A stretch of DNA of 30,851 bases, taken from the IMG/VR virus record IMGVR_UViG_3300042898_002304, positions 1 to 30,851 of that record; one strand, 5' to 3'. Positions 1-30,851 of this stretch are shown piece after piece (position 1 is the stretch's first letter; each line of letters begins with the position of its first letter). The stretch is from a virus. A model generated the notes under the pieces. It was not told the origin of the DNA, did not search any database, and was given only the letters and a program-made list of their open reading frames with translations. The translations under genes and the position numbers were made by a program.

Positions 1-252
1 TAATGCTTGCTTGAGTTTCCGCAGATTGTGCAACATCTTTAGCACTTGTAGATAGCACAGAAGCTTGACTAGCTGTACTAGCACTGCCTTCTGCATTTGA
101 TGCACTGGTTGCAGCTTGTGTAGCACTAATGCTTGCTTGAGTTTCCGCAGATTGTGCAACATCTTTAGCACTTGTAGATAGCACAGAAGCTTGACTAGCT
201 GTACTAGCACTGCCTTCTGCATTTGATGCACTGGTTGCAGCTTGTGTAGCAC
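1..252 (-). repeat. Perfect 126-bp tandem repeat inside the fibre gene
   Basis: Positions 1-126 and 127-252 are identical by eye. The period of 126 bp is exactly 42 codons, so the reading frame is kept. Each unit encodes a Ser/Ala/Thr/Gln-rich segment. The array may continue left of the window, so copy number is unknown. Confidence 0.9.
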
Positions 253-1642
253 TTATACTAGCAGCAGTCTCACTACTAGCAGCGGCATTTTTAGCACTTG
301 TGGCTATTCCGGCTTCTGCGGCGGCTGTGCTAGCGCTGCCTTCTGCAAACCCCTGTGCAATAATAGCATCGGCTTTGGCTTGCACGGCCTCAGCAGAAGC
401 TCCTTCTGCAAATCCTTGTGCTATAATAGCACCAGCTTTAGCCTGACCTGCTTCTAGTGCACTAGAAGCAGCTGATACTGTTGTACCAAAAACTGTGGTT
501 AAATCGGTTGTGGTTTTTACCAATCCAGTTTCTGGATCGTCAATTAAATTAATACGACTGGTTAATGTTGAGTATAATTGAGTTTCAGTTATTTCGCCGG
601 TTAATGCATCCAGCAGCTTGGTAACATCTTGTCCTGTTGTTACTGTAAGTCCGTTGGTGCCTCCGGCAGGCACGGTGGTTATGCCACCGTCTTTTGAAAC
701 CCACTTTGCCCACAATCTCCAAGTTGTAGCAGGCTCACTTGCTAGTGTATAGGTATTACCGGTAAACTCAGCTATTACATCATCGGAATTAAATGGCGTT
801 AATTCGTCGCCGGCCACAAACTCTTTGCCGTACAACACAGTGTGGCTGTGCCCGCTGCCTTGAGTATAGGTTGGTTGACCGTGTTGAATTAATACTGTGT
901 TAATTGCAGCAGTAGCCACAAAATCTGTAGGCGTTGGTGGAGGTGTTAGATCAATACCTGTTCCGCCTTCGCGAACCTTGCTAACAGTATAAGAAACTGT
1001 ATAAGCTACAAAATTGCGTGTTGCTGTTAGTGTAAATGTTTCGTAGTCGCTGGTCCAAGTATTAACAGCGTTTTGAGACAGCGTAACTTCTCCAGTAGCA
1101 CTATTAACGGCACAAGTTAACCCAAACTTTGTTTGTGTAACTGGGCCAAAAGTTACTCCTGTAGTTAGCTTATTTGTACCATTAAATAACTCTAAGAAGT
1201 TAGCTGCAGGTAAAACATAGCTATTGCCATTTGAGTCGGATTGCACTAAGTCAAAATTTCTTGACAGCCTAGCTGTAACGGCAGAAAAGGTTTTGTACGC
1301 TGTAACTGGCACGGAGACGTATTGTACCCCTTCAAAGTCTAGTTTAGCGGTAACAACAACAGAATCTTGTGCAAAAGTTTGTGGGTCCAGTAGTAGCTTG
1401 TTGTTTTGTAGTACTAGTACTGTATTTGGTAGTAGACCTGTAACTTCAAAATAAGGCGTTCCCTGTAATGACCCAGACATTACTACAGTTAGTTCCAGTA
1501 AACTTGGTACTGGTAGATTGTCTGCTCCGTATTTAGCTTCTAGGTTTGGTGATACTATAGTAATGTAGTTACTGGCAATACCTAGTACTCGTGGAACTGT
1601 TTGTTGCAAGGATATATCTCTTGCATTAATTGGTGTACTCAT
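1..1642 (-). CDS. Tail tip / central fibre protein, N-terminal part (cut by window edge)
   Basis: The frame opens with ATG at 1642 and stays open to the window edge, giving 547 codons of a longer gene. An AGGAG ribosome site lies about ten bases upstream, and the stop of the upstream gene is two bases before the ATG. The N-terminal ~240 residues look like beta-rich virion domains. Around residues 240-340 there is a proline/threonine-rich junction and a fibronectin-III-like stretch. After that come Ala/Ser/Thr-rich segments with repeated AIIAQGFAEG units, then perfect 42-residue repeats. Position after two distal tail genes, and this architecture, fit the gpJ-like tail tip or a tail fibre that binds the host. 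The family assignment is inferred from order and composition; virion role is fairly sure, exact family is not. Confidence 0.7.
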   Translation of the reverse strand, partial: MSTPINARDISLQQTVPRVLGIASNYITIVSPNLEAKYGADNLPVPSLLELTVVMSGSLQGTPYFEVTGLLPNTVLVLQNNKLLLDPQTFAQDSVVVTAKLDFEGVQYVSVPVTAYKTFSAVTARLSRNFDLVQSDSNGNSYVLPAANFLELFNGTNKLTTGVTFGPVTQTKFGLTCAVNSATGEVTLSQNAVNTWTSDYETFTLTATRNFVAYTVSYTVSKVREGGTGIDLTPPPTPTDFVATAAINTVLIQHGQPTYTQGSGHSHTVLYGKEFVAGDELTPFNSDDVIAEFTGNTYTLASEPATTWRLWAKWVSKDGGITTVPAGGTNGLTVTTGQDVTKLLDALTGEITETQLYSTLTSRINLIDDPETGLVKTTTDLTTVFGTTVSAASSALEAGQAKAGAIIAQGFAEGASAEAVQAKADAIIAQGFAEGSASTAAAEAGIATSAKNAAASSETAASISATQAATSASNAEGSASTASQASVLSTSAKDVAQSAETQASISATQAATSASNAEGSASTASQASVLSTSAKDVAQSAETQASI

Positions 1643-1643
1643 A

Positions 1644-3122
1644 TTATATTAAAACTCCTATACTTACGAGTCCAGTTACCCAGTCTCGGGTAACTGAATA
1701 AACCATGCCTAGCTTACCGTTGGCTAAGCCAAATCTTGACGTCTGCACTTGTACTATGTCGCCTAGCTGAACAAATATTAGTTCAGGTAAGTAATTCGCA
1801 GTAACAATAAATCTTTGTTGCTGCCATAGTTGTAGTCGCTTATCTGCTTCTGCTTGAGCACTTGCAGTGGCTATTAACAGTGTTTCTTCTTCCGCTGTGT
1901 CTCCACTATCGCGGTAAAGTGTTTTGGCAGCGGCATTTACTGCAGAAACAAAAATGTAAGGGTCCTCAAACTTACTAACAGGATTTACACCTAAGGCTAC
2001 TGTGGTTTGTATAGTATGATTTTTACAATAAGCTAATTTAATACTTGGTTTTACAGGAAACATCTCGCTTATAGAAAGCGAGTCTACAAGCATGTTATTA
2101 TCGTTTAAATAGTAAACAGGAGTTCCGGTTGCGGACTTTATTTCAACTAGTTTAAGCTTGCTGCTAGTTACTGTTCCATTGGATACAGTAACTGCAGGGC
2201 ACACCAAATTTGCGTTAACACTTTTTGCAAGCTCTGTGCAAACTTCTAGTACATTACGTCTGTCAGAACAATACAACCCTACTGGGCTCGTGTTGGCGAA
2301 GTCCTCAAACGCAAGTTCTGAAAGTTGAAATCTGTTTTCCGCTGTACCGTACTCAGTAACCAGTTTTTGCACAATTCCAGATACTGTGTTGGTATATGGT
2401 GTATCCCCTTGTGCGCTGCAAGTTATTGTTCCATATGGTTGAGTAAGTAGTTCAAACGTACCAGTGGTTAAATCTGGTTCAACAGCAATGGGTATACCAT
2501 TGTCACGAACCTCAACAACGCCACTAACAGCACCATCATGCAGCATATAAACTTGACCGCCACTGTTGGTGCTGCCATTATCTACTAGCAGTGGGGTTAT
2601 GTTAAAGCACTCGCCAAAAAGCAGGGGTAACACAGTGTCTTGTGTATTTTGTGAGTAACCAGTATCTTTTAGTGTTTTTTCGCTTAGTGGATTATTTAAA
2701 CGTTGTAGTTTATCAAATACGCTAAAACTTAGTGTTGATTCGTTTGGGGCTGTTAATTCTTGAATAAGTCCGTCAAAAATCAATATAAAATCAGATTTTG
2801 CCCAAGTAGGGTCGCCTAGGTATATTTTTATAGGTCGCTTATTCCACACATAACCGATGTAACTATCATAGATGCCTGCAACATTAGTTATTTCCAAGCT
2901 TCCGTATCCCATGCTTGGAGACCCTTCTATGCTTAGTGATTCTGAAAAACTAAGACCACCTGTTACTACTGCGCTGTAAACTTTGTTGTCGTAAGTATAA
3001 GGCATACTTGACAAGTAAAGCTCAGGTTCTGGCGAATTACCTATTTCGGAAATATCTACCAAAATACATTTAATATGTTCTTGCGTATTTAGCCAAGCTA
3101 CTATATCTTGCACTGTTTTCAT
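1644..3122 (-). CDS. Distal tail / hub-like virion protein (492 aa)
   Basis: A 492-residue protein read from ATG at 3122. The frame is open a little further upstream only through a TTG, and the ATG is placed three bases after the stop of the upstream gene, so the ATG is preferred. It sits between the 271-aa tail protein and the tail tip gene and ends two bases before the latter starts, so the three genes are translationally linked. The sequence is beta-rich, with motifs such as LPLLFGECFNITPLL and a C-terminal LGDIVQVQTSRFGLANGK segment that suggest an OB- or hub-like domain. No exact family is recognised. A baseplate hub or distal tail role is inferred from gene order between tape measure and tip. 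Confidence 0.65.
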   Translation of the reverse strand: MKTVQDIVAWLNTQEHIKCILVDISEIGNSPEPELYLSSMPYTYDNKVYSAVVTGGLSFSESLSIEGSPSMGYGSLEITNVAGIYDSYIGYVWNKRPIKIYLGDPTWAKSDFILIFDGLIQELTAPNESTLSFSVFDKLQRLNNPLSEKTLKDTGYSQNTQDTVLPLLFGECFNITPLLVDNGSTNSGGQVYMLHDGAVSGVVEVRDNGIPIAVEPDLTTGTFELLTQPYGTITCSAQGDTPYTNTVSGIVQKLVTEYGTAENRFQLSELAFEDFANTSPVGLYCSDRRNVLEVCTELAKSVNANLVCPAVTVSNGTVTSSKLKLVEIKSATGTPVYYLNDNNMLVDSLSISEMFPVKPSIKLAYCKNHTIQTTVALGVNPVSKFEDPYIFVSAVNAAAKTLYRDSGDTAEEETLLIATASAQAEADKRLQLWQQQRFIVTANYLPELIFVQLGDIVQVQTSRFGLANGKLGMVYSVTRDWVTGLVSIGVLI

Positions 3123-3124
3123 TA

Positions 3125-3940
3125 TTACCAACTATTAAGGGTAAGGTTAGTATTGTATAGATTATACAACTGATATTGAATGCTATTACTTTGACTTCTA
3201 CCGTATATGCTGTAAGCCTGTGTTAGCTCTGGATTTGTGTTATCTGGAAATACACACAAGAATATTAAACCGCTAGAACCTAGTTTTCGCATTATATCTA
3301 ATAGTTCCACTCTGTCTTCGTCAGTTATATACTCTAAGTTTAAATTCATGGAGTCAGAAATAGGCTTTCTGTCTACATAAGTATTACCGCTGCGAGTGGT
3401 AATTACGTCACTTGGATCTGAAAAATCTAGTGTAATACCATTGCTTGCTTGGCGCGTACTTTGCCAGTACGTGCCACATACAATTCTTGAGCAATCAATA
3501 GCGTGTGCATTAGTTATGGTTATAACCAGTTTTTTTACTGTAAGCACGCGAGATAACCAAACACTGGTTTTTGTAGCGCCACCAAAACCAAAATCTACAT
3601 ACGTAGGCGTAGCAGAGGTATTTTCAAATATATTAGCACGATTTTTGCAAGCTGTTAAAACGCCTGTATCTGCAACTACTTCTGTGTCAGAGGCTTCTGC
3701 GTACAGCTGCACACGTATAGTAGCTCCAGCTATTAAGTTGGTAGCAGGTAAGGCTACAGCATTTATTTTTTGAGCAGTACTCCAAACCAGTGTATAAGCT
3801 ACTGTGTTACCAGTACTACGATGTACTTGGGTTTTTTGCGTACTCTTTAAATTATTTACACTAAAACCTGCAGCAGTAGTACTAGCTGTTATAGTTGCAA
3901 TATCTGCCGCATTGTTATAAATTATTCTTAGATTTGACAT
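3125..3940 (-). CDS. Distal tail protein downstream of the tape measure gene (271 aa)
   Basis: The frame is open from 3979, but the start chosen is ATG at 3940 because AAGGGT lies seven bases upstream, while the longer start lies inside a terminator hairpin. The 271-residue product begins MSNLRIIYNN. It contains a beta-sandwich-like segment (about residues 45-180) with repeated VVW/VTVKKLVITITN strands, resembling carbohydrate-binding or discoidin-like jelly rolls. It is the first gene after the tape measure gene, the usual place for a distal tail protein. Family not recognised; virion role inferred from order. Confidence 0.6.
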   Translation of the reverse strand: MSNLRIIYNNAADIATITASTTAAGFSVNNLKSTQKTQVHRSTGNTVAYTLVWSTAQKINAVALPATNLIAGATIRVQLYAEASDTEVVADTGVLTACKNRANIFENTSATPTYVDFGFGGATKTSVWLSRVLTVKKLVITITNAHAIDCSRIVCGTYWQSTRQASNGITLDFSDPSDVITTRSGNTYVDRKPISDSMNLNLEYITDEDRVELLDIMRKLGSSGLIFLCVFPDNTNPELTQAYSIYGRSQSNSIQYQLYNLYNTNLTLNSW

Positions 3941-3954
3941 ACGTACCCTTATAA

Positions 3955-3984
3955 AATAAGTGCCAAGCATGCTTGGCACTTATT
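3955..3984 (-). terminator. Perfect hairpin after the tape measure gene
   Basis: A 13-bp perfect stem (AATAAGTGCCAAG with its complement) around a CATG loop, followed on the minus strand by TTAT. It lies just after the tape measure stop and before the ribosome site of the next gene. It could be a partial terminator or a processing/stability hairpin. Confidence 0.65.
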
Positions 3985-3988
3985 AGAC

Positions 3989-6900
3989 TTACCTTATACC
4001 GGCTTTGGCTTGTAGCCTGTTAGCCTGTATAGCTTTGCCCGAACTATCAACAACAGCTTGAGCAATTTCTGCTGTATTACGATCAGTTGCTTGAGCATTC
4101 ATCGCAGCACCTTGTGCTACAGTTTGCTCTAGTGACTGTATTTTTTGATTTAGTTTTTTGATTTCTATTACTAATACTTCATTGGTTCTGTTACGGTTGC
4201 CAATGCTAGACATTAACTCTAAATTATCTGCCGCAGGAATAATACGTTCACCGCGATGAATTTGCGCTACCATGTCTTGTGGCACAAAGTTACTGCCAGT
4301 TGCAAAACTTGCAGTAGCAAGCGGTTGACCGCCTAGTTCTAGATATGTTTGAAGTAGTTGTGCAGTTGTTTTACTGTTTGCGTCGATCTTTTCCAAATAG
4401 CTGTTTGCAGCTTCTAGTGCACCCAATTGCTTTTCAGCATCAGTTAACTGAGCTTCTAAATTGCTGCCAACAGAGTTAATAATTGACATTATAGAACTGA
4501 AATCGCTAGTATATTGCGCTCCGCTGGCAAACAAAGTTCTTGATTGGTTCAAGAACTTATCGCTAACGGAACTTAGTTTTCCAATAGCAATATTACGAGC
4601 TTCAATTTCTGCTGGTGTAGTAGCTGTTTTACTAATAGTGGTTACTAAACCTTCTATTTCTGTTTTAGCTAAACGATACTGTTGTGTGGCAGTTAGTGTG
4701 GAATTAGCTCCGCTTAGTAGTGAAGTTTTGTAATCTTTTAGTGCAGTAATCTGAGACTTAATAGTGCCAGTTACATTCTTTAAGCTAGACTGCAATGCTT
4801 TTGCTGCCGAAATTTGATCTTCTTTTAACCAAATTTCGCGTTGCAATTCGCGATTTCCGTCAAACAATCCTTGTAGCTCGCGTTCACGTAACTGTTCACG
4901 AGTTGCTGTTAGTGCAAATAGTTCTTGATCTAATTGCTTACGTTCGTCTGCTTGTTTGGTTGCTTCTTCTGTTACTGATATAAAACCTTCGGCAACATTC
5001 ATTAGTGCCTGATAGTTTTTCTGCCCTGCTTCTGTGGTTAAATCTAGACCCTGTACAAGCTGCTTAAACTCGTCACGAGTATCTACACTTGAGTAACCTA
5101 ATCTAGCCATTTCGTTTGTTACTGCTTTTTGAACCGGTGCCAAACGTTCGGCTTCAGTTAAAAAGTTTTCACGGAAAAAGTTAGTTTGATCTAAGAAGTT
5201 TTCTAAACCACCGGCTAACTTAGCAAGTGTTTCGGTAATAGCAAAGCTTAAACCACCGGAATCTATACCAATATTTTTAATTTGCTGATTTATTTTGGTA
5301 TTAGTGTCCACAACCCGTATAACGGTTTCTAACATACCTTCACCAAAATTGGCAAAACCTTCAAAACTAGTAAATATAGCAAGAGCAGCATCGTCTAGCA
5401 CACTACCAATAACGGCACTCAGTTCTTTTTGGAAGTCTTCGCCTTTTAATCCACGTAAGCTAGTAAAGTTTTTGCCGAGATCCATACTGCCAAGAATCTG
5501 ATTAATAGCACTAACATCTACGCCTGCTTTGGCTCCTACTTCGATAAATAGTTCAGTAGCATTACTGAAAATATCTTGAAAGAACTCTGAAGTGGCATCG
5601 TCAATTTCGCTGCGTTGAGTTTCAACCCAGGTTTTTGTTTTGCCGTACCACGATTTCTTGCTTACAGTTACTTGTTCAAAGAAGTCAATAACTGCCTCAT
5701 TAGTATCGCTGGCAAGCTGTGCAAAAGTACCTTCGATTAGTAGTCCGCTGTCTGTGATATTGCGAGTAGTTTTACTACCTAAAAATCCGCTACCTAATAA
5801 TCCACCGCCGCTTTGTGAGCCTTGCACAGTACCAAACATACTTCCGGTACGTAAACCCTGAATATTAAATAACCCTTTGGCAGTATTATTAATACCACTA
5901 TCAATACTTGATAGCAATTCTAGCATACGGTTATCGTAGCTTAAACCATCAACACTATTTTCTTTGATTATTTGCAGCGAGTTGGCAATTGACTCTGACT
6001 TAGCATCTGTGTCGCCAAATACGCCGCGACGTACTTGTACTTTGTTGCCTTGCGCATCATAACCCATTGCCGTGCCTTGAGTTTCTTGACGCTGTTCTGC
6101 GTTTGGTACAAATGCCCCACCTCCGCCACCACCACCTTTTCCAAACATGGCAAACATAGCAGCTACTAGTGCAGTTGCTACTGCGGGTCCTGCGATAGGA
6201 CCTAGCTGACCAATAGTTTTGCCGTATATTTCGGAAGCATATGCTGGTAATCTTTTTATTGTGCCTGCAAAAGTCATAGCGGTTTCAGTACCTTCAGCAC
6301 CTACTTTTGCCGCCGTTCCTGTAAGTAAAGCGTGTAGTTTAAACGCAAGTTCTTTTGCCTCTAAGGCAAGTCTAGTAAGGTGCATTGTTTTTTCAACTGT
6401 AGCTAGTGTTCTATAAGCACCTGTTTTTTCTTTAAACAATTTCTTAGATTCACCAGCTACTTTACCATATCCAGTAATCTCCGACTTAACAGATGCTTTA
6501 GTAGTTTCATCAATCTTTTGTTGAAATTCAATTTTCTTTTTTGCGTCAGTTTCTGCGTCCCGCTCAAATTCTAAATCTGCAACAGTTGTAGCATATTGCT
6601 TTTGTGATTTTGTTAGCGCATCAAAAATAGTTACAGTACTTGCTAGATTACTGCCAAAATTTGTCCATACAGAATCCAAATTCTTTATTACGTCTAACAA
6701 TTCTGTGAAGTTGTCAGTTTTCTTACGCTGTTCTTCAATTTGCTTTAGTGCATTTAATTCGGCATCTCGTGCAGAATTAATTGCCAATACTTTGTTACCA
6801 TAAGCAGTAGCTTCTGCCATTAGTCTGTTTTGAATTTCCTGAAGGGCTTCTGGCCCAGCACCTGCATCTAATTTCTGTTTTGCTTCCGCCTGCAGTTTAT

Positions 6901-9900
6901 AGTTGTTAATAAGAAACTGTGTAGTTAGTGCTTGAGCATCACGTTCTGCTTGAAGCCTTATTTTTGTAGCCTGCAACTGCGCATCTTGCTGTGCTTGGTA
7001 CTGTGGAGTATAGGTACCCAGAGATTTAGCAGTTTCGTTTTGTATATCTCGCTGCTTGTCTGCGGTATCTTGTAGAGCATCTGTGCCTTGCTTGTATGTG
7101 GCGTTTAGCTCATTTTGTAAAGTGACTTGTCGCTGCTGCTCATCAGCTACTTGCTTAGTTGCAGAAATACCTATTTGCTTTAACTTGTTTTCAGTTTCAG
7201 TTTGAATATTTTTCTTAGCGGCAGTCAGCAAAGTTTTTTCAGCTAAGTAGACTTCATCCTTTGGGGCGAATGCCCCGCCTTTGGTTTTTGCAGTTTCAAG
7301 TGCGTCTAACTTTTGTTGTATAGATAATTCTTTTTCACTTCCAGCTATTTTTGCGGCAGTAATCTGTAAACTCTGTAGTTCACCTATGCGCTGTTCTGAC
7401 AAAAACCCATCTTGCTGTTTGATAATATCAAGAGACTCTATTTCTAAATTATTTGCTGTTTTACGAGCATCTAGTGATTTAAGCTCTTGTTTTGTTTTTT
7501 CTGCTTGTAAAGCTAAAATGCCTTTGAACTTTACAGCTTCTTGGTCTGTGGCATTATTGGCTTGCTGTTGAGCATTGCCGGCCAAAGATGTTAAATATCC
7601 AAATAGTTCTGTAGCATCTTTTTGGATTAAAGCATTACCAGCTAAGATTTCTTTTTTTACTTGAGCAATAGCACTTAGCGCTTGTTTAGGGTCTATTTGA
7701 ATTATACTTATCTTTTTATTGATATCGTCTAATTCATCTTGTGCTTTTTTCAATCTAGCCAAGGCACCTTCATCCCCTACTTGACGTACATCACTTTGAG
7801 CTATACTAACAGCCTCTTCGGCACTGCGTTTTTGTAACTGAGCAGTATTGGCCAAAGTAGCCTGTAACATACTAGCTTGTATTTTTAAAAGCTGACTTTC
7901 GCTTTGTAGTTTACGAAGCTCCATGTCCGTGCGCTGTTTTGCAAGGCCAGGTAAATCCCCTACAGCTCCTAGTACTGCGTCCGCAAAAGCTGTGCTGCCT
8001 TTAGCGAAGCCAGCTACTATGCTTGTTGCAAGAATGTCTGCACCTTTGGCTAGCTGATTAGCAGCTAGCTTAGGAAACCTTGCCGTAATAGCTGTTACCT
8101 CAGTTTGCGTAGCTTGTAGTAAATTTTGTTCACGACTTAGTTGCTCACGACGAGCATCAAGTTGTTTTTTGGCTTGGTCGAACGCAAGTTTTCCGGCATT
8201 AGTACCAGGCTCTACTACCTTACCAAACTCATTAGTATACTGAGCCTGTAAGTCAGCAAACGCCTTGGAAAGTTTATTTATCTCTTCTTTTGAAGCTTTT
8301 ACTGCGCTTTTTTGCGCTTCAAAGTTTTTATTAACATTAACAATTTGTTCGCCATATTGCATTAAGGCTTTTTGGTCTTCGTAACCAAATAGCTGTAGCT
8401 GTGCAGTATCCTGCACAATACTTGATAATCGCCCAATAGCATTTTCTGGTAACTCTAATGCTTTAGCTGTTTTGCTACTTTGGTCTATAATACTTAGCGC
8501 AAACTCTGACATTGGGTCTTTTATTTTGAACCCATCAGTGAACGTCTTAAAGGCTTCTTTAGATTTAGTTACGGCAAGATCAAATTGTTGGGCGTCGTCA
8601 GCAGTCTGGCCAAAGCTCATCCCCAAATCTTTCATTGCACGCTCAACTTGCCTTAGTTTAGGTTCGTTATCTGCAATTGATTTAAACGCGGATTCAAAGT
8701 CTTGTTTAGAAGCTTCTGGTGAAACGTCCAATATAGCAGCTAGGCTTGCTTTTGCTTTCTGTGCTTCTGGTGAATCGCTTAGTTTCTCGAAACTGTCAAA
8801 TACTGCGCTGCTAATGCTCTTACCAAATTGTGAGTGCAGGTCTCCGCCCCACAAGGTTTTTACACCGTCAATAAATCTATCAAAACCACTAGCGGCGTTA
8901 TCCGCAGCTAAAGTTTTTGACACTAGACTAGATACAGAAGTAGCTATTTCTGTGATTGCTGTTGCTGTGGCTAACAGTGATTTGGTGTTAAACTGTTCTC
9001 CAAAAGGTTTACGAGCAATATCGTCTAAAGTACGACCTAGATTTAATAGGCTGTCGTCTGTTGCTGTTATTGCTGTGCCGAAAGCTTGCACCTGTTTGCT
9101 ATTTGTAGAAAAGAATCCAGCAGCAAACGCTACAGCAGCAGATATTGTAGCTATAATATTTAAGAATCCACCAATCGAACTCATTACAGTAGTAACCACT
9201 CCTGCAAACGCAGCTACTCCTGCGCGAGCAAATAACATAGCTTTACTAAACATGCTTAGCTTTATGCCGCTTTGGTCTAGCTCTGCATTCATTAGCCTTA
9301 TAGCACCGGTTACTCCAATTAAGCTACCATTGTACGCCGCATTTGCTACTATACTATCTTTTACAGAATTTATTCTTGCTTTAGCTGCTACCTGCTGGTT
9401 TAAGCTTAGTATTTGATTTTGTTTGTTAGCGTCTTTAGCTAAGCGACTTTCTTCGGCTAATGCAGCTTTGTTGACATTAGCAAAATCTCTTAAAGCGGTT
9501 TCTTCTTGTTTTAATGCATTTAGTCTGCTAGGCCCTTCGCCTTCTTTTCTTGCTGTATCTGCGGTACGGCGCACTGCGTCAGCTTGAGCTTCTACGCCAG
9601 AAATAGCCGTATTAATGTTCTTTAAATTTTCTTTAGTTAGATTAGTTAAATCAGCACTAACTAAATCTTTAACAGCATGTATGTTGGATTGTCGTACTTT
9701 AGTTAGCATGTCCGTAGAATCTTTAATTCTACGCTGTGTTGCGTTTGCTCTTTCTTCGGTAATAGTAGCTACTGCCTCTTGTGCTGCAGTTGCGTCTTGA
9801 GCTCTTAATTTAGCTAGTGCTGCGGATTCTTCTGCTGCTTGTCGTAGCCCCGCTTTAAACTGACCTAAAGCAGGTAGCGCTTGTTTAACTAAAGCTAAGC

Positions 9901-10867
9901 CCAGCGCACCAATAGCAATTGCTAAGGCTTTTGGACTTTCTGACATGAACTTAACAATAGGAGCTAAAACAGTATTTACTAGTTCTAAACCTTCTTGTGC
10001 TACGTTCTTTAAACTGGCCAATAATTTTGTGTAGGGATTGGTTTCGAAGTCAATGGCGTTAAATTTACGTTCGCCTTCTTCTAGCACTGCATTAGCAAAT
10101 GCCATACGCTTTTCAAAGTCAGTGATTGCTCCAGCACTTTTGCCTACGCTTTTAGCGTAAGCTTGTGTAGCCATATCTACTTTGGTAAAGATACCCAGTT
10201 CATCTAATAATTCTGGTTCTAGTTTTGTAATACCACGAGTTAAGCGGTTAACAGCATCTGCCATGTCAACACCCAGAGCCTGTGCAGCCTGTTTTGCTAC
10301 TTTACCCATGCGCAGTATATTTTCGCTGCTCATACCACTAGAGCTGGCTTTGGCCGTAGACTCCATTGCTTCGCGTAAGCTAATAGCTCCGTCTGTTGTT
10401 TCTACTAAGCGTTTGCTTAATGTACCTAAGGCTGTGCCGCTGGCTGCACCTAATTGGTCTAAGCCCTTTACTAAGTTAGCGGTATCCATTGCGTTGCTTA
10501 GGGCGCTAAAGGCCGCACTAACAGCAAAAATGTTAGCCGCATAAGTAGCGTATAGGCGCACTAATCCGCCAAGACCTTGTGCTTGGTTTGCAAAGTCACG
10601 TGCACTAGCACCAGTCACACCTGCGGCCCCGCGTAAGTTTCCGTATTGCTGACTGCTCATTTGCTGCGAGCCAGTAGGTTCAGATGCTCTGCGTGAACCT
10701 GGAGTGCCGCCAGGTGTTAGTGTGCTTTTAACAGGCGGGTTAATACCGCCTGCGGCGCGTTGTGCTTGATTTGCTGCGGCTGTTATCTCTTGAAAGTTTT
10801 TTACAACTTTTTTAGCTGTTCCATTGTCACTTACATTAATGCCAATGTTTGCAATTTGTGTGGCCAT
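3989..10867 (-). CDS. Tail tape measure protein (2292 aa)
   Basis: By far the largest gene, it sets tail length and is threaded through the tail tube. ATG at 10867 follows AGGAGAACAA. Residues ~90-300 have the usual phage minor-tail/tape-measure pattern, with Ala-rich helices and segments such as ITKLEPELLDELGIF. There are hydrophobic stretches near 310-330 and 550-590. Long Gln/Lys/Ala coiled-coil blocks run from about 850 to 1450. A poly-Gly run lies near residue 1580. At about 1.5 angstrom per residue, a rule known for such proteins, this suggests a tail of roughly 340 nm, hence a siphovirus. It has its own consensus promoter upstream. The chaperones G/G-T lie upstream beyond an inserted endonuclease gene. 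Confidence is high from length, composition and order. Confidence 0.95.
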   Translation of the reverse strand: MATQIANIGINVSDNGTAKKVVKNFQEITAAANQAQRAAGGINPPVKSTLTPGGTPGSRRASEPTGSQQMSSQQYGNLRGAAGVTGASARDFANQAQGLGGLVRLYATYAANIFAVSAAFSALSNAMDTANLVKGLDQLGAASGTALGTLSKRLVETTDGAISLREAMESTAKASSSGMSSENILRMGKVAKQAAQALGVDMADAVNRLTRGITKLEPELLDELGIFTKVDMATQAYAKSVGKSAGAITDFEKRMAFANAVLEEGERKFNAIDFETNPYTKLLASLKNVAQEGLELVNTVLAPIVKFMSESPKALAIAIGALGLALVKQALPALGQFKAGLRQAAEESAALAKLRAQDATAAQEAVATITEERANATQRRIKDSTDMLTKVRQSNIHAVKDLVSADLTNLTKENLKNINTAISGVEAQADAVRRTADTARKEGEGPSRLNALKQEETALRDFANVNKAALAEESRLAKDANKQNQILSLNQQVAAKARINSVKDSIVANAAYNGSLIGVTGAIRLMNAELDQSGIKLSMFSKAMLFARAGVAAFAGVVTTVMSSIGGFLNIIATISAAVAFAAGFFSTNSKQVQAFGTAITATDDSLLNLGRTLDDIARKPFGEQFNTKSLLATATAITEIATSVSSLVSKTLAADNAASGFDRFIDGVKTLWGGDLHSQFGKSISSAVFDSFEKLSDSPEAQKAKASLAAILDVSPEASKQDFESAFKSIADNEPKLRQVERAMKDLGMSFGQTADDAQQFDLAVTKSKEAFKTFTDGFKIKDPMSEFALSIIDQSSKTAKALELPENAIGRLSSIVQDTAQLQLFGYEDQKALMQYGEQIVNVNKNFEAQKSAVKASKEEINKLSKAFADLQAQYTNEFGKVVEPGTNAGKLAFDQAKKQLDARREQLSREQNLLQATQTEVTAITARFPKLAANQLAKGADILATSIVAGFAKGSTAFADAVLGAVGDLPGLAKQRTDMELRKLQSESQLLKIQASMLQATLANTAQLQKRSAEEAVSIAQSDVRQVGDEGALARLKKAQDELDDINKKISIIQIDPKQALSAIAQVKKEILAGNALIQKDATELFGYLTSLAGNAQQQANNATDQEAVKFKGILALQAEKTKQELKSLDARKTANNLEIESLDIIKQQDGFLSEQRIGELQSLQITAAKIAGSEKELSIQQKLDALETAKTKGGAFAPKDEVYLAEKTLLTAAKKNIQTETENKLKQIGISATKQVADEQQRQVTLQNELNATYKQGTDALQDTADKQRDIQNETAKSLGTYTPQYQAQQDAQLQATKIRLQAERDAQALTTQFLINNYKLQAEAKQKLDAGAGPEALQEIQNRLMAEATAYGNKVLAINSARDAELNALKQIEEQRKKTDNFTELLDVIKNLDSVWTNFGSNLASTVTIFDALTKSQKQYATTVADLEFERDAETDAKKKIEFQQKIDETTKASVKSEITGYGKVAGESKKLFKEKTGAYRTLATVEKTMHLTRLALEAKELAFKLHALLTGTAAKVGAEGTETAMTFAGTIKRLPAYASEIYGKTIGQLGPIAGPAVATALVAAMFAMFGKGGGGGGGAFVPNAEQRQETQGTAMGYDAQGNKVQVRRGVFGDTDAKSESIANSLQIIKENSVDGLSYDNRMLELLSSIDSGINNTAKGLFNIQGLRTGSMFGTVQGSQSGGGLLGSGFLGSKTTRNITDSGLLIEGTFAQLASDTNEAVIDFFEQVTVSKKSWYGKTKTWVETQRSEIDDATSEFFQDIFSNATELFIEVGAKAGVDVSAINQILGSMDLGKNFTSLRGLKGEDFQKELSAVIGSVLDDAALAIFTSFEGFANFGEGMLETVIRVVDTNTKINQQIKNIGIDSGGLSFAITETLAKLAGGLENFLDQTNFFRENFLTEAERLAPVQKAVTNEMARLGYSSVDTRDEFKQLVQGLDLTTEAGQKNYQALMNVAEGFISVTEEATKQADERKQLDQELFALTATREQLRERELQGLFDGNRELQREIWLKEDQISAAKALQSSLKNVTGTIKSQITALKDYKTSLLSGANSTLTATQQYRLAKTEIEGLVTTISKTATTPAEIEARNIAIGKLSSVSDKFLNQSRTLFASGAQYTSDFSSIMSIINSVGSNLEAQLTDAEKQLGALEAANSYLEKIDANSKTTAQLLQTYLELGGQPLATASFATGSNFVPQDMVAQIHRGERIIPAADNLELMSSIGNRNRTNEVLVIEIKKLNQKIQSLEQTVAQGAAMNAQATDRNTAEIAQAVVDSSGKAIQANRLQAKAGIR

Positions 10868-10892
10868 TTGTTCTCCTAATAGCTGTACACTG

Positions 10893-10918
10893 TCCCAGTT
10901 TTAAAATCAAAGCTGGGA
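10893..10918 (-). other. Leader hairpin upstream of the tape measure gene
   Basis: TCCCAG/CTGGGA, a 6-bp stem with a 14-base loop, lies between the tape measure promoter and its ribosome site. Role unknown; it may affect mRNA stability or translation. Confidence 0.4.
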
Positions 10919-10933
10919 TTTATAGTTTACACG

Positions 10934-10962
10934 ATTATAGCATACCAGCAGTGTTTTGTCAA
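10934..10962 (-). promoter_or_regulatory. Consensus sigma-70-type promoter for the tape measure gene
   Basis: On the minus strand, TTGACA (10962-10957) and TATAAT (10939-10934) are separated by 17 bases. Both hexamers match consensus exactly. Transcription would start near 10927, about 60 bases before the tape measure ATG. Confidence 0.85.
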
Positions 10963-11006
10963 ACCAAATTTTTTTAGCTACAAAAAGACCTAATCTTAAA
11001 ATACAG

Positions 11007-11035
11007 TTGAAATATTTTCCCAAGTCTGTTATAAT
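11007..11035 (+). promoter_or_regulatory. Promoter for the GIY-YIG gene
   Basis: TTGAAA and TATAAT are 17 bases apart, with the endonuclease ATG 23 bases downstream of the -10 and AAAGGA before it. It is divergent to the tape measure promoter 45 bases away. Confidence 0.8.
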
Positions 11036-11057
11036 TGAAGTATATTAAAGGATTTTT

Positions 11058-11807
11058 ATGACTTGTGGAATTTACAAACTAAGCTTTGACGGTACTCATA
11101 AAGTGTATATAGGGCAAAGTAATAATATAGAAAACCGGCTTAGAACACACAAAAACTTTATGAAAAGTAGTAAATGTAGTAAAAAACTAAAAGAGGCTTA
11201 CTTACTATATGGTATACCAAAAATTGAGATTATACTTGAATGTGGGCTGACCGAACTTGATTCATGTGAAAACGAAGCTATTAATATATGGAATAGTGTT
11301 TCAGAAGGGTTTAATACTTTACAAAAAGCAGGAGATAGCCCAAAATACTTAGCTAAAGGTGAAGAGCATGTAGGTTGTATATATAGTAACAAAGAAATAG
11401 AGGAAGCATTTTTATTAATGGTTAATTCTAGTCTTACTTTAAAACAAATTAGTGAAGTTACGGGTGTAGGATATGCCACTATTAGAGGCATAAGATCGCA
11501 ACATAACCATAAATGGTTAGAAGAAAAGTACCCTATAGAATATACTAGTATGATTTATACTAAAGGTAAAAGAAATATTATTAATGGTGTAGGCTATGGT
11601 AACTCAAAGTACTCTAGAGAAACGATATCTCAAGCACTCTTTCTTTTAATAGAAGGCACGTTATCTCGTAAAGAAATAGCTAATAAACTTAAATTACCTT
11701 ATAAAACTGTATCAAATATTTCTTCTAACTCTTACCCGTGGTTGGCAGAAGCACATCCAGAAGAATACAAAAAACTACTATCTAGTAAGCAAAAATATAG
11801 TATATAA
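11058..11807 (+). CDS. GIY-YIG homing-type endonuclease with two C-terminal HTH modules
   Basis: The 249-residue protein begins MTCGIYKL. GIY is at residues 4-6 and YIG at 17-19, with Arg27/Arg29 following and a likely catalytic Glu73 in the ENEAINIWNS segment. This is the pattern of GIY-YIG nucleases. The C-terminal part holds two similar modules (about 110-160 and 187-245), each with a KQISEVTGVGYATI- or KEIANKLKLPYKTV-type helix-turn-helix followed by a Trp-Leu-Glu/Ala motif; these probably bind the target site. The gene is on the strand opposite to the late operon, more AT-rich than its neighbours, and carries its own promoter, ribosome site (AAAGGA) and terminator. This is typical of a free-standing homing endonuclease gene. 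Target site unknown. Confidence 0.88.
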   Translation: MTCGIYKLSFDGTHKVYIGQSNNIENRLRTHKNFMKSSKCSKKLKEAYLLYGIPKIEIILECGLTELDSCENEAINIWNSVSEGFNTLQKAGDSPKYLAKGEEHVGCIYSNKEIEEAFLLMVNSSLTLKQISEVTGVGYATIRGIRSQHNHKWLEEKYPIEYTSMIYTKGKRNIINGVGYGNSKYSRETISQALFLLIEGTLSRKEIANKLKLPYKTVSNISSNSYPWLAEAHPEEYKKLLSSKQKYSI

Positions 11808-11815
11808 TAAAAACA

Positions 11816-11851
11816 AAAAAGCCCATAGCACGTTAATGCTATGGGCTTTTT
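11816..11851. terminator. Bidirectional terminator between GIY-YIG and tail chaperone genes
   Basis: A 15-bp perfect stem (AAAAAGCCCATAGCA with its complement) with loop CGTTAA and T-runs on both strands. It ends the endonuclease gene on the plus strand and the G-T gene on the minus strand; the G-T stop codon lies inside it. Confidence 0.9.
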
Positions 11852-12219
11852 GCTTTAATTTTTTCCGCAATTAACTTTTGACGTACACCATCCATGTGCT
11901 GTAAGAAGTCTAAACAAAGTAGTACTTCAGCTGAGTCAACTATATCGTATACCGCAAGTAGTTGAAATACAATACTATAGTCTTTGCCCATGTAGCCACC
12001 GCCCATTGAATCCCAGTTGTCTGCAAGCATTTGATAAATTACAAAACACTGCTGTACTAAGTCTGGGAAGTCTCCGACCTCAATCGGTATTTCTTCTTCA
12101 ATGGGTTCCTCGTTCATTTGCTCACACATATCAAAGTAAGCTTCCTTACTCATCTTTATGTCGGCATTTTGAAAGTAGCGGCGAAGCTGGTCACGTATTT
12201 GAGTTACTTGCTCGTTTGA
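11839..12219 (-). CDS. T extension of tail assembly chaperone G-T, reached by -1 frameshift
   Basis: This frame has no good ribosome site at its internal ATG (12153) but is open upstream to the slippery site in gene G. A -1 slip at A AAT TTT (12225-12219) joins 131 residues of G to 126 residues of T, giving a 257-residue G-T protein. In tailed phages the G and G-T proteins guide the tape measure protein during tail assembly and are absent from the virion. The T part is acidic (EEPIEEEIPIEVGDF) and ends within the terminator. Position between the major tail protein and tape measure genes is the classic one. The frame relation and heptamer are directly visible; the use of the shift is inferred from the family. 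Confidence 0.85.
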   Translation of the reverse strand, partial: SNEQVTQIRDQLRRYFQNADIKMSKEAYFDMCEQMNEEPIEEEIPIEVGDFPDLVQQCFVIYQMLADNWDSMGGGYMGKDYSIVFQLLAVYDIVDSAEVLLCLDFLQHMDGVRQKLIAEKIKAKSP

Positions 12220-12611
12220 AAATTTGATAGATCGGTAACAGATTCGCTTACAAAACTGTCAAAGTTTGTGGAGTTTTTCATTAAGTAAAGCGCGTTTTCT
12301 TCTGAATACTCTAATTCAGCTTCTGTGTCCTGACCGGTTAGATCAACGGGAGCCAGCTGTTCTAAATACTTGAGCTTTAAGCCACCCCAACCTTTAATTG
12401 CACTCTTAACGTACAGTTCCAAGAATAGTTCGTCGTTTAATTCTTCAACTGGTTGACGATTCTTGAAAGTGGTTTTTGTAGACTTTTTGCGAATTGACTG
12501 TAGTGTCTCGCGGCTTAAAAAAGCAATTTGAATTTTAAATTCTGGCATCCCTGGGTATTCTACCTCTAAGGATTTTGAAGGAACTAACAAGGTTTTTAAT
12601 GAAATTGACAT
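12204..12611 (-). CDS. Tail assembly chaperone G (135 aa)
   Basis: A 135-residue protein starting MSISLKTLLVPS. The N-terminal half has the beta pattern usual for the G protein of lambdoid tails, and the C-terminal half is acidic. It lies directly after the major tail protein. Its last codons contain the A AAT TTT heptamer at 12225-12219 in the zero frame, five codons before the stop, so most ribosomes make G and a minority make G-T. No strong Shine-Dalgarno site is seen before the ATG, and a terminator separates it from the upstream gene, so expression is probably lower than that of the major tail protein. Confidence 0.85.
   Translation of the reverse strand: MSISLKTLLVPSKSLEVEYPGMPEFKIQIAFLSRETLQSIRKKSTKTTFKNRQPVEELNDELFLELYVKSAIKGWGGLKLKYLEQLAPVDLTGQDTEAELEYSEENALYLMKNSTNFDSFVSESVTDLSNFQTSK
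12219..12225 (-). promoter_or_regulatory. Slippery heptamer A AAT TTT for -1 frameshift
   Basis: On the minus strand the heptamer is AAATTTT, of the XXXYYYZ class, positioned in the zero frame of G (codon starts at 12224 and 12221). The -1 frame continues open into the T segment. Confidence 0.85.
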
Positions 12612-12643
12612 ATAGTGTAATATTTATGGTTATCAAAACAAGG

Positions 12644-12674
12644 AAAAAAGCGGTACCGGGGATCAGCCGGTACC
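12644..12674 (-). terminator. Terminator after the major tail protein gene
   Basis: Stem GGTACCGG/CCGGTACC with a 7-base loop, followed on the minus strand by GCTTTTTT. It probably lets only part of the transcription reach the chaperone genes. Confidence 0.85.
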
Positions 12675-12690
12675 TTGAAATTAACGCAGA

Positions 12691-13830
12691 TTAAGCTGCG
12701 TTAGTTGTAAAATAACGAACTTCTAGTTCGTTTGCTTCACCAATATCAAATGCTCCGGTTGCGGAACCTTGAGCAGTAAAGCTGATTGTTGTTGAAACAA
12801 CTTGTTCTGTTGAAACTGTTGGAATAGTTAGCACAGCTGCTGGCATTTCGAACTCAACGCGAGTTGCGTTTGCTACACCACCCACTTCAAACTGCACAAA
12901 GAAAGCTGGATCAACATCAGTTGTAGAACCGGCTAGCAAGTCAGCTAGTAGACCCGCTGTGTTTGTACTGCCTGCACGTAAGTAAGCGTTTAAACTACCA
13001 CTAATAGCACGAGTACCTGTAAAGTAGGTAAATGGACGGTTAACAACACCCAAGTTAGCTGGTGTTAAGTAAGTTAAGTTGTTGGCAATTGTTAGCGAAC
13101 CGCCTGTTACAGCCACGTTGAAAGTAGTGCCGGTTCCGTCGATTTCTTTTTTCAATGTTAGAGTAGTCAGCTTGTTGGCAATAAATGGAGCTGTTGTATT
13201 TTTGCCCTTAGCAGTTCCACTCAATGTACCACCACCAAGAGTAACTGTGGCACCAGTAGTGGCAGTTAGACCAGCTACTTGACGTAAGATAGAACCTTTA
13301 CCAGCCCAAGCAACCATTGCAATAGCGTCTAGTCCAAAATCAACAGTTGCTGAATCTAGTGCGCAGTTGTCGATGATATAAGATACACCGTCGATAACGA
13401 TGATTAAACCAAACTTTTGTAGTTGGTGGCTTTGAGAGTTGCCAGCAACTAGAGTACAGTTAGTAGTACCTTCTGTCCAGGCTGCATTTGTACCACCAAT
13501 TGCTGCTGTACCAAATAGTGCGTTCCATAGCACAGACTCTTCGGCCGTGATATTTGTGCCACCATCAGCTGGGCGCATATAAGTTGACATTGAAAAGTCA
13601 ACTGGCTCAAGTGCGGTGTTAAAACTACGCTGACCACGAACAGGCGCCGCACCCGCTTCGTTTAGTGTAACTGTTTCAGCAGTTGTATTTTGTGAGAAAC
13701 TGAAGCCGTCCAAGACCTGGATTTCGCGAGTGTTTGCGGGTAAAAACCCACTTGCAGCTACCACACCTGTTTCGGCATCTACGTTAGTCGTGAAAAATAC
13801 GCGACTATTACGAATTAAATTAAATGACAT
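12691..13830 (-). CDS. Major tail (tube) protein (379 aa)
   Basis: A 379-residue, Thr/Gly/Ala-rich beta protein beginning MSFNLIRNSRVFF. It forms the tail tube of a siphovirus. Ribosome site AAGGA lies nine bases upstream of ATG 13830. It lies between the tail terminator gene and the chaperones, and is followed by a strong terminator, as expected for a highly expressed structural gene. Segments such as DYSTYMRPADGG-like and FEMPAAVLTIPTVS match the general style of phage tube proteins. The length, larger than typical (about 150-250), suggests an extra Ig-like domain in the middle (about 180-260, Gly/Thr-rich). Confidence 0.82.
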   Translation of the reverse strand: MSFNLIRNSRVFFTTNVDAETGVVAASGFLPANTREIQVLDGFSFSQNTTAETVTLNEAGAAPVRGQRSFNTALEPVDFSMSTYMRPADGGTNITAEESVLWNALFGTAAIGGTNAAWTEGTTNCTLVAGNSQSHQLQKFGLIIVIDGVSYIIDNCALDSATVDFGLDAIAMVAWAGKGSILRQVAGLTATTGATVTLGGGTLSGTAKGKNTTAPFIANKLTTLTLKKEIDGTGTTFNVAVTGGSLTIANNLTYLTPANLGVVNRPFTYFTGTRAISGSLNAYLRAGSTNTAGLLADLLAGSTTDVDPAFFVQFEVGGVANATRVEFEMPAAVLTIPTVSTEQVVSTTISFTAQGSATGAFDIGEANELEVRYFTTNAA

Positions 13831-13908
13831 ATTTCATTTCCTTTTTAGTTTGGCGTTGTAGCACATTAACTAGACTTTTATCTGTTGCAGGTGCTGTAAC
13901 GCAAGAGC

Positions 13909-14346
13909 TTACATTATGGCGTATCGCACTTGTAAGTTAATTTCACCGACTGCATAAGGTGCTAGCAGCCCCTCGTCAGTAGTAATTGACTGAATTAAGA
14001 TTTCAGTTGTTTCGTAGTTTGTGGCACTATCATAAACCAACACACGATTTGCATCTACGCAATGCTCTATGTCTTCAAGAAGCTGTTCAAGCTGCTCGCT
14101 GGAGTCTTCTCCGTGGCAGTACACTTTTATGGCAATTCCTAAATAGCCCCAGGTAAAGTCACCGGGATGATACTCACGCTGTTCACTACCAGGAGTTAAG
14201 TAAATACTAGGAAAATCTTTGACTTCATCCCAGAACTTTAGCTTGGCATAAGCGTTTTGAAATAAGTTAGTTTTATAAGGTGCTTGACCGTTTATTAGCT
14301 TTAGCTTAACGGTCAAGGCTTTTACGATTGAGGTTCTACGACTCAT
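13909..14346 (-). CDS. Tail terminator / minor tail protein (145 aa)
   Basis: A 145-residue protein. Its ATG overlaps the stop of the upstream neck gene (ATGA). It has the pattern of gpU-like tail terminators: an N-terminal helix, then a strand/helix fold with KVYCHGEDSSEQLEQLLEDIEHCVD and a closing strand EINLQVRYAIM. Such proteins cap the tail tube and join it to the head. The position directly before the major tail protein supports this. Family assignment is from length, pattern and order. Confidence 0.7.
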   Translation of the reverse strand: MSRRTSIVKALTVKLKLINGQAPYKTNLFQNAYAKLKFWDEVKDFPSIYLTPGSEQREYHPGDFTWGYLGIAIKVYCHGEDSSEQLEQLLEDIEHCVDANRVLVYDSATNYETTEILIQSITTDEGLLAPYAVGEINLQVRYAIM

Positions 14347-15995
14347 ATGTTAACTGCCCTTAAACGGTTGCCGACTTGTTGTGCTGCAATTTCACGAATT
14401 GACTTTGATATCAGCAATTTAGGGTCACGTGACCTTGGAGTACTCTGCTTGCCACCATCGGAGAAAGTTGCGTACGGGTTTTTCATATAACTGTAAAACG
14501 CAGTAATCATGCCTGCTCGGCTTTGTGAAATATATTCTACTTTTGCACTGCTGGCTAAACGGCCTGTGCGATAGTTTAGGACGCTTCTGGAATTTCCGTC
14601 GCCCATATTAGCATTAACTACGTCTTGCAGTTGGCGGTTGATTAGGTTTTGTAAGCTAGTTAAGTTGTAGCTTAATCCGGCGCCGCCTGTACTTTTAGCC
14701 CGCTTATTAGCAGATATATCTGATTTTACCTTCTTTAGTTTAGTCTGCATATTTTTTATAGCAGAAGCTACCTTTGTAGAAGGTTTATCTATTTTATTAG
14801 ATAATCTATCGGACTTAACTGCCGACACTTTAGGAGTAGTTTTGTTAACTACCCTGCTACTTCCTTTACCTTCTAAAATATCTTTTGCTAGTAGGGCTAG
14901 ATATTCTGGTACACTATCAGAAGTCCTTAAATTTATTAAGTATTCGGGATCGGTTGTTTTAGCTATAACTCTACTTACTTGTTCTTGGTATTTTTCTAAT
15001 TTCTTATCTAAGTCAACAAGTGCTTTTTCAAATTCTTTTAGAGATACCGCTGCCGGTGTTGTTAACAGTCTTTTACCGTCTGAGCTAAGCTTGGTATTTT
15101 GTACCAAATTCTGTAAGAATTTTACGATACGAATATAACTGCTTAAGTCTCCAGTATCTCGATTACCAAGACCTGTTTCTACATCTCTTTTTACTTGCAA
15201 CTGTATATTCATTGAAATATGTTTGCCAGTAAAATCTTTGTGAGCTCTTACTAATAGTTCGTTATACTTGCCATTTAGATTACTTAAACTACTAGAACCT
15301 TCGTCCAATAGTTTGTATAATCCTATTATCTTATTAAGTATATTCTCTTCACCTTCCAGATCTCTGGCAGAAATTATGGCGCGTCCATAAGTTTGAGCAT
15401 ATACGTGTCCACGATCGTAGTGTCCAGAAAGTATATCTTCAATATCTTTTCTATTTTTACCTGGAAAAACACCTATACTATGAATAAAGTGTGCTACATG
15501 CACTAAAGTGTTTCTGTGGCTAAAGTTTAGCCCTCTTACGGCAATAATATCATCAGCAGGTATTTGTTTAATTACATCTGCTATTTTTTTATTTTGCTTT
15601 TCTACTACGGACCCATCACGTAAGTATATTTCGTAATGTCTTGCTAATACAGAACCAAAATTTTCCGCTAAAAACTTTATATATAAGGCTATTGGTTTAG
15701 CCGTACTAGAAATGTTCAATGTTTTAAACATTTCTGTTAAATCATCTTCTGTTAGAATTAATCTGGTGCGACCTTGAGGTTCGCCAGCATATCTGAATTC
15801 TTCAGATAAGTTTACTGTTTTTCCACCTACTACGGCTTTACCTTCAGAAAGAACAGAAGCTTTTTTCGATAGGCCGCCTGCCGTAAATGCGCCAGTAGCA
15901 CTACTTACAAATCTATCTAGTAGGTTCTTTGCATTAGCTTGGACGGATATATTAGATTTATCTTTTAAAGCAGCAGTAAACTCTTGTATACTCAT
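14343..15995 (-). CDS. Large neck / head-completion protein with gp10-like C-terminus (550 aa)
   Basis: A 550-residue protein whose ATG overlaps the stop of the connector gene (ATGA) and whose stop overlaps the next start. In HK97-like phages this slot holds a head-tail protein of about 130-150 residues. Here the C-terminal ~110 residues (VLNYRTGRLASSAKVEYI, FYSYMKNPYATF) look like that neck/tail-completion domain. The preceding ~430 residues are helical and Lys-rich, with no family I recognise. The long N-terminal part is unusual and may be an added domain facing outward from the neck or acting during assembly. Function inferred from order only. Confidence 0.6.
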   Translation of the reverse strand: MSIQEFTAALKDKSNISVQANAKNLLDRFVSSATGAFTAGGLSKKASVLSEGKAVVGGKTVNLSEEFRYAGEPQGRTRLILTEDDLTEMFKTLNISSTAKPIALYIKFLAENFGSVLARHYEIYLRDGSVVEKQNKKIADVIKQIPADDIIAVRGLNFSHRNTLVHVAHFIHSIGVFPGKNRKDIEDILSGHYDRGHVYAQTYGRAIISARDLEGEENILNKIIGLYKLLDEGSSSLSNLNGKYNELLVRAHKDFTGKHISMNIQLQVKRDVETGLGNRDTGDLSSYIRIVKFLQNLVQNTKLSSDGKRLLTTPAAVSLKEFEKALVDLDKKLEKYQEQVSRVIAKTTDPEYLINLRTSDSVPEYLALLAKDILEGKGSSRVVNKTTPKVSAVKSDRLSNKIDKPSTKVASAIKNMQTKLKKVKSDISANKRAKSTGGAGLSYNLTSLQNLINRQLQDVVNANMGDGNSRSVLNYRTGRLASSAKVEYISQSRAGMITAFYSYMKNPYATFSDGGKQSTPRSRDPKLLISKSIREIAAQQVGNRLRAVNI

Positions 15996-16558
15996 GTATA
16001 ATCCGCCACATGCAAGTCTAGTACACGTTTAATATGTGCGGGTAAACTAGTAGTTGAAATATATTCAATTTGCACCGCATTTGTGCCTGGCGCTTTAGTG
16101 CTGTGAATTGCGCTGTCGTTTTGACGATAGTAGCTGATCAAGTCCATGATTGCCAATTCAACGTCGTTGGGTACGTCTTCGTAACCAGCAGTATAGGTAA
16201 CGCGATAGCCATTTAACAAGTACTTGAAACCGTCTTGGGCAGTACTAATAATTGTATCGTCACGAACTACATAATCTGTGTTTCGCACTAGCGCTGTATT
16301 AGTAACGCCATAATCTGTGCTGTAAGTTACGCTTTGAACCGCAACAACGGGTGTTTCTTTTAGTAGCAAAATTTTTGTGCCACCGTCATAGGTTTCGGTT
16401 AATGAAACATCCCAGTAGTCTACAAAACTTTTACGGCAGTAATTTTTTACCAGTGCCGATACTTTTGGAATAAGTGCGTCAATCTCGGCATCATAATTCG
16501 TGCTTTTGATTCCAGCATAAGCTTTATAATCAGCTTTTGTTGTTAGGTTTAATGCCAT
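15992..16558 (-). CDS. Head-tail connector protein (gp6-like, 188 aa)
   Basis: The start chosen is ATG 16558 because AAGGAG lies five bases before it; a longer frame would start inside a strong hairpin. The product begins MALNLTTKADYKAY and contains the helix/strand pattern of head-tail connectors that sit under the portal: DAEIDALIPKVSALVKNYCRKSF, then a YTAGYEDVPNDVELAIMDLISYY segment. This type of sentence-like motif (strand, GY..VP.D...A) is typical of the phage gp6-like family. It follows the capsid gene, as expected. Confidence 0.82.
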   Translation of the reverse strand: MALNLTTKADYKAYAGIKSTNYDAEIDALIPKVSALVKNYCRKSFVDYWDVSLTETYDGGTKILLLKETPVVAVQSVTYSTDYGVTNTALVRNTDYVVRDDTIISTAQDGFKYLLNGYRVTYTAGYEDVPNDVELAIMDLISYYRQNDSAIHSTKAPGTNAVQIEYISTTSLPAHIKRVLDLHVADYT

Positions 16559-16570
16559 AGAATCTCCTTG

Positions 16571-16602
16571 TTTTATAAGTGTACCACAGTACACTTATAA
16601 AA
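16571..16602 (-). other. Strong 14-bp hairpin just upstream of the connector ribosome site
   Basis: TTTTATAAGTGTAC and its complement pair perfectly around CACA. It lies between the capsid terminator hairpin and AAGGAG of the connector gene. It may be an RNase III-type processing site or protect the downstream mRNA. Confidence 0.6.
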
Positions 16603-16603
16603 C

Positions 16604-16623
16604 AAGACCCACTTAAGGGTCTT
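16604..16623 (-). terminator. Hairpin/partial terminator after the capsid gene
   Basis: AAGACCC/GGGTCTT stem with a 6-base loop, followed on the minus strand by GTTTTAT. It probably gives partial termination so that capsid mRNA exceeds downstream mRNA. Confidence 0.7.
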
Positions 16624-16634
16624 GCTTATGTAGA

Positions 16635-18560
16635 TTAAGCTACGAAACGTAGAGCTGAAACACCAGCACCTAGGTTAGTTGTAACTTGAGTCATACCGGT
16701 ACGTAGGCTAGCTACCATAACACGGCGTTGTGTTTCTACTAGGTCTTGTGTGTCAACACGTAGACCGCGTTGATTACCAACCAAGAAGTTACCTGGTGCA
16801 AAGCAAATTGCGCCAACAGCGTCAGCTGCTTTGTCTGCGAATTCAGCACTTACGATAACTGGAGTGTTACCAACTGCACCGATTTGACCAGTTAACAGAG
16901 TGGCTTGTTGACCAACTTTGTCTACTGTTAGGAAGTTTGTATCTTCTAATAGATCGTAGTAACCTTCTGTGCTTACGATATAAACTAGTTCGGCTGGGTC
17001 TAGACCCCATGCACCTAGGTCACGACGCATAGCTTGTAGTTTTGCAACTGTTAGTTTAGCAGCATCGCTGATATCTAGTGTAACGGCGCTTACTGCGTCA
17101 TAAGTTGCTAGACCTTTAACTGGGTCGCTGCCAGAACCAGCACCACGTAGCATAGCACGGTCAACAGCGCGAGCAACACGGCGAACCATGGCGTCACGGA
17201 TAACAGGCATAATTGCCAATAGTGCGTCTTCTTCTTCTTCGTAAGCAACGTATTCGTTTGTGGCAACTTTGTACGCGTTTAAAGTGATTTCTTTTAGCGC
17301 GTGTGTTGCGTTGCTACCAGCGGAATCAGTTGTACCGAATGCTGTGTTAGCCATCCATGTTGCAACACCAGCTTCTGGGTTCACAGGAATAGTCATCACG
17401 TTAGTTGCCATTGAAATACCCCGTAGGTTAGGAGCAACAACTAAACGACGGCGAACTTCGTTTTCCATGTTTAGTGAAACTTCTAGTTCCCAAGTTGCGC
17501 TTGGAACGTGAGCACCGTACTTTTGTACCATTTCACGGCCAAACTTAGTACCTTCTAGACCCTTGCCAACCATTTTAGCTAGGATAACAGCCTTTTCTTT
17601 GTCGGCATAAGACATTTCACCGGCTTTGCCGTCTGTGAATTGCATACGTGACTTTTGAATAGCTTCTAGTTCAGCTGCTTTTTCTTTTAGGCTAGCTTCT
17701 AGGCCTGCAACAACAGACTTAGTTTCGTCAGCTTGAGCAGCAAAACGCTTCTCAACTTCGGCTAGTAGTGCTTCAGCACCAGTTGTGCTTGGTGTTGCTA
17801 GTGCAACAGCAGCTTTGATTTTTGCATCTAGGTCAGCTTGTTGCGCAGAGGCAGCAGCTTTTTCAGCAGCAGCTTTTTCTTGAGCAGCTAGCAGAGACTT
17901 AGTGGCTTGGTCGGCAGCAGCAGTAGCAGCGTCAGCCAACATTTTTTGTAATTGTTCTGGAGTCATTTCCAATTCCTTTGTGATATCGCTTTTTGCTTCG
18001 CCGGAGGCTTCTAGCCCTTTAGCTGAGTCGCTTGGGTTAGCAAATTGCATTTTGAAACTCTTAAATTCTTCGGCTGTGTCAAACGCCTTAGAAAGACTAA
18101 ATAGTGTATTTTGATTTGCTGGTACAGACACAACTGATATTTCGTGTAGTTCCAGTTCTTTTACAACAAACAGCTCTAAGGCTGAATTATATTCTGCATC
18201 GACGATGCGGAAACCAATGCTAAAGGCGGTTAGCACGCCGTCTTTTACAAGATTATAAACATCACCAGCTGCAGCAGAAATACGTGCTTTTACAAGCAAA
18301 CCCTTCTCATCAACTGTGTGTTCTGTCATTCTACCAATAGGTGCACTGTGATCGTGGTACGCTAAAATTACTGGATTTTTCAAGTAATTTTGCATTCCTT
18401 TTTCCCACACACTTGCAGGAACAATATCACCGTGTCTATCAACGTCATTGGTTGAAGCGTAACCTTTGATGGTTAGCATTTCAACATTGTCGTCTGTGGT
18501 AGTGTGCTCACTCTTTGTAAAAGAACTGTTTAAAAACAGGACTTTATTTTTATCTACCAT
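16635..18560 (-). CDS. Fused prohead protease and HK97-type major capsid protein (641 aa)
   Basis: One 641-residue reading frame holds two functions. Residues ~28-155 are an HK97-type prohead protease (family U35): His69 in VILAYHDHSAPIGR, Ser114 in LTAFSIGF and a conserved HEISVVSVPANQ segment around 139-150. Residues ~190-315 are an Ala/Lys/Glu-rich coiled coil that acts like the scaffolding delta domain. From about residue 330 to the end is the HK97-fold capsid protein (ATNVMTIPVNPEAGVATWM, LRTGMTQVTTNLGAGVSALRFVA). The protease would cut itself and the delta region away during maturation. The AAAGGGGT ribosome site is directly before ATG 18560. Separate genes are more common, but such fusions are known. 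Confidence 0.92.
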   Translation of the reverse strand: MVDKNKVLFLNSSFTKSEHTTTDDNVEMLTIKGYASTNDVDRHGDIVPASVWEKGMQNYLKNPVILAYHDHSAPIGRMTEHTVDEKGLLVKARISAAAGDVYNLVKDGVLTAFSIGFRIVDAEYNSALELFVVKELELHEISVVSVPANQNTLFSLSKAFDTAEEFKSFKMQFANPSDSAKGLEASGEAKSDITKELEMTPEQLQKMLADAATAAADQATKSLLAAQEKAAAEKAAASAQQADLDAKIKAAVALATPSTTGAEALLAEVEKRFAAQADETKSVVAGLEASLKEKAAELEAIQKSRMQFTDGKAGEMSYADKEKAVILAKMVGKGLEGTKFGREMVQKYGAHVPSATWELEVSLNMENEVRRRLVVAPNLRGISMATNVMTIPVNPEAGVATWMANTAFGTTDSAGSNATHALKEITLNAYKVATNEYVAYEEEEDALLAIMPVIRDAMVRRVARAVDRAMLRGAGSGSDPVKGLATYDAVSAVTLDISDAAKLTVAKLQAMRRDLGAWGLDPAELVYIVSTEGYYDLLEDTNFLTVDKVGQQATLLTGQIGAVGNTPVIVSAEFADKAADAVGAICFAPGNFLVGNQRGLRVDTQDLVETQRRVMVASLRTGMTQVTTNLGAGVSALRFVA

Positions 18561-18574
18561 AATACCCCTTTGTG

Positions 18575-19759
18575 TTATTCCTGAGCGGAGGCGGGACGTC
18601 CTCCAGTGCTAGGATTTGCGGCTGAACCTGCAATATTTGCAGGGATGCGTAAAGTATCGTTGCCTGTTATTGCAGCATAACGCAACTCTGTGCGAGCTTC
18701 GTTTGGTGTAATAATACCTGCATTTACCAGGGTTGAGTGGTACTGGGCAATGTCTTTTAATTCTGGTTGTAGGGCACTAACAGAGCTGGTAATAGCTTCA
18801 ATGTCGTAGCCAAAGTAACGTTCCACAGCACTAATAAACTTGCGGTTTAATGGCAATACTGTTTCTAAGTAAAATAAGCGTAAGTTAGGCGAAATGTTTG
18901 CATTGTTACCGCCTTGCAAGAGAATTGGCGGGACGCCAACAGCTTGCATGATTTTTTCACCATGAGTTTTAATTGATGTATCAAAATCCATGTCTTTGAA
19001 ATTGGTTTCGGCTAGCTGATGTGGCTTTAGTCCCGAATCTAGTATAACTGGTCGCTTGCCACCGTTTTTAACGTTGTACTTTTGCAACCAGTAGGCAATT
19101 GTTTTTTCTTTGGCAACTTGCGACAAGGTATTGTCAGTTGTTAGTACTAAACCAAACACAGCACCGTTGTCAAAGAAGTTTTCTTGAAACTGTTGCATTG
19201 AGTACAGTAACTTAACGCTGCGGTCTGCTGACTCCAGTCGGCTGCTTCCACGGTAGATTGAATCCGAACTCAAGTCGCGAAAGTAAAAAACTTCGGACTC
19301 TTTGAAATCTATTAAACCGTTGTAACGAAAGCCTTTGATAAAGGTCTTTTCGTCAGTCATGATTTCTACTTTGTCGGCTGGCAAGTGATACATAAATACA
19401 CCGTCAAAGTGTACAAACGCGTTACCTTCTAACACAAAGTCTGTGAACAGTGCAGTGCGAAAATCTTGTGCCGATTGATATGGATTTGGTCGGAAGTTAA
19501 GTAGCGTATTCAACGTTTTTTGGCGAATACCAGCAACAACTCCATCGTGCACTTTGTCTTTGACGTCGTAGTCTAGACTAGCAGCTGAGTTAACCAACAA
19601 GCTTACTGAGCGATTAACTGCTTCCAACTTCTGAAAGCTTTGAAAGTACGTGATTTTTGAATCAGTACCAATCTGTGTGCCTGCATCTTGTGCAATACGT
19701 ACTTGAGCCGGATTCAGCTTTTCGCGAATCCAGCTAGATGATTTTGTTATCCAACTCAT
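18575..19759 (-). CDS. Portal protein, HK97 family (394 aa)
   Basis: A 394-residue portal protein that forms the ring at the capsid vertex through which DNA enters and leaves. It has the family's usual length and motifs: NRSVSLLVNSAASL near the N-terminus, LLNFRPNPYQSAQDFR, FVLEGNAFVHF, and EKIMQAVGVPPILLQGGNNANIS in the clip/stem region. A Ser/Gly/Pro-rich tail closes the protein. AAGGAAAACA precedes ATG 19759. It lies between the HNH gene and the protease/capsid fusion. Confidence 0.93.
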   Translation of the reverse strand: MSWITKSSSWIREKLNPAQVRIAQDAGTQIGTDSKITYFQSFQKLEAVNRSVSLLVNSAASLDYDVKDKVHDGVVAGIRQKTLNTLLNFRPNPYQSAQDFRTALFTDFVLEGNAFVHFDGVFMYHLPADKVEIMTDEKTFIKGFRYNGLIDFKESEVFYFRDLSSDSIYRGSSRLESADRSVKLLYSMQQFQENFFDNGAVFGLVLTTDNTLSQVAKEKTIAYWLQKYNVKNGGKRPVILDSGLKPHQLAETNFKDMDFDTSIKTHGEKIMQAVGVPPILLQGGNNANISPNLRLFYLETVLPLNRKFISAVERYFGYDIEAITSSVSALQPELKDIAQYHSTLVNAGIITPNEARTELRYAAITGNDTLRIPANIAGSAANPSTGGRPASAQE

Positions 19760-19767
19760 TGTTTTCC

Positions 19768-20199
19768 TTAAATAAATCGTGAGAAAAACGAGTTGTGCGT
19801 GCTTGTGGGTACTGCTTTATCACCATTGACGTGCTTGGATCGCTGGAGTTCGATCCAACGCTGCTGTTTAGGTTCGGAACCTACTGCTGGAGCTTTGCCA
19901 TAAATTGAGTGCAGCGCTACATGATGCGGATTACAAAGGGTGTAAACTTTATCATATAACTCCGTATGGTGCTCAGCAATAAATTCGTCACGAACAGCTA
20001 ATATGCCTTCGTCTGTTGATATATCGTAACCTTTGTGCGCAGCCCACGTTTCTAACAATATTGTAATTGAGTGTAGGTGATGAAGCTCCAAGTCTTTGTT
20101 AGTATCACAAACAAAGCACTCGGATTTTTTATCGTATGCCGCCTTGGCTTTGTCTCTGACCCATTTAACAGGGATACGATTGTTTGTGTTCTTGGCCAT
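19768..20199 (-). CDS. HNH endonuclease next to terminase (143 aa)
   Basis: A 143-residue HNH nuclease. Visible motifs are Cys28-x2-Cys31 (CFVC), ELHHLHS with His40/His41, and TLCNPHHVALH with Asn90, His93 and His97, giving the beta-beta-alpha metal fold. HNH proteins beside the large terminase and portal are known in many long-tailed phages and help DNA packaging/cleavage, often in a cos system. It has its own consensus promoter 30 bases upstream. The ribosome site (AAGGT, about 14 bases away) is weak. Confidence 0.88.
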   Translation of the reverse strand: MAKNTNNRIPVKWVRDKAKAAYDKKSECFVCDTNKDLELHHLHSITILLETWAAHKGYDISTDEGILAVRDEFIAEHHTELYDKVYTLCNPHHVALHSIYGKAPAVGSEPKQQRWIELQRSKHVNGDKAVPTSTHNSFFSRFI

Positions 20200-20230
20200 T
20201 TTTTATTTGGACCTTCTTGAGATTACTAGT

Positions 20231-20259
20231 ATTATACCGGGTATGCAACAAAAAGTCAA
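20231..20259 (-). promoter_or_regulatory. Consensus promoter for HNH-portal-capsid genes
   Basis: On the minus strand TTGACT and TATAAT are 17 bases apart; the predicted start is near 20224, 25 bases before the HNH ATG. Confidence 0.85.
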
Positions 20260-20294
20260 TACCAGAATTTATTTTGCAGGTAGTGTGTTTTGAC

Positions 20295-20323
20295 TTGAAC
20301 ACCTAGCCGAAACCGTGTATAAT
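20295..20323 (+). promoter_or_regulatory. Promoter firing antisense into the large terminase gene
   Basis: TTGAAC and TATAAT are 17 bases apart on the plus strand. Transcription would start near 20330 and run antisense to the 3' end of the terminase gene. No plus-strand gene follows, so an antisense RNA is inferred. Confidence 0.65.
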
Positions 20324-20345
20324 AGAATATTAAATACAATACCTT

Positions 20346-21632
20346 TTACAAAGTATATGTGTATAAAGCATAACGAATAGCATCAGCCATGTGAGAAAAT
20401 TGATCGTGCTTGGGACGTTCGCGCTGTAAACCTTCTTTTGTATCCCAGCGATACTGGTCAAATACTGCTAAACTATGTGTGCAGTGTGGCGCTACCTTTA
20501 AACGGCCTTGTGCTACTAAAGTCTGCACGTACGCAATACCCGGTAAGACGTCCTTTTTGGCTTTGGTTGAAGCCAAGTCATAGATATAAGCCAGGTCACT
20601 TGCAAACTGTGCAGCAGCCGAGTCAATAAAAATGGTTTCTACGCCCCAACGTGTGGTTAACTCCAAAAATGCGGCTGCATGTTCTGCAGTGGTACACTCA
20701 TTCTTCAAGTACTCATCAACAATCCAAAATGTATCTGAGGCCATATCATACACAATAACACAAAATGCTGTATAGTCGCGATAGCCAGGGTCACAGCCAG
20801 CAATGGCTTCGCCCAATAGATCTGGTGGAGGTTCGCAAACGTCGGTCGCAGCCAAACTATAAATCTGACCCTCAAACACAGTAAACGATGCCAAGTATTC
20901 TTGTTCAAATTCTGCACGTGACATTGACCTGCGAGCTTCTGCTACATCCGATTCAGCCATGCGAGTATTTTCGGTGTAGTCAGCTTGTAAGCTAACCCAC
21001 TCTGGAAACTCTGAACTAAACCCACGTTGATAAAATTGACTAAACCAGTTGTTGCGGCCACGTGGTGTTGAAATAAAAATTGCTTTTGCACCTGGCTTGT
21101 CTAGTGTAGGGCGTAGCGCAACGTTGAATGCAGCCTCACCATCCGAACCCAGTGCAGCTTCGTCAAAGATAATTAAATCGTAGCTGCGGCCAACGCAAGA
21201 GTCCACGGTGCTAAGTGAACCCATGCGAATCGTCGAACCATTGTCTAGCTCAATGATCTTGTCTTTTAAGTTATCACGGGCAACTTCTAAGTCAAAGTGC
21301 TTTATAAGCCGGCGTTGTAGCTCGAAGCTAATGCCCGACAAGTTATAGTTGGGTGACATGATTAACACATTCGACCCCGGCACTAAACTCACCAGTTGAC
21401 CCACCACGTTGGCAATGTAAGTTTTGCCCAATCTGCGCGCAAGCGCAGCACAAACGAACCGGTACTTGGGATCGTTGACTGCGTTGATTAGTGCGGTTTG
21501 GGGTCGGTTGATGGTTTCGTAGATGCCTAGGAGCTTTAAGTAGTTGGTAATCGGCAGCTTAATAAAACGTGTGCTGGCTGGAAATTCTACAATCTCCTCG
21601 CAGTCAACGTCAGGGCGACTAACAGTTAACAT
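20346..21632 (-). CDS. terL: Terminase large subunit (428 aa)
   Basis: A 428-residue packaging motor and nuclease. ATPase: Walker A-like ALARRLGKT (64-71), Walker B DLIIFDEAA with Asp157/Glu158, and the coupling motif STP at 188-190. RNase H-like nuclease: Asp281 in AGCDPGYRDYTAF, Asp337 in FIDSAAA and Asp417 in HMADAIRYAL. Length is in the family's normal range. The ATG overlaps the small-subunit stop (TAATG), so the two are translated together. It works with the portal and small subunit to cut and package DNA. Confidence 0.95.
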   Translation of the reverse strand: MLTVSRPDVDCEEIVEFPASTRFIKLPITNYLKLLGIYETINRPQTALINAVNDPKYRFVCAALARRLGKTYIANVVGQLVSLVPGSNVLIMSPNYNLSGISFELQRRLIKHFDLEVARDNLKDKIIELDNGSTIRMGSLSTVDSCVGRSYDLIIFDEAALGSDGEAAFNVALRPTLDKPGAKAIFISTPRGRNNWFSQFYQRGFSSEFPEWVSLQADYTENTRMAESDVAEARRSMSRAEFEQEYLASFTVFEGQIYSLAATDVCEPPPDLLGEAIAGCDPGYRDYTAFCVIVYDMASDTFWIVDEYLKNECTTAEHAAAFLELTTRWGVETIFIDSAAAQFASDLAYIYDLASTKAKKDVLPGIAYVQTLVAQGRLKVAPHCTHSLAVFDQYRWDTKEGLQRERPKHDQFSHMADAIRYALYTYTL

Positions 21633-22108
21633 TAAACACCTTCTCCACTAATAAGTCGTGAAACCAATTGCGAATACTTTGATCCGTCTAAGCCTTCGTT
21701 GATTTGAACGTTGACTTGTTTTTGTGGGCCACTTGGGCCTTGTCGTAGCTTTTCAAGTTGGATTTCACGATCCAATAAATCCATCGACATTTTATGACTG
21801 ATTTGTAGCAATTCAGCAATGTCTTTAGTGCTTCCAGTTTGTGATTCATGTAATTCCTGAAATTTTTGTTTGATTAGGGAATCCATGGCTGCACGCATTT
21901 CAAACTTGTTGTTGAAACCCGTGTCCATGAATACATGGTCAATATACGACTTAACCTCGCGGCGACTGAGTATCTCGGTGACCAGTGTAGGAGCCAGGTC
22001 CAATTCGTCAGCCACACGTTTTGCGTCTTGTAGTTGCAGATAACAGTTTGCTACTTCTAAAGCTTCTGGGGCAATGTTGAGGGTTTCTGCAGGCAGGTGT
22101 TGTTGCAT
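21632..22108 (-). CDS. Terminase small subunit (158 aa)
   Basis: A 158-residue protein directly upstream of the large terminase, first in the late operon. The N-terminal region (EVANCYLQLQDAKRVADELDLAPTLVTEIL) has a helix-turn-helix pattern for binding packaging DNA. A central helical region suits oligomer formation, and the C-terminal tail would contact the large subunit. AAAGGA lies eight bases before ATG 22108. Its own promoter and a G-rich block lie upstream. Confidence 0.85.
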   Translation of the reverse strand: MQQHLPAETLNIAPEALEVANCYLQLQDAKRVADELDLAPTLVTEILSRREVKSYIDHVFMDTGFNNKFEMRAAMDSLIKQKFQELHESQTGSTKDIAELLQISHKMSMDLLDREIQLEKLRQGPSGPQKQVNVQINEGLDGSKYSQLVSRLISGEGV

Positions 22109-22127
22109 AGTAATATCCTTTGGGGCA

Positions 22128-22157
22128 ATTATACCACGGGGGCGTGTGTTGTGGCAA
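22128..22157 (-). promoter_or_regulatory. Promoter of the terminase operon
   Basis: On the minus strand TTGCCA and TATAAT are 18 bases apart, with the start near 22121, just before AAAGGA of the small terminase gene. It resembles the repeated minus-strand promoters further right (GTGGTATAAT). Confidence 0.75.
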
Positions 22158-22340
22158 GTGGGAATTTTGTGGTGGTTGTGGGAATTTGGGACGACCGGGG
22201 CGGTTTGGGGTCAGTTGGGACGGTTGCAGTGTGTGTTGGCACCCAGAGTGTTTTTGAATTTTCTTTGAATAGGCCGCGTGTGGGTGGGTGCAGCGGCATA
22301 TGTGTAAACTTTAGTCTACTAACCGCCCCTAGTCCTTTTG
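22158..22340. other. G-rich noncoding block upstream of terminase; candidate packaging site
   Basis: This gap has no gene. The plus strand is strongly G-rich, with GTGGGAATTT repeated about 20 bases apart (near 22158 and 22178) and GGGACG repeated at 22188 and 22217. Runs of three to four G at 22188-22190, 22197-22200, 22207-22210 and 22217-22219 are each six bases apart, fitting a G-quadruplex motif. Location beside the small terminase gene is where cos or pac sites often lie; this role is inferred only. Confidence 0.4.
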
Positions 22341-22439
22341 TTTGCAAACCTACCACAGTATGAGTACTTTTGTTTCCTATCAGATTTGTGAACCAACTAC
22401 TACTTAGGGTAAGCACCTAGAAAATAATTTGCAAAAGGC

Positions 22440-22467
22440 TTGCACGACTAGAATTCGATGGTATAAT
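22440..22467 (+). promoter_or_regulatory. First rightward promoter of the early-type genes
   Basis: TTGCAC and TATAAT are 16 bases apart. The -10 is six bases before an ATG at 22474, so transcripts may be almost leaderless. Confidence 0.75.
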
Positions 22468-22491
22468 TCATACATGACAACGAAAGACACT

Positions 22492-22671
22492 ATGAGCACA
22501 GAAACACGAATCTCCGCCCTTGCATATGCTGAAACCCTGATTGCATACTATCGTGCACAAAATACCGAAGGTATCGACAAGGATACTTTGGTTCGCAAAG
22601 CGTACAATGCACTTTGTGACGCACAAAATATGTTGGCTTATGAAGCTGAATGTGAGGCTAAAAATGCGTGA
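22492..22671 (+). CDS. Small protein of unknown function (59 aa; 65 aa if started at 22474)
   Basis: Two starts are possible. ATG 22492 has GAAAG five bases upstream and gives 59 residues beginning MSTETRISALAY. ATG 22474 would start within a base or two of the mRNA 5' end (leaderless) and gives 65 residues. The product is helical and acidic (LIAYYRAQNTEGIDKDTLVRK), with no family recognised. It is the first rightward gene after the divergent switch, so an early takeover or regulatory role is possible but not shown. Its end overlaps the next tiny gene by eight bases. Confidence 0.65.
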   Translation: MSTETRISALAYAETLIAYYRAQNTEGIDKDTLVRKAYNALCDAQNMLAYEAECEAKNA

Positions 22672-22750
22672 ATTTTTTGACATGGTGTTGGCAATGGCTT
22701 GCATTGCCTTGCCCTTTGTGTTATACTTTGTTTTTGTGATGAAACCCTGA
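22664..22750 (+). CDS. 28-residue single-pass membrane peptide
   Basis: ATG 22664 overlaps the previous gene's end by eight bases and has GAGG seven bases upstream. The product begins MREFFDM and is mostly one hydrophobic helix (VLAMACIALPFVLYFVFVM) ending in KP. Very small membrane peptides are common in phages and can act on host membrane proteins. A promoter-like sequence (22699-22727) overlaps it, so the frame could be fortuitous, but start, ribosome site and overlap favour a gene. Confidence 0.5.
   Translation: MREFFDMVLAMACIALPFVLYFVFVMKP
22699..22727 (+). promoter_or_regulatory. Possible promoter for HTH gene 1
   Basis: TTGCAT and TATACT are 17 bases apart; start near 22734, 30 bases before the HTH gene ATG at 22764. 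It lies inside the 28-residue reading frame, so one of the two may be fortuitous. Confidence 0.5.
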
Positions 22751-22763
22751 AAGGAAAATTGAA

Positions 22764-23087
22764 ATGACTGCTAAGACTGTGAACTATACGCCCGAGCAAA
22801 CTGCTCGGATGGTTGCCGACTATCAAGCTGGTACAACTGTTGAAACCATTGCTGAGGCACTGGGTAAAACTGTTCGTTCAGTTGTTGCCAAGCTCTCGCG
22901 TGAAAAGGTATACGTTGCTAAAACCTACGTTTCTAAAACTGGTGAGACAGTAATCAAAAAGGATGCTGTTGCTGACTACATTGCAGAAGCCTTGGGCTTG
23001 GGTGAGGCTGATGCCGAATCGCTAACCAAAGCTAACAAAACTGCACTGAAAGCCATTGCAGATTTCATCAAGGCTGAAAAGACCTGA
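22764..23087 (+). CDS. HTH DNA-binding protein, paralogue 1 (107 aa)
   Basis: One of three paralogues in this window. The N-terminal half (NYTPEQTARMVADYQAGTTV then IAEALGKTVRSVVAKLSREK) is a SANT/resolvase-style helix-turn-helix with recognition helix around residues 35-50. A basic strand (KVYVAKTYVSKTG) follows, and a C-terminal helical domain contains ESLTKANKTALKAIADF. Small proteins of this style are frequent in phages of aquatic bacteria and are presumed DNA-binding regulators. Ribosome site AAAGGA precedes ATG 22764. A terminator follows at 23092-23118. Function beyond DNA binding is unknown. Confidence 0.75.
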   Translation: MTAKTVNYTPEQTARMVADYQAGTTVETIAEALGKTVRSVVAKLSREKVYVAKTYVSKTGETVIKKDAVADYIAEALGLGEADAESLTKANKTALKAIADFIKAEKT

Positions 23088-23091
23088 TTGT

Positions 23092-23118
23092 AGCAGGGGA
23101 TTGCATCCCCTGCTTTTG
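23092..23118 (+). terminator. Terminator after HTH gene 1, with the next -35 in its loop
   Basis: AGCAGGGGA/TCCCCTGCT 9-bp stem followed by TTTTGTG. The -35 of the next promoter (TTGCAT, 23101-23106) lies in its loop. Confidence 0.8.
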
Positions 23119-23129
23119 TGTGATATAAT
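23101..23129 (+). promoter_or_regulatory. Promoter with extended -10 for the 103-aa gene
   Basis: TTGCAT and TATAAT are 17 bases apart, with TGA directly before TATAAT (extended -10). Confidence 0.8.
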
Positions 23130-23152
23130 TTGTTTTTAACTTGGAGAATATG

Positions 23153-23464
23153 ATGAAATTGAATATGTTTGAGCGTGAAGATCGTAAATCCCTTTTGGCT
23201 GATATGCGATTGGATTGTGGCATCGTTTTCACTGATGAGAACTTTAGCATTACTGTGGTAGCTGTGCCTGCATGTGGGCGTACAGATTCGGAATTTGTGC
23301 ACGTTGCCGTGGCACAATGTAGCCCAGGCGACGCATTCAAGCGCAAGCGTGGTGAACTGGTTGCGCTTGAGCGTTGGATGCGTGGATGCACTTTGAGCGT
23401 TCGCCGTAACGGTCGCACAATGCAAGATGTTGCTGATGACATGGTAGGCTTTTTGACAATGTAA
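23153..23464 (+). CDS. Protein of unknown function (103 aa)
   Basis: Start chosen at ATG 23153, six bases after GGAG; another ATG directly upstream (23150) is too close to it. The 103-residue product begins MKLNMFEREDRKSLL and is rich in Cys, Arg and Val, with a basic patch FKRKRGELVALERWMRG. No family recognised. It is preceded by its own promoter and followed by a palindrome-rich noncoding gap. More GC-rich than the genes that follow, like the HTH paralogues. Possibly a host-directed regulator, but nothing in the sequence proves it. Confidence 0.65.
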   Translation: MKLNMFEREDRKSLLADMRLDCGIVFTDENFSITVVAVPACGRTDSEFVHVAVAQCSPGDAFKRKRGELVALERWMRGCTLSVRRNGRTMQDVADDMVGFLTM

Positions 23465-23537
23465 TCTTTTGTTTGCAAACCAAATGTAATACTTTGGTTT
23501 GCGGCCGCGCCCAGCCCATATATCAGTATATTCATAT

Positions 23538-23553
23538 ATAAGCATATGCTTAT
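23538..23553. promoter_or_regulatory. ATAAGCATATGCTTAT palindrome (operator-like)
   Basis: A perfect 16-base palindrome with the same half-sites, ATAAGCA/TGCTTAT, as the cluster at 28231-28358. It is just downstream of the leftward promoter at 23564-23593, where a bound protein could block transcription. Confidence 0.6.
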
Positions 23554-23563
23554 ATAGGCGCCA

Positions 23564-23593
23564 ATTATACCATGTATAATTGGCCCGTGTCAA
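23564..23593 (-). promoter_or_regulatory. Leftward consensus promoter B of the repeated family
   Basis: On the minus strand TTGACA and TATAAT are 18 bases apart, then TTGGCGCC. The -10/spacer region also folds as an 11-bp stem (GCCAATTATAC with its complement, 23560-23584). No minus-strand gene follows. Confidence 0.75.
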
Positions 23594-23679
23594 GGGGTTT
23601 CCCCAAAATACAACACATTTAATTGTAACAGTCGCACAGAATTGTTACACTTTATTTTGTCGAAACACGCAAAAAAGCC

Positions 23680-23707
23680 TTGCAAAGCCTAAAAAACCCT
23701 GTATAAT
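23680..23707 (+). promoter_or_regulatory. Promoter of the HAD phosphatase gene cluster
   Basis: TTGCAA and TATAAT are 16 bases apart; the ATG at 23736 is preceded by AAAAGGA. Confidence 0.8.
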
Positions 23708-23735
23708 AAACACATACACTGAAAAGGATTAGAAA

Positions 23736-24212
23736 ATGGCAAAGATTACTAAAGTTAGCATTTACGATATGGATGGTACTATCGTTTGCAGTTTGCACAG
23801 ATATAGAACTATTGTTGACGATAATGGCGAACGCATTGATTTGGATTATTGGAGACAAAATGAGTATCGTGCAATGGATGATAATCTGCTACCATTAGCA
23901 TCACAATATCGTGCTGATTTATTGGATGAAAATACTTTTGTTATTATTGCCACTGCCCGTGTTTTGCGTGATGCTGATAATAAATTTATTACTGATATTC
24001 TCGGTGAGCCTGATTATATTATCTCACGCATGGATGGTGATTCTACATCGGGCGGTAAATTGAAAATCGCTGGATTAACTAAGTTTTTTAATCTCAAGCC
24101 ATTTGCAAATGCTGAATTTACATTTTACGAAGATAATACCACTTATTTAAAAGCGGTTTGTGACCGTTTTAATATTCGTGGTGTTTATGTTCCAAGTAAA
24201 CAGGGTCATTAA
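23736..24212 (+). CDS. HAD-superfamily phosphatase (158 aa)
   Basis: A 158-residue HAD fold protein. Motif I is DMDGT with Asp11 and Asp13, motif II Thr73 in IIATAR, a Lys in the GGKLK segment (108/110) as motif III, and motif IV YEDNTTYL with Glu132/Asp133. It resembles the phosphatase domain of polynucleotide kinase 3'-phosphatases and small nucleotidases; the kinase part is absent. It may remove phosphate from nucleotide or nucleic acid ends during phage growth. First gene of a tight cluster of AT-rich small genes up to 24847. Confidence 0.78.
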   Translation: MAKITKVSIYDMDGTIVCSLHRYRTIVDDNGERIDLDYWRQNEYRAMDDNLLPLASQYRADLLDENTFVIIATARVLRDADNKFITDILGEPDYIISRMDGDSTSGGKLKIAGLTKFFNLKPFANAEFTFYEDNTTYLKAVCDRFNIRGVYVPSKQGH

Positions 24213-24213
24213 T

Positions 24214-24354
24214 ATGTTTAAAATAAAAAAGGTTATTACAGATAATCGCACAGAATATCATATAATCCGACCCGATGGGTCGCTGGTAGATATTGAATTA
24301 GATTATGGGCGGGCATGGGTTCGTATGCTGGTTTATGAGAATATAGATAAATAA
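24214..24354 (+). CDS. Small basic protein, unknown (46 aa)
   Basis: Start chosen at ATG 24214, one base after the previous stop, so translation is probably coupled; only a weak ribosome site (AGGGT) is seen. The 46-residue product begins MFKIKKVITDN and forms a strand-rich pattern (YHIIRPDGSLVDIELDYG), suggesting a small beta fold. No family recognised. Confidence 0.6.
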   Translation: MFKIKKVITDNRTEYHIIRPDGSLVDIELDYGRAWVRMLVYENIDK

Positions 24355-24364
24355 GGAAAATAAA

Positions 24365-24496
24365 ATGATTAATAATCAATATGCCAAAGATTTGATTTTG
24401 GATTTTATTGCAGAGGGTTATTCTTTGGATATGATTGCCGATATGCTGGAATTAACTAAAGAAACTGTTTTGAGAATAATGAGGGAAACACAATGA
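24365..24496 (+). CDS. 43-residue helix-turn-helix peptide
   Basis: ATG 24365 follows AAGGAAAATAAA, and the stop overlaps the next start (ATGA at 24493-24496). The product is two to three helices with a clear HTH pattern in residues ~18-40 (GYSLDMIADMLELTKETV), similar in logic to the three larger HTH paralogues but not closely related in sequence. A tiny DNA-binding protein or half of one is likely; the partner and target are unknown. Confidence 0.6.
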   Translation: MINNQYAKDLILDFIAEGYSLDMIADMLELTKETVLRIMRETQ

Positions 24497-24684
24497 TTAC
24501 TCAAACTCACGTTTTGGCCGCATATGGCAGAAATTATAAATCAGTTAATGAAGCATTAATTGATTGGAATAATGATTTAGACTTTAAAATATATTGTGGC
24601 CCTTATTGCTCAAAACGGGATTTTAATATATTAGATTCGGTCTATGTTATTATTAATGGCGGCGAGTTATTCAAACTTCAATAA
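24493..24684 (+). CDS. Unknown 63-aa protein
   Basis: ATG 24493 overlaps the preceding stop, and GAGGG lies upstream. The product has a helix followed by an aromatic/Cys-containing segment (FKIYCGPYCSKRDF) and ends in a strand-turn-strand VYVIINGGELFKLQ. No family recognised; place and spacing support a real gene. Confidence 0.6.
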   Translation: MITQTHVLAAYGRNYKSVNEALIDWNNDLDFKIYCGPYCSKRDFNILDSVYVIINGGELFKLQ

Positions 24685-24694
24685 AGGACATAAT

Positions 24695-24847
24695 ATGTTT
24701 AAAGCATTTGCAAAGTTAATCGAACACTTTGTTTATAATCGCCCTGATAAGATATTGATTACATTAATATTGCCGGTTCTTATGATTATGACTTTTAATT
24801 ATCGTGATAATCTGCGAGAATATAAAAATTTTATATTTGACAAATGA
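24695..24847 (+). CDS. Small membrane protein (50 aa)
   Basis: Start chosen at ATG 24695, preceded by AAAGGA. The 50-residue product has a basic/helical N-terminus and one hydrophobic segment (ILITLILPVLMIMTF, residues ~20-35), then a charged tail. Single-pass inner membrane protein of unknown role, last gene of the HAD cluster. Confidence 0.6.
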   Translation: MFKAFAKLIEHFVYNRPDKILITLILPVLMIMTFNYRDNLREYKNFIFDK

Positions 24848-24900
24848 ATACCTTTGTTTGCAAACCAAAATGAATACTTTGGTTTGCAGTTTGCGCCAAT

Positions 24901-24930
24901 ATTATATCATATAATATTTGGCCCTGTCAA
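24901..24930 (-). promoter_or_regulatory. Leftward consensus promoter C of the repeated family
   Basis: On the minus strand TTGACA-N18-TATAAT, with TGA directly before the -10, then ATTGGCGC. The predicted RNA starts with GGCGC and soon forms the GCAAACCAAA hairpin at 24860-24887. Confidence 0.75.
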
Positions 24931-24948
24931 GGGCTTTTGTGCATTATT

Positions 24949-24970
24949 TTCTAGGTGTTTACACCTAGAA
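24949..24970. promoter_or_regulatory. 22-bp palindrome TTCTAGGTGT-TT-ACACCTAGAA
   Basis: Perfect 10-bp arms around two bases. Half of it (CACCTAGAA) recurs near 22414. It could be an operator or an RNA hairpin in the transcript from promoter D. Confidence 0.55.
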
Positions 24971-25020
24971 CCTTGGTTTTCAAAAGGCCAGCGCAAATGA
25001 ACACCTTCATTTGCGCCAAA

Positions 25021-25049
25021 ATTATACCACACGCTCAAAAAGCTGTCAA
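25021..25049 (-). promoter_or_regulatory. Leftward consensus promoter D of the repeated family
   Basis: Exact TTGACA and TATAAT with a 17-base spacer on the minus strand, followed by TTTGGCGC. The inverted repeat ATAGGG/CCCTAT overlaps the -35 start and could be an operator. Confidence 0.8.
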
Positions 25050-25104
25050 TAGGGGTTTATCCCTATGTTGTATTTTCGCACACATGGCGTTAGGGCTGAT
25101 TTTT

Positions 25105-25113
25105 TGATATAAT
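25105..25113 (+). promoter_or_regulatory. Extended -10 promoter of the SprT-like gene
   Basis: TGATATAAT lies six bases before the ATG at 25120; the -35 region is weak. A start six or seven bases after the -10 would give a leaderless mRNA. Confidence 0.6.
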
Positions 25114-25119
25114 TCAGGC

Positions 25120-25500
25120 ATGGACAAAAAATCACTTTTAACCCACTTACAGCGTGAGACTGTAATGATTTGGGATTCACTTTGTGAATTATATACACCT
25201 TTGGTTCACTACAATGAGCCTAAGGTAGAACTTAACCCTTACATTTGGCGTTGTGCTGGAAAATGCTTTCAAAGCGAAAACCGCATACAAATGGGTTACA
25301 AATTTTTCAAAGCTAAAACAGAATACTTCAATATCATGATGGATGTAATACTTCCGCATGAAATTATTCATCAGGCCGATTATAATCTTTTCGGAGAATC
25401 AGAAAAAATTTGCGGGCATGGTGAAAATTGGCAAAAAATTATGTTAGAATATGGTTTACCCGCTAATCCGCATCACACAATGGAGATTTTGAGAAAATGA
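25120..25500 (+). CDS. SprT-like zinc metalloprotease domain protein (126 aa)
   Basis: A 126-residue protein with HEIIH at residues 80-84 and a third metal ligand His100 in ICGHGENWQ, followed by a conserved-style YGLPANPHHT. This is the SprT/SPRTN-type HExxH...HG.W pattern. Cellular SprT-like proteases cut proteins crosslinked to DNA; a phage copy could clear protein blocks from replicating DNA, but the substrate is unknown. No ribosome site is seen, in line with a leaderless start. The stop overlaps the next gene (ATGA at 25497). Confidence 0.82.
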   Translation: MDKKSLLTHLQRETVMIWDSLCELYTPLVHYNEPKVELNPYIWRCAGKCFQSENRIQMGYKFFKAKTEYFNIMMDVILPHEIIHQADYNLFGESEKICGHGENWQKIMLEYGLPANPHHTMEILRK

Positions 25501-25712
25501 TTACTTTTGTTTCTTGGTTTGGTACTTTGACAAGTATCCTTGGAGCGTTTGCAGTTGCAAACGCAAGTTTTCAAATCGGTTACGTTTTGTTTACTTTAGG
25601 TTCCCTTTCATGGTTGTTTGTTGCTTTTGTTCGCAAAGACAAGTCGCTGGGTGTACTAAATGCCACATTTTTTGTTGCCAACTTGTTGGGAATTTACAAC
25701 AACTTTTTTTAA
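25497..25712 (+). CDS. Small multi-pass membrane protein (71 aa), YgjV/PnuC-like pattern
   Basis: The ATG overlaps the SprT-like stop. The 71-residue product is nearly all hydrophobic with two to three membrane helices (FGTLTSILGAFAVAN, YVLFTLGSLSWLFVAFV, then LNATFFVANLLGIYNNFF), separated by RKDKSLG. The pattern is like one half of YgjV- or PnuC-type small membrane proteins. This likeness is from pattern only; a transported molecule cannot be named. Confidence 0.6.
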   Translation: MITFVSWFGTLTSILGAFAVANASFQIGYVLFTLGSLSWLFVAFVRKDKSLGVLNATFFVANLLGIYNNFF

Positions 25713-25717
25713 AGTTA

Positions 25718-25745
25718 TTGCATAATCCCATAATCCTGATATAAT
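25718..25745 (+). promoter_or_regulatory. Promoter of the DEDDh exonuclease gene
   Basis: TTGCAT and TATAAT are 16 bases apart, with TGA before TATAAT. Confidence 0.75.
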
Positions 25746-25772
25746 ATAATCTTCATTAACTGATTGACCAAA

Positions 25773-26471
25773 ATGGCTAAAAAACAATTCTTCGCTATTC
25801 TCGATACTGAAACCACAATTAATAATACTGTGGCGGATTTTGCCATTATTATTGTTGACCGTCAGGGTAAAATACATAATCAATGTGCCGTATTAATCAA
25901 CGGCCATTATAATAACTTTGAATTGTTTCACGATAAAAAAGCAAATGATATTTGGGGTTATTCGGGTTTGGAAAAACGCAAAGCCAATTATGTTAAAATG
26001 CTAGATAATGGCTCGCGTATGCTTGCATCAGTAAATGCCATTAATAAATGGATTAATCAAGCCATTGGCAAATATAATCCTATTCTCACGGCTTATAATC
26101 TCTCATTTGATTTAGATAAATGCCAAAATACAGATATTGATTTATCTGGTTTCACAGAAAAGTTTTGTTTGTGGCAAGCCGCTATTGGTAATTTGTGCAA
26201 TAAAAAACAATATCGTGATTTTGTTTTGCAAAATCACCTTTTTAATAAACCCACAGTAAATGGCAATATGACATTTTCAACAACTGCTGAAACTGTTTGC
26301 GGGTTTATTAATGGTGAATTTAAAATCGAGCCACATACTGCACTAGAAGATGCCCGTGATTTTGAATTGCCGATTTTGCAAGCGATTATTAATAAGCGTG
26401 ATTGGCGCGAGAAAATGACACCTTATAATTGGAAACAGTTTCAGGTAAAAGATCACTTCAAAGCGGCTTAA
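25773..26471 (+). CDS. DnaQ-like DEDDh 3'-5' exonuclease (232 aa)
   Basis: Start chosen at ATG 25773; an upstream TTG is in frame but less likely. The 232-residue protein has Asp11 and Glu13 in FFAILDTETT (motif I), Asp113 in TAYNLSFD (motif II) and His188 and Asp193 in HTALEDARDFELP (motif III). This is the DEDDh set of the DnaQ/RNase T exonucleases. It probably trims DNA or RNA ends during replication or repair. No strong ribosome site is visible before the ATG. A hairpin at 26477-26497 follows. Confidence 0.88.
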   Translation: MAKKQFFAILDTETTINNTVADFAIIIVDRQGKIHNQCAVLINGHYNNFELFHDKKANDIWGYSGLEKRKANYVKMLDNGSRMLASVNAINKWINQAIGKYNPILTAYNLSFDLDKCQNTDIDLSGFTEKFCLWQAAIGNLCNKKQYRDFVLQNHLFNKPTVNGNMTFSTTAETVCGFINGEFKIEPHTALEDARDFELPILQAIINKRDWREKMTPYNWKQFQVKDHFKAA

Positions 26472-26476
26472 TTAAT

Positions 26477-26497
26477 ATCGGGGTTAATAACCCCGAT
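26477..26497 (+). other. Intercistronic hairpin after the exonuclease gene
   Basis: ATCGGGGTT/AACCCCGAT with a 3-base loop, no T-run. Likely mRNA stability or partial termination. Confidence 0.6.
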
Positions 26498-26516
26498 TAA
26501 CTCAAAGGATTATATA

Positions 26517-26765
26517 ATGGAAATGATTGGCTGGATTGGTTCGATTTTATTGGCATTTTGTGGATTACCACAAGCAATAGAATCTTATAAAACTAAAAAT
26601 TCCGATGGATTAACTTGGAGTTTTTTGATTATGTGGGGCGTTGGTGAGATATTTACCATTATTTATATTTTACCAAAATGGCATTGGCCCTTGATATTTA
26701 ATTATACTGCCAACATTATATTTATCGGAATTATCTTATATTATAAGATTAAATCAAAAAGATAA
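26517..26765 (+). CDS. PQ-loop / SemiSWEET-like membrane transporter (82 aa)
   Basis: An 82-residue protein with three membrane helices (about 3-20, 33-52 and 57-77) and the PQ-loop signature GLPQAIESYKTKNSDGLTW near residues 16-34. Bacterial SemiSWEETs have this size and topology and work as dimers to move sugars or other small solutes. A rightward phage gene of this type suggests change of host solute transport, but substrate is unknown. CAAAGGA lies upstream of ATG 26517. A bidirectional terminator follows. Confidence 0.8.
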   Translation: MEMIGWIGSILLAFCGLPQAIESYKTKNSDGLTWSFLIMWGVGEIFTIIYILPKWHWPLIFNYTANIIFIGIILYYKIKSKR

Positions 26766-26851
26766 TCAAAAGCCCCAGGTGGGCTTTTGTGATTTTGAAA
26801 ACAAAAGTTTTACATTTTGAAAATGAATACTTTTGTTTTCAAAACGGCGCC
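26762..26851 (-). ncRNA. Predicted leftward small RNA from promoter E
   Basis: Promoter E (26855-26884) predicts an RNA starting GGCGCC near 26851. It would fold a perfect 16-bp stem (TTTTGAAAACAAAAGT with its complement at 26793-26808/26829-26844) around a loop holding the shared motif GTATTCATTTT. It ends at the terminator 26767-26789. Length about 90 nt. No reading frame. Family of similar units seen at other gaps. Confidence 0.65.
26767..26789. terminator. Bidirectional terminator after the PQ-loop gene
   Basis: CAAAAGCCC/GGGCTTTTG stem with a 5-base loop and T-runs on both strands. It ends the PQ-loop gene and also the small leftward RNA from promoter E. Confidence 0.8.
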
Positions 26852-26854
26852 AAA

Positions 26855-26884
26855 ATTATAGCATATGATTTTGGCCCGTGTCAA
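26855..26884 (-). promoter_or_regulatory. Leftward consensus promoter E of the repeated family
   Basis: On the minus strand TTGACA-N18-TATAAT then TTTGGCGC; both hexamers exact. Confidence 0.8.
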
Positions 26885-27021
26885 GCGTTATTTATAACAT
26901 ATTTTTTGTAGGGGATTAAAAAACAACGGAATTTTGTGGTATAATAAGGTGTGGGCGCGCCAAAAATTTATGAGAACTTTTGTTTCTAGAAATTTTTGTG
27001 AACCAAATGACTACACTGTAG

Positions 27022-27092
27022 GCGCCAAAATTATACCACACCTATAAAAAGTTGTCAATAGGGGTTTATCCCTATGTTGTATTTTTGCACAC
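27022..27092. repeat. 71-bp element, near-copy of 25013-25083
   Basis: Both copies run from GCGCCAAAATTATACCACAC through AATAGGGGTTTATCCCTAT and GTTGTATTTT to GCACAC, with only a few changes in the promoter spacer. Each contains a leftward TTGACA-N17-TATAAT promoter with the inverted repeat ATAGGG/CCCTAT at its -35. Confidence 0.85.
27030..27058 (-). promoter_or_regulatory. Leftward consensus promoter F of the repeated family
   Basis: Exact TTGACA-N17-TATAAT on the minus strand, then TTTGGCGCC. Confidence 0.8.
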
Positions 27093-27093
27093 C

Positions 27094-27122
27094 TGACTTT
27101 TTGGGCAAAAACCCGCTATAAT
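27094..27122 (+). promoter_or_regulatory. Upstream rightward promoter of HTH gene 2
   Basis: TGACTT-N17-TATAAT followed by AGAATCTT. The same TATAATAGAATCTT string recurs at the second promoter 81 bases downstream. Confidence 0.6.
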
Positions 27123-27175
27123 AGAATCTTAGCAGGCAGTCAGGAAATCGGAAAAGACCTTACAAAAAATAAGTC

Positions 27176-27203
27176 TTGCAAGATACCAAAAACCTGTTAT
27201 AAT
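27176..27203 (+). promoter_or_regulatory. Proximal rightward promoter of HTH gene 2
   Basis: TTGCAA and TATAAT are 16 bases apart; the ATG lies at 27232 after AAAGGA. Confidence 0.8.
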
Positions 27204-27231
27204 AGAATCTTCAACAGCAAAGGAAATCAAA

Positions 27232-27564
27232 ATGGAAAAGACCACAAAAGCGGTGAATTACACCGAAGCTCAAACCACCAAAATGGTGGCCGATTATGTC
27301 GCAGGTGTCACTGTGGAGACAATCGCCGAAAGCATGGGCAAAACTGTTCGTTCGGTTGTGGCTAAATTGTCACGCGAAAAGGTTTACGTTGCTAAAACCT
27401 ACGTTAGCAAAACTGGTGCTCCAGTAGTCAAAAAGGATGCACACGCTGATGCAATCGGCGCAATTCTCAAATTGTCGGAAAATGAAATCGAAAGTTTGAC
27501 AAAAGCCAATAAAACGGCACTGGAAAAGATTTTTTCCGCATTGGCTAATTCAAAGCCAATCTAA
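27232..27564 (+). CDS. HTH DNA-binding protein, paralogue 2 (110 aa)
   Basis: Paralogue of the proteins at 22764 and 28751. It shares the segments GKTVRSVVAKLSREKVY and VAKTYVSKTGAPVVKKDA with paralogue 1 almost unchanged, so the HTH and basic strand are under strong conservation, while the C-terminal third (LSENEIESLTKANKTALEKIF) varies. Two rightward promoters stand upstream, and AAAGGA precedes ATG 27232. It shares mRNA with the 81-aa gene downstream through a region that can fold two exclusive hairpins. Confidence 0.75.
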   Translation: MEKTTKAVNYTEAQTTKMVADYVAGVTVETIAESMGKTVRSVVAKLSREKVYVAKTYVSKTGAPVVKKDAHADAIGAILKLSENEIESLTKANKTALEKIFSALANSKPI

Positions 27565-27566
27565 AT

Positions 27567-27611
27567 AATAGGGCGAAAGCCCTATTATATGGGATTATCC
27601 CATATAATAGG
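27567..27611 (+). promoter_or_regulatory. Two mutually exclusive intercistronic hairpins
   Basis: Hairpin 1 is AATAGGGC-GAAA-GCCCTATT (27567-27586). Hairpin 2 is a perfect 14-bp stem (27581-27594/27598-27611) with a 3-base loop. They share 27581-27586, so only one can form. Hairpin 2 sits seven bases before AAAGGA of the next gene. Confidence 0.6.
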
Positions 27612-27630
27612 ATTTTTAAAGGAAAACAAA

Positions 27631-27876
27631 ATGCTTTTTAATTTGCCGTCATTTGCTGATAAACCCGTGATTCTCACGTTTTGCCAATTGGATATTAATC
27701 CAGCCGATTATAATGGTTTGCCATTTAGTAAAATCCGGCCTGAATATATTAATATTGCCGCCGATTATTTGCTGGATATGACGGGCGATTATGATTATGA
27801 AACATTCGCCCATTATGAATGGGAAATTGATTATTTGAATCAATTGGTTAAAATCCCCAGATCCGCATTAATTTAA
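27631..27876 (+). CDS. Unknown 81-aa protein
   Basis: Start chosen at ATG 27631 with AAAGGA upstream; longer in-frame starts lie inside hairpins. The 81-residue product begins MLFNLPSFADKPV and is acidic and aromatic (DMTGDYDYETFAHYEWEIDYL). The acidic surface could mimic DNA or bind a basic partner, but this is only a guess. No family recognised. Confidence 0.6.
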   Translation: MLFNLPSFADKPVILTFCQLDINPADYNGLPFSKIRPEYINIAADYLLDMTGDYDYETFAHYEWEIDYLNQLVKIPRSALI

Positions 27877-27974
27877 AAGAAAATACCGCAATTATAATAT
27901 AGACCGGAAAATATATTATAGGCGCGGCAAACCTTGCACACTAGGGCATTATGTGTAAATATATCAGGCATGGT

Positions 27975-28051
27975 ATATTATTAAAACCCCGATTAATACT
28001 CGGGGTTTTATTTTGCCCAAAAATGAATACTTTTGTTTGCAATTTTGCGCC
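27975..28051 (-). ncRNA. Predicted leftward small RNA from promoter G
   Basis: Promoter G (28055-28084) predicts an RNA of about 75 nt starting GGCGC near 28051, carrying the shared motif GCAAACAAAAGTATTCATTT and ending at the terminator 27983-28009. No reading frame. Confidence 0.65.
27983..28009. terminator. Bidirectional terminator in the gap after the 81-aa gene
   Basis: AAAACCCCGA/TCGGGGTTTT 10-bp stem with a 7-base loop and T-rich flanks on both strands. It can end rightward mRNA and the leftward small RNA from promoter G. Confidence 0.85.
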
Positions 28052-28054
28052 AAA

Positions 28055-28084
28055 ATTATAGCACATAATTTTAGCCCGTGTCAA
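28055..28084 (-). promoter_or_regulatory. Leftward consensus promoter G of the repeated family
   Basis: On the minus strand TTGACA-N18-TATAAT then TTTGGCGC. Two TGTAACAGT-type direct repeats lie just upstream of its -35. Confidence 0.8.
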
Positions 28085-28125
28085 GCACTGTTACAAACTG
28101 TTACATGTGGGTGTTGTTTTTATGC

Positions 28126-28170
28126 CACCTGGCACGATTCTTGCGCCACAGCACCTGGCACGATTCTTGC
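28126..28170 (+). promoter_or_regulatory. Two tandem sigma-54-type promoters in 19-bp direct repeats
   Basis: The 19-bp string CACCTGGCACGATTCTTGC occurs at 28126-28144 and 28152-28170. Each holds TGGCACG-N4-TTGC, the -24/-12 pattern of sigma-54 (RpoN) promoters; the second is followed by T as in the consensus. Predicted start is about 28181 for the second copy. There is no gene for almost 400 bases downstream, so the transcript would first pass the palindrome cluster. Confidence 0.6.
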
Positions 28171-28230
28171 TATTAGCAACTTCCGTGCTTGTTTATGGCT
28201 ATTTGTGGCTATTTTTGCGGATATACATAT

Positions 28231-28358
28231 ATAAGCAAATGCTTATATAATTATATGCTTATACAATTATATAAGCATTTGCTTATAAACACAAATAAGC
28301 AAACGCTTATATAATTATATGCTTATTTGCTTATAAACACAAATAAGCAAATGCTTAT
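28231..28358. repeat. Cluster of ATAAGCANNTGCTTAT palindromes (iteron- or operator-like)
   Basis: Full or near-full palindromes lie at 28231-28246, 28271-28286, 28295-28310 (one mismatch) and 28343-28358, with extra half-sites near 28318 and 28327. Longer direct repeats link them: 28241-28262 with 28305-28326 (22 bp) and 28279-28303 with 28327-28351 (25 bp). The block is very AT-rich. A single copy lies at 23538. It could be a replication origin, a partition site or a multi-site operator. Confidence 0.75.
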
Positions 28359-28467
28359 AAAGCACCATAATGGTGCTGCGCCAGTGGAAAACCTTGTCAA
28401 GTGCAAAACCTTGGGCCCGGCGCCAGTGGCCAGTCAAGTGCAAAAACTTGTGGGTCTGCTGCGCCAA

Positions 28468-28497
28468 ATTATAAGTGCAAAAGCTTTACATTGTCAA
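28468..28497 (-). promoter_or_regulatory. Leftward consensus promoter H of the repeated family
   Basis: On the minus strand TTGACA-N18-TATAAT then TTGGCGC. A transcript would reach the hairpin 28361-28377, followed on the minus strand by TTTAT, after about 100 nt. Confidence 0.75.
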
Positions 28498-28513
28498 GTA
28501 AAAAAATTTATTG

Positions 28514-28542
28514 TTGAACACTTTGTTGAAGTTTTGTATAAT
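28514..28542 (+). promoter_or_regulatory. Promoter of the 44-aa acidic protein gene
   Basis: TTGAAC-N17-TATAAT; AGGAGAG lies before the ATG at 28569. Confidence 0.8.
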
Positions 28543-28568
28543 TGTTGTATACCAGGAGAGAACAGCAA

Positions 28569-28703
28569 ATGACAACAGCCGACTTTTTCGCAGATTTTAA
28601 TGACGCACACTACTCGGAATTTGTGGAGCACGAACTGTCCAAAATTTTCCAGTGTGCTACCACTCAGGAACAATTTTTTGAATTTGACGATCTTCCCCAG
28701 TAG
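28569..28703 (+). CDS. Small acidic protein (44 aa)
   Basis: ATG 28569 has AGGAGAG about ten bases upstream and a good promoter before that. The 44-residue product is rich in Asp, Glu and Phe (begins MTTADFFADF, ends FFEFDDLPQ) and strongly acidic. No family recognised; small acidic phage proteins often bind host enzymes or mimic nucleic acid, which is only a possibility here. The -35 of the next promoter lies in its last codons. Confidence 0.6.
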   Translation: MTTADFFADFNDAHYSEFVEHELSKIFQCATTQEQFFEFDDLPQ

Positions 28704-28712
28704 TGATATAAT
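28684..28712 (+). promoter_or_regulatory. Promoter of HTH gene 3
   Basis: TTGACG-N17-TATAAT with TGA before the -10, overlapping the end of the 44-aa gene. Confidence 0.8.
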
Positions 28713-28750
28713 TATCTTTTAACAGCGCAGAAACCAACCAAGGACATATG

Positions 28751-29059
28751 ATGACTAAAGCAATCCCTCAAAACTACACCCCCGAACAAACTACCGAACT
28801 CGTGACTGGATACCAGTCGGGCAAGACTGTGGAGCAACTGGCCACGACTCTGGGCAAAACCGTACGTTCGGTGGTTGCCAAGCTTGCACGCGAAGGCGTG
28901 TACGTGGCCAAAACCGCGGCTAAGGGTCAGACCCGTGTGAAAAAAGCCGAACTGGTTGACCAACTCGCACATGCTTGCGGTGTGGCCCCAGAAGTGTTTG
29001 AGAGCTTGGAAAAAGCCAACCACGACGTGCTCGAAGCACTGGTTGCCAAACTGGCTTGA
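28751..29059 (+). CDS. HTH DNA-binding protein, paralogue 3 (102 aa)
   Basis: Third and most diverged paralogue. ATG 28751 is preferred (AAGGA six bases before); ATG 28748 directly upstream is possible. The N-terminal half keeps the YTPEQTTELVTGYQSGKTVEQ and GKTVRSVVAKLAREGVYVAK core; the C-terminal domain (FESLEKANHDVLEALVAKLA) matches the family pattern. Its codons are clearly GC-richer than those of the AT-rich genes at 23736-26765, suggesting a different history. It is the last rightward gene before the large noncoding RNA region. Confidence 0.75.
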   Translation: MTKAIPQNYTPEQTTELVTGYQSGKTVEQLATTLGKTVRSVVAKLAREGVYVAKTAAKGQTRVKKAELVDQLAHACGVAPEVFESLEKANHDVLEALVAKLA

Positions 29060-29064
29060 GCTTG

Positions 29065-29096
29065 GGGTCACAAAATCTACACTTGATCTGTGACCC
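29065..29096 (+). terminator. Hairpin after HTH gene 3, overlapping the next promoter
   Basis: GGGTCACA/TGTGACCC 8-bp stem without a clear T-run. The -35 TTGATC (29083-29088) lies at the 3' end of its loop, so terminator and promoter may be coupled. Confidence 0.55.
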
Positions 29097-29111
29097 ACAA
29101 TTTGATATAAT
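29083..29111 (+). promoter_or_regulatory. Promoter with extended -10 after HTH gene 3
   Basis: TTGATC-N17-TATAAT with TGA before the -10. The transcript runs into 29118-29312, where no gene with a normal start is seen. Confidence 0.75.
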
Positions 29112-29277
29112 AATATCTTAGAAATTAATAAAGAACCCAATCGGGAATGGCTTAATGAATACCAAACAACTTTGTTAGTTGGTGCCAGTTCCGCTTCAGC
29201 AGCCCACCTCACTACCCAGCAATTAGATTGCAACTATCTGTGTGGCTAGCCTGCAAGCAACGATTGGAATTTCTTTG

Positions 29278-29306
29278 TTGATTTTGTCTTTTAAATAGCG
29301 TATAAT
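29278..29306 (+). promoter_or_regulatory. Strong promoter of the giant noncoding RNA
   Basis: TTGATT and an exact TATAAT are 17 bases apart. The start is expected near 29313-29316. A second TATAAT at 29312-29317 is close by but lacks a -35. Confidence 0.85.
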
Positions 29307-29400
29307 AGATATATAATAGGGTGACAGCGGATGCCAAAGTTGATGGCAATACGTCTTAATTGTGGAAAAGCGAAAGCCCCCGAGCCACAGCCCTTAGCAA

Positions 29401-29547
29401 CCATAATCAAAAGCTTAGACTGAGCTAGCCTGGTTGTGCTAGTTAATGTATGCAGATGGAAATGTTTCGACTAGTAGGGCTCGGCCGAGCCTCGAACGCG
29501 ACAATGCTGCAACTTAGACTAGACATTAACTAAGCTTTTGATTATGG
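29401..29547 (+). other. 18-bp perfect helix domain in the 5' part of the giant RNA
   Basis: CCATAATCAAAAGCTTAG (29401-29418) pairs perfectly with 29530-29547. Inside, TTCGA/TCGAA encloses the palindrome GGCTCGGCCGAGCC, and TAGTTAATGT can pair with ACATTAACTA (29440-29449/29523-29532), competing with the end of the 18-bp helix. Confidence 0.85.
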
Positions 29548-29624
29548 GTGTTATGAGTCTGGCACATATGTCCAGATAACAACTTGATAGCTACCGAAGT
29601 CTCTAGTAGCTGCCCACCTTACAC

Positions 29625-29699
29625 ACTCGATTCGTCTATCGGTTAGGACAGCGGCTTTTCAAGCCGTTAAGAGGAGTTCGATTCTCCTATCGAGTACCA
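29625..29699 (+). tRNA. tRNA-Glu (anticodon TTC)
   Basis: Acceptor stem ACTCGAT/ATCGAGT pairs fully, discriminator A, and CCA is encoded at 29697-29699. Anticodon stem GCGGC/GCCGT closes loop TTTTCAA with anticodon TTC at 29658-29660. T arm AGGAG-TTCGATT-CTCCT. The GTCTATCGGTTAGGAC D-arm fits tRNA-Glu. It reads GAA/GAG codons. It stands inside the giant RNA, so RNase P and 3' processing would split the transcript. Confidence 0.93.
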
Positions 29700-30083
29700 T
29701 ACAAGGAGAGACAACTCCGTGCCCCTATAAGGCTGTGCAGAACCAAAACCGTGTTGCTTGCGAAACCCGGCATGATGGTAACATATAACCACCAACCCTC
29801 TGATGAGCACATGCAAGTTGTGCGAAACTCTAAGGCCTCACAGCAAGTGTGCGAACTACTCCCACAGTTCCGCTTGCCGTACCTTAGGGTCAGGACGAAA
29901 ACCCACGATCACGAAAACTGGAAGTAGCAACCTGCGGAGCTCCGGCTCCTGCAGCAAACTACCGAAACCTACTAGGTAGTGGAAATGAGTAAACCCTAGG
30001 GTACGGTCCCTATATCCCACGTCGTGTTATCCTGTACCCACGTTAAAAGGTCTTAACCACTAGTGTGATAGACTGCAATTATC

Positions 30084-30262
30084 CGACCCTAAGTCGTTAA
30101 AAGCTGTGGAGGTAGTATGTAAGCTTCGGCTGTGTACGCCACTGTAGGAGGATAAACCTGTGAAAGCCGACCCCAAACTGCACCAGGGTCGTGAAAAATT
30201 ATGTGTGGTTGCTAAGCGGTGGACCCGTAAGCCGACAAAGCCCAAAGTCGTAAAAAATGTGG
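30084..30262 (+). repeat. Three repeated modules in the 3' part of the giant RNA
   Basis: Each has CGAC...GTCG (or CGACCC...GGGTCG), then an A-rich joint (TTAAAA, TGAAAAA or TAAAAAA), then TGTGG. They are at 30084-30109, 30168-30208 and 30233-30262. A second likeness, CCAATACT plus CACGGAT, appears near 30280-30300 and 30351-30364. They may be repeated structural units. Confidence 0.6.
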
Positions 30263-30516
30263 TAAGCTGAAGAGCCGAGCCAATACTGTAAGTCACGGAT
30301 ATCCTAGGCGTTGGAAGCGAAAGGACCGAAACGTGCATTCCCCCGAACACCAATACTCACGGATTAACCCACCAGTGGTACGATTGCAGCGGTTTAGGGT
30401 CAGGTAGCGTGGTGCGTAAATCCTGAGTTGGATCACAGAGGAAACCTGGTTGCTGAGATGCAACACTACGACAACCACTATAAAAAATATCGGTGTTCCC
30501 TATAATTCGAATGATA

Positions 30517-30601
30517 TTTCAAAAGCCCCAATGCATTCGTGCTTGGGGCTTTTGTTTTGGGTGTAAAACACCACCAACAAAATTTTAAACGTGCCTGCGC
30601 C
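30517..30601 (-). ncRNA. Predicted leftward small RNA from promoter I
   Basis: Promoter I (30602-30631) predicts an RNA of about 85 nt starting GGCGC near 30601, with hairpin GGTGT/ACACC and the terminator at 30521-30553. No reading frame. Confidence 0.55.
30521..30558. terminator. Strong terminator of the giant RNA, active both ways
   Basis: AAAAGCCCCAA/TTGGGGCTTTT 11-bp stem, inner GCATTCGTGC, then TTTTGTTTT on the plus strand. On the minus strand it can end the small RNA from promoter I. Confidence 0.9.
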
Positions 30602-30773
30602 ATTTTACCCGCAAGTGGTAATCCTTGTCAAGTGGGTTTTCTCCAATCTGACCCTAAGCTGCAGTATGCGGCAGCAAATCGCCGAGTTTTGCTAGACTCC
30701 AGGTCAACAAGTGCACGAGCAACGTACATGTAGTCAAAACGTGTTCGAATTCAACAACAATTAGAACACGTAA
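30559..30773. other. Noncoding stretch after the giant RNA
   Basis: No gene. It holds leftward promoter I, a TCTGACCCTAAGCTGCAG segment (about 30649-30664) complementary to TTAGGGTCA sites in the giant RNA, and an 8-bp hairpin ACGTGTTC/GAACACGT (30739-30771) directly before the next terminator. Confidence 0.55.
30602..30631 (-). promoter_or_regulatory. Leftward promoter I of the repeated family
   Basis: On the minus strand TTGACA-N18-TAAAAT then GGCGC; the -10 differs by one base from the others. Confidence 0.6.
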
Positions 30774-30808
30774 AAAAGCCCCAGTATCGCAAGATAGTGG
30801 GGCTTTTG
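30774..30808. terminator. Second terminator near the window end
   Basis: AAAAGCCCCA/TGGGGCTTTT stem with inner TATC-GCAA-GATA. T-runs exist on both strands, the longer (TTTTTT) on the minus strand. It shares the AAAAGCCCCA arm with the terminator at 30521. Confidence 0.85.
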
Positions 30809-30851
30809 TCCGATTAGGAACAATTATGTCGATTTAGGGTCAAACTAGGGC

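Follow-up and report, generated by a model that had tools for sequence, protein, structure and literature searches.

What is produced from a phage locus of more than a kilobase that has transcription signals and no conserved reading frame, and what becomes of the product? The window (the whole stretch of DNA analysed here, an IMG/VR virus record) carries its head, tail and terminase genes in the leftward direction, and the locus in question lies at its right end, 3' of a D5-like gene. The phage is probably T5-like, judging from its terminase, which shares about 50% identity with the terminases of 112-118-kb Vibrio phages, and from small proteins encoded in the window that matched a D5-like PHROG family; its genome was put at roughly 100 kilobases, of which the window covers 30.9 kb. 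To our knowledge, no functions have been assigned to giant ornate phage RNAs, and the roles of phage hammerheads are likewise unclear. We consider it probable that the locus represents an uncatalogued family of large structured phage RNAs bearing a hammerhead ribozyme, by which the transcript is predicted to be cut into two structured RNAs.

Transcription unit and RNA family

A preliminary description of the window had proposed a structured non-coding RNA of giant size, transcribed as a separate unit. The near-consensus promoter and the strong terminator on which it relied are both present (Table 1), and TATAAT also precedes GGGTGACAGCGG in most relatives. The terminator is a perfect 12-bp inverted repeat (CAAAAGCCCCAA/TTGGGGCTTTTG, 30520-30531/30543-30554) followed by a T-rich sequence; an automatic scan, which allowed loops of up to 8 nt, missed it on account of its 11-nt loop. 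We infer that the giant RNA forms a transcription unit of its own, bounded by this promoter and this terminator. The stretch had also been described as free of reading frames: its longest open reading frame is 97 aa, where shuffled sequences average 91, and nearly all of the 32 further relatives tested were similar; a hidden protein gene was thereby rejected. The GC content of the RNA is 48% versus 40% for the window. The minimum free energy (MFE) of the window RNA was -387 kcal/mol, a value without a shuffle control at that length, so that the evidence for structure is taken from covariation and not from energy.

Related loci were collected by using the protein encoded at 28748-29059 (23 loci, in most of which the RNA follows the protein gene) and by using a sequence pattern of the 5' domain, which is the most conserved part apart from the ribozyme (55 stretches); after merging, 45 distinct loci in IMG/VR phage contigs were obtained, with the window copy counted. 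The RNA lengths range from about 430 to 1390 nt; note that, for L031, L052 and L057, the computed 3' end lies beyond the first terminator. Seventeen RNAs were aligned and folded with alifold, and many covarying helices were obtained. For the 143 pairs outside the ribozyme, 91.1% of the cells were paired (35-45% in slid controls), 60 pairs were changed on both sides (23-30 slid) and 212 cells were changed on both sides (34-54 slid). The structure came from the same alignment, which somewhat favours the real fold; in our judgement, the contrast goes well beyond this bias. Lack of covariation among homologues, named in the preliminary description as grounds for abandoning the structured RNA, was thus not what we found. 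The long-range complementarity noticed there (29395-29418/29530-29553) is also real, with 12 covarying pairs in its 18-bp core. One alifold helix (29352-29357/29892-29897) was rejected, as it was without covariation and was lost in L014, L016 and L021.

Table 1. Positions of the promoter, RNA elements and terminator in the window
Feature	Position	Strand	Evidence
Sigma-70-type promoter TTGATT-N17-TATAAT	29278..29306	+	10/12 consensus bases
Giant non-coding RNA, about 1240 nt	29319..30558	+	Conserved blocks, covarying helices, no conserved ORF
5' domain GGGTGACAGCGG..CGTCTTAATTGTGG..CCGAGCCACAGCCC	29319..29393	+	Invariant columns; source of search pattern
Long hairpin, 18-bp basal helix 29401-29418/29530-29547	29401..29547	+	Both-side changes in 12/18 pairs
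Hairpins GUGUUAU/AUAACAAC and UAGCUAC/GUAGCUG	29548..29612	+	Second helix (29588-29612): 6/7 pairs covary
tRNA-Glu, anticodon UUC, encoded CCA, optional insert	29625..29699	+	Rfam tRNA match; same tRNA in same region in 14/45 loci
Hammerhead ribozyme, type I topology	29797..29894	+	Conserved core, covarying stems
Stem I 5' strand CCU (pairs with AGG 29892-29894)	29797..29799	+	Compensatory U-A to A-U, C-G to U-A
Core CUGAUGA (C3-A9)	29800..29806	+	Invariant except N7, 33 sequences
Stem II GCACA/UGUGC, conserved loop UGCAAGU	29807..29823	+	4/5 pairs covary
Stem II strands	29807-29811/29819-29823	+	Reading of window against relatives
Core GAAA (G12-A15.1)	29824..29827	+	Invariant, 33 sequences
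Stem III 29828-29835/29882-29889 with extended covarying hairpin 29840-29880	29828..29889	+	Covariation
U16.1 (29890)-C17 (29891), predicted cleavage 29891^29892	29890..29891	+	U invariant; C in 32/33, A in one
3' structured region including long-range helix 30085-30096/30390-30401	29895..30515	+	That helix: 92% of cells paired, little covariation
Intrinsic terminator	30520..30558	+	Inverted repeat; stem covaries in relatives

Several neighbouring elements were also observed. Immediately upstream lies another conserved, structured RNA of about 135 nt (29083-29275), which the preliminary description overlooked; it has its own promoter (29083-29111), a closing stem with some covariation (29137-29143/29261-29267) and several inner helices. 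In L053, L072, L078 and L081, this small RNA and the 5' domain of the giant RNA occur without an intervening promoter, as if fused. A leftward near-perfect promoter, TTGACA-18-TAAAAT (30602-30631, minus strand), faces the terminator of the giant RNA, and a similar element is also present in relatives. The 100-kb contig IMGVR_UViG_3300043436_004120 has two non-identical copies of the RNA, one per end (L039, 1-1557, and L004). A permuted, betaproteobacterial-type tmRNA (L056, 7630-8007) and many tRNAs are encoded on one RNA-bearing phage contig, and a tRNA array is also found with L058.

Comparison with known large RNAs

The preliminary description offered two assignments, a member of the GOLLD or ROOL class and a new class. 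As for the former, GOLLD (Rfam RF02032; the accession given earlier, RF01998, is group-II-D1D4-1) scored about 4 bits at best, with the cut-off at 150, in the window and 16 related phage records, and ROOL (RF03087) gave zero matches in the same records in a search without a positive-control match. A divergent GOLLD or ROOL RNA is therefore a very improbable reading, despite the likeness in size, phage location and internal tRNA. GOLLD is likewise phage-borne, about 0.8 kb or more, ornate and modular, and its variable region (linker) can hold a tRNA (PMC12286853); ROOL is also a large phage or prophage RNA close to tRNAs. However, the conserved sequences differ from those of GOLLD, and neither covariance model is matched. 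GOLLD is marked by a conserved 3' domain and by assembly into 14-mer cages. Both GOLLD and ROOL form cages, and the word hammerhead is absent from the GOLLD cryo-EM paper (PMC12286853). By analogy, the giant RNA may act as a large RNA scaffold. The 800-nt non-coding RNA of phage ICP1 (PMC7567579) is similar as an abundant, ORF-less phage transcript of comparable size; a sequence relation to it was not found, as the window and L047 searched against the phage collection gave tRNA matches alone or nothing.

As for the new class, the family of 45 loci stands on its own, with no Rfam match except the tRNA. In the window, tRNA alone reached the Rfam gathering level, and only chance-level matches appeared up to E 10; in the phage, plasmid and species-genome collections, no relatives beyond tRNA-sized matches were found. 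Dozens of IMG/VR phages carry this broad family, which is nevertheless missing from Rfam 15, the searched phage collection (tRNA matches aside) and the searched papers. It is most suitably classed as a new, hammerhead-bearing family of large ornate phage RNAs.

The hammerhead ribozyme

The covariation-supported hammerhead within the giant RNA (Table 1) was overlooked in the preliminary description. Its order in the relatives is CCU-CUGAUGA-stem II-GAAA-stem III-UC-AGG. When loci of at least 560 nt, gathered without the ribozyme, were searched with the core and the stems as criteria, the hammerhead was present in 34 of 42, versus 4 of 4,200 order-1 shuffles; the window has a single match and its opposite strand zero. 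For the alignment, 33 copies were recognised by the core, their loci having been gathered independently of it. All catalytic residues are kept in the 33 copies, with variation at the permitted N7 and one change of C17 to A; the core CUGANGA, GAAA and UH are found in 33/33, together with three stems in order and with covariation. Changes on both sides occurred in three pairs of stem I, four of stem II and four of stem III (11 of the 16 pairs). The cells of the hammerhead pairs were paired in 90.8% (25-47% when slid), and the covariation score was 0.395, versus 0.158 for shuffled and at most 0.115 for slid alignments. Comparative sequence analysis thus shows that the RNA family is conserved and structured, and that its hammerhead covaries and has its catalytic core intact.

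Two further hammerheads, in L052 and L057, were spotted by eye and later by the model built from the aligned copies. This model also finds three variants with a long stem II that were outside the training set (L026, L069 and L082). In other viral contigs, it recognises two compact hammerheads of the ordinary kind whose loop II is the same (L087 and L093). The Rfam model Hammerhead_3, which is independent of our alignment, had its best match on the ribozyme element in all 14 records with any match (records up to 128 kb; E 2e-4 to 1.3, all sub-threshold), and this coincidence is strong support for the hammerhead assignment. The Rfam hammerhead models gave no score for the window itself, even at E 10, and the cut-offs were not reached in any case (RF00008, best 24-28 bits versus 48.5; RF00163, best 13 versus 34). 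These cut-offs are insensitive to this type, because the compact, canonical-looking L087 and L093 fail as well; note that a cut-off is a detection rule, not a structural feature.

Phage hammerheads are known from intergenic regions (Perreault et al. 2011, PMC3088659). The identical catalytic core, the three stems and the GUC cleavage triplet are shared with the type I hammerheads of phages and bacteria (RF00163, RF00008 and RAGATH-1 RF03152; PMC3088659). In contrast to these, the present ribozyme has a very short stem I (3 bp in the window, 3-5 in relatives) and a stem-loop III of about 60 nt, sits within a giant non-coding RNA, and scores under the Rfam cut-offs. No earlier description of a hammerhead within a giant phage RNA was found in the searched literature.

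The shortness of stem I, the sub-threshold Rfam scores and the MFE fold of the window ribozyme, in which a shifted CUG/CAG pairing is preferred over stem I, would be consistent with a mere structural three-way junction that does not cut in the cell. We regard this as unlikely, since the bases that the chemistry, and not folding alone, requires (G5, G8, G12, A6, A9, A13, A14, U16.1 and H17) are invariant across 33 relatives and since UGNAA in loop II persists although stem II varies freely, as would be expected if this loop made a tertiary contact. Moreover, in L048, L052 and L057 the first stem I pair is changed from U-A to A-U, by which the hammerhead stem I is kept and the alternative register is broken; these compensatory changes favour the hammerhead register.

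The hammerhead is missing in six loci that have the 5' domain and enough sequence (L053, L058, L072, L078, L081 and L083). A second type of large-looking structured RNA with the same kind of hammerhead was seen in other viral contigs (L085, L086, L088 and L029); its cleavage dinucleotide is UA, and its flanking domains differ.

Predicted cleavage, tRNA-Glu and the repeated motif

We infer the following course from the sequences. Transcription would proceed rightward, and the ribozyme would cut at the predicted site once synthesis of the 3' strands of stems III and I was complete. The 5' piece of about 573 nt would comprise the 5' domain, the optional tRNA-Glu and the ribozyme body, which the type I topology leaves on this side, and would end in a 2',3'-cyclic phosphate; the 3' piece of about 667 nt would start with a 5'-hydroxyl. 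Because conserved helices remain in both pieces, the likeliest role would be maturation: one precursor would yield a pair of structured RNAs, which either come apart or stay joined through tertiary contacts as a two-part particle. Maturation is also favoured by what speaks against the other roles: gene control by cleavage is unlikely because the transcript has no downstream protein-coding gene, and phage-made circles are disfavoured because there is one ribozyme per record (13 of 16 phage records) and no RtcB. RtcB was absent from the 16 related records in a search with a positive control, by which circularisation by a phage ligase was rejected, and T4 RNA ligase 1 was not found in the related records in a search without one; a second hammerhead for rolling-circle processing was rejected on the single ribozyme per record. 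More tentatively, and with the chances rather against it, the halves of the self-cutting RNA might act jointly as an RNA particle in which tRNA-Glu(UUC) recurs as a cargo or module, that is, as a phage ribozyme-matured RNA machine. With an intact ribozyme in a constant position in most of the family, one biochemical step of a giant phage RNA becomes open to direct assay and phage hammerheads gain a defined host transcript; the predicted cutting in two would be a concrete handle on what giant phage RNAs do.

The internal tRNA of the preliminary description is a tRNA-Glu(UUC). Where a tRNA is present (14 of the 45 loci), it is invariably Glu(UUC) with an encoded CCA, placed in every case between the 5' domain and the ribozyme, and in seven loci (L005, L008, L010, L012, L048, L052 and L057) the CCA end abuts ribozyme stem I. 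This arrangement would suit a giant RNA that is chiefly a tRNA-Glu precursor, in which the ribozyme and the rest serve tRNA maturation. Such a reading is quite improbable: about two thirds of the loci are without the tRNA, the ribozyme and the structured domains being intact in most of them, and the predicted cut lies about 95 nt past the tRNA end even where the two abut.

The motif TTAGGGTCA overlaps the cleavage strand of the ribozyme and occurs in the window at 29884, 30394, 30649 (minus strand) and 30834. It is found in 7-15 copies per 100-kb genome (the reversed control has 1-3), forms a cluster at the RNA locus and is possibly a binding site for a D5-like protein. Since it is enriched genome-wide, the conservation of the cleavage strand may be partly at the DNA level. 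This enrichment and the D5-like DNA-binding proteins encoded adjacent could point to a DNA element (an operator or a replication-origin array of TTAGGGTCA) instead of an RNA, which we consider extremely improbable, as compensatory changes are found across the helices, motif-destroying changes in stem III are matched on the other strand (L010, L019, L022, L033 and L048), and the locus has a promoter, a terminator and a tRNA. A switch in which the cleavage strand pairs with GACCCUAA at 30085 was also considered and rejected; because relatives that alter the ribozyme strand keep GACCCUAA, the latter was assigned to the copy of the motif at 30394 instead.
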